Shown piece after piece: positions 1 to 64,000 of a stretch of 64,000 nt of DNA (the stretch's first letter is position 1; each line of letters starts with the position of its first letter). Origin of the DNA: Klebsiella sp. RHBSTW-00484 (GTDB lineage Bacteria > Pseudomonadota > Gammaproteobacteria > Enterobacterales > Enterobacteriaceae). Location of the stretch: the NCBI RefSeq assembly GCF_013705725.1, contig NZ_CP055481.1, forward strand, positions 4,216,001-4,280,000. Reading direction: 5' to 3'. The notes under the pieces are model-generated. The model saw nothing but the letters and a program-made list of their open reading frames with translations. It was not told where the DNA came from and did no database searches. The position numbers and the translations under genes were made by a program.

Positions 1-1113
1 ATAGATGGCCGCAATAATGTCTTTTTTGGTGTGATGACCCGCCAGGCCGACCAGCGCACCGGGGAGATCCATCGCCAGATTGGAACCAAACAGATACGGT
101 AAAAAGACCAGATTGCTGTCGGTATCTTCTGCAATCCAGCTTTCGAAATGGTCGTAGCAGTGGTCATCGTCAGGAAAGAACTGTTTCACAAACCAGGACA
201 GATTACTTGCCGAGGTAGGGCTGCCTTCATGAACAAAATATTTCCCCGGAATGCAGTATTTTCCCCAGATATACGGGAAGTCGCTGGCAATAATATTATC
301 CGTCACCGAGGTGGCAATACTCCAGGTACCGGCTACCGCACTGAGGGTATCGGCCCGATCAATCCCCGAAGAAACGGCTGAGGCAACCACATCGAAAAAG
401 CCGCCAAAAACCGGCGTGCCAGGACACAGCCCGCAGTCCAGTGATGCCTGCAGAGTAATGTGACCCACGCAATCCGTTGAGTTCACCACCGGCGCGGTTT
501 TATCCACCACTTCCTCAATGCCAAATAGCGCCATCATGTCGCTGTCGTAGCGGGAGGTGAACTGGTTATAAAAATTACTGCCGGAGATATTGGTGATTTC
601 TGCCGTCGCTTCGCCGGTCAGGCGGAAACGGATGTAGTCGTGGACCATCAAAACGGCATCGATTCTGTCGTAATTGGCCGGCTCATACTCTTTAAGCCAC
701 GCCAGCAGCGACACCGGATGTCCGGTCCACAGCTGCTGCAATCCTTTTGGATAGGCCAGTTTGTCGATACCTTCGCGATACCATTTTTTGACAAACTCAA
801 GCGCCCGGGTATCAGATGAAATAATCCCATTGCGTACCGGTTCGCCTTTTTTATCAATCGCGTAAAGCCCCTTACCGTGCGAGGAAAAACCGATCCCGCC
901 AATACTTAACGGTGGCACCTGGCTTTCATACATCACTTTTTTAATGACGTTACATACGGTATCCCAAAGCTCATGCATATTTCGCTCGGTAAAACCCGGT
1001 TGATCGGATAACACCTGCGCATATTGCGACGCGACGTGGATCTCTTGCCCTAGTTCATTATAGATACCGGCTTTGGTCACCGTCCCGCCGATATCGACTC
1101 CGATAAAATTCAT
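1..1113 (-). CDS. FGGY-family carbohydrate kinase (partial, C-terminus beyond window)
   Basis: The reading frame stays open from an ATG at 1113 down to base 1 (371 codons, no stop), so the C-terminal part is missing. The N-terminus carries the FGGY/actin-fold phosphate motif GVDIGGTVTK (residues 5-14). Further in come GHPVSLLAWL (131-140), DYIRFRLTGE (159-168) and a putative catalytic Asp241 in GGFFDVVAS. These are hallmarks of xylulokinase/LyxK-type kinases that phosphorylate ketoses or polyols in the cytoplasm. It is the last visible gene of the ABC-transporter operon and is separated from the permease by a 205-bp foldback element. Inferred role: phosphorylation of the imported sugar or its oxidised product. 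Substrate not determinable; xylulose, lyxose-type ketoses or tetruloses are all possible. Confidence 0.88.
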   Translation of the reverse strand, partial: MNFIGVDIGGTVTKAGIYNELGQEIHVASQYAQVLSDQPGFTERNMHELWDTVCNVIKKVMYESQVPPLSIGGIGFSSHGKGLYAIDKKGEPVRNGIISSDTRALEFVKKWYREGIDKLAYPKGLQQLWTGHPVSLLAWLKEYEPANYDRIDAVLMVHDYIRFRLTGEATAEITNISGSNFYNQFTSRYDSDMMALFGIEEVVDKTAPVVNSTDCVGHITLQASLDCGLCPGTPVFGGFFDVVASAVSSGIDRADTLSAVAGTWSIATSVTDNIIASDFPYIWGKYCIPGKYFVHEGSPTSASNLSWFVKQFFPDDDHCYDHFESWIAEDTDSNLVFLPYLFGSNLAMDLPGALVGLAGHHTKKDIIAAIY

Positions 1114-1140
1114 ATCCCTTCACCCCACAATGAAAATGAT

Positions 1141-1351
1141 TTAGAGCCTATCCCAGTAGGCGTTATTGGCGCAGACAGTTTGAACACGGACAGCGCGGAA
1201 GAACCGGAGCGTACACGTAGTACGTGAGGATGATTCGCTCCGCTCACCCTTCGGGCCGCCCTGAAGGGCGTTCAAAACTCTGTGAGTTTTGTCTGAGCAC
1301 TGCCCAGGTTCAAAGTGGCAAGCAAAATAGCCCTAATGAGATAGGCTCTTA
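1141..1351. repeat. 205-bp MITE-like foldback element with TTA target repeat
   Basis: Perfect 9-bp terminal inverted repeats GAGCCTATC (1144-1152) and GATAGGCTC (1340-1348) are flanked on both sides by TTA (1141-1143 and 1349-1351), consistent with a 3-bp target duplication. The interior is rich in secondary structure: CAAAACTC/GAGTTTTG, CCCTTC/GAAGGG and TTTGAAC/GTTCAAA pairs. It has no coding capacity. It lies between the permease and kinase genes, and the right-hand TTA is the permease stop codon read on the minus strand. It is not an ERIC or REP sequence. I believe similar sequences recur in Klebsiella-type genomes, but cannot check that here. Confidence 0.75.
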
Positions 1352-2335
1352 ACGTCTGGCAGAACTAATAAAAGTAGCGCCCCAAATAATGAGCCCTTTC
1401 ACTACGTACTGGACATAAGGCGAGATCCCCAGAAGATTTAAGCCATTATTCAGTACCCCGAGCATCATCGCGCCAATTAACGTACCAATAATCATTCCTC
1501 GCCCACCGGCAATAGACGCGCCGCCGAGCACAACTGCGGCAATAGCATCCAGTTCAAAACCAACGCCGGCATTAGGCTGACCGCTCATGACGCGCGAGGT
1601 AAAAATAAGCCCGGCGAAACTCGCGGTAAAACCACTAATAACGTAGACCAGCAACTTATAATATTTAACCCGCAGGCCGCTCAGGCGTGCCGCCTCTTCA
1701 TTCCCCCCCAGGGAGTAGACATAACGACCGAACGGCATATGGTTCAGGACGATATAAAAGATGATATATAAAATCACCATCAGAATAATCGGCACCTGAA
1801 TACCGAACAGATATTCACGGCCCCAAAAGGCAAATGAATCAGGTAATCCAGAGATCGGATAGCCACCGGTATAAATCAGCGCCAGGCCCTTAGCAATAAT
1901 CATCGCCCCGAGAGTGACGATAATGGGCGGCATCTTGCCATAAGCGGTTAAAAAGCCGTTAATCGCGCCAAAAGCCACACCGGAACACAAGCCGATAAGG
2001 ATGGCTAACCATGGGTCTAAGCCATAATACTTCATTAACCCAGCCATCAGCGTACCGGCCAGCGCCATCACCGCGCCGACGGAGAGGTCGATACCGCCGG
2101 TCAGAATCGCAAACGTCATTCCGATGGCGATAATGGCATTAATTGAAACCTGACGGGCGACGGTCGAGAGGTTATCTACTGTTAAAAAGTAATCATTAAA
2201 AATAGCCATACAGGAAAACAGTAATACCAGACCGACAAACGGCAGGAACGCGGGCATCTTTAATAATCCATGGAGGATTTTTTTATTTTTATCAGGAGAT
2301 GCAACTGGCGCTAATGATGCATTTTCATTACTCAT
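1349..2335 (-). CDS. ribose-type ABC transporter permease (RbsC family)
   Basis: 328 residues, mostly hydrophobic, about ten membrane segments from residue 27 on. It matches the carbohydrate-uptake-2 permease family (RbsC/AraH/XylH), including the conserved GMTFAILTGGIDLSVGA and LGGASIAGGRG stretches. It would form the homodimeric inner-membrane channel of the importer encoded with the ATPase and binding protein. The ATG is preceded by AGGGAG six bases upstream. It lies 10 bases after the ATPase gene. The stop codon coincides with the target repeat of the adjacent foldback element, so its last residues (FISSARR) may have been set by that insertion. Confidence 0.9.
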   Translation of the reverse strand: MSNENASLAPVASPDKNKKILHGLLKMPAFLPFVGLVLLFSCMAIFNDYFLTVDNLSTVARQVSINAIIAIGMTFAILTGGIDLSVGAVMALAGTLMAGLMKYYGLDPWLAILIGLCSGVAFGAINGFLTAYGKMPPIIVTLGAMIIAKGLALIYTGGYPISGLPDSFAFWGREYLFGIQVPIILMVILYIIFYIVLNHMPFGRYVYSLGGNEEAARLSGLRVKYYKLLVYVISGFTASFAGLIFTSRVMSGQPNAGVGFELDAIAAVVLGGASIAGGRGMIIGTLIGAMMLGVLNNGLNLLGISPYVQYVVKGLIIWGATFISSARR

Positions 2336-2345
2336 TTAAGACTCC

Positions 2346-3830
2346 CTAAATAATATTACCGGCGGCATGCAGCATAATGACCGTGGAATTGATATTTTCA
2401 TTTTCAAGTTCGGCAACGATATCGCCATCGCGGAAAACCATGACGCGGTCGCTAACGCCAATCACTTCCGGTAACTCCGATGAAATCATAATTATCGAAA
2501 TACCTTGTTCAGTAAGATTGCGCATAATTTGATAGATTTCAGATTTAGCCCCTACATCAATACCGCGAGTTGGCTCATCAAAAATCAAAATATTGACATC
2601 ATGATTTAACCAGCGGGAAATAACGACTTTCTGCTGATTACCACCGCTTAATGTTCCGACTGCGGTAAAGGCATCAGGCGTTTTTACCCCAACGTGACGA
2701 ATTAAATGCTCAGCCGTTTTACGCTCTTCGCCATCGCGAATAAGCGAATAGTGGCAAGTATGCTTGTTGAGCCAGATATTATCTTTAACTGAAAAACCTA
2801 GCACCAGCCCCTGAGTTTTACGGCTTTCAGGCAATAAGCCAATGCCCAGCCGCAGAGCCTGATCGGTGGACTTTATCGAGACCTCTTTTCCCGCCAGACG
2901 GACATGTTTTTTAAAGCATTTATCCGCACCGGTCAGCGCCAGAATCGCTTCTGAACGCCCTGACCCCACCAGCCCGGCGAGGCCTAAGATTTCGCCTTTG
3001 CGCAGCGTTAATCGGTTCACTTTGCTGCTTTCGGTAAGCTGAATTTCCGCGTCCAGCAGAAGATCATGATTCTCCAGCGTCCGTCGCTCCGGATAGATAT
3101 TCTCCACCTCGCGGCCAACCATCATCTGGATCATCTCCGCGAGATCGATATCATCAACCTTCGCTGAACCGATGTATTTCCCATCACGCAAGATGCTCAG
3201 GCTGTCGCAAATCTCGTAGATTTCCTCAAGATGGTGAGAGATGAAGAACATGCCCACGCCTTTCGCTTTTAAATCGCGCATTACGCGAAAAAGGTGTTCG
3301 GCTTCGCTTGGGGTTAAGGTGGCAGTCGGTTCATCGAGGATCAGAATGCGGGCATCCAGCGAGAGCGCTTTGGCAATTTCCACGAACTGCTGCTCAGCCA
3401 CGCTGAGATGGCAAATTTGCTCATCGGGATCCAGCGACACGCCGAGCTCTTTAAAGATCCTGAGTGCCTCACGGCGCATGGTTTTACGGTCTAATAAACC
3501 AAATGGATTCACTTTTTCGCGATTGAGAAAAATATTCTCATAGGCATTAAGATAGGGAATAAGAGAAAATTCCTGAAAAATAATCCCAACACCGCACTGA
3601 ATGGCATCGCGATAATTATGAAAATGCTGCTGCTTGCCATCAATAAAAATGTTGCCGGTATCCGGTTGATATATCCCACAGAGGATTTTCATCAACGTGG
3701 ATTTACCCGCGCCATTTTCACCAAGTAAAGCATGCACCTCCCCTCGCCCAAGGGTAATATTGACATTATCGAGCGCCTTGACTCCGGGGAAGCTTTTACT
3801 GACATTTTTGACTTCCAGTAAGCTGGGCAT
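2346..3830 (-). CDS. ribose-type ABC transporter ATP-binding protein (RbsA family)
   Basis: Two fused nucleotide-binding domains, as in RbsA/AraG/XylG, in 494 residues. The first has Walker A GENGAGKST and Walker B ILILDEPTA with a degenerate signature (LSVAEQQ). The second has a degenerate P-loop (GLVGSGRSE) but an intact LSGGNQQ signature and IFDEPTRG. This asymmetry is normal for the family. The start was placed at the second in-frame ATG (3830) because GGAG lies 8 bases before it but only 2 before the ATG at 3836. It energises sugar import with the neighbouring permease and binding protein. Confidence 0.9.
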   Translation of the reverse strand: MPSLLEVKNVSKSFPGVKALDNVNITLGRGEVHALLGENGAGKSTLMKILCGIYQPDTGNIFIDGKQQHFHNYRDAIQCGVGIIFQEFSLIPYLNAYENIFLNREKVNPFGLLDRKTMRREALRIFKELGVSLDPDEQICHLSVAEQQFVEIAKALSLDARILILDEPTATLTPSEAEHLFRVMRDLKAKGVGMFFISHHLEEIYEICDSLSILRDGKYIGSAKVDDIDLAEMIQMMVGREVENIYPERRTLENHDLLLDAEIQLTESSKVNRLTLRKGEILGLAGLVGSGRSEAILALTGADKCFKKHVRLAGKEVSIKSTDQALRLGIGLLPESRKTQGLVLGFSVKDNIWLNKHTCHYSLIRDGEERKTAEHLIRHVGVKTPDAFTAVGTLSGGNQQKVVISRWLNHDVNILIFDEPTRGIDVGAKSEIYQIMRNLTEQGISIIMISSELPEVIGVSDRVMVFRDGDIVAELENENINSTVIMLHAAGNII

Positions 3831-3935
3831 AAACATCGCTCCATGACGGCACGATAATATATCGTGCCATACTTTAATAAGAATCCACGACGGCCCACGA
3901 ACTCAATCGCGAGCCGTTATGGAGTAATAACGCTC

Positions 3936-4850
3936 TTACCAATGGAAATCTTTGGCGTTTGTTTTATCAATAAGCTTCACATCAACAGGAATCTCTTTCG
4001 GAATATTCGCGCCCCAGTGTTTAGCCAGAGCAATGCCTAAACCGATACGTAACTGGTCGCGCGGAAACTGCGCTGCAGTCGCAATAAATGGCGTATTGCC
4101 TTTGGCAATTTCAGCTACCGCTTCCGGCGAACCGTCGACGCTAACTAATTTCACATCACGGCCGGAAGACTGAATAGCCGCCAGCGCACCAAGAGAACCG
4201 ACGTCGTTAACGCTGAAAATACCGTTGAGCGTTGGATTAGATTGCAACATATTTTCCGTCACGCTCATGGAGGTATCGCGTTCTTGTTTGCCGTTCAGTT
4301 TGGTAATGACTTTAATATTAGGATGCTTTTTCATCGCATCTTCAAAACCACGAACGCGTTCCAGAATAGGCACCACGGGAATACCATCGAGAATCGCGAC
4401 GTTGCCTTTATCACCCAGTGCTTTGGCTAAATGCTCACCGGCAATAAAGCCCGCGTCATAGTTTTTGGAACCGACAAATGAGTCAATCGGCCCGTTTGCC
4501 TGAGCATCAATCGCTACCACCACCACACCTGCTTTTTTCGCCGCCAGAACCGCCGTTTCCGCGCCTACGCTGTCAGCCGGGTTGATCAGCAGGATATCAA
4601 TTTTCTTCTGCAGCATATCCTCAACGTCGCTAATCTGCTTGGAGACATCATGCGCAGCATCCGCAGTATATACAGTGGCATTAATATCTTTTGCCGACTG
4701 TTCAAGCGACTCTTTCATGGTGACAAAATATTCGTTATTCAATTCCTGGAACGACATGCCGATAGTTAGCGGCTTAGCATTAACGCAGGCGACCATACTC
4801 ATCGCCAGAAGTCCTGAGAGTAATGCTTTCGTATTTAATTTTACAGGCAT
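3936..4850 (-). CDS. periplasmic sugar-binding protein of ABC importer
   Basis: 304 residues of the RbsB-type periplasmic binding protein family (Peripla_BP_4). The Sec signal peptide has a hydrophobic core LLSGLLAMSMVA with a probable cut after VNA (about residue 25). The mature part begins with TIGMSFQELNNEYF and contains INPADS, VAIDAQA and SVDGSPEA, which line the sugar site in this family. AAGGAG is well placed 7 bases before the ATG. A perfect 13-bp inverted repeat lies in the leader. It is the first gene of the transporter block, downstream of the dehydrogenase. The ligand cannot be read from sequence; pentose, tetrose or polyol are plausible. Confidence 0.9.
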   Translation of the reverse strand: MPVKLNTKALLSGLLAMSMVACVNAKPLTIGMSFQELNNEYFVTMKESLEQSAKDINATVYTADAAHDVSKQISDVEDMLQKKIDILLINPADSVGAETAVLAAKKAGVVVVAIDAQANGPIDSFVGSKNYDAGFIAGEHLAKALGDKGNVAILDGIPVVPILERVRGFEDAMKKHPNIKVITKLNGKQERDTSMSVTENMLQSNPTLNGIFSVNDVGSLGALAAIQSSGRDVKLVSVDGSPEAVAEIAKGNTPFIATAAQFPRDQLRIGLGIALAKHWGANIPKEIPVDVKLIDKTNAKDFHW

Positions 4851-4874
4851 TCAATGTCTCCTTTTTGAGTTATG

Positions 4875-4903
4875 CGCTAAAGGATAAAGATTATCCTTTA
4901 GCG
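4875..4903. promoter_or_regulatory. perfect 13-bp inverted repeat in binding-protein leader
   Basis: CGCTAAAGGATAA and its exact complement are separated by AGA, 25 bases upstream of the binding-protein ATG on the minus strand. In the transcript it forms a strong hairpin without a following U-run, so it is not a terminator for that strand. It could be an operator or a 5'-stabilising hairpin after processing of the dehydrogenase-transporter message. The function is inference. Confidence 0.5.
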
Positions 4904-5065
4904 TTTTCATGGTACGAATGTTGCCTGATAGCCTGAGCAATAAATTAATGACCGGTAGACTTCACCAGGCCACCGATATTTACCCCAGTTATCACCATGA
5001 TACAAATCCAGTATTTATTTAGCCGCATCCATTTCAAAGCGGATGATAATTAAAATAAATGGTGC

Positions 5066-5192
5066 TATACCCTAAATAATTCGAGTTGCAGGAAGGCGGC
5101 AAGAGAGTGAATCCCGATGAGCTTACTATGGTAAGTGATTCGGGTGAACGAGCGCAGCCAACACACATGCAACTTGAAGTATGACGGGTATA
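5066..5192. repeat. ERIC element (127 bp)
   Basis: A full-length enterobacterial repetitive intergenic consensus. The ends are TATACCCTAAATAATTCGAG and the complement of TTGAAGTATGACGGGTATA, and the core palindrome runs GTGAATCCCGATGAGCTTAC ... GTAAGTGATTCGGGTGAACG. Length (127 bp) and core agree with the known element. It lies between the dehydrogenase stop and the binding-protein start and would be transcribed within the operon. Confidence 0.92.
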
Positions 5193-5208
5193 TTTAAGAA
5201 TTACGTTT

Positions 5209-6282
5209 TTATGGTTTAATCACGACCTTAATAGAATCGAGCGATTTGGCCATTTCAAACGCCGCTTTCCACTCATCGATAGAATAGAAATGAGTGACGA
5301 CGCCTTTTGCAGTCAGCAGGCCGCGCTCAAAGAGATCGATGGCGATTTCATAGCTGTACGGGCCAAGATGCGCACCGCGAATATCCAGCTCTTTGCGGTC
5401 GCCAATGATCGACCAGTCAGCGGTGGTTTCTTTACCAAACACGCTGAACTCGACAAAACGACCTAGCTTACGAATCATCTCCAGTCCCTGAGTAACGCCA
5501 ATTGGCGCGCCGGTAGCTTCAATGTAGACATCGCAACCGTAGCCTTCAGTCATGGCTTTAACAATGGCAATGGCGTCTTCTTTGGCCGCATTGATAACCA
5601 CATCCGCCCCAAACTCTTTCGCCAGCGCCAGACGGTCTTCCATGGTGTCGATCACCACCAGCTTTTTCGGCGTCTTAAGATGCGCGACCTGCACCATGCA
5701 CAGACCCAGCGGGCCGGCACCAGCGATAACAACAACATCATCCAGATCGATATCCCCACGGCGTACCGTATGGATAGCACAGGCCATCGGTTCGATAAGC
5801 GCTGCATCTTCTTCGCTTAATGATTCGGGAATTTTGTGAATAATCGCTCTTTCGGAGAAGCGCATATATTCAGCCATACCACCATCGGCAACATCCTTTT
5901 GAAAACCATAAATATCATGGGTTTCACACATCCAGTATTTCCCGGTTTTACAGAAACGACATTCATGACAAGGTACAATCTGCTCCGCCAGAATACGGTC
6001 GCCAATTTTTAATTTATATTTTTCTGCCGAGCCGAGGCCTAATTCAGCAACCCGGCCATAGAATTCATGTCCTGGCACCACTGGCGTTTTCACCCACGGG
6101 TTTTCACCCCAAAACATCGGTGCGCCGTCCTGGGCTTTGCAATCACCAGCACATATTCCACAGCCATCAACTTTAATAACCACTTCTTTTTCTTGTGCTA
6201 CCGGGCGCGTAATCTTTTCAAAGCGATAATCCTGGGGACCATGGCACACAACAGCTTTCATATCTTCAGGTAATTGTTCCAT
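5209..6282 (-). CDS. zinc-dependent medium-chain dehydrogenase, polyol (erythritol/threitol-type) candidate
   Basis: 357 residues of the medium-chain dehydrogenase/reductase superfamily. Catalytic-zinc region GCGICAGDCK and VPGHEF. Structural-zinc cysteines in CHECRFCKTGKYWMC. Rossmann motif GAGPLG (about residue 186) followed by an acidic residue (VVIDTMEDR), which favours NAD over NADP. Overall it resembles dehydrogenases annotated as erythritol/L-threitol dehydrogenase. The start at 6282 was preferred over 6294 because AGG lies 6 bases before it. Located between the DeoR regulator and the ABC importer, it would oxidise an imported polyol to a ketose for the FGGY kinase. The exact substrate is inference. 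Confidence 0.82.
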   Translation of the reverse strand: MEQLPEDMKAVVCHGPQDYRFEKITRPVAQEKEVVIKVDGCGICAGDCKAQDGAPMFWGENPWVKTPVVPGHEFYGRVAELGLGSAEKYKLKIGDRILAEQIVPCHECRFCKTGKYWMCETHDIYGFQKDVADGGMAEYMRFSERAIIHKIPESLSEEDAALIEPMACAIHTVRRGDIDLDDVVVIAGAGPLGLCMVQVAHLKTPKKLVVIDTMEDRLALAKEFGADVVINAAKEDAIAIVKAMTEGYGCDVYIEATGAPIGVTQGLEMIRKLGRFVEFSVFGKETTADWSIIGDRKELDIRGAHLGPYSYEIAIDLFERGLLTAKGVVTHFYSIDEWKAAFEMAKSLDSIKVVIKP

Positions 6283-6398
6283 CGTAAACCTCATTTTCGG
6301 ATAAGTAATGAAGATGGATAGTATTGCTGACGCAATTATCCTCCACCTGGCACAAGAGTCGTGAGATGATGATGCAAATGTATTATTACGTAGAGAGT

Positions 6399-7196
6399 TT
6401 AACTGGTCTCTACGATTTCAAGGCATTCCTGACGATAGATATCCTTTGGTAGCTTATTAGTAATAAGAACATCAATATCTGCCAGGTCGCATATTTTATA
6501 TAATGAATAGCGCTCAAACTTACTGCTATCGACCATCAGAATTTTTTGGTCGGCCACTTTCAGCATTTCTTGTTTCAGACGCACGTTGACTTCATTGCTA
6601 TCTTTGATTTCCAGGCCTGAATCAAGGCCCTGGCATGAAAAGAACAGTTTATTGACCTTAAAGTTATTAATAATAAATTCAGCTACTGGCCCATGAAAAT
6701 CGCCGTGTCTTTCAGAATACTCACCACCCACGCTGACAATTCTTATTTTCTTTCGGCAGGCTAATGTCTGAATAATATTTAATGAATTGGTAATTACCGT
6801 CAGTTCGATATCGGGCAACTGCCGTGCTAAAAACCAGCATGAACTACTATTATCCATAATAATGCATTCATGCTCATGAATGTACTGTAATGCGCTTTTG
6901 GCAATGCGCATTTTTCGCTCTGGTTGCTCTTTTGTTCGCTTAATAAATGCTTCAGCTTTGTCGACAAAATTCCCATTATTTGTGGGATTATCTACATCTA
7001 AAAAAGATGCGTTATTATCTGAAATCATCGCGCCGCCAAAGCTACGGACTAATTTTTTATTTTTGGCGAGCACCGTTAAATCTCGACGAATAGTTTCCGG
7101 AGACACGCCAAATATTCGCGACAATTCATTGACTCTAGCGCAACCATTTTCAACGACAAATTCCAGAATTAATGAGTGACGTTTAACTTGTAACAT
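6399..7196 (-). CDS. DeoR-family transcriptional regulator
   Basis: 265 residues. The N-terminal DeoR helix-turn-helix has VNELSRIFGVSPETIRRDL (about residues 21-39). The C-terminal DeoRC sugar-phosphate sensor domain has IMDNSSSCW, ITNSLNI, VSVGGEY and MVDSSKFE. The ATG at 7196 follows GAGAA; an in-frame TTG at 7208 would add four residues. It is the promoter-proximal gene of the operon and most likely a repressor that responds to a phosphorylated intermediate made by the kinase. DeoR-family proteins usually repress and are released by sugar phosphates; the effector here is unknown. Confidence 0.88.
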   Translation of the reverse strand: MLQVKRHSLILEFVVENGCARVNELSRIFGVSPETIRRDLTVLAKNKKLVRSFGGAMISDNNASFLDVDNPTNNGNFVDKAEAFIKRTKEQPERKMRIAKSALQYIHEHECIIMDNSSSCWFLARQLPDIELTVITNSLNIIQTLACRKKIRIVSVGGEYSERHGDFHGPVAEFIINNFKVNKLFFSCQGLDSGLEIKDSNEVNVRLKQEMLKVADQKILMVDSSKFERYSLYKICDLADIDVLITNKLPKDIYRQECLEIVETS

Positions 7197-7529
7197 ATAA
7201 GTTCTCAAGAAAGCATCCAGGATTTAATGACATAAATGTAACAAAATCATCCATATCATTAAGTGATTCAAATCATACAAAATCAAAACAAGCGTTCAGC
7301 TTTTTTTAATTTGAAGTTAGTCATACATTTAAAGTAAGTTGCATTTTTTAAGGTGGGATTTTGTGACAAAGATAGCAAAATATAACTTCATTGATGCCCC
7401 GGCACTCAACGTCAATCTATAGAATGGGCAAACCCGGTCAAAAAAATAATACCCGTTTGTGCCCGATTCAGTCACCGCAGGATGCACATAGTCTGTATTG
7501 TCGTAATAGCAGGTCAAATAACCTCGTGG
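7197..7529. other. intergenic region upstream of the DeoR operon
   Basis: 333 bases, AT-rich near 7200-7340, which must hold the promoter of the minus-strand operon and its probable autoregulatory operator. No convincing dyad operator, terminator or small gene was recognised. Two short reading frames here (about 60 codons) lack ribosome binding sites and recognisable motifs. Confidence 0.5.
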
Positions 7530-7949
7530 TCAAACCTTACGGCAGCGCCATAGCGTCACCACTTTCGCCGCTTCCGAGAGCAGTAAGAGCCCGATAAAGA
7601 ACGCTACCCCCTTGGACCCCATTTCACGCAGCATCCATAGCACCAGCGAAAGCGACGGCAGCATAAAGACCAGCCGCAATGGCGTTTGCGCCCACGTCAG
7701 CCACAGGGCATAACGGCTCTGACGCAAGAAAAGAACCATCGACACGGGAATGCTGGTTATCAACAAGAAATTAAGCGGAAACAGCCACGCGGCTGCGGAG
7801 CCGTAGGTATGCAGAAGTTGGATATATGCGAGGATATCGTCGTAGAACGGTACGCGCCGGTGGTAGAGGTTCCAGCTGACAAACTCAATGAGATAAAAAA
7901 GATCCATCCCAGCCCAAAACCAAAAGACTTTTTTGCGTTTCAGTTTCAT
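7530..7949 (-). CDS. small four-helix inner-membrane protein, unknown function
   Basis: 139 residues starting at the ATG at 7949, four bases after AAGGAG. Four hydrophobic segments are visible (about 9-30, 52-75, 88-106 and 114-134) with a basic N-terminus (KLKRKK) and basic C-terminus (WRCRKV). I recognise no family motif. It lies downstream of pgm, after a strong terminator, so it has its own promoter or depends on read-through. E. coli has no counterpart that I know of at this position. Confidence 0.7.
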   Translation of the reverse strand: MKLKRKKVFWFWAGMDLFYLIEFVSWNLYHRRVPFYDDILAYIQLLHTYGSAAAWLFPLNFLLITSIPVSMVLFLRQSRYALWLTWAQTPLRLVFMLPSLSLVLWMLREMGSKGVAFFIGLLLLSEAAKVVTLWRCRKV

Positions 7950-7962
7950 CGCACTCCTTGCG

Positions 7963-7988
7963 AAAAAAACAGGCCCTAAAAAGGGCCT
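7963..7988 (-). terminator. pgm terminator
   Basis: On the minus strand AGGCCCT, loop TTTT, AGGGCCT is followed by a run of Ts (7969-7963). A strong rho-independent terminator just after pgm and before the small membrane protein gene. Confidence 0.85.
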
Positions 7989-8006
7989 GATTATCATGGC
8001 TAATAA

Positions 8007-9647
8007 TTACGCGTTTTTCAGCACTTCGCTGACAATCTCCACCGCTTCTTTCTCAATCTGCTGACGGTGCTCAGCGCCAAGGAAGCTTTCACAGTAAATT
8101 TTGTAAGCGTCTTCAGTACCTGACGGACGCGCGGCAAACCAGCCGTTCTCGGTCATCACCTTCAGACCGCCAATTGCCGCACCGTTGCCCGGAGCCGCAG
8201 TCAGGCGCGCGGTGATCGGGTCACCCGCCAGCGTGCTGGCGCTTACCATTTCCGGAGAGAGCTTAGACAGCGCTGCTTTCTGTGCAGAGGTCGCAGAAGC
8301 CTGCAGACGGTTGTAGCTTGGCGCACCGAAGCGCTCCGCCAGTTCATCATAGTGCTGCTGCGGGTTTTTCCCGGTCACCGCGGTGATTTCTGCCGCCAGC
8401 AGGCACATGATGATGCCGTCTTTATCGGTAGACCATGGCGTACCATCGAAGCGCAGGAACGAAGCGCCCGCGCTCTCTTCGCCGCCGAAGCCGAAGCTAC
8501 CGTCGAACAGACCATCAACGAACCATTTAAAACCAACCGGTACTTCCACCAGCTTGCGGCCCAAATCATTCACTACGCGGTCGATCATTGCGGAGGAGAC
8601 CAGAGTCTTACCGACAGCAACATCTTTGCCCCACTGCGGGCGATGCTGGAACAGGTAGTTAATCGCCACTGCCAGGTAGTGGTTCGGGTTCATTAACCCG
8701 GCTGGCGTCACGATACCGTGACGGTCGTAATCCGGGTCGTTAGCGAAGGCCAGGTCGAACTTATCACGCAGCGCCAGCAGGCCTGCCATTGCGCACTCGG
8801 AGGAGCAGTCCATACGGATCGCGCCGTCTTTATCGAGGTGCATAAAGCGGAAAGTCTGATCGACATTATCGTTAACGATAGTCAGGTTCAGCTTGTAGTA
8901 CTCAGCAATGCGTTTCCAGTACTCAATACCGGAGCCGCCAAGCGGATCAACACCCAGCGTCAGTCCCGCTTTCTGGATAGCCGCCATATCGACGATATCC
9001 GCCAGCCCTTCGATAAACGGCTGCACCAAATCCTGCTCTTTCACATGACCTGAGGCCAGCGCCGCATCAAGAGAAATACGCTTCACGCCCTGCAGGCCAG
9101 CAGCCAGCAGTTCGTTAGCGCGATTTTCAACAACTTTAGTCACGTTGGTATCAGCCGGGCCACCGTTCGGCGGATTGTACTTAATACCACCGTCTTCCGG
9201 CGGGTTATGGGACGGAGTAATGACGATGCCGTCAGCCTGTGGGCCGCCTTTCTTGTTGTGCACCAGAATCGCATTAGAAATCGCCGGCGTCGGGGTGAAA
9301 CCGTTATTTTCCTGAACGATGACATCAACACCGTTCGCCGCCAGCACTTCCAGTACGGAGATGAAAGCAGGTTCGGATAGCGCGTGGGTGTCCTTCCCGA
9401 CATAGCATGGGCCGGTGATCCCGTTCTTTGCGCGGTCTTCAGCAATTGCCTGGGCAATCGCCAGAATATGCTGCTCGTTGAAGTTGTGGCGCGCCGCGCT
9501 GCCGCGGTGGCCGGAGGTGCCAAACTTCACCGCATGTTCCGCATTACCCACTTCTGGCTTCAGCACATAGTACTGGGCGGTCAGTTGGGCGACGTTAATC
9601 AAATCACTCTGTTGCGCAGGTTGACCTGCGCGCTTATCGATTGCCAT
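8007..9647 (-). CDS. pgm: phosphoglucomutase (alpha-D-glucose-specific)
   Basis: 546 residues, as in E. coli Pgm. It interconverts glucose-1-phosphate and glucose-6-phosphate in the cytoplasm, feeding glycogen, trehalose, galactose and nucleotide-sugar pathways. Active-site phosphoserine loop [11 protein letters not shown], metal loop DPDYDRHG, sugar-binding GGEESAG and phosphate-binding [10 protein letters not shown] are all intact. The start was placed at MAIDKRAG (9647), after AAGGA, not at the upstream codon at 9668, to fit family length and spacing. It lies 32 bases after seqA, with which it forms the known seqA-pgm operon. Confidence 0.97.
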
Positions 9648-9679
9648 TGCCTGATCCTTCTGGTGCAAAAGTTAAATGA

Positions 9680-10228
9680 CTAGATCGTACCGCAAACCTT
9701 TTCGATCAATTCCGCAGGGAACTGCATTGACTGCATGATATGTTCAATCATGCTGCATTTGCGGCCGGTATTGGTATTTGTAATAACCCACCACGGCGTG
9801 CCCGGAACCTGCTTAGGTTTTGTCTGATTACCATTTTTCTGTAGCGTCCGCTCATCTTCAGCGAAATAGACGCGTGTGCGCCCATGCAGAGACTCGGTCG
9901 CCTCCGCAAAGCCTTTGCTGTCTAAGGAGTAGAGGGTAGTCAGAACCAGCATGAAACGGTTTACCGCGCGTTTTTGTTCGGCGTACTCATCAGATAGCAG
10001 CAGCTCGCGCATGGCGCGGACTTTATCCTTCAGAGGATTGGCGGGTTTCACTTCAACGACAGGCGTTGGCGCCGGAGCCGGAACGACTTTCGCTACCGGT
10101 GCGGCAGGCTGGGAAACGGCGGAAAACTTCAACATGCGCCGTAAAATGTCGGATGCACTCTCGCCAATATGCTTGGTGTGGCTGGCAATATAGCTATAGA
10201 GTTCATCATCAACTTCAATTGTTTTCAT
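9680..10228 (-). CDS. seqA: negative modulator of replication initiation SeqA
   Basis: 182 residues. The N-terminal multimerisation domain (MKTIEVDDELYSYIA) is joined through an Ala/Pro/Val-rich linker (about residues 50-75) to the C-terminal domain that binds hemimethylated GATC. SeqA sequesters oriC and new DNA behind the fork. The ATG at 10228 gives the standard N-terminus; the longer open frame upstream is not used. It is divergent from ybfF with about 180 bases between, and co-directional with pgm. Confidence 0.97.
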   Translation of the reverse strand: MKTIEVDDELYSYIASHTKHIGESASDILRRMLKFSAVSQPAAPVAKVVPAPAPTPVVEVKPANPLKDKVRAMRELLLSDEYAEQKRAVNRFMLVLTTLYSLDSKGFAEATESLHGRTRVYFAEDERTLQKNGNQTKPKQVPGTPWWVITNTNTGRKCSMIEHIMQSMQFPAELIEKVCGTI

Positions 10229-10411
10229 CTTAATCCAGTACGATATCTTTTCTGAATACAAGTTGTCGGGATTATAAGGACAAATCCCAACCGCGGATAG
10301 CGTCAAACCAGGATGGCGGTAAAACTCGGAAATCTTCCGGGTCTTGCAGCCGGATGGCAGAATGTCCAACATAATACCCTAACCCGACGGAGCGAAAAAA
10401 AGAACTTTGCC

Positions 10412-11185
10412 ATGAAATTAAATAGCCGAGCGCAATCTGCACAGAATCCGCACAATAATCCCCCTATCGTCCTGGTCCATGGCCTTTTTGGCAGTCTGGA
10501 TAACCTTGGGATCCTCGCCCGGGATCTGGTCGCTGACTACGATATTTTACAGGTCGATATGCGAAATCACGGTCTTTCCCCGCGCGCACCAGAGATGACC
10601 TATGCCGCGATGGCTCAGGATTTGATTGATACACTCAATGAATACCAAATAGAAAAAGCGACCTTTATTGGTCACTCAATGGGCGGCAAGGCGGTCATGG
10701 CGCTGAGCGCACTGGCCCCGGAGCGCATTGCGGGGCTGGTTGCGATTGACATTGCCCCTGTGGATTATCACGTTCGTCGCCATGATGAAATCTTCGCCGC
10801 CATCAATGCCGTGACCGACGCCCACGCGGCCACTCGCCAGCAGGCAGCGACGGTTATGCGGGAACACCTTCATGAAGAAGGCGTCATTCAGTTCCTGCTG
10901 AAATCCTTTGTGGACGGTCAGTGGCGGTTTAACGTACCGGTATTGTGGGAGCAATATGACAATATCGTCGGCTGGCAAACCATCCCCGCCTGGCCGCATC
11001 CGGCGCAGTTTATCCCCGGCGGTAACTCACCCTACGTAACCGATGCCTACCGTGAGGCTCTGCTGGCTCAATTCCCCCAGGCACGGGCTCACGTGATTGC
11101 CGGAGCCGGACATTGGGTACATGCAGAAAAACCAGAGGCCGTTTTACGGGCAATACGCCGTTATTTAACCTCCATAGCCGCGTAA
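10412..11185 (+). CDS. ybfF: alpha/beta-hydrolase esterase YbfF
   Basis: 257 residues starting at MKLNSRAQ; upstream in-frame codons lie in the promoter region shared with seqA. Alpha/beta-hydrolase fold with oxyanion VHGLFGS, nucleophile elbow GHSMGG and catalytic His in AGAGHWVH. The family hydrolyses short acyl esters such as palmitoyl-CoA and malonyl-CoA in vitro; the physiological substrate is not established. It is 133 bases upstream of ybfE on the same strand. Confidence 0.93.
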   Translation: MKLNSRAQSAQNPHNNPPIVLVHGLFGSLDNLGILARDLVADYDILQVDMRNHGLSPRAPEMTYAAMAQDLIDTLNEYQIEKATFIGHSMGGKAVMALSALAPERIAGLVAIDIAPVDYHVRRHDEIFAAINAVTDAHAATRQQAATVMREHLHEEGVIQFLLKSFVDGQWRFNVPVLWEQYDNIVGWQTIPAWPHPAQFIPGGNSPYVTDAYREALLAQFPQARAHVIAGAGHWVHAEKPEAVLRAIRRYLTSIAA

Positions 11186-11318
11186 CTGGCTAAAATCTGC
11201 CCGACCGCGCGGCAGAATGCCCGTGGTCGTTGGCGCAGCCCCTCGCCTGATGTATTATGGCGGGCTATCTGCGTCGGCTATACCCGACAGCTTGTTTCCC
11301 CCGAAGTCACTCTGAATC

Positions 11319-11612
11319 ATGGCAAAAGAACAAACGGACCGTACGACATTAGATTTGTTCGCAACCGAGCGTCGGCCGGGTAGACCGAAAACCAATCCGC
11401 TTTCACGCGACGAACAGCTGCGTATCAACAAACGCAATCAGCTCAAGCGCGATAAAGTTCGCGGTTTGAAGCGCGTTGAGCTGAAGCTCAATGCCGATGC
11501 GGTTGATGCGCTCAATGAGCTGGCCGAAGCCCGCAACATGAACCGCAGCGATCTGATTGAAGAGATGCTGATGAACCAACTGGCGGCCCTGCGCAGCCAG
11601 GATAAAGCCTAA
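11319..11612 (+). CDS. ybfE: small LexA-associated protein YbfE (ribbon-helix-helix-like)
   Basis: 97 residues, same length as E. coli YbfE. Highly basic in the middle (RINKRNQLKRDKVRGLKRVELKL) and ending in a ribbon-helix-helix-like segment (VDALNELAEARNMNRSDLIEEMLM), which suggests DNA binding. In E. coli it is listed as LexA-regulated, but no canonical LexA box is visible in the 133 bases upstream here. It precedes fldA by 150 bases. Function not established. Confidence 0.85.
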   Translation: MAKEQTDRTTLDLFATERRPGRPKTNPLSRDEQLRINKRNQLKRDKVRGLKRVELKLNADAVDALNELAEARNMNRSDLIEEMLMNQLAALRSQDKA

Positions 11613-11762
11613 AACCCTCAAAAAATAAGCTTTCATGTAGCAGAGTGTGCAGTCGGGCGTGATTGCTGTTTCCGCGCCCTTCTCAGTTCTGCTATCATTG
11701 CCCCTATCTGTGGGCATTTAAGTCCCTACCACATCATTAAGTTTCAAGAGGTTATTTTACTC

Positions 11763-12293
11763 ATGGCAATCATCGGCATCTTTTTTGGCAGCGACACCGG
11801 CAACACCGAAAATATTGCAAAAATGATTCAAAAGCAGCTTGGTAAAGATGTTGCTGATGTTCGCGACATTGCCAAGAGCAGCAAAGAAGATCTGCAAGCT
11901 CACGATATTCTGCTGCTCGGCATTCCAACCTGGTACTACGGTGAAGCACAGTGTGACTGGGATGATTTCTTCCCGACGCTGGAAGAAGTCGATTTCAACG
12001 GCAAACTGGTCGCGCTGTTTGGCTGCGGCGATCAGGAAGACTACGCTGAATACTTCTGTGATGCGCTGGGTACCATTCGCGACATCATCGAACCGCGCGG
12101 CGCCACTATCGTTGGTCACTGGCCGACTGCTGGATATCATTTCGAAGCATCTAAAGGTCTGGCAGATGATGACCACTTCGTGGGTCTGGCCATCGACGAA
12201 GACCGTCAGCCAGAACTGACTAACGAACGCGTGGAAAAATGGGTAAAACAGATTTCTGAAGAGCTGCACCTCGAAGAAATCAAGAATGCCTGA
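11763..12293 (+). CDS. fldA: flavodoxin 1
   Basis: 176 residues, standard length. FMN phosphate loop SDTGNTENIA (residues 10-19), isoalloxazine-flanking W/Y regions (PTWYYGE and GCGDQEDYAEYF). Cytoplasmic electron carrier that supports radical-SAM enzymes, biotin and methionine synthesis and pyruvate formate-lyase activation. GAGG lies about 11 bases before the ATG. It is immediately upstream of fur on the same strand, as in E. coli, where fldA-fur read-through adds to fur expression. Confidence 0.97.
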   Translation: MAIIGIFFGSDTGNTENIAKMIQKQLGKDVADVRDIAKSSKEDLQAHDILLLGIPTWYYGEAQCDWDDFFPTLEEVDFNGKLVALFGCGDQEDYAEYFCDALGTIRDIIEPRGATIVGHWPTAGYHFEASKGLADDDHFVGLAIDEDRQPELTNERVEKWVKQISEELHLEEIKNA

Positions 12294-12522
12294 GTCTAAA
12301 CGGCGTTATCGTCAGATTTCGCCGAATTAATAGATAAAAGCAATCAAAGTTATAGCTACAAGTTTTTAACTTTTAATCACATATCTGTACAATGTCCTCT
12401 GATTTAACGAGGTCACGTGAAGCACTTTGTAGCCAGTGCCTCGTTTTTGACAGCATACAAGGCCCGATGCTTGCAGTTTTCATTTCACCATGGCAGTTCT
12501 ATAATGAGACGCATTACATCGG

Positions 12523-12588
12523 GTGATTCTCTGTATTACTTCCGCTGATGGAAGTAGATCGTTTAGCAACAGGACAGATTCCGCATGA
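12523..12588 (+). CDS. possible uof-like leader ORF overlapping fur start
   Basis: A 21-codon frame starts at GTG (12523) and ends in a TGA that overlaps the fur ATG as ATGA. E. coli fur is translationally coupled to the upstream leader ORF uof, which has the same kind of stop/start overlap. Here the frame is shorter than the E. coli one (28 codons), and its start codon and ribosome site are uncertain. Positional support only. Confidence 0.35.
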   Translation: MILCITSADGSRSFSNRTDSA

Positions 12589-13037
12589 CTGACAACAATA
12601 CCGCATTAAAGAAGGCTGGCCTGAAAGTGACACTTCCGCGATTAAAAATCCTGGAAGTCCTGCAGGAACCGGATAACCATCATGTCAGTGCGGAAGACTT
12701 ATATAAACGCCTGATTGATATGGGTGAAGAGATTGGCCTGGCCACCGTCTACCGCGTACTGAACCAGTTCGACGACGCCGGCATCGTCACCCGTCATAAT
12801 TTCGAAGGTGGTAAATCCGTTTTCGAACTGACGCAGCAGCATCATCATGATCACCTGATTTGCCTCGATTGCGGCAAAGTGATCGAATTTAGCGATGACT
12901 CAATTGAAGCTCGTCAGCGTGAGATTGCCTCCCGACACGGTATTCGCCTCACCAACCACAGCCTGTACCTGTACGGTCACTGTGCAGAAGGCGATTGCCG
13001 CGAAGATGAACATGCCCACGACGCGGTGGAAAAGTAA
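12585..13037 (+). CDS. fur: ferric uptake regulator Fur
   Basis: 150 residues. N-terminal winged helix (LKVTLPRLKILEVL, then GLATVYRVLNQFDDAG recognition helix). Metal sites are marked by HHHHDHLICLDCGK (His cluster and Cys pair) and a C-terminal HCAEGDC pair. Fe(II)-bound dimer represses iron-uptake genes at Fur boxes. It follows fldA by 291 bases, a gap that holds its own promoters and a possible coupled leader ORF. A strong terminator follows. Confidence 0.98.
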   Translation: MTDNNTALKKAGLKVTLPRLKILEVLQEPDNHHVSAEDLYKRLIDMGEEIGLATVYRVLNQFDDAGIVTRHNFEGGKSVFELTQQHHHDHLICLDCGKVIEFSDDSIEARQREIASRHGIRLTNHSLYLYGHCAEGDCREDEHAHDAVEK

Positions 13038-13057
13038 TTCCCCGTTGCGTAAGCAGC

Positions 13058-13087
13058 AAAAAGCCAACCGTCAGGTTGGCTTTTTTT
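13058..13087 (+). terminator. fur terminator
   Basis: AGCCAACC, loop GTCA, GGTTGGCT followed by seven Ts: a strong rho-independent terminator. The A-run on its left also allows function for chiQ on the opposite strand. Confidence 0.9.
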
Positions 13088-13107
13088 ATGGCTACGAAAA
13101 GTAAAAA

Positions 13108-13440
13108 TCAGGGTTTCGTGTTGTTGCTACGAATCTCTTTCCAAATCTGGTCACAGCGCGACTGTACTGCCTGATCGTTACCGGTTTTACGCGCCTGGAT
13201 ACATTGCTGGTAATCCAGTACTCGCACGCTTTCCTGAGTTGCGAACTGCTGATGCTGCTTCTCTTGCTTCAGAACGTCTAATACGCTCTGGCAGGCTTCG
13301 ACTTTATCCGGGTTACCCTCAGCTGTGTTAATACAGGCGCTGTAGGCATCTTTTAACTTTGAATCCTCTTTCGGCGCTGGCGACTGCGTGCAGGCAACCA
13401 GACCTGCCGCCATAATGGCGACAAGCAATAGCTTCTTCAT
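13108..13440 (-). CDS. chiQ: chitosugar-related lipoprotein ChiQ (YbfN)
   Basis: 110 residues. The lipoprotein signal peptide MKKLLLVAIMAAGLVAC has lipobox LVAC (Cys17), so it is lipidated and, with Thr-Gln at +2/+3, probably sorted to the outer membrane. Four further cysteines in the mature part could pair. It lies 47 bases downstream of chiP in the same operon, as in E. coli and Salmonella. Exact role unknown; co-expression ties it to chitooligosaccharide uptake. Confidence 0.9.
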   Translation of the reverse strand: MKKLLLVAIMAAGLVACTQSPAPKEDSKLKDAYSACINTAEGNPDKVEACQSVLDVLKQEKQHQQFATQESVRVLDYQQCIQARKTGNDQAVQSRCDQIWKEIRSNNTKP

Positions 13441-13487
13441 AATCGACCTCGGGAAATTGCGGCAGGCTCATGCCCGCCGCACTGGCA

Positions 13488-14891
13488 TCAGAAAATGGTG
13501 AATGGAGCAATAACCATGAACTTCACGTCGCGCTCATCCTGGAAGATGTTGCCGTAGCCGCCGCTCCAGCTTGGGATATCGGAGTGGTTGTCGTATTGAG
13601 TAAAGTGCAGTTTAAACAGCGTACCCTTCGCGCGTCCTTCCTGTACGGTGTACATCGCATCCAGGCTGTAGGCTGACTCTTCCAGACGTTTGTCAGGGTT
13701 GTAGTAAGCATCAGGAGAAGACATTTTTCCTGGTTTTGCATCCCATGCATAAACGTAGGACGCGCCGAAGGCCCAACCCGGCATATTCCAGTTCTTCATG
13801 TCATACATCGCACCGAAGAACACCGCTTTTTCACCGTTGGCGTTGAAGTCAGAGCGGTTATCCCACCAGACATCGAGACGACCGTTAGATGAGGCGTAAG
13901 TCGGCGTCATACGCTGCAGGAAGTAGCCCTGCTGACCATCAGCTTTAACCCAGGTTCCTTCCAGACGCAGGTCGAGAACATCGGCAACCTTATAGCCAAA
14001 GGTCAATGCCTGCAACCAGGCGGTACCATCATAAATATCGTTCGCCCCGCCGTTACTGACTTTATCGCGAGTACCGTAGAACTGGTAGCTGGTGGTTAGC
14101 GGCGTGCCTGCGACATCAAATTTGTAGCTGGCCTTAGCGAAATACTGGTCGATGTAACCCTGTGCCTGGCCAAATGCGGCTTCCAGCACGAAGTCATTTT
14201 TAAAATCATACTTGGCGCCAAGAGAGTGGAGATAATCAACCTTGGTTTTCTTATCGTTCTGGTAGAACTCGTCCATTTCGATGTGCCACGGTGCTTTATA
14301 TTCGTTTGTCCACATATAGGAAAAACTCAGCGCGCCCGTATCACCATAATCAAAGTTGGCACCGGCTTCTGCGCCCTGATAGGTACCCGGCATAAAGCTC
14401 CAGTGCGGAGCCAGCAAGGTTTGACCGGTAGGCTGGATATAGCCAGCACGCGCCCAGGCTGGGCCGTATTTGAATTTGGCCGCCGCTTTGTACAGACTGA
14501 TCCCGCTCTTATCGCCAGTATAATCTTCATCGTAAGCTTTATTGCGCGAGGAGAAAGCGATTTCGTTCGGGTGGCCGCTTTCACTGCTTTCGCCCATTTC
14601 GATGGCGGTAAAGGCGGCAACATCAATACCAAACATGTCGGCAGCATAGCCAGACTGGAAATCCAGGTTGGCGTTCCAGGTGGAATGAGAAAGGTTAGTT
14701 TTGTATTTGTCACCATCGGTCACATCTTTACGGTCACGCTCACGCTGCCAGTAATAGATGCCGCCGGTTAACGTTGAATCATCAATGAACCCTTCTGCTT
14801 TCGCATCCGGTACCATTGCAAAACCTGACAGTGCTGTCACACCGGCGATAGCCAGCGCCAGCGTACTACGTTTGCCACTAAACGTACGCAT
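13488..14891 (-). CDS. chiP: chitoporin ChiP (YbfM)
   Basis: 467 residues, OprD/OprB-like outer-membrane porin for chitobiose and chitooligosaccharides. Signal peptide ([19 protein letters not shown]) with cleavage near AKA-EGF. Abundant alternating aromatic strands, C-terminal Phe (VIAPFTIF) typical of barrel assembly. The start was placed at the second ATG (14891), 7 bases after AGAGGA; the ATG at 14897 is only one base from it. The leader carries a ChiX pairing site and a NagC-like box. Operon chiP-chiQ. Confidence 0.96.
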
Positions 14892-14898
14892 ATGCATA

Positions 14899-14909
14899 TC
14901 CTCTTTGAC
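14899..14909 (-). promoter_or_regulatory. ChiX sRNA pairing site over chiP ribosome binding site
   Basis: On the minus strand GTCAAAGAGGA is an 11-base exact complement of the ChiX seed region as I recall it (UCCUCUUUGAC). It contains the chiP Shine-Dalgarno AGAGGA. In E. coli and Salmonella ChiX blocks chiP translation here, and chb mRNA acts as a decoy. The site is visible; the regulation is by homology. Confidence 0.75.
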
Positions 14910-15010
14910 TTTTTAAAAACGCAGTTGCCAAGGGCAACTAGCGAAAAAAATAAAATAAAACTGCTTAAAAAGTGGAGCGGTAAAATCCGCATAACCACTG
15001 GGTATAGACT

Positions 15011-15031
15011 ATTTTTCGTGACGCGAATTAT
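15011..15031. promoter_or_regulatory. NagC-like operator upstream of chiP
   Basis: ATTTTTCGTGACGCGAATTAT resembles the nagE-side operator in this window: 13 of 16 bases match over TTCG...AATTA. It lies about 120 bases upstream of the chiP start. In E. coli chiP is NagC-repressed, so this is the likely operator. Confidence 0.55.
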
Positions 15032-15061
15032 CAATCTCTTTCGGTGACCAAAGATGAAGAT

Positions 15062-15077
15062 TATGACAAAGCGCACA
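15062..15077. promoter_or_regulatory. candidate CRP site upstream of chiP
   Basis: TATGA-N6-GCACA matches 8 of 10 conserved bases of the CRP half-sites (TGTGA-N6-TCACA). It lies 30 bases beyond the NagC-like box, a reasonable activator position. Pattern match only. The rest of the 14892-15284 gap is AT-rich, with no gene recognised. Confidence 0.35.
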
Positions 15078-15284
15078 TAATCTATGTCTTTTTGTTTCAG
15101 TCGTAGAAGTCATGCATTTTACGTGGAAGTGCTTGCTATATCAGAAAAAACAGGCGTAATGAAAGCGATTACATGTTTTTATAGTGGATGACCGAAGGGA
15201 CAAATAGTCGTGATTATTACAATCTGTAAACAAGATTAATTCGCATCGCGAAAATATGGAGATTTAATCCCCTGATTCTGAAAT

Positions 15285-15311
15285 AAAAAAAACGCCGCTG
15301 TTTGCGGCGTT
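15285..15311 (-). terminator. glnS terminator
   Basis: AACGCCGC, loop, GCGGCGTT, followed on the minus strand by a T-run (complement of the A-run 15285-15292). Lies just downstream of the glnS stop. Confidence 0.88.
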
Positions 15312-15329
15312 CTCATTAATAGCAGATAA

Positions 15330-16997
15330 CTACGCGCCGACTTTCGCCCAGGTATCACGCAGACCAACAGTGCGGTTAAACACCAAATTGGTTGCGGTTG
15401 CATAGCGGCTGTCGAGGCAGAAGTAACCTTCGCGCTCAAACTGATACGCTTTCTCTGCCTGCGCCTGCGCCAGGCTTGGTTCAGCAAAACCCTGCTTGAT
15501 AATCAGCGATTCCGGGTTCATGACCGACAGGAAATCATCAGCAGCACCGGGATTTGGCACGCTGAACAGACGATCGTACAGACGAATCTCTACCGGCAGA
15601 GCATGTGCCGCGCTCACCCAGTGAATCACGCCCTTAACCTTGCGACCATCGGCCGGATCTTTGCTCAGGGTGTCAGCATCGTAGGTACAGAAGATAGTAG
15701 TGATATTACCTTCCACGTCCTTCTCTACGCGCTCGGCTTTGATAACGTAAGCATTACGCAGACGGACTTCTTTGCCCAGCACCAGACGCTTGTACTGCTT
15801 GTTCGCCTCTTCACGGAAATCCGCGCGATCGATCCAAATTTCGGCGCTGAATGGCACTTCACGGCTACCCATCTCCGGTTTGCTCGGATGATTCGGCATC
15901 GTTACCATTTCGCTGCCACCCTGCGGATAGTTTTCGATAACCAATTTAACCGGGTCGATAACGGCCATCGCGCGCGGAGCGTTTTCGTTCAAATCCTCAC
16001 GAATGCAGGATTCCAGTGAAGCGATTTCAATGGTGTTGTCTTGTTTGGTCACGCCGATGCGTTTGCAGAACTCACGGATGGATTCAGCGGTGTAACCGCG
16101 ACGACGCAGACCGGAGATCGTCGGCATACGCGGATCATCCCAACCTTCAACGTGCTTCTCGGTCACCAGCTGATTCAGTTTGCGCTTGGACATCACGGTG
16201 TATTCGAGGTTAAGACGCGAGAATTCATACTGACGCGGATGCACGGGGATGCTGATGTTATCCAGCACCCAATCGTACAGACGGCGGTTATCCTGGAACT
16301 CAAGGGTGCACAGGGAATGAGTAATCCCTTCCAGCGCATCGCTAATGCAGTGGGTAAAGTCGTACATTGGGTAAATGCACCACTTGCTTCCGGTCTGATG
16401 GTGATCGGCAAACTTAATGCGGTACAACACCGGATCGCGCATGACGATAAACGGAGAAGCCATATCAATTTTTGCACGCAGACAGGCTTTACCTTCTTCA
16501 AAACCGCCGGTACGCATTTTTTCAAACAGCGCCAGGTTCTCTTCTACGCTGCGATCGCGATACGGGCTGTTTTTACCCGGCGCTTTCAGCGTGCCGCGAT
16601 ATTCGCGAATCTCTTCCGCCGACAGTTCATCAACATAGGCAAGGCCTTTGTTGATCAGCTCAACCGCATACTGATGCAGCTGATCGAAATAGTCAGACGA
16701 GTAGCAAACGTCCCCGGACCAGTGGAAACCTAACCACTGCACGTCGTTTTTAATCGACTCAACGTACTCGATATCTTCCTTCACCGGGTTGGTGTCATCG
16801 AAACGCAGGTTGCATTGACCCTGGTAATCCTGGGCGATACCAAAATTCAGACAAATAGACTTCGCATGGCCAATGTGCAGATAACCATTCGGTTCCGGTG
16901 GAAAACGGGTATGAACAGTGGTGTGCTTACCAGTAGCCAGATCTTCATCGATTATCTGACGAATAAAGTTAGTCGGGCGGGCTTCTGCCTCACTCAT
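15330..16997 (-). CDS. glnS: glutaminyl-tRNA synthetase
   Basis: 555 residues, class I synthetase charging tRNA-Gln with glutamine. Class signature HIGH within [14 protein letters not shown] (about residues 34-47) and the KMSKS equivalent VMSKRK (about 268). The C-terminal beta-barrel anticodon-binding domains are complete. Gene order nagE-glnS-chiP-chiQ on one strand is the E. coli order. Its substrates, four tRNA-Gln genes, lie in the cluster at 25.8-26.4 kb. Confidence 0.98.
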
Positions 16998-17116
16998 CGC
17001 GGGTTCCTCAAAGCGTAAACAACGTATAACGGCGTATGATCTTATAAGCCGAAGAGGCTGACAACCTTTAGTTACGCAAAATACGTATCAAACGGAAATA
17101 TTGAGGTTATTTGCGG

Positions 17117-17151
17117 TAAAAAAAAGCGGCGCAGATTTCGCTGCGCCGCTT
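17117..17151 (-). terminator. nagE terminator
   Basis: AAGCGGCGCAG, loop, CTGCGCCGCTT with a T-run on the minus strand; a strong terminator between nagE and glnS. Confidence 0.9.
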
Positions 17152-17176
17152 GAGGCATAAACTCTACTCAGGAGCC

Positions 17177-19129
17177 TTACTTGCCTTTAATTTCGTACAG
17201 CGGTGTCTGACCTGCTACAACCTTACCGGTTGCCTGAATAACCAGCGCGCTGTAGTCGTCGCTGTTGCTGCACACCACCGGGCTAATCATGGAACGCGCA
17301 TTAGCATTCAGGAATTCAAGATCCAGTTCCAGAATCGGCTGGCCTGCTTTCACTTCAGCCCCCTCTTCCACCAGACGTTTAAAACCCTGACCGTTAAGCG
17401 CGACGGTATCAATACCCATGTGGACAACAATTTCCGCGCCATTTTCAGTTTCCAGGCAGAACGCATGGTTGGTGTTAAAGATCTTCACCACCGTGCCTGC
17501 AGCCGGAGCAACAACAATCTTGTCCGTCGGTTTCACCGCCACGCCGTCGCCGACGGCTTTGCTGGCAAACGCTTCGTCCGGAACCTGCTCCAGAGCCACA
17601 ATGTCACCGGTAATTGGCGAAACCAGCGCTTCCACGGTTTTTGCATTCGCCACGGCCTGTGGTTTAGCAACTGATGCAACAGGTGCGCTATGAGCAGAAG
17701 AGGCAGACGTCGCCGCAACCGGGCCACGCGCAACCACTTTCTTCATTTCATCACCAACGGATTCAGCTTTCGCACCCACGATAACCTGAATGGTCTGTTT
17801 GTTCAGTTTAACCACACCCGAAGCGCCCAGGCGTTTACAGGCCGCATCGTTAACCAGTGCAGAGTCTGCAACGGTCAGACGCAGACGAGTAATACACGCA
17901 TCAATCGCTTTCAGGTTATCCGTACCGCCAACCGCAGCAATGTAGTTGGTCGCCAGTTGAGTCAAGCCTTCTTCGGTATTGCTGTTTGCTTCTTCAGTCA
18001 CCACGTCATCGGTTTTATCTTCACGACCCGGCGTTTTCAGGTTGAACATACGGATAACCGCACTGAACAGCAGGAAGTAAATGACGAAGAACACCACGCC
18101 CATAACAATCAGCATCCAGACGTTTTTACTGGCTGCTGGCAGGCTGTACATCAGAACATAGTCGATAGCACCTGCGGAGAAGGAGAAGCCCGCGTGGATG
18201 CCCAGCGCTGTCGCAACGAACAGGCTGATACCGGTCAGGATGGCGTGCAGGAGATACAGCAACGGCGCCAGGAACATGAACAGGAATTCCAGCGGCTCGG
18301 TGACACCGGTCAGGAATGCGGTAATTGCGACAGACAGCAGCATACCGCCGACCATTGGACGACGCTCTTTAGGGGCCGCGAAGTACATCGCCAGCGCAGC
18401 ACCCGGCAGACCGAACATCATGATCGGGAAGAAGCCGGACATGAACATCCCCGCCGTGCCGTCACCCGCGTAGAAGCGGTTGATGTCGCCGTGGAATACC
18501 GCACCTGCGGCGTTAGTGAATTCACCAATCTGGAACCAGGCAATGGTGTTCAGAACCTGATGCAGACCGGTTGGGATCAGCAGACGGTTGATGAAACCGA
18601 AGATACCAGAACCCAGCGCACCAGCGCCGACGATCCATTCTCCGCCTGCATGAATGGCGTTCTGCACCGGCGGCCATACATAACCGAAGATAGCCGCCAG
18701 CACCAGACAGAAGAAGCCGGTAGCGATTGGTACAAAGCGTTTGCCACCAAAGAAGCTCAGGAAGTCAGGCAGTTTGATGCCAGACCAGCGGTTGTAAGTC
18801 GCACCCGCCACCAGACCAGTAATAATACCCGCCAGGACACCCATGTTAATAGCAGGGTTAATGGTGACCATCGCTTTGGTCAGGACGAAGTAACCTACTG
18901 CACCGGCCAGCGCTGCTGCACCCGCGCTGTCTTTAGACCAGCTGGAGGCAACACCGATAGCAAAAATCAGCGCCAGGTTATCAAAGATTGACCCGCCCGC
19001 CTGTGCAATGAACGGTATGTTAAGCAGATCGGGCTGACCGAATCGCAGCAGCAGCGCGGCGACTGGCAGCACTGCAATAGGGAGTTGTAACGCCCTACCG
19101 AGTCGCTGAAAAAAACCTAAAATATTCAT
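17177..19129 (-). CDS. nagE: N-acetylglucosamine PTS permease EIICBA
   Basis: 650 residues with domains in order IIC (membrane, about 1-370), IIB (about 390-470, phospho-Cys in AIDACITRLRL) and IIA (about 500-650, phospho-His in VVHMGIDTV). It imports GlcNAc across the inner membrane while phosphorylating it at C6 to GlcNAc-6-P, the NagA substrate. An Ala/Ser/Val-rich linker joins IIB to IIA. Divergent from nagBACD; the shared 313-base gap carries NagC and CRP sites. Confidence 0.97.
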   Translation of the reverse strand: MNILGFFQRLGRALQLPIAVLPVAALLLRFGQPDLLNIPFIAQAGGSIFDNLALIFAIGVASSWSKDSAGAAALAGAVGYFVLTKAMVTINPAINMGVLAGIITGLVAGATYNRWSGIKLPDFLSFFGGKRFVPIATGFFCLVLAAIFGYVWPPVQNAIHAGGEWIVGAGALGSGIFGFINRLLIPTGLHQVLNTIAWFQIGEFTNAAGAVFHGDINRFYAGDGTAGMFMSGFFPIMMFGLPGAALAMYFAAPKERRPMVGGMLLSVAITAFLTGVTEPLEFLFMFLAPLLYLLHAILTGISLFVATALGIHAGFSFSAGAIDYVLMYSLPAASKNVWMLIVMGVVFFVIYFLLFSAVIRMFNLKTPGREDKTDDVVTEEANSNTEEGLTQLATNYIAAVGGTDNLKAIDACITRLRLTVADSALVNDAACKRLGASGVVKLNKQTIQVIVGAKAESVGDEMKKVVARGPVAATSASSAHSAPVASVAKPQAVANAKTVEALVSPITGDIVALEQVPDEAFASKAVGDGVAVKPTDKIVVAPAAGTVVKIFNTNHAFCLETENGAEIVVHMGIDTVALNGQGFKRLVEEGAEVKAGQPILELDLEFLNANARSMISPVVCSNSDDYSALVIQATGKVVAGQTPLYEIKGK

Positions 19130-19228
19130 CTTATTCCCCCTATGAGACCCCGATAAGGCTCATTCAAAGCCACTTTATTATTGTGTAACTTGGTTAAATT
19201 TTTAACTTACCTGCAAAGTGTCTGAAAA

Positions 19229-19251
19229 ATTAATTCGTCTCGCAAATTAAA
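19229..19251. promoter_or_regulatory. NagC operator, nagE side
   Basis: ATTAATTCGTCTCGCAAATT followed by AAA closely matches the E. coli nagE operator as I recall it. About 95 bases separate its centre from the nagB-side operator, a spacing suited to NagC loop repression of the divergent promoters. Confidence 0.8.
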
Positions 19252-19262
19252 TGGGCATTTTT

Positions 19263-19278
19263 TGTGACAATAGTCACC
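19263..19278. promoter_or_regulatory. CRP site in nagE-nagB intergenic region
   Basis: TGTGACAATAGTCACC: TGTGA and TCACC arms with 6-base spacer, nearly consensus. Lies between the two NagC boxes, where E. coli has the CRP site activating both nagE and nagB. Confidence 0.8.
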
Positions 19279-19323
19279 AAATATCGTATTCACCCCCGCC
19301 TTTTACTGGCTAACAACGAAAAC

Positions 19324-19347
19324 TTATTTTATCATTCAAAAAATCAA
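19324..19347. promoter_or_regulatory. NagC operator, nagB side
   Basis: An AT-rich box, TTATTTTATCATTCAAAAAA then TCAA, resembling the E. coli nagB operator. About 95 bases upstream of the nagB ATG. Confidence 0.72.
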
Positions 19348-19442
19348 CGCGGATTGACCCCAGCCGACGCAGTTACTGCAATACTCTTAATAGTATGCTG
19401 GCGCCAATCCGCCTGGTTCTAATTTAACTATAGAGGTGAACA

Positions 19443-20243
19443 ATGAGACTGATCCCCCTGGTAACAGCTGAGCAAGTCGGTAAATGGGCTGCCCGCCACA
19501 TCGTTAATCGCATCAATGCGTTCAATCCTACGGCGGATCGTCCGTTTGTACTGGGTCTGCCAACCGGCGGCACCCCGCTGACGGCTTACAAAGCGCTGGT
19601 TGAGATGCACAAAGCAGGCCAGGTCAGCTTTAAGCATGTCGTCACTTTTAACATGGATGAGTATGTTGGTCTGCCGAAAGAGCATCCGGAAAGCTATCAT
19701 AGCTTTATGCACCGCAACTTCTTTGATCACGTTGATATTCTGGCAGAAAACATTAACCTGCTGAATGGTAATGCGCCTGATATCGATGCTGAATGCCGTC
19801 GTTATGAAGAAAAAATTCGTTCTTACGGCAAAATCAACCTGTTCATGGGCGGCGTGGGTAACGATGGTCATATCGCTTTTAACGAACCGGCCTCTTCCCT
19901 GGCGTCTCGTACCCGTATTAAAACCCTGACCCACGATACCCGTATAGCAAACTCCCGCTTCTTCGACGGCGATGTCGATCAGGTGCCTAAATACGCGCTA
20001 ACCGTTGGCGTAGGTACTCTGCTCGATGCAGAAGAAGTGATGATTCTGGTGTTGGGGGGTCAGAAAGCGCTGGCGCTGCAGGCAGCGGTTGAAGGCAACG
20101 TTAACCATATGTGGACCATTACCTGTCTGCAACTACACCCGAAAGCGGTTGTGGTCTGCGACGAGCCGTCTACGATGGAACTGAAAGTTAAGACCTTGAA
20201 ATATTTCAACGAATTAGAAGCTGAAAACATCAAAGGTCTGTAA
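19443..20243 (+). CDS. nagB: glucosamine-6-phosphate deaminase
   Basis: 266 residues. Converts glucosamine-6-P to fructose-6-P plus ammonia, the last step of amino-sugar catabolism. Conserved [11 protein letters not shown] phosphate loop, NMDEYVGL with catalytic Asp, [16 protein letters not shown] with catalytic His, and the allosteric GlcNAc-6-P residues of the E. coli enzyme fold. AGAGGTGAA precedes the ATG. First gene of nagBACD. Confidence 0.98.
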
Positions 20244-20303
20244 TGTAGTCTCGTCCCGCGGCCGCCCCCGCGGGACAACCATTTTTGACAACCGGGGGTC
20301 GTA

Positions 20304-21452
20304 ATGTATGCATTAACCCAAGGCCGGATTTATACCGGTCATGAAATTCTGGATGACCATGCGATCGTTATCGCCAATGGCCTTATCGAACGTATCTGTC
20401 CGCTGACTGATTTACCCACCGGGATTGAACAACGCTCGGTTGATGGCGCCATTCTTGCTCCCGGTTTTATCGACGTACAGCTGAACGGCTGCGGCGGCGT
20501 GCAGTTTAACGACACACCCGATGCCGTCACCGTTGAAACGCTGGAAATTATGCAGGAGGCTAACCAGCGCTCCGGCTGCACCAGCTACTTACCCACGCTC
20601 ATTACAGCCAGCGATGACCTGATGAAACAGGGCGTACGCGTAATGCGCGAATATCTGCAAAAGTATCCGAACCAGGCTCTGGGCCTGCATCTCGAAGGTC
20701 CGTGGCTGAACATTGTTAAGAAAGGCACGCATAACCCAGACTACGTGCGTAAACCTGATGCCGCGCTGGTCGACTTTCTGTGCGAAAACGCAGATGTGAT
20801 TACCAAACTCACGCTCGCCCCAGAGCGGGTTGAGCCAGAAGTGATCCGCAAGCTGGTCGCTGCAGGTATTATCGTTTCCGCGGGTCATTCCAACGCCACG
20901 CTGAAAGAAGCGAAAATCGGCTTCCGTTCTGGCATTACTTTCGCCACCCATCTGTTTAACGCGATGCCTTATATTACCGGCCGCGAGCCGGGTCTGGCGG
21001 GCGCGATTTTCGATGAACCGGATATTTACTGCGGCATTATCGTAGATGGTCTACATGTCGATTACGCCAACGTCCGTCTCGCTAAGCGCCTGAAAGGCGA
21101 CAAACTGTGCCTCGTGACCGACGCAACAGCGCCGGCAGGTGCCAATATTGAACAGTTCATTTTTGCTGGTAAAACAATATACTACCGGAATGGATTGTGC
21201 GTGGATGAAAACGGCACCCTCAGCGGTTCTTCGCTGACCATGATTGAAGGGGTACGTAACCTCGTCGAACATTGCGGCATAGCGCTGGACGAAGTGTTGC
21301 GTATGGCAACCCTCTATCCTGCTCGCGCGATTGGCGTGGACAAACAATTAGGCAGCATTGCTCCGGGGATGGTCGCTAACCTGACCGCATTCACCCGCGA
21401 TTATAAAATCACCAAGACCATCGTTAATGGTAACGAGGTCGTCACTGAGTAA
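20304..21452 (+). CDS. nagA: N-acetylglucosamine-6-phosphate deacetylase
   Basis: 382 residues, amidohydrolase superfamily. Removes acetate from GlcNAc-6-P to give glucosamine-6-P. Metal and catalytic residues lie in HLEGPWL, AGHSNA, HLFNAM and [10 protein letters not shown] (catalytic Asp). 60 bases after nagB. It also recycles cell-wall-derived GlcNAc-6-P. Confidence 0.98.
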
Positions 21453-21460
21453 GTAAAAGT

Positions 21461-22681
21461 ATGACAGCAGGCGGACAGGCTCAAATTGGTAACGTCGATC
21501 TCGTAAAACAGCTGAACAGCGCGGCCGTCTATCGGTTGATTGATCAGCACGGCCCAATCTCGCGTATTCAGATTGCGGAACAAAGCCAGCTTGCCCCTGC
21601 CAGCGTAACCAAAATTACGCGTCAACTGATTGAACGCGGCCTGATCAAAGAAGTCGATCAGCAGGCCTCCACCGGGGGCCGCCGCGCGATCTCGATTATT
21701 GCCGAAACCCGCAATTTCCACGCAATTGGCGTGCGCCTTGGCCGCTATGACGCCACCCTGACGCTGTATGATTTAAGCAGCAAAACCCTCGAAGAAGAGC
21801 ACTACCCACTTCCGGAAAGAACCCAGGAAACTCTGGAGCATGCGCTGCTGAATATCATCGCCTCCTTTATGGAAGGCTGCCAGCGTAAAATCCGTGAGCT
21901 GATTGCTATCTCGGTCATTCTACCGGGCCTGGTTGACCCTGAAAGTGGCGTTATTCGCTATATGCCCCATATTCAGGTTGAAAACTGGGGGTTAGTTGAG
22001 GCGCTGGAAGCACGTTTTAAACTAACCTGCTTCGTTGGTCATGATATCCGAAGTCTCGCGCTGGCAGAGCACTATTTTGGTGCCAGTCATGATTGCGAGG
22101 ACTCCATTTTAGTGCGAGTACACCGCGGGACCGGTGCGGGAATTATTTCCAATGGTCGTACCTTTATCGGCCGCAATGGCAACGTTGGTGAAATCGGACA
22201 TATCCAAGTCGATCCGCTGGGCGAGCGCTGCCACTGCGGTAACTTTGGCTGTCTGGAAACTATTGCTGCCAATGCAGCCATCGAGCATCGCGTTCGTCAT
22301 TTACTGGAACAGGGCTATCAGAGCAAAATTTCAATAGATGACTGCACCATTAAAACTATCTGTAAAGCGGCGAATAAAGGTGATGCGCTGGCCTGTGAAG
22401 TTATCGAACATGTCGGTCGCCATCTGGGTAAAACCATCGCCATTGCGATTAACCTGTTTAATCCGCAAAAAGTGGTCATTGCCGGTGAAATCGTCGAAGC
22501 GGAAAAAGTCCTGCTGCCAGCGATTGAAAGCTGCATCAATAATCAGGCGCTAAAGGCATTTCGTAAAAATCTGCCAGTGGTGCGATCCACTCTCGATCAT
22601 CGCTCAGCGATCGGCGCTTTTGCTCTGGTCAAGCGCGCGATGCTCAATGGGATCCTGCTCCAGCATTTGCTGGAAAGTTAA
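21461..22681 (+). CDS. nagC: NagC, GlcNAc-6-P-responsive ROK-family repressor
   Basis: 406 residues. N-terminal helix-turn-helix (ISRIQIAEQSQLAPASVTKITRQL) and ROK domain with the zinc motif CHCGNFGCLE (about residues 257-266) plus GHIQ histidine. Binds operators at nagE/nagB and activates or represses glm and chb/chiP genes; GlcNAc-6-P releases it. 8 bases after nagA. Its probable targets nagE, nagB and chiP all lie within this window. Confidence 0.97.
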   Translation: MTAGGQAQIGNVDLVKQLNSAAVYRLIDQHGPISRIQIAEQSQLAPASVTKITRQLIERGLIKEVDQQASTGGRRAISIIAETRNFHAIGVRLGRYDATLTLYDLSSKTLEEEHYPLPERTQETLEHALLNIIASFMEGCQRKIRELIAISVILPGLVDPESGVIRYMPHIQVENWGLVEALEARFKLTCFVGHDIRSLALAEHYFGASHDCEDSILVRVHRGTGAGIISNGRTFIGRNGNVGEIGHIQVDPLGERCHCGNFGCLETIAANAAIEHRVRHLLEQGYQSKISIDDCTIKTICKAANKGDALACEVIEHVGRHLGKTIAIAINLFNPQKVVIAGEIVEAEKVLLPAIESCINNQALKAFRKNLPVVRSTLDHRSAIGAFALVKRAMLNGILLQHLLES

Positions 22682-22726
22682 AGCCGCTTTATAGTTTCGC
22701 CTTTCTCCAACGATGTCGGACTGTCC

Positions 22727-23479
22727 ATGACCATTCAAAACGTAATTTGTGATATTGACGGCGTGCTGATGCACGACAATGTGGCTGTGCCGGGCGCCGC
22801 TGAATTTATCAAGCGCATTCTCGAAAAAGAGATGCCGCTGGTGATGCTGACCAACTACCCTTCACAAACCGGTCAGGATCTGGCGAACCGCTTTGCGACT
22901 GCGGGAATTGATGTACCCGATACCGCCTTTTATACCTCAGCCATGGCTACGGCGGATTTTCTGCGTCGCCAGGAAGGCAAGAAAGCCTACGTGGTGGGTG
23001 AAGGCGCGCTGATCCATGAACTGTATAAAGCCGGCTTTACCATCACCGACGTCAACCCTGACTTCGTTATCGTCGGCGAAACCCGATCCTTTAACTGGGA
23101 GATGATGCATAAAGCCGCTTTTTTTGTCGCTAACGGTGCGCGCTTTATCGCCACCAACCCGGATACTCACGGTCGCGGCTATTATCCTGCCTGCGGTGCG
23201 CTGTGCGCCGGCATCGAGAAAATCTCAGGCCGTCAGCCGTTCTATGTCGGCAAACCCAGCCCGTGGATTATCCGTTCAGCGCTAAACAAAATGCAGGCGC
23301 ACTCTGAGCAAACAGTCATCGTCGGCGATAACTTGCGCACGGATATTCTGGCAGGCTTTCAGGCGGGCCTGGAAACCATTCTGGTGCTTTCTGGGATCGC
23401 CACGCTCGACGATATCGACAGCATGCCATTCCGACCGTCATGGATTTACCCCTCCGTCGCAGAAATTGATATTTTCTGA
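22727..23479 (+). CDS. nagD: ribonucleotide monophosphatase NagD/UmpH (HAD family)
   Basis: 250 residues, HAD-like phosphatase. Motif I CDIDGVLMH (nucleophile Asp), motif II TNYPS, Lys in KPSPWII, motif IV VGDNLRTDI. Type II cap. In E. coli it dephosphorylates UMP and GMP and guards pyrimidine levels. It sits in the nag operon without a clear amino-sugar role. 45 bases after nagC. Confidence 0.96.
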   Translation: MTIQNVICDIDGVLMHDNVAVPGAAEFIKRILEKEMPLVMLTNYPSQTGQDLANRFATAGIDVPDTAFYTSAMATADFLRRQEGKKAYVVGEGALIHELYKAGFTITDVNPDFVIVGETRSFNWEMMHKAAFFVANGARFIATNPDTHGRGYYPACGALCAGIEKISGRQPFYVGKPSPWIIRSALNKMQAHSEQTVIVGDNLRTDILAGFQAGLETILVLSGIATLDDIDSMPFRPSWIYPSVAEIDIF

Positions 23480-23483
23480 TCAA

Positions 23484-23513
23484 AACCACGTCCCCGGGCG
23501 TGGTTCTTCATTT
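23484..23513 (+). terminator. possible nagD terminator
   Basis: AACCACG, GC-rich loop, CGTGGTT followed by a weak, interrupted T-rich tract. It closes the nag operon before the asnB promoter region (23514-23758). That 245-base stretch is AT-rich and shows no gene. Confidence 0.6.
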
Positions 23514-23758
23514 CTAAGCGACAAAAAAAACACCTTCCTCTAATAAAAATGCATTATTACTAAACATTCATCAATAAAATCGCTCAAAACATAATCTTTT
23601 TTCATTATTCAGCAATAGTAGTTGCATTATTTCTTTTCTCGACCGTAAACCCCTTGCGCGCCCCGCTCCTTTGCGGCATTTTCTTAAGCATGCACTGAGG
23701 CTTCGCAATAAGACGCAGCCTGCACAACATCAAACAAGACAGGGTAACGGAGAAGGCT

Positions 23759-25420
23759 ATGTGTTCAATTTTTGGCGTACTGGATATTAAAACTGACGCG
23801 GTCGAACTGCGTAAAAAGGCACTGGAACTTTCCCGCCTGATGCGCCACCGCGGTCCGGACTGGTCCGGTGTTTACGCATGCGATAAAGCCATTCTGGCGC
23901 ATGAGCGTCTGTCTATCGTTGATGTTAACGCTGGTGCGCAGCCGCTATACAATGCCCAAAAAACTCACGCTCTGGCCGTCAATGGTGAAATCTACAACCA
24001 CCAGGCGCTGCGCGCAGAATACGGCGATCGCTATGAATTCCAGACCGGTTCAGACTGTGAAGTCATCCTGGCGCTGTATCAGGAAAAAGGGCCGGACTTC
24101 CTGGACGACCTGCAGGGGATGTTTGCATTCGCCCTGTATGACAGCGAACAAGACGCGTATCTGATTGGCCGCGACCATATCGGGATCATCCCGCTGTATA
24201 TGGGTCATGACGAGCACGGCAACTTCTACGTCGCTTCAGAAATGAAAGCACTGGTTCCGGTCTGCCGCACCATTAAAGAGTTCCCAGCGGGCAGTTACCT
24301 GTGGAGCAAAGATGGCGAAATCCGCCAGTATTATCAGCGTGACTGGTTCGATTATGACGCGGTCAAAGACAACGTTACTGATAAAAATGAACTGCGTCAG
24401 GCGCTGGAAGAATCGGTAAAAAGCCACCTGATGTCCGATGTTCCTTACGGTGTACTGCTGTCCGGCGGCCTTGATTCATCCGTTATTTCCGCTATCACCA
24501 AAAAATATGCTGCTCGCCGCGTTGAAGATCAGGAAAAATCAGAAGCCTGGTGGCCGCAGCTTCACTCCTTCGCCGTGGGCCTGGAAGGCGCACCTGACCT
24601 GAAAGCTGCGCAGGAAGTCGCTAACCATCTGGGTACTGTGCATCACGAGATCCACTTTACCGTACAGGAAGGTTTAGACGCGATTCGCGATGTTATCTAT
24701 CACATCGAAACCTACGATGTGACCACCATTCGCGCTTCAACACCAATGTATCTGATGTCACGTAAAATCAAAGCGATGGGCATCAAGATGGTACTGTCCG
24801 GCGAAGGTTCTGATGAAGTGTTTGGCGGCTACCTCTATTTCCATAAAGCACCAAACGCCAAAGAATTGCATGAAGAGACCGTGCGTAAGCTGCAGGCGCT
24901 GCATATGTTTGACTGCGCCCGCGCCAACAAAGCGATGTCAGCCTGGGGCGTTGAAGCACGCGTACCGTTCCTGGATAAGAAGTTCCTCGACGTGGCAATG
25001 CGCATTAACCCGCAGGATAAAATGTGCGGCAACGGCAAAATGGAAAAACATGTTCTGCGTGAATGTTTTGAATCCTACCTGCCGGCAAGCGTCGCCTGGC
25101 GCCAGAAAGAGCAGTTTTCTGACGGTGTAGGTTACAGCTGGATCGATACGCTCAAAGAAGTCGCGGCAGAACAGATTTCCGATCAGCAGCTGGAAACGGC
25201 CAGCTTCCGTTTCCCGTACAACACCCCATCGTCAAAAGAAGCGTATCTGTATCGTGAGATCTTTGAAGAATTATTCCCGGTACCCAGCGCTGCGGAATGT
25301 GTCCCCGGTGGCCCGTCCGTTGCCTGTTCTTCAGCGAAAGCAATTGAGTGGGATGAGTCGTTCAAAACGATGAACGATCCATCAGGACGCGCAGTCGGCG
25401 TGCACCAGTCGGCTTACTAA
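23759..25420 (+). CDS. asnB: asparagine synthase B (glutamine-hydrolysing)
   Basis: 553 residues. N-terminal class II glutamine amidotransferase (Cys2 nucleophile exposed after Met removal, MCSIFGV) and C-terminal ATP-pyrophosphatase synthetase domain with SGGLDSS. It makes asparagine from aspartate, ATP and glutamine. ACGGAGAAGG precedes the ATG. Stand-alone gene between nagD and the tRNA cluster; strong terminator after it. Confidence 0.98.
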   Translation: MCSIFGVLDIKTDAVELRKKALELSRLMRHRGPDWSGVYACDKAILAHERLSIVDVNAGAQPLYNAQKTHALAVNGEIYNHQALRAEYGDRYEFQTGSDCEVILALYQEKGPDFLDDLQGMFAFALYDSEQDAYLIGRDHIGIIPLYMGHDEHGNFYVASEMKALVPVCRTIKEFPAGSYLWSKDGEIRQYYQRDWFDYDAVKDNVTDKNELRQALEESVKSHLMSDVPYGVLLSGGLDSSVISAITKKYAARRVEDQEKSEAWWPQLHSFAVGLEGAPDLKAAQEVANHLGTVHHEIHFTVQEGLDAIRDVIYHIETYDVTTIRASTPMYLMSRKIKAMGIKMVLSGEGSDEVFGGYLYFHKAPNAKELHEETVRKLQALHMFDCARANKAMSAWGVEARVPFLDKKFLDVAMRINPQDKMCGNGKMEKHVLRECFESYLPASVAWRQKEQFSDGVGYSWIDTLKEVAAEQISDQQLETASFRFPYNTPSSKEAYLYREIFEELFPVPSAAECVPGGPSVACSSAKAIEWDESFKTMNDPSGRAVGVHQSAY

Positions 25421-25436
25421 ATAACCATCAATATCT

Positions 25437-25467
25437 AAAACGGATCCTACGGGGTCCGTTTTTTTAT
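25437..25467 (+). terminator. asnB terminator
   Basis: ACGGATCC, short loop, GGGTCCGT followed by a seven-T run. Rho-independent. Confidence 0.9.
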
Positions 25468-25581
25468 GCCTTATGCAAATCATTAAAAACGATAAATAAC
25501 CAATAATTGCCGATTATTACACCACGCTGTTCGCAACCTAACCAAACAGTCGTTTTCAGCCCATTTTCGATGAAAAAGGGG

Positions 25582-25610
25582 TTGACGCTTTAAGGCTCAA
25601 TACGCATAAT
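25582..25610 (+). promoter_or_regulatory. sigma-70 promoter of the tRNA operon
   Basis: -35 TTGACG, 17-base spacer, -10 CATAAT, then a GC-rich discriminator GCGCCCC, typical of stable-RNA promoters under stringent control. Transcription would begin about 30 bases before the first tRNA. Confidence 0.85.
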
Positions 25611-25649
25611 GCGCCCCGCAACGCCGATAAGGTAACGCGAAAAAAAGAT

Positions 25650-25726
25650 GGCTACGTAGCTCAGCTGGTTAGAGCACATCACTCATAATGATGGGGTCAC
25701 AGGTTCAAATCCCGTCGTAGCCACCA
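25650..25726 (+). tRNA. metT: tRNA-Met (CAT), elongator
   Basis: 77 nt, encoded CCA, anticodon CAT at 25684-25686 and complete cloverleaf. It lacks the initiator C1:A72 mismatch (starts GGCTACG), so it is the elongator. It differs from metU by one T-loop base (TTCAAAT here, TTCGAAT in metU). Confidence 0.95.
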
Positions 25727-25732
25727 TATTTT

Positions 25733-25817
25733 GCGGGAGTGGCGAAATTGGTAGACGCACCAGATTTAGGTTCTGGCGCCGCAAGGTGTGCGAGTTCAAG
25801 TCTCGCCTCCCGCACCA
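25733..25817 (+). tRNA. leuW: tRNA-Leu (TAG)
   Basis: 85 nt with long variable arm (class II), encoded CCA, anticodon TAG at 25767-25769; reads CUN codons. Confidence 0.96.
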
Positions 25818-25852
25818 TTTACTCTTTCGCGTTGCAAGTAAAAGTTTTTTGT

Positions 25853-25927
25853 TGGGGTATCGCCAAGCGGTAAGGCACCGGTTTTTGATACCGGCATTCC
25901 CTGGTTCGAATCCAGGTACCCCAGCCA
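25853..25927 (+). tRNA. glnU: tRNA-Gln (TTG)
   Basis: 75 nt, starts with the unpaired-type U1 typical of tRNA-Gln (TGGGGTAT), encoded CCA, anticodon TTG at 25885-25887. Identical to glnW. Confidence 0.96.
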
Positions 25928-25963
25928 TATTTCTTCGATGTTTGCGGTTCACCGCGACGGTAT

Positions 25964-26038
25964 TGGGGTATCGCCAAGCGGTAAGGCACCGGTTTTTGAT
26001 ACCGGCATTCCCTGGTTCGAATCCAGGTACCCCAGCCA
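25964..26038 (+). tRNA. glnW: tRNA-Gln (TTG)
   Basis: 75 nt, exact copy of the preceding tRNA-Gln(TTG); anticodon 25996-25998; encoded CCA. Confidence 0.96.
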
Positions 26039-26060
26039 TCGAAGAATATGATAAGATTTT

Positions 26061-26137
26061 GGCTACGTAGCTCAGCTGGTTAGAGCACATCACTCATAAT
26101 GATGGGGTCACAGGTTCGAATCCCGTCGTAGCCACCA
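26061..26137 (+). tRNA. metU: tRNA-Met (CAT), elongator
   Basis: 77 nt, anticodon CAT at 26095-26097, encoded CCA; same as metT except for the usual G in the T-loop. Confidence 0.95.
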
Positions 26138-26181
26138 TACAAGGACTTATTGATTTAGTTCGATAAATCCAAAAAAATTGT

Positions 26182-26256
26182 TGGGGTATCGCCAAGCGGT
26201 AAGGCTCTGGTTTCTGATACCAGCATTCCGAGGTTCGAATCCTCGTACCCCAGCCA
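26182..26256 (+). tRNA. glnV: tRNA-Gln (CTG)
   Basis: 75 nt, anticodon CTG at 26214-26216, encoded CCA. In E. coli this gene yields the supE amber suppressor; here the wild-type anticodon is present. Confidence 0.96.
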
Positions 26257-26291
26257 ATTTAAAAAGTCGCTCACATAGTGGGCGCACCCGT

Positions 26292-26366
26292 TGGGGTATC
26301 GCCAAGCGGTAAGGCTCTGGTTTCTGATACCAGCATTCCGAGGTTCGAATCCTCGTACCCCAGCCA
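26292..26366 (+). tRNA. glnX: tRNA-Gln (CTG)
   Basis: 75 nt, exact copy of glnV; anticodon CTG at 26324-26326; last gene of the seven-tRNA operon. Confidence 0.96.
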
Positions 26367-26374
26367 CTTAATAG

Positions 26375-26403
26375 CAAAAAGCTCGCTTCGGCGGGCTTTT
26401 TGC
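26375..26403 (+). terminator. tRNA operon terminator
   Basis: AAAAGCTCGC, loop TTCG, GCGGGCTTTTT: a compact hairpin with U-run directly after glnX. Confidence 0.85.
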
Positions 26404-26469
26404 TTTCTGGCGTTTACATCACACACATCATTTCGTCGCCCGGCTCAGCACAAGCCGGGAACGTCTTGT

Positions 26470-27645
26470 TTATAACCCCAACGCGTACTTCAGTGCCTGT
26501 CGCTTCAGGACACCAGCTCGCCCGGCAGCCATCAGGCCGATATTTCGCAGCATACGGACTGGTGCCAGATCGTTGCTGAACCCGGCATAAAACAGATCCA
26601 TCCCCGTTTGCATAGTCAGGTTATCTGCTCTGCGCCGGGCCTGGTAGCGCTTGAGTACAGGCAGACTGGCCCACTCTTCACCGCGCTCGCGCGCCCGGGA
26701 AAGAATATCCAGCAGCGCATCGACATCACGATAACCTAAGTTCACCCCCTGCCCGGCTAGCGGATGAATAGTGTGCGCGGCGTCGCCCACCAACGCCAAT
26801 CCCGGCTTAACGTATTGCAGCGCATGGCGACGGGTCAGCGGGAATGCACCCGCGCTTAGCGGTGTAACCTCACCCAGACGGGACGGGAAATGGCGGGCAA
26901 TTTCTTGCTGCAGCTGAGCCATATTCATTCCCTGCAGTTGGCGGATCCGCGCGGGCGTGTCGTACCACACGAGTGAAGCCCAATGGTCGAACAGCGGTAA
27001 AAATGCGCGCGGTCCCGTTGGAGTGAACTGCTGCCAGGTACTATCACCGGGATCGTCCACGCACTGCACGCTTATCAACATGCAGGATTGCTGATACTGC
27101 CACGCCTGGACGCCGATTCCCGCCAGTTGCCGTACCTGCGAGTTAGCGCCATCCGCCCCAATCACCAGAAGCGCATCGTACTGATTATCATCAGTCAACG
27201 TTAGTGAAGCATGTGCTTCTGCGTGGCACATTTCCTTCAATGACGCTCCCACATGAAGAGAGACTTGCGCATGGGCTTCCAGCGCCTGCCATAAAGCAAG
27301 CTGGAGGACGTTATTTTCCACCATGTAGCCCAGCTCAGGCAGCTCCAGTTCTGCCGCATTAAAGGCAACATGGGCACTTTCCCACTCCCAGGTCTCCAGT
27401 TGACGATAAGCATGGACGCGCATCGCCCGAACTGAATCCCAGACACCCAGACTTTTCAGTAGCCCTACGGATGAAGCGCTGATTGCCGAAATACGCACAT
27501 CTGGAACCGAGGTCGCATCAAAAGTTGGCGGCGCATTTTTTTCAATCACCGTCACCGTAAAGCCGCGCTGTGCTAGCCCCAATGCCAGGGCGCCGCCAAC
27601 CATTCCGCCGCCGACGATAACGACATCTGTTGCATGAATTGTCAT
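26470..27645 (-). CDS. ubiF: 3-demethoxyubiquinol 3-hydroxylase
   Basis: 391 residues, class A flavoprotein monooxygenase of ubiquinone synthesis (C6 hydroxylation of demethoxyubiquinol). FAD dinucleotide motif VIVGGGMVGGAL, second FAD motif LVGDAAHTIHPLAGQGVNLG. The start was placed at MTIHATD (27645), 8 bases after AAGGA, which gives the family length; the frame extends upstream to 27696 without a site. Convergent with the tRNA operon and divergent from miaB. Confidence 0.95.
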   Translation of the reverse strand: MTIHATDVVIVGGGMVGGALALGLAQRGFTVTVIEKNAPPTFDATSVPDVRISAISASSVGLLKSLGVWDSVRAMRVHAYRQLETWEWESAHVAFNAAELELPELGYMVENNVLQLALWQALEAHAQVSLHVGASLKEMCHAEAHASLTLTDDNQYDALLVIGADGANSQVRQLAGIGVQAWQYQQSCMLISVQCVDDPGDSTWQQFTPTGPRAFLPLFDHWASLVWYDTPARIRQLQGMNMAQLQQEIARHFPSRLGEVTPLSAGAFPLTRRHALQYVKPGLALVGDAAHTIHPLAGQGVNLGYRDVDALLDILSRARERGEEWASLPVLKRYQARRRADNLTMQTGMDLFYAGFSNDLAPVRMLRNIGLMAAGRAGVLKRQALKYALGL

Positions 27646-27853
27646 GGCTATTATCCTTAAACTCGAATCCCTTGAGTTTACCGGATTTTTATTCACCTTG
27701 TGGTGATTACGGTCGTACTGGTCAGGGCGCGGTCAAAGCATTACAATACGCGCCCTGCAATCCTGGCTTTATATCCGTCACCCTTCACATTGCAGAGCAA
27801 CATCCGGTGAAGACGCTGACTTTGGGTATACCTAATTAAGCATGAGCAAGTCG

Positions 27854-29278
27854 ATGACAAAAAAACTCCATATTAAAACCTGGGGCTGTCAGATGAACGA
27901 ATACGATTCATCAAAGATGGCCGATCTGCTGGATGCCACGCACGGGTTTCAACTCACCGAAGTGGCAGAAGAAGCGGATGTGCTGCTGCTCAATACCTGC
28001 TCAATCCGTGAGAAGGCCCAGGAAAAAGTTTTCCATCAACTCGGTCGCTGGAAACTGCTGAAAGAGAAAAACCCCAACCTGATCATTGGCGTTGGCGGCT
28101 GTGTGGCTTCTCAGGAAGGCGATCATATTCGCCAGCGCGCTCACTATGTCGATATTATTTTCGGGCCGCAGACCCTGCACCGCCTGCCGGAAATGATCAA
28201 CTCCGTACGCGGTAATCGCAGCCCGGTTGTCGATATCAGCTTCCCGGAAATCGAAAAATTCGATCGTCTACCGGAACCCCGTGCCGACGGGCCAAGCGCA
28301 TTTGTTTCGATCATGGAAGGCTGCAACAAATATTGCACCTATTGCGTGGTGCCTTACACTCGCGGTGAAGAAGTCAGCCGCCCGAGCGACGATATTCTGT
28401 TTGAAATCGCGCAGCTCGCGGCTCAGGGCGTGCGTGAAGTTAACCTGCTCGGGCAGAACGTGAACGCCTGGCGCGGTGAAAACTACGATGGCACCCCTGG
28501 CAGCTTTGCCGATCTTCTGCGCCTGGTTGCGGCGATCGACGGTATTGACCGGATTCGTTTTACCACCAGCCATCCGATCGAATTCACCGATGACATTATT
28601 GAGGTTTATCGCGACACGCCGGAGCTGGTGAGCTTCCTGCATCTGCCGGTGCAGAGCGGTTCTGACCGTGTGCTGAATCTTATGGGGCGCACCCATACGG
28701 CTCTGGAATACAAAGCGATTATCCGCAAACTGCGCGCGGCACGTCCTGATATTCAGATTAGCTCCGACTTCATCGTCGGCTTCCCTGGTGAAACCACCCA
28801 GGATTTCGAGCAGACCATGAAGCTGATTGCGGATGTGAATTTCGATATGAGCTACAGCTTTATCTTCTCCGCGCGCCCGGGCACCCCGGCAGCCGATATG
28901 GTCGATGACGTACCGGAAGAAGATAAGAAGCAGCGCCTGTATATTCTGCAGGAGCGAATCAACCAGCAGGCAACGGCATGGAGCCGTCGTATGCTCGGCA
29001 CCGTGCAGCGTATTCTGGTGGAGGGCACTTCACGTAAAAGCGTTATGGAGCTTTCCGGTCGTACCGAGAATAACCGCGTGGTCAACTTCGAAGGTTCACC
29101 TGAGATGATTGGCAAGTTTGTCGATGTCGAAATCACCGACGTCTGGACAAACTCCCTGCGCGGTAAAGTGGTACGTACCGAAGACGAAATGGGCCTGCGC
29201 ATCGCAGAAACGCCGGAATCGGTGATTGCTCGTACCCGTAAAGAAAACGATCTTGGCGTCGGTATCTACCAGCCATAA
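27854..29278 (+). CDS. miaB: tRNA-2-methylthio-N6-dimethylallyladenosine synthase
   Basis: 474 residues, radical-SAM methylthiotransferase adding the ms2 group to i6A37 of tRNAs reading UNN codons. N-terminal MTTase cluster cysteines in [15 protein letters not shown] and GGCVASQEG. Radical-SAM triad CNKYCTYC. C-terminal TRAM domain. The start at 27854 (MTKKLHIK) fits the family length; an ATG at 27842 in the same frame would add four residues. Confidence 0.96.
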
Positions 29279-29285
29279 TCTGTTC

Positions 29286-29309
29286 AGGCCTGCCGACTCC
29301 GGCAGGCCT
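29286..29309 (+). terminator. miaB terminator-like hairpin
   Basis: AGGCCTGCC, loop, GGCAGGCCT with only a weak T-rich tail. May allow read-through into ybeZ. Confidence 0.6.
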
Positions 29310-29433
29310 TGTATTTCCTCTCCTGAACCCAATATCTACAGCGATGCTTGCGCCATATTCCGATGACGTGAATAATTTCCTGACAGGCCGGCGAACGTTT
29401 ACCTTCCGGCTACCTATGCATAAGAGGAACAGT

Positions 29434-30480
29434 TTGAACACAGACACTCGCGAAATCACCCTTGAGCCCGCTGATAATGCCCGTCTGCTGAGCCTTTGCG
29501 GCCCATTTGATGACAACATTAAACAGCTGGAACGCCGTCTCGGCATCGAGATTAATCGTCGTGACAACCACTTTAAAATAACCGGTCGCCCGATTTGCGT
29601 CACCGCTGCGGCGGATATCCTGCGCAGCCTGTATGTCGATACTGCACCGATGCGCGGCGAACTTCAGGATATTGAACCAGAACAAATTCACCTGGCGATC
29701 AAAGAAGCCCGCGTGCTGGAGCAAAGCGCCGAAAGCGTGCCGGACTTCGGCAAGGCCATCAATATCAAAACTAAGCGTGGCGTGATCAAACCGCGCACGC
29801 CGAATCAGGCGCAGTATATTGCCAATATTCTTGACCACGATATTACCTTCGGCGTTGGTCCTGCCGGGACCGGGAAAACCTACCTTGCAGTTGCTGCTGC
29901 GGTCGACGCGCTGGAGCGTCAGGATGTTCGTCGTATTCTGCTGACCCGTCCGGCCGTTGAAGCTGGTGAAAAGCTGGGCTTCCTGCCTGGCGACTTGAGT
30001 CAAAAAGTCGACCCGTATCTGCGCCCGCTGTACGACGCGCTGTTCGAGATGCTCGGTTTTGAGAAAGTCGAGAAGCTGATTGAGCGCAACGTGATTGAAG
30101 TCGCGCCGCTGGCCTATATGCGCGGTCGTACGCTGAACGATGCTTTTATCATCCTTGATGAGAGCCAGAACACCACCATCGAACAGATGAAGATGTTCCT
30201 GACCCGTATTGGTTTTAACTCCAAAGCGGTTATTACCGGCGACGTGACGCAGATTGACCTGCCGCGTAGCACCAAATCCGGCCTGCGCCACGCGATTGAA
30301 GTGCTGGCCGAAGTCGATGAGATTAGCTTCAACTTCTTCCATAGCGAGGACGTGGTGCGCCATCCGGTTGTCGCCCGCATCGTTAATGCCTATGAAGCGT
30401 GGGAAGAAGCGGACCAAAAACGTAAAGCAGAACAGGCCGCCGAGCGCAAACGCGAAGCCCAGGAGCAGGAACACAAATGA
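29434..30480 (+). CDS. ybeZ: PhoH-like ATPase YbeZ
   Basis: 348 residues. The start is taken as TTG at 29434, five bases after AAGAGGA; ATGs further upstream in frame lack a site, and the E. coli protein begins at the equivalent residue. N-terminal KH-like segment followed by a PhoH P-loop NTPase domain with [11 protein letters not shown] and ILDESQN. In E. coli YbeZ partners the RNase YbeY in rRNA maturation, and the genes overlap here by four bases (ATGA). The C-terminus is a Lys/Glu-rich helix. Confidence 0.95.
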
Positions 30481-30944
30481 GTCAGGTTATTCTCGATTTA
30501 CAGCTGGCTTGCGCAGATAACAGCGGTATGCCGGATGAGGCGCAGTTTCAACGCTGGGTCGATACCGTTATCCCGCAGTTCCAGGAAGAGTCGGAAGTCA
30601 CGATCCGTCTGGTCGATGAAGCGGAAAGTCATGAGCTGAACATGACCTATCGCGGGAAGGACAAGCCGACTAACGTGCTGTCTTTCCCGTTCGAAGCCCC
30701 GCCGGGCATCGAATTACCACTGCTTGGCGATCTGGTCATCTGCCGTCAGGTCGTCGAGCAGGAAGCGAAAGAGCAAAACAAACCGCTGGAAGCGCACTGG
30801 GCGCATATGGTTGTCCACGGTAGTCTGCATCTTTTAGGCTACGACCATATCGTTGACGAAGAAGCGGAAGAGATGGAATCCCTCGAAACAGAGATAATGC
30901 TTGCTCTGGGCTATGAGGATCCGTACATTGCCGAGAAGGAATAA
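30477..30944 (+). CDS. ybeY: endoribonuclease YbeY (16S rRNA maturation)
   Basis: 155 residues. Zinc motif [15 protein letters not shown] (H-G-x-L-H-L-x-G-Y-D-H), diagnostic of the UPF0054/YbeY family. Single-strand endoribonuclease needed for 16S 3'-end processing and 70S quality control. Start overlaps the ybeZ stop, suggesting translational coupling. Confidence 0.97.
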
Positions 30945-31042
30945 CCTGCCGCCGGCTTTGCCGGCGACTGGCCGCTATGCCGGACGCTGAGTATACGCGT
31001 GACGAGCGACTATTTAACCAACATGAGAACCCATACGACGCC

Positions 31043-31921
31043 ATGAGCGACGACAATTCACACAGTAGCGACACAGTAAACAGCAAAAAGGGATTCTTCT
31101 CCCTGTTACTCAGCCAGCTCTTTCACGGTGAACCCAAAAATCGTGACGAACTACTGGCGCTGATCCGTGATTCCGGGCAAAACGATCTTATCGACGAAGA
31201 CACGCGCGATATGCTCGAAGGGGTAATGGATATCGCCGACCAACGCGTCCGCGACATCATGATCCCTCGCTCGCAGATGATTACCCTGAAACGCAACCAG
31301 ACGCTGGACGAGTGCCTCGATGTCATCATCGAATCAGCCCACTCGCGTTTCCCGGTGATCAGCGAAGATAAAGATCACATTGAAGGGATTCTGATGGCCA
31401 AAGATCTGCTGCCGTTTATGCGCAGCGACTCGGAAGCCTTCAGCATGGAAAAAGTGTTGCGCCCGGCGGTTGTCGTGCCTGAAAGCAAGCGGGTTGACCG
31501 CATGCTGAAAGAGTTCCGCTCCCAGCGTTATCATATGGCTATCGTTATTGATGAGTTTGGTGGCGTCTCGGGTCTGGTGACCATTGAAGACATCCTTGAA
31601 CTGATCGTCGGCGAGATCGAAGACGAATACGATGAAGAAGAAGATATCGATTTTCGTCAACTGAGCCGCCACACGTGGACGGTACGCGCGCTCGCCTCAA
31701 TCGAAGACTTCAACGAAGCCTACGGAACCCACTTCAGCGACGAAGAGGTCGACACCATCGGCGGACTGGTGATGCAGGCATTTGGTCATCTGCCAGCCCG
31801 CGGCGAGTCTATCGAAATTGATGGTTACCAATTCAAGGTCGCAATGGCTGACAGCAGACGTATTATTCAGGTACATGTAAAACTTCCTGATGACGCGCCT
31901 CAGCCGAAGCTGGAAGACTAA
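31043..31921 (+). CDS. corC: CorC/YbeX, CBS-domain protein linked to metal efflux and ribosome function
   Basis: 292 residues. Two CBS domains (about 65-190, with MIPRSQM and [17 protein letters not shown]) and the C-terminal CorC_HlyC domain ([16 protein letters not shown]). The start at MSDDNSH (31043) gives the family length; the frame is open upstream to 30977. Associated with cobalt/magnesium handling in Salmonella and with ribosome metabolism in E. coli. 98 bases after ybeY, 22 before lnt. Confidence 0.94.
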
Positions 31922-31943
31922 TCCAACGGGACGATTAACCTAA

Positions 31944-33482
31944 ATGGTATTTGCCTCTCTTATTGAACGCCAGCGCGTACGCCTGCTGCTGGCGTTGTTA
32001 TTCGGAGCCAGCGGAACGCTGGCTTTTTCACCTTATGATTTCTGGCCAGCGGCGATTATTTCGCTAATCGGTTTGCAAGGTTTAACCCTTAATCGTCGAC
32101 CGGTGCAAAGCGCCGCTATTGGTTATTTCTGGGGGCTAGGCCTGTTTGGTTCCGGGATTAACTGGGTCTACGTCAGCATCGCCCAGTTCGGCGGGATGCC
32201 GGGGTCGGTCAACGTTTTGCTGGTTGTTCTGCTGGCGGCTTATCTGTCCCTTTATACCGGGTTATTCGCCGGTATTCTTTCGCGCCTGTGGCCGAAAACC
32301 AGTTGGATACGCGTGGCTGTCGCTGCACCGGTAGTGTGGCAAATTACCGAATTCCTGCGCGGTTGGGTATTAACCGGTTTCCCATGGCTGCAATTTGGCT
32401 ACAGCCAGATTGACGGGCCGCTGAAAGGGTTGGCCCCTGTTATGGGCGTTGAGGCGATAAACTTCCTGCTGATGGTTGTCAGCGGCCTGCTAGTGCTGGC
32501 GCTTCTGCATCGTAGCTGGAAACCGCTGATCGCCGCCGTAGTGCTGTTCGCCCTGCCCTTCCCGCTGCGTTACATTCAGTGGTACCAGTTGCTACCGGAG
32601 CGAGCCACTCAGGTCTCGCTGGTACAAGGGGATATTCCTCAGGAGATAAAGTGGAATGAGGGCCACCTGGCCAGAACGCTGGAAACTTATCTGGATCTCA
32701 CCCAGCCGCAAATGGGCAAATCTCAGCTCATCATCTGGCCGGAGTCGGCAATTCCGGATCTGGAAATTAACCAGCAGCGGTTCCTCAGCACGTTGGACGA
32801 TCTACTACGGTCAAAAAACAGCTCACTGATCACCGGCATCGTCGATGCGCGTCTGAACGCGCAAAATCGCTACGATACCTACAACACCATTATTACCCTG
32901 GGCAAAGACAATCCTTACAGCTACGACTCGAAGAATCGCTACAACAAGAACCACCTGGTACCGTTTGGCGAGTTTGTGCCGCTGGAATCGATCCTGCGCC
33001 CGCTGGCTCCGTTCTTCGATCTGCCGATGTCCTCTTTCAGCCGTGGTCCTTACGTGCAGCCACAGCTTATCGCGCATAACATGCGTCTGACGGCGGCCAT
33101 TTGCTATGAAATTATTCTTGGCGAACAGGTGCGCGATAACTTCCGCCCGGATACTGACTTCCTGCTGACCATCTCTAACGATGCGTGGTTCGGCAAATCA
33201 ATCGGTCCGTGGCAGCACTTCCAGATGGCGCGGATGCGTGCGCTGGAGCTGGCCCGTCCGCTGCTGCGTAGCACAAATAATGGTATTACCGCCGTCATCG
33301 GTCCACGCGGTGAAATTCAGGAGATGATCCCGCAGTTCACCCGTGCCGTTCTGACCACTAAAGTCACGCCAACAACGGGCCTGACTCCGTACGCTCGCAC
33401 AGGTAACTGGCCGCTATGGGCGCTGACTGCGTTATTTGGCTTCGGTGCGCTGTTGATAAGCCTGCGAGTCCGTAGGCAGTAA
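31944..33482 (+). CDS. lnt: apolipoprotein N-acyltransferase
   Basis: 512 residues, inner-membrane enzyme that adds the third acyl chain to lipoproteins. About six to seven N-terminal membrane helices, then a periplasmic nitrilase domain with the catalytic triad in [10 protein letters not shown] (Glu), [12 protein letters not shown] (Lys) and [11 protein letters not shown] (Cys), and a final C-terminal helix. All key residues are present. Its lipoprotein substrates in the window include LptE, RlpA and ChiQ. Confidence 0.97.
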
Positions 33483-33487
33483 CCTAA

Positions 33488-33507
33488 ATGGGGGGAAGTC
33501 CCCCCAT
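33488..33507. terminator. bidirectional hairpin between lnt and rhomboid gene
   Basis: ATGGGGGG, loop AAGT, CCCCCCAT: a very stable 8-bp stem between two convergent genes, without a long T-run on either side. Confidence 0.55.
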
Positions 33508-33513
33508 GTTCCA

Positions 33514-35448
33514 TTATTCAACGTCAGGAAGACAGGCGACATTGCCAAAGTGAGGATGTCGAACGAGATCCCTCGGAGCAAGCGACTTGTCTCTATCCAA
33601 CACCGTCAGCGCTTTTGCCCCCAACACATATATCTGCTTACCATCGACTGAAAACCGAACTTGCCTTGCGCGGCTGACAGGGTAAACCCCCACAACCTGG
33701 CTCGCATCCACGCTGAGCAGAACGATATATCCTTCCAACCCATAGGTCGATAGCGCGATATATCGACCATCCGGGCTTATCGCTTCAGCAGAATAGATAC
33801 TTCGGCTGCACCATTGAGCCAGTCGTTTCGGCTGCTGCGATGCCCGGTCAATACGTGAAATCCCCAAGCTATCGGCAAAAATAACATCGCCGTTTTCCGG
33901 GCGAAAACCGACAACGGTCGTTGTCCCGTGAGCATCCCCTGCTGGGTAGTCCACCTTCTGCCGGGTATCGGTGTCAATGCGCTCAATATTGCGACTCACC
34001 ATACCGAGGACCAATAGTGTTTTTTCATCCGGCGAGAGAATTGGCCTTATATTATGACCTCTGCCGTGACCTGACCCACCATAATCTTCCACGGGAATAT
34101 CGCCAAGCAACTGATATGACGTCAGGTCAATGGCCGAAATGCTGTTGCTGGTGCGATTCATCACCCAGACGCGTTTGCCGTCGCGAGAGATCGCCATCGC
34201 GTCCGGGCTACGCCCCGTTGCGATAGTCTGAATGACTTCCCCCGTCGCAACCCGGATCACCGACAGTGAATCCGATTCAAACCCGGTCGCATAAAGCAGC
34301 GTTTCATCCAGACTAAGCTTCAGCGCTCTGACCCCCCGATCGCCACAATCGCTACAGCGCCCTTTGTAATTTGCAGCCCTTACCGTACCGGTAAACGTTC
34401 TCAGAACCTTACGTTGCTCGAGACTGTATACCGTGATGGTGTTTTTATCCTCAACCGCTGCGTATAGCGTCTTTCCATCCTTACTCAGCGCGATGTCATT
34501 GATGCCGGGTATCTCAGCCAGTGTCGTGCCACGGGCCTCTTCATTGCTTACCGGCTCTGGCAGCCTGACCATATACTTTTCGCGTTCATCGGCCAGAACC
34601 TGCCTCTTTTGCTGCCGCTCTTTCTCAACGCTGAGAGGATAAAATTCATTGCGCAGGCTCGCTCTGACCTCCAGGTCCGATTCATCAATCTGCTGCTGCG
34701 CAAGCCAGGTTCCCCCGAGTAACAAAACGCAGGCGGTACAGAAGAGCAATGTATTCAGAAGTAGCTTGTTACGCGACCCCATCTGAATCAGGACTATCGC
34801 AAAACCAATCACTGCTCCGGCGCACAGGCCGCCGACGTGGCTGGCATTATCAACCTCCTGCTGAGTACCGTACAAAAGTGTTAGCACGACCATGCCCAGC
34901 AGGGAATATAGCGTCCGGCGATCGTTTTCACTGCGCGTGCCTGGTTCCGCAAAAACCAGCGAGACTATTGATGCACCGGCCAGCCCCATAATGGCGCCGG
35001 ACGCACCGATGCTGATAACCGCTTGCGGCGGTAAATAAAGAAAATGGAAAACAGTCTCACTACCCGCCCCGCGCTCACTGAGCGCATAGCTGGCGCTCAC
35101 CAGCGAGCCAAAAGTACCAGATAATAAATACACCGCTACCAGGCGCCACCAGCCCAGTAATCTTTCTGCGCAAGCGCCGATGACCGCCAGAGCGAGCATA
35201 TTCAAGAACAGATGAGAAAAAGAGCCATGGAGAAAAAGGCTGGAGACCAGGCGCCAGGCTTCACCAGTTAATGTCAGCGCCGCAACATTTGCGCCTAAGT
35301 GAATTAGTGTTGTGTTACCCACATCACCACCCACAGATGCCCGAGAAAAATAGCCAAACCAGACCACGTTCAGCGCAATAAGGATAAATGTGACATAAGG
35401 GATTTTAACGACAGATAAAATTGTCGATTTGATATGTTGTGAAGGCAT
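33514..35448 (-). CDS. rhomboid intramembrane serine protease fused to YVTN-type beta-propeller
   Basis: 644 residues in two parts. Residues 15-220 form a rhomboid domain: WRLVSSLFLHGSFSHL with FLNM (64-84), catalytic GASGAIMGL (Ser150) and SHVGG (His204), so the protease dyad is intact. An extra hydrophobic segment (about 219-250) follows. Residues about 305-640 hold repeated SKDGKTLYA / SRDGKRVWV / SPDGRYIAL units typical of YVTN/NHL-like beta-propellers, with a CSDC pair near 360. Seven membrane segments would place the propeller in the periplasm. GGAAG precedes the ATG. Convergent with lnt and divergent from gltI. Substrate and role unknown. Confidence 0.85.
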   Translation of the reverse strand: MPSQHIKSTILSVVKIPYVTFILIALNVVWFGYFSRASVGGDVGNTTLIHLGANVAALTLTGEAWRLVSSLFLHGSFSHLFLNMLALAVIGACAERLLGWWRLVAVYLLSGTFGSLVSASYALSERGAGSETVFHFLYLPPQAVISIGASGAIMGLAGASIVSLVFAEPGTRSENDRRTLYSLLGMVVLTLLYGTQQEVDNASHVGGLCAGAVIGFAIVLIQMGSRNKLLLNTLLFCTACVLLLGGTWLAQQQIDESDLEVRASLRNEFYPLSVEKERQQKRQVLADEREKYMVRLPEPVSNEEARGTTLAEIPGINDIALSKDGKTLYAAVEDKNTITVYSLEQRKVLRTFTGTVRAANYKGRCSDCGDRGVRALKLSLDETLLYATGFESDSLSVIRVATGEVIQTIATGRSPDAMAISRDGKRVWVMNRTSNSISAIDLTSYQLLGDIPVEDYGGSGHGRGHNIRPILSPDEKTLLVLGMVSRNIERIDTDTRQKVDYPAGDAHGTTTVVGFRPENGDVIFADSLGISRIDRASQQPKRLAQWCSRSIYSAEAISPDGRYIALSTYGLEGYIVLLSVDASQVVGVYPVSRARQVRFSVDGKQIYVLGAKALTVLDRDKSLAPRDLVRHPHFGNVACLPDVE

Positions 35449-35560
35449 TGCGATTTTCTTCCATGAAAAATATAAGCGGGGCTATTTTAACTTAGTTATT
35501 AACAAAGACCTATCTGAACATGATGATATTTTACTCACTTTCGCACTCTTCAACTGATTC

Positions 35561-35576
35561 TGGCACGTCAATTGCA
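35561..35576 (+). promoter_or_regulatory. sigma-54 promoter of gltIJKL
   Basis: TGGCACG-TCAA-TTGCA is an exact match to the -24/-12 consensus TGGCACG-N4-TTGCA, preceded by C and followed by AAA. It reads toward gltI with a predicted start near 35587, about 270 bases before the gltI ATG. The E. coli ybeJ(gltI)-gltJKL operon is listed among nitrogen-regulated genes, which fits. Confidence 0.85.
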
Positions 35577-35623
35577 AAATAAATCTTAGAGATGAATCAC
35601 TTTCGTCTACTGGCAACACGTTC

Positions 35624-35689
35624 GCACCAACGCAGAGCAAGCGTGGCACGAAAACGGTGCAAAGAAGGATTTACGCCTCTTATTGGTGC
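35624..35689. promoter_or_regulatory. cluster of three NtrC-like sites downstream of sigma-54 promoter
   Basis: 15-bp boxes like GCACCA-N3-TGGTGC at 35624 (GCACCAACGCAGAGC, 9 of 12 specified bases), 35646 (GCACGAAAACGGTGC, 10 of 12) and 35675 (GCCTCTTATTGGTGC, 9 of 12). The outer two are strong in one half each and face each other. They lie within the transcribed leader (about +37 to +102). Confidence 0.5.
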
Positions 35690-35859
35690 GGTATGCTTCG
35701 CAAAAATCAACAATATAAGAGCAAAATATTTACATTAAGCCAAACTAAATGCTAACAAGCATATACAAATACTGCACACAAAGATGGCAGCAATAAAAAG
35801 CACACACATTCACAATGGGCATCAATAGCGTCAATGACGCTGAGGATAAGGAGTCGGAT

Positions 35860-36771
35860 ATGCAATTACGTAAACTCGCCGCAGCAATGCTGGCCATAGG
35901 TCTGACCGCCAGCGCGGCGCATGCAGAAGATGCTGCACCTGCCACCGGGCAGGGCACTCTGGATAAAATTGCCAAAAACGGCGTGATCGTCGTTGGCCAC
36001 CGTGAATCCTCCGTTCCGTTTTCTTACTATGACAACAAGCAGCAAGTCGTCGGCTATTCTCAGGACTACTCCAATGCCATTGTTGATGCTATCAAGAAGA
36101 AACTGAACAAACCTGACCTGCAGGTAAAACTGATTCCGGTCACCTCGCAAAACCGTATCCCGCTGCTGCAAAACGGCACTTTTGATTTTGAATGCGGCTC
36201 CACGACTAACAACCTCGAACGGCAAAAACAAGCGGCCTTCTCCGACACGATCTTTGTTGTCGGTACGCGCCTGCTGGTGAAAAAAGGCGGTGCGATTAAA
36301 GACTTCGCGGACCTGAAGGATAAAGCCGTTGTTGTGACGTCGGGAACGACCTCAGAAATTCTGCTGCATAAGTTGAACGATGAGAAAAAAATGAATATGC
36401 GCATCATCAGTGCGAAAGACCATGGCGACTCTTTCCGCACCCTGGAAAGTGGTCGAGCAGTGGCCTTTATGATGGATGACGCGCTGCTGGCCGGTGAGCG
36501 AGCAAAAGCGAAGAAACCGGATAACTGGGAGATTGTAGGCACCGCTCAGTCTCAGGAAGCCTACGGCTGTATGCTACGTAAAGACGATCCGCAGTTCAAA
36601 ACGCTGGTAGACGAAACCGTCGCACAGGCCCAGACCTCTGGCGAAGCGGCAAAATGGTTCGACAAATGGTTCAAAAACCCAATTCCGCCGAAGAACCTGA
36701 ATATGAATTTCGAACTCTCTGAAGAGATGAAAGCGCTATTCAAATCACCAAACGACAAAGCTCTTAACTAA
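35860..36771 (+). CDS. gltI: glutamate/aspartate ABC transporter periplasmic binding protein
   Basis: 303 residues. Signal peptide LRKLAAAMLAIGLTASAAHA cut before EDAAPA. Family-3 solute-binding fold with GHRESSVPFSYYD, NRIPLLQNGTFDFECGSTTN and VVTSGTTSE lining the site. Captures L-glutamate and L-aspartate in the periplasm for GltJKL. The start at 35860 follows AAGGAG by 6 bases. The 163-base gap to gltJ holds the sRNA SroC. Confidence 0.97.
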   Translation: MQLRKLAAAMLAIGLTASAAHAEDAAPATGQGTLDKIAKNGVIVVGHRESSVPFSYYDNKQQVVGYSQDYSNAIVDAIKKKLNKPDLQVKLIPVTSQNRIPLLQNGTFDFECGSTTNNLERQKQAAFSDTIFVVGTRLLVKKGGAIKDFADLKDKAVVVTSGTTSEILLHKLNDEKKMNMRIISAKDHGDSFRTLESGRAVAFMMDDALLAGERAKAKKPDNWEIVGTAQSQEAYGCMLRKDDPQFKTLVDETVAQAQTSGEAAKWFDKWFKNPIPPKNLNMNFELSEEMKALFKSPNDKALN

Positions 36772-36921
36772 TTAAAAAAACAAGGGGCGGGAAATCCTGC
36801 CCTCCCGATTGTTACTACAGCACGGACAGACTATACGGTGGCTGGTCGTTCCCCAGCCGCCGTGAATACCGCAACAAGCTGAGCAACAATCTTCGAGGGT
36901 AGCGCTGCTACCCTTTTTTTT
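36772..36921 (+). ncRNA. sroC: SroC small RNA (gltI-gltJ intercistronic)
   Basis: The gltI-gltJ gap has the SroC layout: a 5' GC hairpin (GGGGCGGG...CCCTCCC), a central hairpin GGTGGCTGG...CCAGCCGCC, and a terminal hairpin GGGTAGC-GCT-GCTACCC followed by eight Ts. In E. coli and Salmonella SroC is cut from the gltI mRNA and acts as a sponge for GcvB and MgrR. The 5' end is approximate. Confidence 0.8.
36897..36921 (+). terminator. SroC / gltI terminator-attenuator
   Basis: Seven-base-pair stem GGGTAGC/GCTACCC with TTTTTTTT tail just before the gltJ ribosome site. It makes the SroC 3' end and reduces gltJKL relative to gltI, which suits a transporter needing excess binding protein. Confidence 0.88.
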
Positions 36922-36934
36922 CCAGGAGTCATTT

Positions 36935-37675
36935 ATGTCAATAGACTGGAACTGGGGCATATTCCTGCAACAGGCCCCGTTCGGCAACACCACCTATTTA
37001 GGCTGGCTTTGGAGCGGTTTTCAGGTCACCGTCGCACTGTCGGTAACGGCCTGGATTATCGCCTTCTTCGTCGGTTCACTATTCGGTATTTTACGCACCG
37101 TTCCCAATCGCCTGTTATCAAGTATCGGTACCTGTTACGTTGAACTCTTCCGTAACGTCCCGCTTATTGTGCAATTCTTCACCTGGTATCTGGTGGTACC
37201 CGAACTACTGCCGGAAGACCTTGGCATGTGGTTTAAGTCCGAGCTGGATCCGAATATTCAGTTCTTTGTCTCTTCCATGTTGTGTCTAGGATTATTCACC
37301 GCCGCTCGCGTCTGTGAACAGGTCCGCTCCGGCATTCAGTCGCTGCCGCGTGGACAGAAAAACGCCGGGCTGGCGATGGGGCTGACGCTGCCGCAAACCT
37401 ACCGCTATGTTCTGCTGCCTAACGCCTACCGCGTTATCGTGCCACCAATGACTTCTGAAATGATGAACCTGGTGAAGAACTCGGCCATTGCCTCCACCAT
37501 CGGACTCGCCGATATGGCCGCGCAAGCGGGTAAGCTGCTGGATTACTCTGCTCATGCCTGGGAATCATTTACCGCGATCACCCTCGCCTACGTTTTCATC
37601 AACGCAATTATTATGCTGGTAATGTATGTGGTGGAACGTAAAGTTCGCCTGCCAGGCAATTTGGGGGGCAAATAA
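36935..37675 (+). CDS. gltJ: glutamate/aspartate ABC transporter permease GltJ
   Basis: 246 residues, HisM/GlnP-type amino-acid permease with about five to six membrane helices. Coupling-loop motif [22 protein letters not shown] (EAA loop) is present. Pairs with GltK in the membrane. CCAGGAG precedes the ATG. Overlaps gltK by one base. Confidence 0.97.
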
Positions 37676-38349
37676 TGTACGATTTTGACTGGAGTTCCAT
37701 TGTTCCCTCCATGCCATACCTGTTGGCTGGCCTGGTTATCACGCTAAAAATCACCGTTATCGCGATTGTTATCGGGATTGTCTGGGGAACAATTCTGGCC
37801 GTTATGCGCCTGTCGAGCTTCCTCCCGCTAGCATGGTTTGCTAAAACCTATGTTAACGTTTTTCGCTCTATCCCGCTGGTAATGGTCCTGTTGTGGTTCT
37901 ATCTGATTGTTCCCGGGTTCCTGCAAAACGTGCTGGGCCTGTCGCCGAAAACCGACATTCGCCTGATTTCAGCGATGATTGCGTTCTCCATGTTTGAAGC
38001 GGCGTACTATTCGGAAATTATTCGTGCCGGTATTCAGAGTATCTCACGCGGCCAGTCCAGCGCTGCGCTGGCACTGGGGATGACTCACTGGCAATCCATG
38101 AAACTGATTATTTTGCCGCAAGCATTTCGCGCCATGGTGCCACTGCTGCTTACCCAAGGTATCGTCCTGTTTCAGGATACCTCACTGGTCTATGTCCTGA
38201 GTCTGGCAGACTTCTTCCGCACCGCCTCTACTATCGGCGAGCGCGACGGAACCCAGGTTGAAATGGTCCTGTTCGCAGGGGCCGTATATTTTGTTATTAG
38301 TCTCAGCGCATCGCTGTTGGTCAGCTGGTTGAAGAAAAGGACTGTGTAA
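37675..38349 (+). CDS. gltK: glutamate/aspartate ABC transporter permease GltK
   Basis: 224 residues, second permease subunit. EAA loop [22 protein letters not shown]. Start TAATG overlap with gltJ and the same overlap into gltL point to tight translational coupling of the JKL genes. Confidence 0.97.
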
Positions 38350-39074
38350 TGATTACCCTGAAAAACGTTTCAAAATGGTATGGTCACTTTCAGGTGCTGA
38401 CCGATTGCTCCACGGAAGTGAAAAAAGGCGAAGTTGTGGTCGTTTGCGGGCCATCGGGTTCGGGCAAATCAACGCTGATTAAAACCGTTAACGGTCTGGA
38501 ACCCATTCAACAAGGTGAAATCATCGTTGACGGAACCAGAGTTAATGATAAAAAAACCAATCTGGCCAAACTTCGCTCGCGCGTTGGGATGGTGTTCCAG
38601 CACTTTGAACTGTTCCCACATCTGTCAATTATCGAAAATCTGACGCTGGCTCAGGTCAAGGTGCTTAATCGCGATAAAGCCGCTTCCCGCGCCAAAGGGT
38701 TAAAATTACTGGAGCGTGTAGGTCTCTCAGCTCATGCAGATAAATTTCCAGCCCAGCTTTCCGGCGGCCAGCAGCAGCGTGTGGCGATCGCCCGGGCGCT
38801 ATGTATGGACCCTATTGCAATGCTGTTTGACGAACCCACTTCTGCGCTTGACCCGGAGATGATTAACGAAGTACTGGACGTCATGGTTGAACTGGCTAAT
38901 GAAGGAATGACCATGATGGTGGTGACTCACGAGATGGGATTTGCCCGTAAAGTGGCCAACAGGGTGATCTTTATGGATGAAGGGAAAATTGTCGAAGATG
39001 CTGATAAAGAAGCCTTCTTCGCTAATCCTCAATCCGAACGAGCTAAAGATTTCCTCGCGAAAATTCTGCATTAA
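38349..39074 (+). CDS. gltL: glutamate/aspartate ABC transporter ATPase GltL
   Basis: 241 residues. Walker [10 protein letters not shown] (about 33-41), signature LSGGQQQR, Walker [12 protein letters not shown], switch His in VVTHEMGFA. Powers GltIJK import. Last gene of the operon. Confidence 0.98.
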
Positions 39075-39080
39075 ATTTCA

Positions 39081-39103
39081 GGCGTGTACGTAAAGTACAC
39101 GCC
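39081..39103 (+). terminator. gltL 3' hairpin
   Basis: GGCGTGTAC, loop GTAAA, GTACACGCC; nine-pair stem followed by CTCTCCCC, not a T-run, so possibly a stabilising or rho-assisted end. Confidence 0.55.
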
Positions 39104-39440
39104 CTCTCCCCCAGTCATATTCAATATGATTGAATATTAAAGTCAAAATAACCACATTCTATATATCAAATCTCATCTGCAATAATTCACAAACTGAAAT
39201 AACCAATTCAAATAAAATTCAGGTTTTGCATCGTAGCCTGAATAACCTCGTGTAGCTAACATAGCGCAACTTTTTACAAAGACGCTGAGTATGTCGTTAA
39301 GTGATTTATTTTGGTGTTTTATAAAAAATAAAATTTTTAAAGAGTGAGCACCCAATTCGCCTTACTGACAAAATAGCTCCCGAGTCTGAGATAGACAAAA
39401 CGGGGTATACTTACCAAATGAAACAAATGGACATTGCTTC
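39104..39440. other. AT-rich intergenic region before tpsB
   Basis: About 340 bases, clearly more AT-rich than the flanking backbone. Contains the small palindrome TATTCAAT-ATG-ATTGAATA at 39119-39137 and a possible -10 TATACT near 39405. No gene, tRNA or att-like repeat recognised. Probably the left border of the acquired two-partner locus. Confidence 0.45.
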
Positions 39441-41114
39441 ATGGAAAAAAACCAAAAAAGACTACTCAACGCTATTTTGATTTATCTATTTCTGTCTGCA
39501 TCCACCTTCGCGAATGTATCCACCAGCCATACCAACCAGACTGAGCAGGATAAAGCACGCCAAAGCGCATTAAAACCTGAGCAACAAGAATATCAGTCAT
39601 CACGATCTGGTTCCTATAAACATAAATTAGTCTTTCCATCTGAAACAACGTGCCAATATATCAATAAGGTTGACATCATTTCCGAGGATGAAAAACTAAC
39701 CCAGCGTCTATTAGGTGGCATTGCTATCCAGGCGGAACACCAATGCCTGGGCATTGCAGGTATACGCATACTCACTGCAACCTTACAAAACGAATTAATT
39801 ACTCAGGGTTATATCACTTCGCTTATTGATGTTCCTTCACAATCTCTGAATAGCGGTATCCTAAAAATTACGCTCACCTATGGTCACATTGGTAACATCA
39901 CATGGTCTGCGGACAATAAAGCAGCAACCAGCCTATGGAACTCTATGCCCTCTGCCAGCGGAGACATACTAAAGCTGACCGCTCTAGAACAAGGAATGGC
40001 TAACCTGCAGCGTACCCCAGGTTCATCAGCTCGAATGAAAATTGTTCCCGGACAAAAAAACGCTGAGAGTGATATTCAACTCGCGCGTAATTTGACAAAG
40101 AAATGGCAAGTCGGCGCCTGGCTGGATGACGCCGGAAGTCGCGCCAGCGGACGTTATCAGGGTGGTGGTGCACTTTATCTTTATGATTTAACCCCCCTGA
40201 ATGACATTTTGTACTTCTCAGCCGGCGGTGACGTTGAATTCAATCAACATGATGATGGTAACCAGAATAGCAGCCTTTATTACTCCATCCCCTTCGGCTA
40301 CTGGTCATTAAGTCTCTACGGCTCACAGAGTGAATATCTTCAACAGTTTAAGGGTAACTACTCGGTTACTGAATATAAAAGTAAAAACCGTTATGCCAGT
40401 GCAACGCTGTCGCGCCTGCTTTCACATACTCGGCAACAGAAAACAACGCTGGATGCCCGCATAGCAAAGAGCACATCGCACTACTATTTTGGCGGTAGTG
40501 AACTCAACGTAATGCGCAAGCAAAATCCGGTTTGGGAGCTAACCTTACGCCAGCAGCGTTACTTTGATAAAAAGATCGTCGATGCCAGCCTGGGCGTACA
40601 GCGTAGTTTGCCCTGGCTAAGTTCCACGCCCACTCCGGAGGAAAAAGCCGGGCTCTATAGCAAACTTTCACGCGTGGTCCATATGGATATCCAGGCCTTT
40701 ATGAAATTTGACCTGACAGGCGATCGATTCAGCTACGCTCCGCATATCAGTGCCCAATTTAGTCCTGACATATTATCTACCGATAATAAATTCAATATTG
40801 GTAACCGTTGGACTGTACGTGGTTTCGATGGCGAGAATACCCTTTCTGGTAACCAGGGTTGGTACTGGAGCAACGATTTTATTTGGGACACTCCCCTCCC
40901 CGGCCAGCAGTTTTATTTAGGCCTGGATATTGGCCATATTATCGGCGAGGAACAATACAAAAAAGGGAAAGTCATATCAGGTGCAGTAAGCGGGCTCCGT
41001 GGAGAATTATTATCCACTCAGTATGATTTTTTCATTAGCACGCCGCTCATCAAACCCGATAGCTTTCATACCGATCCGTTTAATCTCGGCTTTTCATTAA
41101 AATGGAGATATTAG
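39441..41114 (+). CDS. two-partner secretion transporter TpsB (ShlB/FhaC family)
   Basis: 557 residues. Signal peptide (LLNAILIYLFLSASTFA). Polar linker with a probable plug helix. POTRA domains (about 70-220, with ITQGYITSLIDVPSQSLNSGILKITL typical of POTRA_2). Beta-barrel (about 230-557) with the conserved L6 tip WTVRGFDGEN and a terminal aromatic residue (LKWRY). It would export the adjacent TpsA across the outer membrane. 69 bases upstream of tpsA. Base composition is AT-richer than the neighbours, and the pair stands where E. coli has rihA, suggesting horizontal gain. Confidence 0.9.
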   Translation: MEKNQKRLLNAILIYLFLSASTFANVSTSHTNQTEQDKARQSALKPEQQEYQSSRSGSYKHKLVFPSETTCQYINKVDIISEDEKLTQRLLGGIAIQAEHQCLGIAGIRILTATLQNELITQGYITSLIDVPSQSLNSGILKITLTYGHIGNITWSADNKAATSLWNSMPSASGDILKLTALEQGMANLQRTPGSSARMKIVPGQKNAESDIQLARNLTKKWQVGAWLDDAGSRASGRYQGGGALYLYDLTPLNDILYFSAGGDVEFNQHDDGNQNSSLYYSIPFGYWSLSLYGSQSEYLQQFKGNYSVTEYKSKNRYASATLSRLLSHTRQQKTTLDARIAKSTSHYYFGGSELNVMRKQNPVWELTLRQQRYFDKKIVDASLGVQRSLPWLSSTPTPEEKAGLYSKLSRVVHMDIQAFMKFDLTGDRFSYAPHISAQFSPDILSTDNKFNIGNRWTVRGFDGENTLSGNQGWYWSNDFIWDTPLPGQQFYLGLDIGHIIGEEQYKKGKVISGAVSGLRGELLSTQYDFFISTPLIKPDSFHTDPFNLGFSLKWRY

Positions 41115-41183
41115 CACTGTTATTTATTTAAACCCATTGATAGTTAATTTCCTCATCCAATAATATTAAAAGGTATAAACTTA

Positions 41184-42971
41184 ATGTTTAAATTCAAATT
41201 TTCTTACGTCATGCTGGCGGCAGCGCTTAGCTCAAGCTTTGTTTACGCCGACCCAACTACCTATACCCACTCTTCTGGCACTAAAGTCATTGATATTGAA
41301 AAACCCAATGCGGCCGGTGTCTCACATAACATGTATCGTGATTTTAATGTTGACAGCAAGGGCCTCATTCTCAACAACAGCGCTAACGATCTTAATCACG
41401 ATTCGCTGGGTAACATTGCAAAGAACAACAATCTGACTGATGGTAACGCCTCCGTTATTCTTAATGAAGTTATCTCAAACAAATCCAGCGCATTGAACGG
41501 TTTTATTGAGGTTGCCGGGCAGAAAGCTGACGTCATCATCGCTAACCCAAACGGCATTAGCTGTTCAGGCTGTAGCTTTATCAACACCAATAAAGCGGTA
41601 CTCACTACCGGCAAGGTTAATCTAAACGACAGTGGAGAAATCAGCAGTTATACCGTCACCGGAGGTGAGTTGACCATTGGGCAAAACGGAATGGATGCCA
41701 CGAATAGTTATGCTGTTCTGCTCGCAGACGCTATAGCGATTAACGGCACAATTAATGCAAAAAACGCCATAGTCGGTGGTGGAAATTTTACATTTGATAA
41801 TAGTACTGGCGCAATGACCTCTGCCGGGAAATCCGCCACGGTAATGCAAACATTGTTCCCTGAATACAGCGTCGACATCAGCAATCTCGGCGGTATCAAG
41901 GCGAACAGTATTAGTATGATAGGAAACAACTTAGGTTTCGGCGTGCGTAACAAAGGGGCAATCGTAGCGAACAGTAGCCTGGCAATGACCAGCAACGGTT
42001 TGCTAACCAACGAAGGTTCCATCACCAGTAATGGTATGATTACTCAAATTGCCTCTGCTGGTAATCTAAAAAATACGGGGAATATATCCACAAAAAATAT
42101 GACGTTGTTGAATAGCTTGAGTTCGTTAACCAACGAAGGAGCTATTTCCAGTACTAAACAGTTGTTGGTCAGCGCATCGGGAAACATTGAAAATGCTGGA
42201 ACGATCAAAAGCGAGACAACGCTAAACGTTACCACCGCCGGTAACCTGAAAACAACTTACGGTTCCAATTTGCTCTCCGACAACCAGTTGGTCGTAACCG
42301 CTCTTGGCAACATTGATAATGGCGGTTCCACTCGAGGAAAAAATACAATGATGACCTTCGGTGGCAACTCTCTTAAAGTAACTGGAAATATTTATGGTTA
42401 TGACACCCTGCTCGTTCAGGCTATGAAAAGTAACGAGATGACCTCTGGAGAAATCACCAACTCAGGTACTATGTCAGGAAAAAATGTAACAATTCAGACA
42501 AAAGGTACTCTGGCGATAAATGCAGGTCACCTACTTGCCTCTGAGTCGTTAACTACCAATAGCTACTGGTTAAATAACGCCAAAGGTAATATTCGCGGTA
42601 ATGACGCAACGATAAACTTAAATAACACGGTAACCAATAATACCGGTCATATCATTGGCGACACACTAAATATAACAACGAAACTGGATCTGCTTAATGA
42701 AGGTCTTATTCAATCTATGGGGGATTTGAATATTAACACTCAGGGTCGCGGTAATATCATCAACCGTAGCGTGATCTCAGCTGCTGGAACCATGACCCTG
42801 GATGCCACTAGGGTCATAAACGGTGGCTATAGCTGCGGTTGGTTCTATCTGAATACTTGTGGAAAAGGTACGCTAAGAGCTAATAAACTGATTCTGAACT
42901 CCACCCATCAATATGCCAACAATATGGGCGGAAATCAGTACTTCAAAGTAACCGAAGTCAACACCAAGTAA
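41184..42971 (+). CDS. short two-partner secretion exoprotein TpsA (haemagglutinin N-domain)
   Basis: 595 residues. Signal peptide (MLAAALSSSFVYA). N-terminal TPS domain with MYRDFNVDSKGLILNN (51-65) and the NPNGI motif (121-125) followed by C127-SG-C130, the CxxC form seen in ShlA/HpmA-type TPS domains. Residues about 230-540 are about 20-residue repeats rich in N, T, G and S (LTNEGSITS, LKNTGNIST, IENAGTIKS) that would form a right-handed beta-helix. The end carries a second Cys pair (C551, C559) and stops at VNTK. There is no toxin C-terminus or immunity gene. AAAGG lies upstream of the ATG. Far shorter than classic FhaB/ShlA; adhesin or surface role is inference. Confidence 0.88.
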   Translation: MFKFKFSYVMLAAALSSSFVYADPTTYTHSSGTKVIDIEKPNAAGVSHNMYRDFNVDSKGLILNNSANDLNHDSLGNIAKNNNLTDGNASVILNEVISNKSSALNGFIEVAGQKADVIIANPNGISCSGCSFINTNKAVLTTGKVNLNDSGEISSYTVTGGELTIGQNGMDATNSYAVLLADAIAINGTINAKNAIVGGGNFTFDNSTGAMTSAGKSATVMQTLFPEYSVDISNLGGIKANSISMIGNNLGFGVRNKGAIVANSSLAMTSNGLLTNEGSITSNGMITQIASAGNLKNTGNISTKNMTLLNSLSSLTNEGAISSTKQLLVSASGNIENAGTIKSETTLNVTTAGNLKTTYGSNLLSDNQLVVTALGNIDNGGSTRGKNTMMTFGGNSLKVTGNIYGYDTLLVQAMKSNEMTSGEITNSGTMSGKNVTIQTKGTLAINAGHLLASESLTTNSYWLNNAKGNIRGNDATINLNNTVTNNTGHIIGDTLNITTKLDLLNEGLIQSMGDLNINTQGRGNIINRSVISAAGTMTLDATRVINGGYSCGWFYLNTCGKGTLRANKLILNSTHQYANNMGGNQYFKVTEVNTK

Positions 42972-42992
42972 TACGATTCATTAACTATATCT

Positions 42993-43019
42993 GCTGGCGT
43001 TTATCACGCCAGCATTTTT
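42993..43019 (+). terminator. tpsA terminator
   Basis: GCTGGCG, loop TTTATCA, CGCCAGC then ATTTTTA: a good rho-independent terminator closing the tpsBA unit before hscC. Confidence 0.88.
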
Positions 43020-43151
43020 ACCTATTCAACCGTATGTGCCGAAAATGACTATCTCCGTAGAGGAGATCCCACTCTGAACCTCTTAATTTGACTAAGATCA
43101 CGATATACAAACACAGCTACCTTATCCTGCTACTTCTTTTCTTCTACATCG

Positions 43152-44846
43152 ATGAACGCAATGGATAATGCTAACCTTGCTATTGGTATCGATCTCGGTA
43201 CCACCAATAGTTTAATCGCCGTCTGGCAAAATGGTGCCGCACAGCTCATCCCAAATAAATTTGGTCAATACTTAACACCATCCGTAATTAGTCTTGATGA
43301 TAACAATCAGATTCTGGTGGGAAAACCGGCAGTTTCACGTAGAACTTCTCACCCCGATAAAACAGCAGCATTATTTAAGCGGGCAATGGGTAGTAATACG
43401 AACTGGCAGCTCGGTGATGAGTCCTTTTCCGCACCAGAATTATCTTCGTTGGTATTGCGCTCATTAAAAGAGGACGCAGAAGAGTATCTACAGCAACCGA
43501 TCTATGATGTCGTCATCTCTGTCCCCGCTTACTTTAGTGATGAGCAGCGCAAACATACGCGCCTGGCGGCTGAACTGGCGGGCCTGAACGCAGTTAGATT
43601 GATAAACGAACCGACCGCCGCAGCTATAGCCTACGGGCTACATACTCGCCAGAATACGCGTTCACTCATTTTCGACCTCGGCGGCGGCACCTTTGACGTC
43701 ACCGTACTGGAATACGCTTTTCCTGTGATTGAGGTCCGTGCTTCTGCGGGTGATAACTATCTTGGCGGGGAAGACTTTACTCGATTGTTGCTGGAGGATG
43801 CACTCAAACGCTGGCAACTCGATCCGCTAGAAATCAGCCGTAACGCACGCTCTGCACTCTATAACGAGCTTGAAAGTACCAAGTGCAGTGGACTATTCCC
43901 GCTCAGTTGTACATGGCAACATCAGGAACGTTTGCTGGAAATCAGCTGGCACGAAGAGGAGCTGGAGACGCTATGGCTACCGCTGCTCAACCGCCTGCGC
44001 GCCCCTATTGAACAAGCGCTTAGAGACTCACTGCTGACGCCAGAACAAATCGACAGCCTGGTGCTGGTTGGTGGAGCGTCCCAGCACGCGCTAGTGCAAC
44101 GCATCGCCGTGCGCCTGTTCGGTAAAATGCCGTATAAAAACTTCGATCCCAGCACGATTGTCGCCCTCGGCGCAGCCACGCAGGCAGCCTGTCGTCTGCG
44201 CCACGAAGATATTGACGAGGTAATCCTGACCGATGTTTGCCCCTATACCCTGGGCGTTGAGGTGTGTTCAAACGGCACTGACGGGGTGTTCTCGCCGATT
44301 ATTGAGCGAAACACCACCGTGCCAGTATCAAAGGTCGAAACCTATTACACCCAACATCCGGAACAGAAATATATTGAAGTCAGCATCTACCAGGGCGAAA
44401 GCCATAAGGTGAAAAATAATATTCTGGTTGATGAGTTGTCTATTGAGCTGACTAAAACAGGGGGCATTCAGGCACTGGATATCCGCTTTAGCTACGATAT
44501 CAATGGTCTTCTGGAAGTAGACGTTATTTTCCCCGATTCTGGTCAACGGGTATCAAAAGTCATTAACCGTAGCCCTCTACAGCTCAGTCAGGAGCAAATT
44601 GACACCAGTCGTGAACGCCTGGAAGCGTTAAAAATTTGCCCCAGAGACCTCTTGATCAATCGGACATTTAAAGCCCAGTTGGAAGAAAAATGGTCCAGAG
44701 CATTGAGCGACGAGCGGCAACGTATCGGCCATATCATCACCGAATTTGAAATCGCACTGCGGGAAAACGACGCGCAGGCCGCCGAGAATATTCGCCGGAA
44801 AACCTGTGCGGAGCTGGGTATCGTGCAACACCTCGATGTCCCCTGA
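43152..44846 (+). CDS. hscC: Hsp70-family chaperone HscC
   Basis: 564 residues, shorter than DnaK because the C-terminal lid is reduced. ATPase domain motifs IGIDLGTTNS, VISVPAYFSDEQR, LINEPTAAAIAYG, DLGGGTFDV and LVGGASQ. It lacks the EEVD-like tail. In E. coli HscC works with its own J-protein DjlC and affects sigma-70 activity. Either ATG (43152 or 43161) is possible; neither has a clear ribosome site. Convergent with djlC. Confidence 0.95.
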   Translation: MNAMDNANLAIGIDLGTTNSLIAVWQNGAAQLIPNKFGQYLTPSVISLDDNNQILVGKPAVSRRTSHPDKTAALFKRAMGSNTNWQLGDESFSAPELSSLVLRSLKEDAEEYLQQPIYDVVISVPAYFSDEQRKHTRLAAELAGLNAVRLINEPTAAAIAYGLHTRQNTRSLIFDLGGGTFDVTVLEYAFPVIEVRASAGDNYLGGEDFTRLLLEDALKRWQLDPLEISRNARSALYNELESTKCSGLFPLSCTWQHQERLLEISWHEEELETLWLPLLNRLRAPIEQALRDSLLTPEQIDSLVLVGGASQHALVQRIAVRLFGKMPYKNFDPSTIVALGAATQAACRLRHEDIDEVILTDVCPYTLGVEVCSNGTDGVFSPIIERNTTVPVSKVETYYTQHPEQKYIEVSIYQGESHKVKNNILVDELSIELTKTGGIQALDIRFSYDINGLLEVDVIFPDSGQRVSKVINRSPLQLSQEQIDTSRERLEALKICPRDLLINRTFKAQLEEKWSRALSDERQRIGHIITEFEIALRENDAQAAENIRRKTCAELGIVQHLDVP

Positions 44847-44870
44847 TTTAAGGCGTCTTATCTATATTAT

Positions 44871-44890
44871 GCTGGAGCACACGCTCCAGC
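44871..44890. terminator. bidirectional hairpin between hscC and djlC
   Basis: GCTGGAGC, loop ACAC, GCTCCAGC in the 55-base convergent gap. Symmetric, modest T content on both sides. Confidence 0.6.
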
Positions 44891-44901
44891 AGATTTATAG
44901 A

Positions 44902-46329
44902 TCAGCCAAAAAGGTGCAAAATCCGACTCAGTGCCCCAGCGACCAGAAAAATGTAGAAAATCACTTTAATAACGCTGAATACATTGAACGGTTTCGCATT
45001 ACTGCTGGCACTATCCAACTCATCATTGCCCTCCGCGTCAGCCTCATCAGAGGATGATATTTCTGCGCCCGATGGCATCAGGGCACCAATAATCAGCGCC
45101 TCAAAGGGACAAAGATCGTTCGCCATCTGTCTTTCAACCAACGGAAGGTAGTGCTTTGTTGCCAGCGTTTTCTGACGAACTAATAACTCAGCGACCTGGT
45201 ACAGTGGCCAACGCGGATGCGAACAGTACTGTTTATCAATCTCCGGGAATTTATTTTGCAAAACACGCGTCACAAAACAACGGCTCAATGGCGATAATAT
45301 CCCGCTATGCAGGGCTTCAGCCCACAGTAAACGCGTGCGGGCGCTGGTGCCGTGGAAGTAAGCCAACTCTTCACCCTCGCTATCCCGCTGCTCATGCCTT
45401 TCAACTGCCAGGACCACCAGCGGATAGTCGTCAGGGCGATTCTGGCGGCACCATTGCAGCAGCAGATTATCCATCTGCGTAGACGGCTCCTGTTTCCACA
45501 GGGCGCAAAGCCCAGGCAGCAGGCTGTCGCCTTCACCACAATAAACACGCTGAGCATATTCATAATATTGTGGACTAGTATTGTCCGGTTCATCCTCTCT
45601 CCACGCTTTTGCGACGGGAATCAGCTCCGGGATCCCCCATTGCAGCGAGCTGTACCAACGCAGCAAACGTCGCTGAAAATTAAGATCATCCGGTACAATC
45701 GTTACACCATGCTGATTGATAAAGTGGGAAAAAAACGAGGGATGATTGAAAAAAGATCCTTCCAGAGCAGCATAAAATGCGATGGTCTGATTTTGCACTT
45801 CAGCCGGTAGTGCCAATAGCCGCGAATAATCAAATAGATCGCCACGACGAAGGCTATGCAGAAAGTTATCCAGCGTTTCGTTATCAATCTCTTCGCCGCC
45901 GTCCTGACGCTCCCAGCCTAACCGCTCCGCCAGTAATCGTAGACAGGTATAAGAAACCGGCCAGGCTTCTTGTGCAATCGCGTACAGCGACCAGCGCAGT
46001 CTCTCCACTTGCTTAATAGAAAGCATATTGATCTGCTGGATAAAACGCTGCCAGGCTGCGGGTTGAAAGCGGCGTTCATCGCAGGCCAGCAAATCATGAA
46101 ACGCCGCCAGCATATCGTTGACTTGCTGCGTATTCGCATCCAGCGCCACCACTGGCGCTGCGGGTTTTTTAGCTTCCTGCAAAGCGCTTTCATAAGCCTG
46201 ACGCAGCGCTTTAAACCCCTGAGGATCGCTTTCCGGGTGAAACGACGGTAGCAGCGCCAGGTAGGCCTGACGAATAGCATCTGCATCGTTGGTATACTCG
46301 ATACCAAGAACTTCCCAACATGTTTTCAT
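44902..46329 (-). CDS. djlC: membrane-anchored J-domain protein DjlC (HPE variant)
   Basis: 475 residues. N-terminal J-domain (about 1-50: CWEVLGI, AIRQAYLALLPSF), in which the canonical HPD tripeptide reads HPE (His31-Pro32-Glu33). The long middle region has no recognised motif. A C-terminal membrane anchor (about 448-470, FSVIKVIFYIFLVAGAL) makes it a tail-anchored inner-membrane co-chaperone for HscC. Start overlaps the ybeU stop by four bases (ATGA), so the two are coupled. Confidence 0.9.
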   Translation of the reverse strand: MKTCWEVLGIEYTNDADAIRQAYLALLPSFHPESDPQGFKALRQAYESALQEAKKPAAPVVALDANTQQVNDMLAAFHDLLACDERRFQPAAWQRFIQQINMLSIKQVERLRWSLYAIAQEAWPVSYTCLRLLAERLGWERQDGGEEIDNETLDNFLHSLRRGDLFDYSRLLALPAEVQNQTIAFYAALEGSFFNHPSFFSHFINQHGVTIVPDDLNFQRRLLRWYSSLQWGIPELIPVAKAWREDEPDNTSPQYYEYAQRVYCGEGDSLLPGLCALWKQEPSTQMDNLLLQWCRQNRPDDYPLVVLAVERHEQRDSEGEELAYFHGTSARTRLLWAEALHSGILSPLSRCFVTRVLQNKFPEIDKQYCSHPRWPLYQVAELLVRQKTLATKHYLPLVERQMANDLCPFEALIIGALMPSGAEISSSDEADAEGNDELDSASSNAKPFNVFSVIKVIFYIFLVAGALSRILHLFG

Positions 46330-47036
46330 AGATCGCTAACGTCCTTGAGCGTTTCCGGGCATTCGGGATAATCCACTAATAGCCGCCACGGCAGCGTGGC
46401 GTAAAAACTATCCTCTTGTGACACCAGGTCCCGAAACATGCGTTCACCCGCTTTGTCATACTCTTTGCGCGCTAAAAATATTTTCAGCGCCTTCAGATCA
46501 TCCTCTTCTGGCGATTGCCAGTACAGTCGTCCCAGCGAGTAGGCGGCGTAATACTGCACCCAGCCGCTATAAAAATGCAGCGCCCGAAGATGCACCCGCG
46601 ATTGCAGCCACAGACTCTCCTCTTGCGTTAACCATTTATTGAGTACACCCACTCGGCACAGAAACCCCATACGAACATAATCCCAGGCGCGTATCCCCCC
46701 TTCGCCACAGCACATCGCCGTTTCGGCAACAAACTGCGCGAAAGCGCGCCCTTTGTCACCCAGCCCATCACAGATAAGCGCCTGCCACTCCTGCGGCGAA
46801 AAGCGAAACCAATTGCAATAAAAACCAGCCAACTGTGTCGCATGACCATCATCCGTCATGCGATAAACGGTTTGAATTAATTCATCGCGATTTTCAATAC
46901 CCCAGGAAGAGGCGAGATCGAAAAACTTCATTCCTTCATACATTTTTGGTGACGTGTGTGATGGGGAACAATCGTGGTTCAGAATTTCCATTGGAGTAGA
47001 AAGTGCAAATAATAAATATTGATCGTCTTTATTCAT
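46326..47036 (-). CDS. ybeU: DUF1266 family protein YbeU
   Basis: 236 residues (E. coli YbeU is about the same). DUF1266 features: FDLASSWGIENRDEL, the central AWDYVRMGFLCRVG and RALHFYSGWVQYYAAYSLGRLYW. The start was placed at the ATG at 47036 (MNKDDQYLLF), not the upstream TTG at 47072, on length and a nearby GGA. Coupled to djlC, so probably part of the HscC/DjlC chaperone group. Biochemical function unknown. The 233-base gap to ybeL holds no gene; E. coli carries ybeT, ybeR, ybeS and ybeQ there. Confidence 0.85.
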   Translation of the reverse strand: MNKDDQYLLFALSTPMEILNHDCSPSHTSPKMYEGMKFFDLASSWGIENRDELIQTVYRMTDDGHATQLAGFYCNWFRFSPQEWQALICDGLGDKGRAFAQFVAETAMCCGEGGIRAWDYVRMGFLCRVGVLNKWLTQEESLWLQSRVHLRALHFYSGWVQYYAAYSLGRLYWQSPEEDDLKALKIFLARKEYDKAGERMFRDLVSQEDSFYATLPWRLLVDYPECPETLKDVSDL

Positions 47037-47268
47037 AAAGCAGCATCCATTGCTATCGAATTTATATTTCAATCGATAATGATATTTTCATCGTGTTATT
47101 CAGCCGTAATATACGGTGAGTATAAATGCAATGGAGATGAAAAGAACGAGCGGCATTTTCTTAAAAATAAAGGCCAATATATTGACGGGAATTATATTGA
47201 CCTTCTAATTTATTCTGAATTCTACTCAACAACACCCGACGCATATTTATCACGCCGGGCCTCATTAT

Positions 47269-47751
47269 TTATGGCTCGAATGGCCGACGCTGGAACTGAT
47301 CGTGCCCGCATTTTGGGCAGCGTGGCAGTACATCTGGGGTATAAACCGGCAGATGATAATGGCACTTTTCACATACCAAATTTCCCAGTCCCACCACTTC
47401 ACCACTGTGGTAAACGCCGTGATGGCTGAGATCCTGAAACACCTCGCGCCACTCAAGCTGAGTTTTATCCGTAATATCCGCTAACTCCTGCCACAGGCTT
47501 TCTTTAATCACGCGCATAAAGACGCTATCGGTGAGCTCATCCTGACTCTCTTCATAGCTGAGCGCGAACTCCTCCAGGTCACGTCTGACAGCGCGGATAA
47601 CGTTCTCGATTTCGCTCTGCGTTAACTCGCCGGACTGGCTGATTTTAACCCTGGCCTGCTCCACCAGCGCATCAATATCGCGTTCTCCATTGCGTAACCG
47701 CTCGCTAAGCGTCGACACCAGCTCTCGGTAGAATTGAGCAACCTTGTTCAT
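47269..47751 (-). CDS. ybeL: zinc-ribbon protein YbeL (DUF1451)
   Basis: 160 residues, as in E. coli. Helical N-terminal two thirds (FYRELVSTLSERLRNGERDIDALVEQA) and a C-terminal zinc ribbon with two CxxC pairs (CEKCHYHLPVYTPDVLPRCPKC). The second ATG (47751) lies 7 bases after GGAGG and fits the family length. Divergent from leuS. Function not established; other DUF1451 members are sigma-S or stress linked. Confidence 0.92.
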   Translation of the reverse strand: MNKVAQFYRELVSTLSERLRNGERDIDALVEQARVKISQSGELTQSEIENVIRAVRRDLEEFALSYEESQDELTDSVFMRVIKESLWQELADITDKTQLEWREVFQDLSHHGVYHSGEVVGLGNLVCEKCHYHLPVYTPDVLPRCPKCGHDQFQRRPFEP

Positions 47752-47978
47752 CATTTCGCCTCCGGTGTGGTTAACTTCTTCTAATAATAGACGTTATTTT
47801 CCCGGTGCTTTGCCAGTTAGCCCACATAGTCGTGAAATTTTCTCCGCCGCTTTCATCCATGGAAAGTGTGCGAAAGGCTGTTTTGACGTTGGCGTTTGGG
47901 CTATGCTATGCCGATCTGAAATAACACATCCATTGGCTACGCTTTGTAGCTGTATTGAACACAGGACCACTGGCTGCC

Positions 47979-50561
47979 ATGCAAGAGCAATACCGCCCGG
48001 AAGAGATAGAATCGAAAGTCCAGCTTCACTGGGACGATAATCGTACATTTGAAGTAACTGAAGACGAGAGCAAAGAGAAGTATTACTGCCTGTCGATGCT
48101 TCCTTATCCTTCTGGTCGACTACACATGGGCCACGTGCGCAACTACACCATCGGCGACGTGATTGCTCGTTACCAGCGTATGCTAGGCAAAAACGTGCTT
48201 CAGCCTATCGGCTGGGATGCATTCGGTCTGCCTGCTGAAGGTGCGGCGGTAAAAAATAACACCGCTCCGGCCCCGTGGACCTACGACAACATCGCCTACA
48301 TGAAAAACCAGCTGAAAAAGCTGGGATTCGGCTATGACTGGAGCCGTGAAGTCGCAACCTGCACCCCGGAATATTACCGCTGGGAACAGAAGTTCTTCAC
48401 CGAACTGTATAAAAAAGGTCTGGTCTATAAAAAGACCTCAGCCGTTAACTGGTGTCCGAACGATCAAACCGTTCTCGCCAACGAACAGGTCATCGATGGC
48501 TGCTGCTGGCGCTGCGATACCAAAGTTGAGCGTAAAGAGATCCCGCAGTGGTTTATCAAAATCACCGCCTACGCTGACGAGCTGCTGAACGATCTGGATA
48601 ACCTGGATCACTGGCCGGACACCGTGAAGACCATGCAGCGCAACTGGATTGGTCGCTCTGAAGGCGTCGAAATCTCCTTCGACGTGAACGAGTATGCTGA
48701 CAAGCTGACGGTCTATACCACCCGTCCTGACACCTTTATGGGTTGCACCTACCTGGCCGTTGCAGCGGGTCACCCGCTGGCGCAGCAAGCTGCTGCCAAC
48801 AACCCAGCGCTGGCTGCCTTTATTGACGAATGCCGCAATACCAAAGTTGCCGAAGCGGATATGGCGACCATGGAGAAAAAAGGCATTGATACCGGCTTTA
48901 AGGCAATTCACCCGCTGACCGGCGAAGCCATCCCGGTATGGGCGGCAAACTTTGTACTGATGGAATACGGTACTGGCGCAGTGATGGCCGTTCCGGGCCA
49001 CGATCAGCGCGACTACGAGTTCGCCAGCAAATATGGTCTGAACATTAAGCCGGTTATTCTGGCTGCTGACGGGTCTGAACCTGATCTGTCCGCTCAGTCG
49101 ATGACTGACAAAGGCGCGCTGTTTAACTCTGGTGAGTTCAGCGGTCTTGATCACGCAGCGGGCTTCAACGCTATCGCTGACAAACTGGCTTCTCTCGGCG
49201 TTGGCAAACGTAAGATCAACTATCGTCTGCGTGACTGGGGTGTATCCCGTCAGCGCTACTGGGGCGCGCCGATCCCAATGGTCACCCTGGAAGACGGTAC
49301 CGTAATGCCAACGCCGGAAGATCAACTGCCGGTTATCCTGCCGGAAGATGTAGTGATGGATGGGATCACCAGCCCAATCAAGGCCGACCCTGAGTGGGCG
49401 AAAACCACCGTCAACGGTCAGCCTGCGCTGCGTGAAACCGATACTTTCGACACATTTATGGAGTCTTCCTGGTACTATGCGCGCTATACCTGCCCGCAGT
49501 ATGACGAGGGAATGCTGGACCCTAAAGCCGCGAACTACTGGCTGCCAGTTGATATTTATATTGGCGGTATCGAACACGCCATCATGCACCTGCTCTACTT
49601 CCGCTTCTTCCACAAGCTGATGCGCGATGCGGGCATGGTGAACTCCGACGAACCAGCTAAACAACTACTGTGTCAGGGGATGGTGCTGGCGGATGCCTTC
49701 TACTACGTCGGCGAAAACGGCGAGCGCAACTGGGTTTCCCCGAAAGACGCGACCGTGGAACGTGACGAGAAAGGCCGTATCGTTAAAGCCTTCGACCCGC
49801 AAGGCCGCGAGCTGGTGTATACCGGCATGAGCAAGATGTCTAAGTCAAAAAACAACGGCATCGACCCGCAGGAAATGGTTGAGCGTTACGGCGCGGATAC
49901 CGTGCGCCTGTTTATGATGTTCGCCTCTCCGGCAGACATGACCCTCGAGTGGCAGGAGTCTGGCGTAGAAGGTGCTAACCGCTTCCTGAAGCGCGTCTGG
50001 AAACTGGTTTACGAACACACCACCCAGGGTGCTGTTGCCGCGCTGGATGTTGCCAGCCTGAGTGAAGATCAGAAAGCGCTGCGCCGCGACGTGCATAAAA
50101 CGATTGCCAAAGTAACCGATGATATCGGCCGTCGTCAGACCTTCAACACCGCCATTGCGGCGATTATGGAGCTGATGAACAAGCTGGCGAAAGCGCCGCA
50201 GGAAAGCGAACAGGATCGCGCGCTGATGCGTGAGGCTCTGCTGGCGGTCGTACGTATGCTCAACCCGTTCACCCCTCATGCCAGCTTTACTCTGTGGCAG
50301 GAGCTGGGCGGCGAAGGCGACATTGACAACACGCCGTGGCCGGTCGCTGACGAAGGCGCGATGGTTGAAAATACCACCCTGGTCGTCGTCCAGGTAAATG
50401 GTAAAGTTCGTGGTAAAATTACCGTTGCGGTGGATGCAACCGAAGAGCAGGTTCGTGAACGTGCTGGTCAGGAACATCTGGTCGCGAAATATCTTGACGG
50501 TGTGACCGTGCGTAAAGTCATTTACGTTCCGGGTAAACTGCTCAATCTGGTCGTTGGCTAA
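47979..50561 (+). CDS. leuS: leucyl-tRNA synthetase
   Basis: 860 residues, class I synthetase. HIGH-type motif HMGH (in [16 protein letters not shown]), CP1 editing domain with TRPDTFMG, catalytic KMSKS in [12 protein letters not shown]-terminal anticodon and tRNA-binding domains. The start at [12 protein letters not shown] (47979) gives exactly the E. coli length; the frame is open upstream to 47955. First gene of the leuS-lptE-holA-nadD run. Confidence 0.98.
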
Positions 50562-50575
50562 GCGCGGGAGGAAGC

Positions 50576-51166
50576 GTGCGATATCTGGCAACATTGGTGT
50601 TATCTCTGGCGGTGTTAATCACCGCCGGCTGCGGCTGGCATCTACGTAGTACTACGCAGGTTCCAACCGCAATGAAAACCATGATCCTCCAGTCGGGCGA
50701 TCCGAATGGTCCATTAAGCCGTGCGGTCCGTAATCAGCTGCGTCTGAACGGTATCGAACTGGTCGATGCCAGCACTTTGCGCAAAGATATTCCTTCTTTG
50801 CGTCTGGAATCATCGTCGATTCAGAAAGATACAGCATCTATTTTCCAGGATGGCCGTACCGCAGAATATCAAATGGTGATGACGGTGAATGCCAGCGTGC
50901 TGATCCCGGGCCATGATATCTATCCGATCACGACCAAAGTCTATCGCTCGTTCTTCGATAACCCGCAGGCGGCATTAGCGAAAGATGCTGAGCAGGACAT
51001 GATCATCCAGGAAATGTACGATAAAGCCGCGGAACAACTGATCCGTAAGCTGCCAAGCGTTCATGTCGCGGATGTCGAAGCCACAAAAGAGGATGAGAAG
51101 CCGGTCGCCACGACCCCAGCATCTTCAACCTCCGGCAACCGCGTCTCCACTACGCTGGGTAACTGA
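50576..51166 (+). CDS. lptE: LPS-assembly lipoprotein LptE (RlpB)
   Basis: 196 residues with a GTG start after GGGAGG. Lipoprotein signal with lipobox ITAGC (Cys19). Plugs the LptD barrel in the outer membrane and delivers LPS to the surface. Low-complexity Ser/Thr C-terminus. 14 bases after leuS, one-base overlap with holA (TGATG). Confidence 0.96.
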
Positions 51167-52197
51167 TGATTCGGTTGTACCCGGAACAACTCCGCGCGCA
51201 GCTCACTGAAGGGCTGCGCGCGGCCTATCTGCTGCTTGGCAACGACCCACTGCTGTTGCAGGAAAGTCAGGACGCAATACGCGAAGCCGCTGCTGCCCAG
51301 GGCTTTATCGAACACCACTCCGCCACTATTGATGCCAGCACCGACTGGTCAGCCCTGTTCTCTCTGAGCCAGGCGATGAGCCTGTTTGCCAGTCGTCAAA
51401 CGCTGCTGCTGATACTGCCGGAAAACGGCCCTAATGCCGCCATCAATGAACAGCTGGCGACGCTTGTCGGCATGCTTCACGACGACTTATTGCTGATTGT
51501 TCGTGGCAATAAGCTAACAAAAGCTCAGGAAAACGCCGCGTGGGTGACAACCCTTGCCAATCGTGCGGTACAAGTGAGTTGCCAGACGCCGGAATATGCC
51601 CAGCTACCGCGCTGGCTCGCCGCACGCGCAAAACAAAATAATCTGCAGCTTGATGACGCAGCCAGCCAACTGTTGTGCTACTGCTATGAAGGCAATCTGC
51701 TGGCACTGGCGCAGGCCCTCGAGCGTCTGTCATTACTGTGGCCTGACGGCAAACTGACGCTACCGCGCGTTGAACAGGCGGTGAATGATGCCGCTCATTT
51801 CACCCCTTATCACTGGGTTGATGCGTTACTGGCAGGCAAAAGTAAGCGCGTCCTGCACGTGCTGCAACAACTGCGTCTGGAAGGCAGCGAACCGGCAATT
51901 CTACTGCGAACACTCCAGCGTGAGCTGCTGCTGCTGGTGAACCTGAAACGACAGTCTGTTCATACGCCGCTGCGTTCGTTATTCGATAAGCATCGGGTAT
52001 GGCAGAATCGCCGGCAACTGGTCAGCGATGCTCTCGCTCGCCTCAGCGCCGACCAGTTGCGCCAGGCCGTCACGTTACTGACCCGCGCAGAACTCACCTT
52101 CAAGCAGGATTACGGACACTCCGTCTGGCCCGAGCTGGAAAGTCTCTCTTTGTTGCTCTGCCATAAAGCGCTGGCAGACGTTTTTATTGATGGTTGA
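51166..52197 (+). CDS. holA: DNA polymerase III delta subunit
   Basis: 343 residues. Clamp-loader delta: N-terminal AAA-like domain with a degenerate P-loop ([13 protein letters not shown]), C-terminal collar domain. Opens the beta clamp. Overlaps lptE and is one base from the nadD start. Confidence 0.97.
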
Positions 52198-52198
52198 T

Positions 52199-52840
52199 AT
52201 GACTCAGTTGCAGGCTATGTACGGCGGCACCTTCGATCCGGTGCACTATGGTCACCTTAAACCGGTGGAAATTCTGGCTAACCAAATCGGTCTGAATAAA
52301 GTCATTATTGTACCCAACAATGTGCCGCCGCACCGCCCGCAGCCCGAGGCCACCAGCGACCAGCGTAGGCACATGCTGGAGCTTGCCATCGCCGATAAGC
52401 CTTTGTTCATCCTTGACGATCGTGAACTTAAACGTGATACACCGTCATATTCGGCGCAAACATTGCGGGAGTGGCGTCAGGAGGAAGGGCCGAAACGACC
52501 GCTGGCCTTTGTTATTGGCCAGGATTCGCTTCTCACCTTTACCACCTGGCACGACTATGAAAGCATTCTTGATAACGTTCATTTGATCGTTTGCCGACGT
52601 CCGGGCTATCCGCTGGCAATGGATTGCGAACAAGATCAGCTGTGGCTGGACAAACATCTGACCCACGATGTTGAGCGCCTGCACAGCAGCCCGGCAGGCG
52701 TTATCTATCTGGCCGAAACGCCATGGTTTGATATCTCTGCGACAATAATCCGCCAGCGTCTTGAGACGGGTGAATCCTGCGCCGATATGCTGCCAGCAGC
52801 AGTACTGGACTATATCCGCCAGCAAAAGCTTTATTGTTGA
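52199..52840 (+). CDS. nadD: nicotinate-mononucleotide adenylyltransferase
   Basis: 213 residues. Nucleotidyltransferase motif [12 protein letters not shown] with HxGH, second motif [12 protein letters not shown]. Makes deamido-NAD from NaMN and ATP. The start at 52199 ([12 protein letters not shown]) aligns with E. coli; in-frame ATG at 52190 and TTG at 52187 would overlap holA. Confidence 0.96.
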
Positions 52841-52914
52841 CCCGGCGCTGGCGATGCCGCTGATAAACAGAGTATCGTTGTGCTTCGTCTCTTTCCTCAT
52901 TAGCGAGGTTAATC

Positions 52915-53544
52915 ATGAAATTATGGTTAGTTCGTCACGGTGAAACCGAGGCCAACATCGCGGGCCTGTACAGCGGGCATGCTCCTACTTCATTAACCGA
53001 ACGTGGTGTCAGTCAAGCGCACGCCCTGGGAAAGCGCCTTCATGCTGTCCCCTTCCAGCGCGTATTTTGTAGTGAACTCGAACGAACCCAACGCACGGCC
53101 AGCCTGCTGCTTGGCGAACGAGAAATTCCCCAACAATATTTTCCCGAACTCAATGAAATGTTCTTTGGCGACTGGGAAATGCGCCATCATAGGGATTTAC
53201 AGCACGAGGATGCGGAAAACTACGCCGCCTGGTGCGCCGACTGGCAGCACGCCGCCCCCACCAACGGTGAAGGCTTTCAAGCGTTTGCCCAGCGGGTCTC
53301 CGGCTTTACCGCCACTCTCCCCCGATATCAACAGCTTGAGCATCTGTTAATCGTCGGTCATCAGGGCGTCCTTAGCCTGTTGATTGCCCAATTGCTCAAC
53401 ATGCCGGCGGCCTCAATGTGGCACTTCCCCATCGAGCATGGCGCATGGAGCATGGTCGATATCCAACCAGATTTCGCCACGCTTCGGGTGCTAAATAGCC
53501 AGGCCGTCTGGCTAGCGGAAGAAGAATTGCGCGCAGACCATTGA
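52915..53544 (+). CDS. cobC: adenosylcobalamin/alpha-ribazole phosphatase (histidine phosphatase)
   Basis: 209 residues, phosphoglycerate-mutase-like fold. Phospho-His motif VRHGETEAN (His8), second His in VGHQGV, GDWEMR. In E. coli/Salmonella it removes phosphate in lower-ligand assembly of cobalamin. Isolated here from other cob genes, as in E. coli. GCGAGG precedes the ATG. Confidence 0.92.
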   Translation: MKLWLVRHGETEANIAGLYSGHAPTSLTERGVSQAHALGKRLHAVPFQRVFCSELERTQRTASLLLGEREIPQQYFPELNEMFFGDWEMRHHRDLQHEDAENYAAWCADWQHAAPTNGEGFQAFAQRVSGFTATLPRYQQLEHLLIVGHQGVLSLLIAQLLNMPAASMWHFPIEHGAWSMVDIQPDFATLRVLNSQAVWLAEEELRADH

Positions 53545-53596
53545 CAGACCAAAGCAGGCTGTTATTCTCCGCAGCCAGGCTGCACCCGCCATTTGA

Positions 53597-54085
<489 letters not shown>

Positions 54086-54088
54086 TGC

Positions 54089-54556
54089 GTGAAGCTGCAC
54101 CTGGTGGCCGTTGGCACCAAAATGCCGGACTGGGTTCAGACCGGCTTTAGCGAGTATCTGCGCCGTTTTCCAAAAGATATGCCGTTCGAACTGGTGGAGA
54201 TCCCCGCCGGTAAACGCGGTAAAAATGCTGACATCAAGCGCATCCTTGAAAAAGAAGGGGAAATGATGTTGGCGGCCGCAGGAAAAAACCGCATCGTGAC
54301 CCTGGATATCCCGGGGAAACCGTGGGATACGCCACAGTTGGCGCGCGAACTGGAGCGCTGGAAACAGGATGGCCGCGACGTCAGCCTGCTCATCGGCGGC
54401 CCGGAAGGCCTTTCTCCAGCTTGTAAAGCGGCAGCGGAACAAAGTTGGTCGCTCTCAACGCTCACATTACCTCACCCGCTGGTTCGCGTACTGGTGGCCG
54501 AGAGTCTTTATCGGGCGTGGAGCATTACCACCAACCACCCTTACCACCGTGAGTAA
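54089..54556 (+). CDS. rlmH: 23S rRNA pseudouridine-1915 N3-methyltransferase RlmH
   Basis: 155 residues with a GTG start. SPOUT knot with SAM loop LIGGPEGLS and terminal region [21 protein letters not shown]. Modifies pseudouridine 1915 in helix 69. 27 bases before mrdA; the rsfS-rlmH-mrdA-mrdB-rlpA order is conserved. Confidence 0.97.
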
Positions 54557-54583
54557 TGATGACCAGGGTAGACTAAGCAGCGA

Positions 54584-56485
54584 ATGAAATTACAGAATTC
54601 TTTCCGCGACTATACGGCTGAATCCTCGCTGTTTGTGCGCCGGGCGCTGGTCGCTTTTTTGGGGATTTTGCTGCTTACCGGCGTACTGATCGCCAACCTC
54701 TATAACGTGCAAATTGTGCGTTACACAGACTATCAAACACGCTCGAACGAAAACCGCATCAAGCTGGTCCCTATTCCGCCGAGTCGCGGCATTATCTACG
54801 ATCGCAACGGTACGCCGCTGGCGCTTAACCGCACAATTTACCAGTTGGAAATGATGCCGGAGAAGGTCGATAACGTACAGCAGACGCTGGATGCGCTGCG
54901 TGACGTCATCGATCTGACCGATGACGATGTGGCGAACTTTAAAAAAGAGCGCTCACGCTCGCATCGCTTTACCTCTATTCCGGTGAAAGTGAACCTTACC
55001 GAAGTCCAGGTGGCTCGTTTCGCGGTTAACCAGTACCGCTTCCCCGGCGTGGAAGTCAAAGGCTATAAACGCCGTTACTATCCCTATAATTCCGCCCTTA
55101 CCCACGTTATCGGCTACGTCTCTAAAATTAACGATAAAGACGTCGATCGCCTGGATAAAGAGGGGAAGCTGGCTAACTATGCCTCGACGCATGACATCGG
55201 TAAACTCGGTATTGAGCGCTACTACGAAGATGTGCTGCACGGGGAAACCGGCTATGAAGAGGTCGAGGTTAACAACCGTGGTCGCGTGATTCGTCAGCTT
55301 AAGGAAGTCCCACCGCAGGCCGGGCGCGATATCTATTTAACGCTCGACCTGAAACTACAGCAGTATATTGAAACGCTGCTCGCGGGAAGCCGCGCGGCCG
55401 TCGTTGTAACCGACCCACGAACCGGCGCGATCCTCGCATTGGTATCGACTCCAAGCTACGATCCGAATCTGTTCGTTGACGGCATCTCCAGTAAAGATTA
55501 TTCAGGCCTGCTCAACGATCCGAATACGCCGCTGGTCAACCGCGCGACTCAAGGGGTATATCCTCCTGCCTCGACGGTTAAACCCTACGTTGCTGTCTCA
55601 GCGCTCAGCGCGGGCGTGATCACTCGTAATACCAGCCTGTTTGACCCCGGCTGGTGGCAACTGCCAGGTTCAGATAAACGCTATCGCGACTGGAAGAAGT
55701 GGGGCCACGGGCATCTGAACGTCACCAAAGCACTGGAAGAGTCCGCTGATACCTATTTCTATCAGGTTGCTTACGATATGGGTATCGATCGCCTGTCCGA
55801 ATGGATGAGCAAATTCGGGTACGGTCACTATACTGGCGTTGATCTCTCTGAAGAACGCTCCGGCAATATGCCTACCCGTGAGTGGAAGCTCAAACGCTTC
55901 AAGAAGCCGTGGTATCAGGGCGATACTATTCCGGTCGGCATCGGTCAGGGCTACTGGACCGCAACGCCGATTCAGATGAACAAAGCGCTGATGATCCTGA
56001 TTAACGACGGTGTCGTCAAAGTGCCGCACCTGCTGCAAAGCACGGTTGAAGATGGCAAACCAGTACCATGGGTACAGCCGCACGAACCGCCGGTCGGCGA
56101 TATTCACTCTGGTTTTTGGGAAATCGCCAAAGACGGAATGTATGGCGTAGCCAACCGTGGAAACGGTACTGCACATAAATATTTCGCCAGCGCGCCGTAT
56201 AAAATTGCGGCGAAATCGGGCACCGCCCAAGTCTTTGGCCTGAAAGCCAATGAAACCTATAACGCGCACCGAATCGCAGAACGCCTGCGTGACCACAAAC
56301 TCATGACGGCATTTGCCCCTTATAACAACCCCCAGGTTGCCGTTGCAATCATTCTCGAGAACGGCGGCGCAGGGCCTGCAGTTGGTACCATTATGCGCCA
56401 GATTCTCGATCATATAATGCTGGGCGATAACAATACCAATCTGCCGAGTGAAAATCCGGCGGTCACGGCTGGGGAGGATCAATAA
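54584..56485 (+). CDS. mrdA: penicillin-binding protein 2 (elongasome transpeptidase)
   Basis: 633 residues. N-terminal membrane anchor (about 20-42), PBP dimerisation domain with RGIIYDRNG, transpeptidase with SxxK in PPASTVKPY, SxD in ESADTYFYQ and KSGTAQVF. Cross-links peptidoglycan during rod elongation with RodA. One-base overlap with mrdB. Confidence 0.98.
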
Positions 56486-57597
56486 TGACGGATAATCCAA
56501 ACAAAAAATCGCTATGGGATAAAATCCATCTCGATCCCACCATGCTGCTTATCCTGCTGGCGTTACTGACCTATAGCGCGCTGGTTATCTGGAGCGCTAG
56601 CGGTCAGGACATGGGCATGATGGAGCGCAAAATCGGCCAGATCGCCATGGGCGTCGTTATCATGATCGTCATGGCGCAGATCCCGCCGCGTGTGTATGAG
56701 GGCTGGGCTCCCTACCTCTACATCGTCTGTATTATCCTGCTGGTGGCGGTGGATGCCTTTGGCGCAATTTCCAAAGGGGCGCAGCGCTGGCTGGATCTCG
56801 GTATCGTCCGTTTTCAGCCCTCGGAAATCGCGAAGATTGCCGTACCGCTGATGGTGGCGCGCTTTATCAACCGCGATGTTTGTCCACCATCGCTAAAGAA
56901 TACCGCCATTGCGCTGGTGCTGATTTTCCTGCCCACGCTGCTGGTTGCCGCGCAGCCTGACCTCGGAACTTCGATTCTGGTAGCGTTATCCGGCCTGTTC
57001 GTCCTGTTCTTGTCTGGGCTGAGCTGGCGTCTGATCGGCATTGCGGTGGTGCTGGTCGCCGCCTTTATCCCCATCTTGTGGTTCTTCCTGATGCATGATT
57101 ATCAGCGCCAGCGCGTGATGATGCTGCTCGACCCGGAAACCGATCCGCTCGGCGCGGGCTACCACATTATTCAATCAAAAATCGCTATCGGATCCGGTGG
57201 ATTACGCGGAAAAGGCTGGCTGCACGGCACCCAGTCGCAGCTGGAATTCTTACCGGAGCGCCATACCGACTTTATCTTTGCCGTTCTGGCTGAGGAGCTG
57301 GGGCTGATTGGCGTACTGATCCTGCTGGCGCTGTATATTTTGCTTATCATGCGTGGGTTATGGATCGCCTCCCAGGCGCAAACCACCTTTGGTCGGGTTA
57401 TGGCTGGGGGTTTAATGTTGATTTTATTCGTTTATGTCTTCGTAAATATTGGTATGGTAAGTGGTATTTTACCAGTGGTGGGGGTACCTTTGCCGCTGGT
57501 CAGCTACGGGGGCTCAGCCCTAATCGTATTGATGGCCGGGTTTGGTATCGTCATGTCGATCCATACTCATAGAAAAATGTTGTCGAAAAGCGTTTAA
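56485..57597 (+). CDS. mrdB: RodA peptidoglycan glycosyltransferase (SEDS family)
   Basis: 370 residues, ten membrane helices. SEDS motifs: DLGTSI, the long periplasmic loop with [28 protein letters not shown] split over a helix break, and PLVSYGGSA near the end. Polymerises glycan strands with PBP2. Ten bases before rlpA. Confidence 0.98.
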
Positions 57598-57607
57598 GGG
57601 GTTCGCG

Positions 57608-58705
57608 ATGCGTAAGCAATGGCTGGGGATCTGCATAGCAGCAGGGCTGCTGGCGGCATGTCAGAGTGATGACGTTCAACAGAAAACGGTCAGCACTCCA
57701 CAGCCGGCCGTTTGTAATGGACCAACTGTGGAAATCAGCGGTGCCGATCCACAGTACGAAACGCCTAACGCAACGGCGAATCAAGACTACGAACGCGATG
57801 GCAAAAGTTATAAAATCGTCCAGGATCCCTCTAACTTCACCCAGGCTGGTTTTGCCGCTATTTACGATGCAGAGCCGAACAGCAACCTGACCGCCTCAGG
57901 GGAAGCCTTCGACCCGACGCAGCTCACCGCCGCGCATCCGACGTTACCGATCCCAAGCTACGCGCGGATAACAAACCTCGCGAACGGGCGAATGATCGTG
58001 GTACGCATTAACGATCGCGGACCTTACGGCAACGATCGCGTCATCTCGCTTTCACGTGCCTCAGCCGATCGTCTGAATACCTCGAACAATACCAAAGTGC
58101 GTATCGATCCGATCGTTGTCACCCCAGATGGATCACTTTCCGGCCCCGGCATGGCCTGTACGACCGTTGCTAAACAGACCTACGCTCTGCCTGCACGTCC
58201 GAATCTCGATGGTGATAACGGCGCGGCCATCGGTCAACCCGCACAAACTGATGTTCATGCCATCAGCAACTCAACTTTAAAGCCAGAAGATAGCACCGGT
58301 GCGCCGGTAAACAGCGGCGGGTTCCTTGGCGCGCCAACGCCGCTGAACAGTGGGGTGCTGGAAAGCAGTGAGCCAGTTGTACAAACCGCGCCGGTTACTG
58401 CTCCAGGTTCGGTCCAGGGCGGCGTAGCGCCTGCCGTAGCAGCGACTGCTGCGGTAACACCAGCGGCTGCCACCACCAGCGGTGACTTCGTCGTACAGGT
58501 GGGTGCCGTCAGCGATCAGGCCCGTGCGCAGCAGTATCAGCAGCGCCTGAGCCAGCAATTCTCCGTACCCGGCCGCGTGATGCAAAACGGCGCGGTATGG
58601 CGTATTCAATTGGGCCCATTCAGCAGCAAAGGGCAAGCCAGCACGGTTCAACAACGCTTGCAAAGCGAAGCTCAGCTGCAATCATTTATTACTCGCGCCA
58701 ACTAA
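57608..58705 (+). CDS. rlpA: endolytic peptidoglycan transglycosylase RlpA (lipoprotein)
   Basis: 365 residues. Lipobox LAAC (Cys18). Double-psi beta-barrel (RlpA domain, about 80-170) with the transglycosylase-type residues GEAFDP and INDRGPY. Ala/Pro/Val/Thr-rich linker (about 220-290). C-terminal SPOR domain (about 295-365, FVVQVGAVSDQARAQQY) that binds denuded glycan at the septum. Outer-membrane lipoprotein. Catalytic activity is shown for Pseudomonas RlpA, less clearly for enteric ones. The start at 57608 avoids upstream in-frame codons within mrdB. Confidence 0.95.
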   Translation: MRKQWLGICIAAGLLAACQSDDVQQKTVSTPQPAVCNGPTVEISGADPQYETPNATANQDYERDGKSYKIVQDPSNFTQAGFAAIYDAEPNSNLTASGEAFDPTQLTAAHPTLPIPSYARITNLANGRMIVVRINDRGPYGNDRVISLSRASADRLNTSNNTKVRIDPIVVTPDGSLSGPGMACTTVAKQTYALPARPNLDGDNGAAIGQPAQTDVHAISNSTLKPEDSTGAPVNSGGFLGAPTPLNSGVLESSEPVVQTAPVTAPGSVQGGVAPAVAATAAVTPAAATTSGDFVVQVGAVSDQARAQQYQQRLSQQFSVPGRVMQNGAVWRIQLGPFSSKGQASTVQQRLQSEAQLQSFITRAN

Positions 58706-58849
58706 ACGCGTCGGGCTGTTGTCCTCCGCTCACCACGCATGACAAAGTCATTAACAAAGTCATGCGCAATGTCGGATGCTGGCCCGCAGTGCATTTGCTA
58801 TAGTAAGGCACTTTTTTTTAACTCCATCACGGATGCCGTTGTTCAGACC

Positions 58850-60049
58850 ATGAAGACCTCTTTCACCGCTCGTTTACTTGTTACGGCGCTCTCCGTGGCA
58901 GCGCTATCCTCAGCTGCCCGCGCCGATGACCTGAATATCAAAACTATGATCCCTGGCGCCCCGCAGATTGATGCCGAATCCTGGGTTCTTATCGATTACA
59001 ACTCAGGCAAGGTATTGGCTGAAAATAACGCCGATTCCCGCCGCGACCCGGCGAGTCTGACCAAGATGATGACCAGCTATGTTATTGGTCAGGCGATGAA
59101 AGCGGGCAAGTTTAAAGAATCCGATCTGGTCACCGTTGGTAACGATGCGTGGGCGACCGGTAACCCAGTCTTTAAAGGCTCCTCACTGATGTTCCTTAAG
59201 CCTGGTATGCAGGTACCGGTTTCCCAGCTGATCCGCGGTATTAACCTGCAATCAGGTAATGATGCCTGTGTAGCTATGGCCGACTATGTCGCTGGTAGCC
59301 AGGATGCCTTCGTCGGCCTGATGAACAACTACGTTAACGCTCTGGGTCTGAAGAACACCCATTTCCAGACCGTTCATGGCCTGGATGCCGATGGTCAGTT
59401 CAGCTCGGCGCGTGATATGGCGCTGATTGGCCAGGCGCTGATCCGCGATGTGCCGAACGAATACACCATCTACAAAGAAAAAGAGTTCACCTTTAACGGG
59501 ATTCGCCAGCTCAACCGTAACGGCCTGCTATGGGATAAAAGTCTGAGCGTCGACGGCATTAAAACGGGCCACACGGACAAAGCGGGCTATAATCTCGTGG
59601 CTTCGGCAACCGAAGGCCAGATGCGCCTGATCTCCGCCGTGATGGGTGGACGTACCTATAAAGGCCGTGAGTCCGAGAGCAAAAAACTGCTGACCTGGGG
59701 CTTCCGCTTCTTTGAAACCGTTAACCCGATTAAAGCCGGGAAAGAGTTCGCCTCTGAACCCGCCTGGTTTGGTGATAACGATCGCGCCTCCCTCGGTGTG
59801 GACAAAGACGTTTATCTGACTATCCCTCGTGGTCGTATGAAAGACCTGAAAGCCAGCTATGTCCTGAACAATGCCGAACTGCACGCGCCGCTGCAGAAAA
59901 ACCAGGTTGTTGGCACCATTAATTTCCAGTTGGACGGTAAAACTATCGATCAGCGCCCGCTGGTCGTACTGCAGGAAATTCCGGAAGGCAATTTCTTCGG
60001 CAAAATCATTGATTACATTAAGTTAATGTTCCATCACTGGTTTGGTTAA
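58850..60049 (+). CDS. dacA: D-alanyl-D-alanine carboxypeptidase DacA (PBP5)
   Basis: 399 residues. Signal peptide ([17 protein letters not shown], cut before DDLNIK). Active-site motifs SLTK (Ser nucleophile), SGN and KTG (in [11 protein letters not shown]). C-terminal beta domain and amphipathic membrane anchor ([18 protein letters not shown]). Trims pentapeptides in the periplasm. The start was placed at MKTSFTAR (58850), the first signal-peptide Met; the frame is open upstream into noncoding sequence. Confidence 0.97.
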
Positions 60050-60100
60050 AAATCGAACACTTGAAAGTGTGATTTGCGTCCCCATATACTAGGTATCCTG

Positions 60101-60136
60101 ATAACTCCCACACGTCGTGGGAGTTATTATTTTTTG
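60101..60136 (+). terminator. dacA terminator
   Basis: ATAACTCCCAC, short loop, GTGGGAGTTAT followed by TATTTTTT. Strong rho-independent signal. Confidence 0.9.
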
Positions 60137-60155
60137 TTGTAACACCGGAGCTGAC

Positions 60156-60419
60156 ATGAAAACCAAACTTAACGAACTGCTTGAATTCCCTACTCCTTTT
60201 ACTTACAAAGTAATGGGACAGGCGTTGCCGGAGCTGGTTGACCAGGTGGTTGAAGTGGTACAGCGCCATGCACCAGGTGATTACTCTCCGACGGTAAAGC
60301 CCAGCAGCAAAGGCAACTACCACTCGGTCTCCATCACGATTACCGCCACACATATCGAGCAGGTAGAAACCCTGTACGAAGAGTTGGGCAATATTGAAAT
60401 CGTGCGAATGGTGCTGTAA
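60156..60419 (+). CDS. ybeD: UPF0250/DUF493 protein YbeD
   Basis: 87 residues, ferredoxin-like ACT-type fold (DUF493), same length as E. coli YbeD. Start at [12 protein letters not shown] after CCGGAG. Sits directly upstream of lipB in all enterics, so a link to lipoate metabolism has been suggested but not shown. Confidence 0.94.
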
Positions 60420-60431
60420 ACCGATTCCTTG

Positions 60432-60451
60432 ACCCGGCCTTTGTGCCGGGT
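60432..60451 (+). terminator. ybeD 3' hairpin
   Basis: ACCCGGC, loop, GCCGGGT with a weak pyrimidine tail (AATCCTCTCTTTCTC); probable weak terminator before lipB. Confidence 0.55.
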
Positions 60452-60517
60452 AATCCTCTCTTTCTCGCTGTGATATACTCCCCACTCAAGTTATTCTCTC
60501 TCTGCGGAGACGTTGTT

Positions 60518-61162
60518 TTGCAGCACAATAAAATTCTCATCCGCCAACTCGGCCTGCAACCTTACGAACCTGTCTCGCAGGCAATGCATGAGTTCACCGA
60601 CACTCGCGACGACTCCACCCTGGATGAAATCTGGTTGGTCGAGCATCATCCTGTGTTCACTCAGGGTCAGGCCGGAAAAGCCGAACATGTTCTCGTTCCT
60701 GGCGATATCCCAGTGATTCAGAGTGACCGTGGCGGGCAGGTTACCTATCATGGTCCCGGGCAGCAGGTGATGTACGTCCTGCTGAATCTTAAACGCCGTA
60801 AGCTGGGCGTACGTGAGCTGGTCACCCTTTTAGAGCAAACCGTCGTGAACACGCTAGCAGAATCTGGCATTGAGTCGCACCCCCGCGCCGATGCTCCCGG
60901 CGTCTATGTCGGCGAGCAAAAAATCTGCTCTCTGGGCCTGCGTATCCGTAAAGGTTGCTCATTCCACGGTCTGGCGCTGAATATCGCCATGGATCTGTCA
61001 CCATTCCTGCGAATTAACCCGTGTGGTTATGCTGGTATGGAAATGACCCAAATGCGTCAGTGGCAGCCGAATGCTCGTCCAGAAACCGTTGCTCCGCAAT
61101 TGGCCGCGAATCTGTTGGCGCTGCTAAATAATCCACCGTACGAATACATTTCAGTCCGGTAA
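60518..61162 (+). CDS. lipB: lipoyl(octanoyl) transferase
   Basis: 214 residues with TTG start, 8 bases after GGAG. Moves octanoyl from acyl carrier protein to lipoyl domains. Motifs [29 protein letters not shown], catalytic Cys in [10 protein letters not shown] and Lys in EQKICSLG. Upstream partner of lipA in lipoate synthesis. Confidence 0.96.
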
Positions 61163-61167
61163 TTATT

Positions 61168-61189
61168 ACGTCCCGTGGTCGCGGGACGT
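61168..61189 (+). terminator. lipB terminator-like hairpin
   Basis: ACGTCCCG, loop, CGGGACGT with a weak T tail (CACATTTCCC) between lipB and ybeF. Confidence 0.6.
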
Positions 61190-61300
61190 CACATTTCCCT
61201 CTCACAACAAATTAAGTCTTTATATTTGCTGTGTATTATCACGAACCAGAATGAGTCTGGTCGCTATAATGATGCTACTCACCATTATCGGAAATATAGA

Positions 61301-62254
61301 GTGGAAGAAAATAACGCTCCAGCAGAATCAACTGACCCGCAAGACGATCGCCACGGTCGGCAGATGTTCCGCATTTTGCGTAACATAGACCTGAATTTAT
61401 TGACTATTTTTGAAGCCGTATATGTGCATAAAGGCATCGTTAATGCAGCAAAAGTGCTCAATATCACCCCCTCAGCAATCAGTCAGTCAATCAATAAACT
61501 GCGCGCACTCTTCCCCGATCCGCTGTTTATTCGCAAAGGCCAGGGCGTAACGCCTACCGCCTATGCGACGCATCTTCATCAGCATATTAGTCAGGGAATG
61601 GAGGCTTTTCTCAACGCGCTGGATTTAACCGGTGATACGCACCAGGAGAGAGTGATAACCATCGCGACCTCTCCGGCTATCGGAGCGTTGATAATGCCGG
61701 TAATTACCAAAAAACTGAGAGCCGCCTTTCCTCAGGTATTGCTGCATAATATCGCCATCAACGACGCCGTCAGCCAGCTGAATCAGCGTCAGGTCGATCT
61801 GTTGATCGACAGCTTCGCGCACGCCGGGCTGTCGATTACGCATCATGTGTTATTTCAGGATAGTGTGCACATATACTGCCGGGCAGGCCATCCAGCGTTA
61901 AAAATGCCGGCAACTCCAGAAAACCTTCGCCAATATGAATTCGCGCTGCTGCAACCTGAGCATCATCGCTATGCGACAATTCTGCGTCGCCTGCATGAAC
62001 ACCTGGGCGAGCGTCGCTGCGGCTTCAGTAGCTACAATTTGTTAACTCAGGCCGCACTGGTCAGCGAAAGCGAGATGCTGGGGCTGATTACTTCCGGGAT
62101 GTTCTCCCTGGTAGAGCGCATATGGCCGTTAAAAATGCTTGATTTCCCACCTTTACAGGCGGAAAAAATTGATGTTTCGCTACATTACAATAAGCTCAGC
62201 GCGCAAGAGCCCTTATTGAAAGAGATTGTAGAGACCATTCGCCAGGCCTTTTAG
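61301..62254 (+). CDS. ybeF: LysR-family transcriptional regulator YbeF
   Basis: 317 residues from GTG (61301), exactly the E. coli length. The LysR helix-turn-helix follows an unusual 30-residue N-terminal extension: LRNIDLNLLTIFEAVYVHKGIVNAAKVL, then ITPSAISQSINKLR. C-terminal periplasmic-binding-like sensor. Lies between lipB and lipA as in E. coli; regulon and effector not established here. Ribosome site weak. Confidence 0.9.
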   Translation: MEENNAPAESTDPQDDRHGRQMFRILRNIDLNLLTIFEAVYVHKGIVNAAKVLNITPSAISQSINKLRALFPDPLFIRKGQGVTPTAYATHLHQHISQGMEAFLNALDLTGDTHQERVITIATSPAIGALIMPVITKKLRAAFPQVLLHNIAINDAVSQLNQRQVDLLIDSFAHAGLSITHHVLFQDSVHIYCRAGHPALKMPATPENLRQYEFALLQPEHHRYATILRRLHEHLGERRCGFSSYNLLTQAALVSESEMLGLITSGMFSLVERIWPLKMLDFPPLQAEKIDVSLHYNKLSAQEPLLKEIVETIRQAF

Positions 62255-62441
62255 GTGATAAAGCACGTGAGGGAAAAGCATAAAACAACAACTATTTTAC
62301 AATTTGCCGTGTTACCAGGCTGCTTTCTGCCCCGCATCAATGGTATACTGCCTGCGCTTAATTCAAAAATAGTTGATAAATACAACATTTTCTTGAATTA
62401 ATTCGCTTTCCTTCGTGACTTGCAACTGGAACACGCACGCT

Positions 62442-63407
62442 ATGAGTAAACCCATTGTGATGGAACGTGGTGTTAAATACCGCGACGCCGATAAAATGGC
62501 CCTTATCCCGGTGAAAAACGTGGCAACTGAGCGTGAAGCTCTGCTCAGAAAACCGGAATGGATGAAAATCAAACTTCCGGCTGACTCTTCCCGTATCCAG
62601 GGGATCAAGGCAGCGATGCGTAAGAACGGCCTGCACTCCGTGTGCGAAGAAGCCTCTTGCCCGAACCTCGCGGAATGTTTTAACCACGGAACGGCGACTT
62701 TTATGATTCTGGGTGCCATCTGTACCCGTCGTTGTCCGTTCTGCGACGTGGCGCACGGGCGCCCGGTCACTCCAGACGCCAACGAACCGCAAAAGCTGGC
62801 GCAAACTATTGCCGATATGGCCCTGCGTTACGTTGTGGTGACCTCCGTTGACCGTGACGATCTGCGCGATGGCGGCGCTCAGCATTTTGCCGACTGCATC
62901 AGCGCTATTCGCGAGAAAAATCCGACCATCAAAATTGAAACCCTGGTTCCGGACTTCCGCGGTCGTATGGATCGTGCTTTGGAAATCCTCCAGTCGACAC
63001 CGCCGGATGTGTTTAACCATAACCTGGAAAACGTGCCGCGCCTGTATCGCCAGGTTCGTCCGGGAGCCGATTACAACTGGTCTCTGAAGTTGCTGGAGCG
63101 TTTTAAAGAAGCACATCCGGAGATCCCGACTAAATCGGGTTTGATGGTTGGTTTAGGTGAAACGAACGCCGAAATCGTTGAAGTGATGCGCGATCTACGT
63201 CGTCACGGCGTCACAATGCTAACTTTAGGTCAATATTTGCAGCCAAGCCGTCATCACCTGCCGGTACAGCGTTATGTTAGCCCTGATGAGTTCGAAGAGA
63301 TGAAAGGTGAAGCCATGGCAATGGGCTTTACCCACGCCGCCTGCGGGCCGTTTGTTCGCTCGTCCTATCATGCTGACCTGCAAGCCAAAGGTATGGAAGT
63401 GAAGTAA
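62442..63407 (+). CDS. lipA: lipoyl synthase
   Basis: 321 residues, radical-SAM enzyme inserting two sulfurs into octanoyl domains. Auxiliary cluster cysteines C-x4-C-x5-C ([12 protein letters not shown]) and radical-SAM triad CTRRCPFC, with the C-terminal RSSYHA serine ligand. Completes lipoate made with LipB. Confidence 0.98.
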
Positions 63408-63419
63408 TCCGTACCTCGA

Positions 63420-63457
63420 CTGCTGCGTGAAATCTGGTAGCGCAGCAGTTTACTTTT
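63420..63457 (+). terminator. lipA terminator
   Basis: CTGCTGCG, loop, CGCAGCAG then TTTACTTTT: probable rho-independent terminator. Confidence 0.7.
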
Positions 63458-63555
63458 CTGTTCTGCTACTCCCGAAATTCCCCATTGAAATGAATTAACC
63501 CAGCGCAGTAACAGTTGGTTGCATCTTTTTAGGCGAAATAACGTATATATAACAA

Positions 63556-63590
63556 AAAGAGGCCGCAACGACTAACGCTGCGGCCTCTTT
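63556..63590. terminator. bidirectional terminator between lipA and tatE
   Basis: AAAGAGGCCGCA, loop, TGCGGCCTCTTT: 12-bp stem with A- and T-flanks usable from either strand, between convergent lipA and tatE. Confidence 0.85.
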
Positions 63591-63650
63591 GCCGTCCAGG
63601 TTCACACCTGTCGGCAGCGTGCTCCCCTCCACCGGGAAGCACGAAGTGAA

Positions 63651-63857
63651 TTACTCTTTATGAGAGAGTTTCTGTGCCGGGATCTCTTCCTCTGCACTGG
63701 TTTTCTTCGCACTATCATCGTCATCGTTCATGGCCTTTTTAAAGCCTTTGATGGCCGAGCCCAGGTCTCCACCCAGCGTGCGTAATTTTTTGGTACCAAA
63801 CACTAAAATAATCAGCGCTGCGACTACCAGCAGTTTGGTAATACTAATCTCACCCAT
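63651..63857 (-). CDS. tatE: twin-arginine translocase subunit TatE
   Basis: 68 residues. N-terminal membrane helix ([16 protein letters not shown]), the TatA-type [10 protein letters not shown] hinge and amphipathic helix ([14 protein letters not shown]), acidic tail. Paralogue of TatA that supplements the Tat pore. Single-gene unit, convergent with lipA. The last 143 bases of the window upstream of it hold its promoter region and no other gene. Confidence 0.96.
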
Positions 63858-64000
63858 AGCTAACCTTCTTCTCTAATACAAGCTGCGAATACGCCATCAT
63901 ACACGCATACAATTAACGGCTATTTGACGCGCGGACACAATAGCAATCTGTAACAAGGTGAATCAAGCCTTGTTTAAAAAAACGTCATAATAATTGCGGT

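Follow-up and report, generated by a model that had tools for sequence, protein, structure and literature searches.

Bacterial rhomboid proteases are best known through GlpG of E. coli K-12. GlpG has six transmembrane (TM) segments (PMC7232013). Another enzyme, Rhom7 of Shigella sonnei (SSON_0610), is reported as an active protease of this kind whose substrates are orphan respiratory subunits (Liu et al. 2020, PMC7232013). It cuts an artificial substrate based on TatA, for which both catalytic residues are required; its reported targets are FdnH and HybA, and in the absence of FdnI, FdnH is processed by Rhom7 supplied on a plasmid (PMC7232013). Deleting its C-terminal domain, or TM7 as well, still allows cleavage of the artificial substrate, and Liu et al. 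considered that TM7 could put the C-terminal domain in the periplasm (PMC7232013). The words 'propeller' and 'WD40' have 0 occurrences in the text of the Rhom7 paper, which speaks of a C-terminal domain (PMC7232013), and a rhomboid-propeller fusion is named in no title or abstract opening that we found in the rhomboid literature. Two further rhomboids are relevant here: AarA, for which TatA is a known substrate (PMC3712462), and YqgP (GluP) of B. subtilis, which is described as acting in membrane protein quality control and as binding Mn/Zn through a cytosolic N-terminal domain (PMC7231995).

The gene between lnt and gltI and its identity

We found a single open frame of 644 aa with 0 internal stops at 33514..35448 on the minus strand of the window (the whole 64,000-nucleotide stretch of Klebsiella sp. 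RHBSTW-00484 DNA that was analysed). By its open frame, Pfam, NCBIfam and alignment, it is a Rhom7-type gene that encodes a rhomboid, TM7, a linker and a YVTN propeller. The preliminary description had placed a single gene between lnt and gltI without giving its strand, and this placement is confirmed: the gene is convergent with lnt (31944..33482, plus strand) and divergent from gltI (35815..36771, plus strand). Between the convergent ends of the rhom7-type gene and lnt lies a terminator-like hairpin (33490..33505, minus strand), recognised by consensus match only. The GC content of the gene is 52.8% and its third-position GC 55.2%, compared with 58-65% in four neighbours, which is a mild, not decisive, signal of foreign origin.

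At the lnt-gltI site, E. coli holds a gene annotated 'rhomboid family intramembrane serine protease'. In an intact E. coli copy (L011, 625 aa), we found the catalytic residues at Ser133/His187, which is the numbering published for S. sonnei Rhom7; compared from end to end, the window protein and the E. coli orthologue share 54% identity. Based on this E. coli copy, i.e. its position, its identity and the published residue numbers, we identify the window protein as a Rhom7 orthologue. The preliminary description had set the protein apart from GlpG as a type with six helices and no propeller; the contrast is correct, yet the protein is of a known kind, since the architecture, which is real, intact and conserved, has already been named and functionally described as Rhom7. 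New here are the assignment of the C-terminal domain to a family, the pattern of its cysteines, the patchy history of the gene and the link to AarA.

Rhomboid half, predicted seventh helix and propeller

The rhomboid core spans residues 16-225 (34774..35403, minus strand), as set by alignments and by the Pfam Rhomboid domain PF01694, which matched residues 62-218 with an E of 1e-28 and 100.8 bits against a cut-off of 22.6. Pfam found this domain in 12/12 fusions, each scanned singly. The catalytic Ser150 (GASGAIMG; 34999..35001, minus strand) and His204 (SHVGG; 34837..34839, minus strand) lie at the positions first described and are invariant, together with W65, R66, H74 and N83, in all 12 aligned fusion proteins; hence, the claim that both catalytic residues and the landmarks are kept holds. 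The window protein scored below the cut-offs of the GlpG models (26 bits versus 250 for TIGR04239 and 22 versus 335 for NF008155) and of the rhombosortase model TIGR03902 (45 bits versus 84).

Hydropathy of the membrane half gave six peaks, of which one lies past the rhomboid core at residues 229-247, with TM5 below the threshold used. This is the seventh hydrophobic segment of the preliminary description, i.e. TM7 (34708..34764, minus strand), and it is preceded by the loop GSRNK, which has two basic residues and no acid; the first charges past TM7 are acidic. One weak peak was also seen within the propeller, at residues 573-591. A charged linker of residues 251-305 (34534..34698, minus strand) is defined by alignments, and AarA-type relatives stop inside the corresponding stretch.

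The remainder of the protein, residues 306-644 (33517..34533, minus strand), is a YVTN-type beta-propeller by Pfam, NCBIfam and PDB sequence profiles, in line with the domain proposed earlier, for which a domain search has now been run. Past residue 316, the Lactonase family PF10282, a family of 7-bladed propellers, matched above its cut-off (E 8.5e-11), and the YVTN repeat TIGR02276 matched with an E of 2e-14 and 53 bits against a cut-off of 27.9. The nearest solved sequence is that of the YVTN S-layer protein (PDB 1l0q), with an E of 3e-28 from the protein alone and 7e-57 using a profile of the propellers of 11 relatives. Similarly, when the 12 fusions were searched one by one, Pfam found Lactonase in 9 and YNCE in 7, and the C-terminal domains of all 12 can be aligned as a single family of YVTN propellers.

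We compared the blades by profile and found that segments 311-360, 374-416 and 417-458 (blades 1-3) are mutually similar at about 96%, that the fourth segment (467-509) is similar to blades 1-3 at 11-50%, and that blades 5-7 reach 10% at most with any other blade. Since the repeats are weak beyond the fourth segment, 'seven blades' is a reading from length and family, with blades 5-7 placed by length.

Beyond residue 250 the fusions have four conserved cysteines and no others, and the set is complete in 11/11 full-length fusions. Cys368 (34345..34347, minus strand) and Cys547 (33808..33810, minus strand) are invariant in 12/12 fusions, and Cys639 (33532..33534, minus strand) is present in 11/12, the twelfth (Cedecea, L022) running off the contig end. 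Cys365 (34354..34356, minus strand), placed by alignment of the fusions, has a counterpart shortly ahead of Cys368 in all 12, at a spacing of two or four residues to the next cysteine among relatives. The four cysteines fit a periplasmic domain, probably with two disulfides. Together with the charges that flank TM7, they lend good support to a predicted periplasmic side for the C-terminal propeller, which is where the preliminary description had put it.

To compare selection on the parts of the gene, we used dN/dS of three pairs; the rhomboid gave 0.13-0.17, the propeller 0.18-0.23 and the part that joins them 0.15-0.29. Hence, with values near those of the rhomboid in these pairs, the propeller is maintained by purifying selection, as seen in Escherichia and in the window's genus.

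Distribution of the fusion and its relation to AarA

The fusion occurs as one open frame in E. coli, in two Escherichia-like genomes, in a second species of the window's genus, in Providencia and in two further genera; this recurrence rules out an assembly frameshift or chimera that joined two genes. The Cedecea fusion is open as far as its contig reaches. In the family, full-length matches (E 1e-40) were found in 10 of 392 genomes and 6 of 154 genera, the window's genome included. The gene rhom7 is present in 3217 of 5426 E. coli genomes at a gene coverage of at least 80%. E. coli K-12 MG1655 (L012 2852-4046) has IS5D between gltI and lnt and no rhom7. Two records labelled DH5alpha (H8 and H13) show rhom7, and because a K-12 derivative is not expected to carry the gene, these labels may be wrong.

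Within the window's genus, 2 of 20 species have a rhom7-type gene; in the other 18, the lnt-gltI gap is 313-395 bp and held no gene remnant at E 0.01. We read the surroundings of the gene in eight genomes besides the window (the Cedecea record appearing twice) and found the lnt-gltI site in the window's genus and in the Escherichia-like genus, but in no other. The locus of the preliminary description was thus seen in two of the six fusion genera, and in the other genomes read the gene lies elsewhere. For lnt and gltI, the identity between the Escherichia-like genomes and the window is 82-86%, compared with 54% between the window protein and that of E. coli. Hence, Rhom7 evolves faster than its neighbours.

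Beyond the family, a search of 369 genomes of the class (E 1e-30) listed 3 matches, i.e. the window's genome and two propeller-less rhomboids, and so none with a fusion outside the family. Similarly, in 394 genomes of the order searched with the propeller profile (E 1e-40), the single match listed was the window's genome; in both searches at most 3 to 5 candidates were scored among the matches listed, so absence is no proof. Among named genomes, the best 80 loci included one fusion (Cedecea). In Cedecea neteri (L022 1063-5568), the fusion adjoins a 922-aa ORF and two ORFs (318 and 247 aa) with similar beginnings. Propellers without a rhomboid were also seen, one free-standing (L006/L010 in G051, 339 aa) and others among Pantoea/Erwinia plasmid matches (H26-H40), annotated as YncE or lactonase family; these are 27-28% identical to the propeller half.

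Providencia has rhomboids with and without the propeller. Among 24 Providencia genomes, 7 have the full fusion, 15 have an AarA-type gene (a class assigned from genus, size and identity), 1 has a broken copy and 1 gave no match; the rows used were L018-L021 and L127-L133 for fusions and L023-L025 and L134-L148 for AarA-type genes. The AarA-type matches end at fusion residue 295-305, and so differ from the fusions in ending in the linker past TM7. Over the region compared, three of the propeller-less rows match exactly the records named P. rettgeri, P. vermicola and P. alcalifaciens, and another record named P. alcalifaciens ('plasmid 2') has an intact fusion of 682 aa.

The AarA-type proteins of the three named records are 60-67% identical to the rhomboid half of a Providencia fusion. 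They resemble the fusions in their place as well. The Providencia fusion is flanked by a malic enzyme gene and sanA; among the named AarA-type records, two of three likewise have malic enzyme before and sanA after, and the third has sanA alone within the stretch compared. We found no propeller match below E 0.03 in 12-kb stretches around the three named AarA-type genes. All three records have an opposite-strand gene block between the rhomboid and sanA. We take its genes to be an RpiR-like regulator and a PTS component.

We found the N-terminal extension of TatA (MES...FGSPWQL) in 24/24 Providencia genomes, i.e. in 7/7 with the fusion, 15/15 with an AarA-type gene and both others. The idea that absence of the propeller is tied to TatA as a dedicated substrate is unsupported, because the extension is present regardless of the propeller. 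Hence, the propeller is not what accompanies TatA as a substrate, which agrees with the published deletion. The start of TatA was taken as the first ATG, with AGAGG ahead of it where upstream bases were seen; many copies have a second ATG six codons on, and the first is the likely start of the extended protein. One Providencia TatA (G1143) has its frame disturbed further downstream. In two genomes (L161 in G1147 and L174 in G1150), the extension is kept though the AarA-type gene is without a match or broken; another rhomboid such as GlpG may process TatA there.

In a tree of 53 rhomboid domains, the fusions, the AarA-types and a propeller-less Morganella protein form one clade (98/92), and the AarA-types fall inside the fusion clade. 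Hence, the AarA-types are probably Rhom7 proteins that lost the propeller, which is the simplest reading. A clade of fusions without the AarA-types was rejected (AU p 8e-159). A single clade for all 18 AarA rows (AU p 0.16) and one clade of the AarA rows with Morganella, which corresponds to a single loss (AU p 0.27), were not rejected. The free tree nests the Providencia fusions among the AarA-types, a topology that would need more events than a single propeller loss; given the long branches (L015, L017, L022 and L103), more than one loss, or a loss followed by a regain, is possible.

One propeller-less rhomboid of 296 aa (L103 in G667) sits on a long branch next to the clade of fusions and AarA-types, a placement that would fit gain of the propeller by a propeller-less ancestor. 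Of the outgroup rhomboids (L026-L096), 12 of 14 extend 143-274 residues past the core, and the propeller profile found no match there.

We put forward tentatively, as a possibility that has somewhat less than an even chance, that AarA, a textbook bacterial rhomboid, arose from a rhomboid-propeller enzyme by loss of the periplasmic domain and that the propeller is a removable module, serving as a receptor for substrates or as a brake. If this is true, Providencia with and without the propeller near one locus would show the effect of an extramembrane domain on an intramembrane protease.

Proposed function and comparison with known systems

The window's genome (6.9 Mb) has two rhomboids above the Pfam cut-off, a GlpG-like one and the Rhom7-type one. 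Its FdnH is 90% identical to that of E. coli and has a proline in its TM segment; the second match to FdnH is an FdoH-like protein (78%), also with a proline in the TM segment. We found no orthologue of HybA in the window's genome, where the best matches are 35-38% identical and include FdnH and the FdoH-like protein.

With moderate confidence, we read the protein as a Rhom7 protease with a periplasmic, disulfide-stapled accessory propeller that tunes substrate choice or timing. The enzyme would be an active-type intramembrane serine protease with six rhomboid helices and a seventh. It would cut helix-destabilised TM segments of unassembled inner-membrane proteins near the periplasmic face, and cleavage would lead to degradation of these proteins; in the window's genome, the strongest substrate candidate is FdnH, which is the beta subunit of formate dehydrogenase N. 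By way of the seventh helix, the YVTN propeller would reach the periplasm and probably be stapled there by two disulfides.

The propeller would be an accessory domain outside the catalytic unit, and the propeller-less rhomboids in 15 of 24 Providencia genomes agree with such a role. We infer that it acts by docking, most likely binding a partner protein or the portion of substrates that lies in the periplasm, and so tuning what is cut or when. Against this docking role, the whole gene is missing from 18 of the 20 species in the window's genus, and the reported C-terminal deletion in S. sonnei was without effect on an artificial substrate (PMC7232013). A part as substrate selector, as the preliminary description had proposed, is possible.

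Instead of docking, the propeller could sense a ligand or the redox state and so switch the protease, much as B. subtilis YqgP does with Mn/Zn through its cytosolic N-terminal domain; we consider this fairly unlikely. The propeller matches those of lactonase, YncE and NirF. Some propellers of these kinds bind small molecules. Two of the four conserved cysteines are close together, as a redox sensor might have them, but their spacing varies between two and four residues, unlike that of a conserved redox CxxC, and the CxxCH haem motif is absent. A precedent for an extramembrane sensor domain is provided by YqgP (PMC7231995).

That the propeller is a passive stabiliser or anchor with no part in proteolysis is, in our judgment, improbable. 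The C-terminal domain of the S. sonnei enzyme is reported to be dispensable on the artificial substrate (PMC7232013), and the AarA-type relatives keep the protease without a propeller, both as expected of an anchor. Purifying selection on the propeller speaks against this reading, but an anchor could be under such selection too.

It is extremely improbable that the open frame results from faulty assembly or belongs to a gene in decay, since intact fusions of 625-682 aa exist in E. coli JNE23-001, Providencia and others and dN/dS is well below 1, although the E. coli W copy is annotated as frameshifted and 2 among 39 listed full-length E. coli matches are one base short.

Returning to the accessory propeller, its conservation, its probable periplasmic position and the existence of related rhomboids with and without it offer a handle on substrate choice. 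The blade sequence resembles that of the YVTN S-layer propeller (PDB 1l0q) and of YncE (3vgz), which differ in that no protease is fused in the chains listed. YqgP/GluP is likewise a rhomboid with an extramembrane domain, and differs in that this domain is N-terminal, cytosolic and Mn/Zn-binding (PMC7231995). GlpG shares the rhomboid domain, whereas it has six TM segments and lacks a propeller, and the window protein scores weakly on its model. Rhom7 of S. sonnei includes HybA among its substrates, in contrast to the window's genome, which is without HybA; it shares with the window protein the C-terminal domain and the catalytic Ser/His, and its seven predicted TM segments compare with the six hydropathy peaks of the window protein's membrane half.
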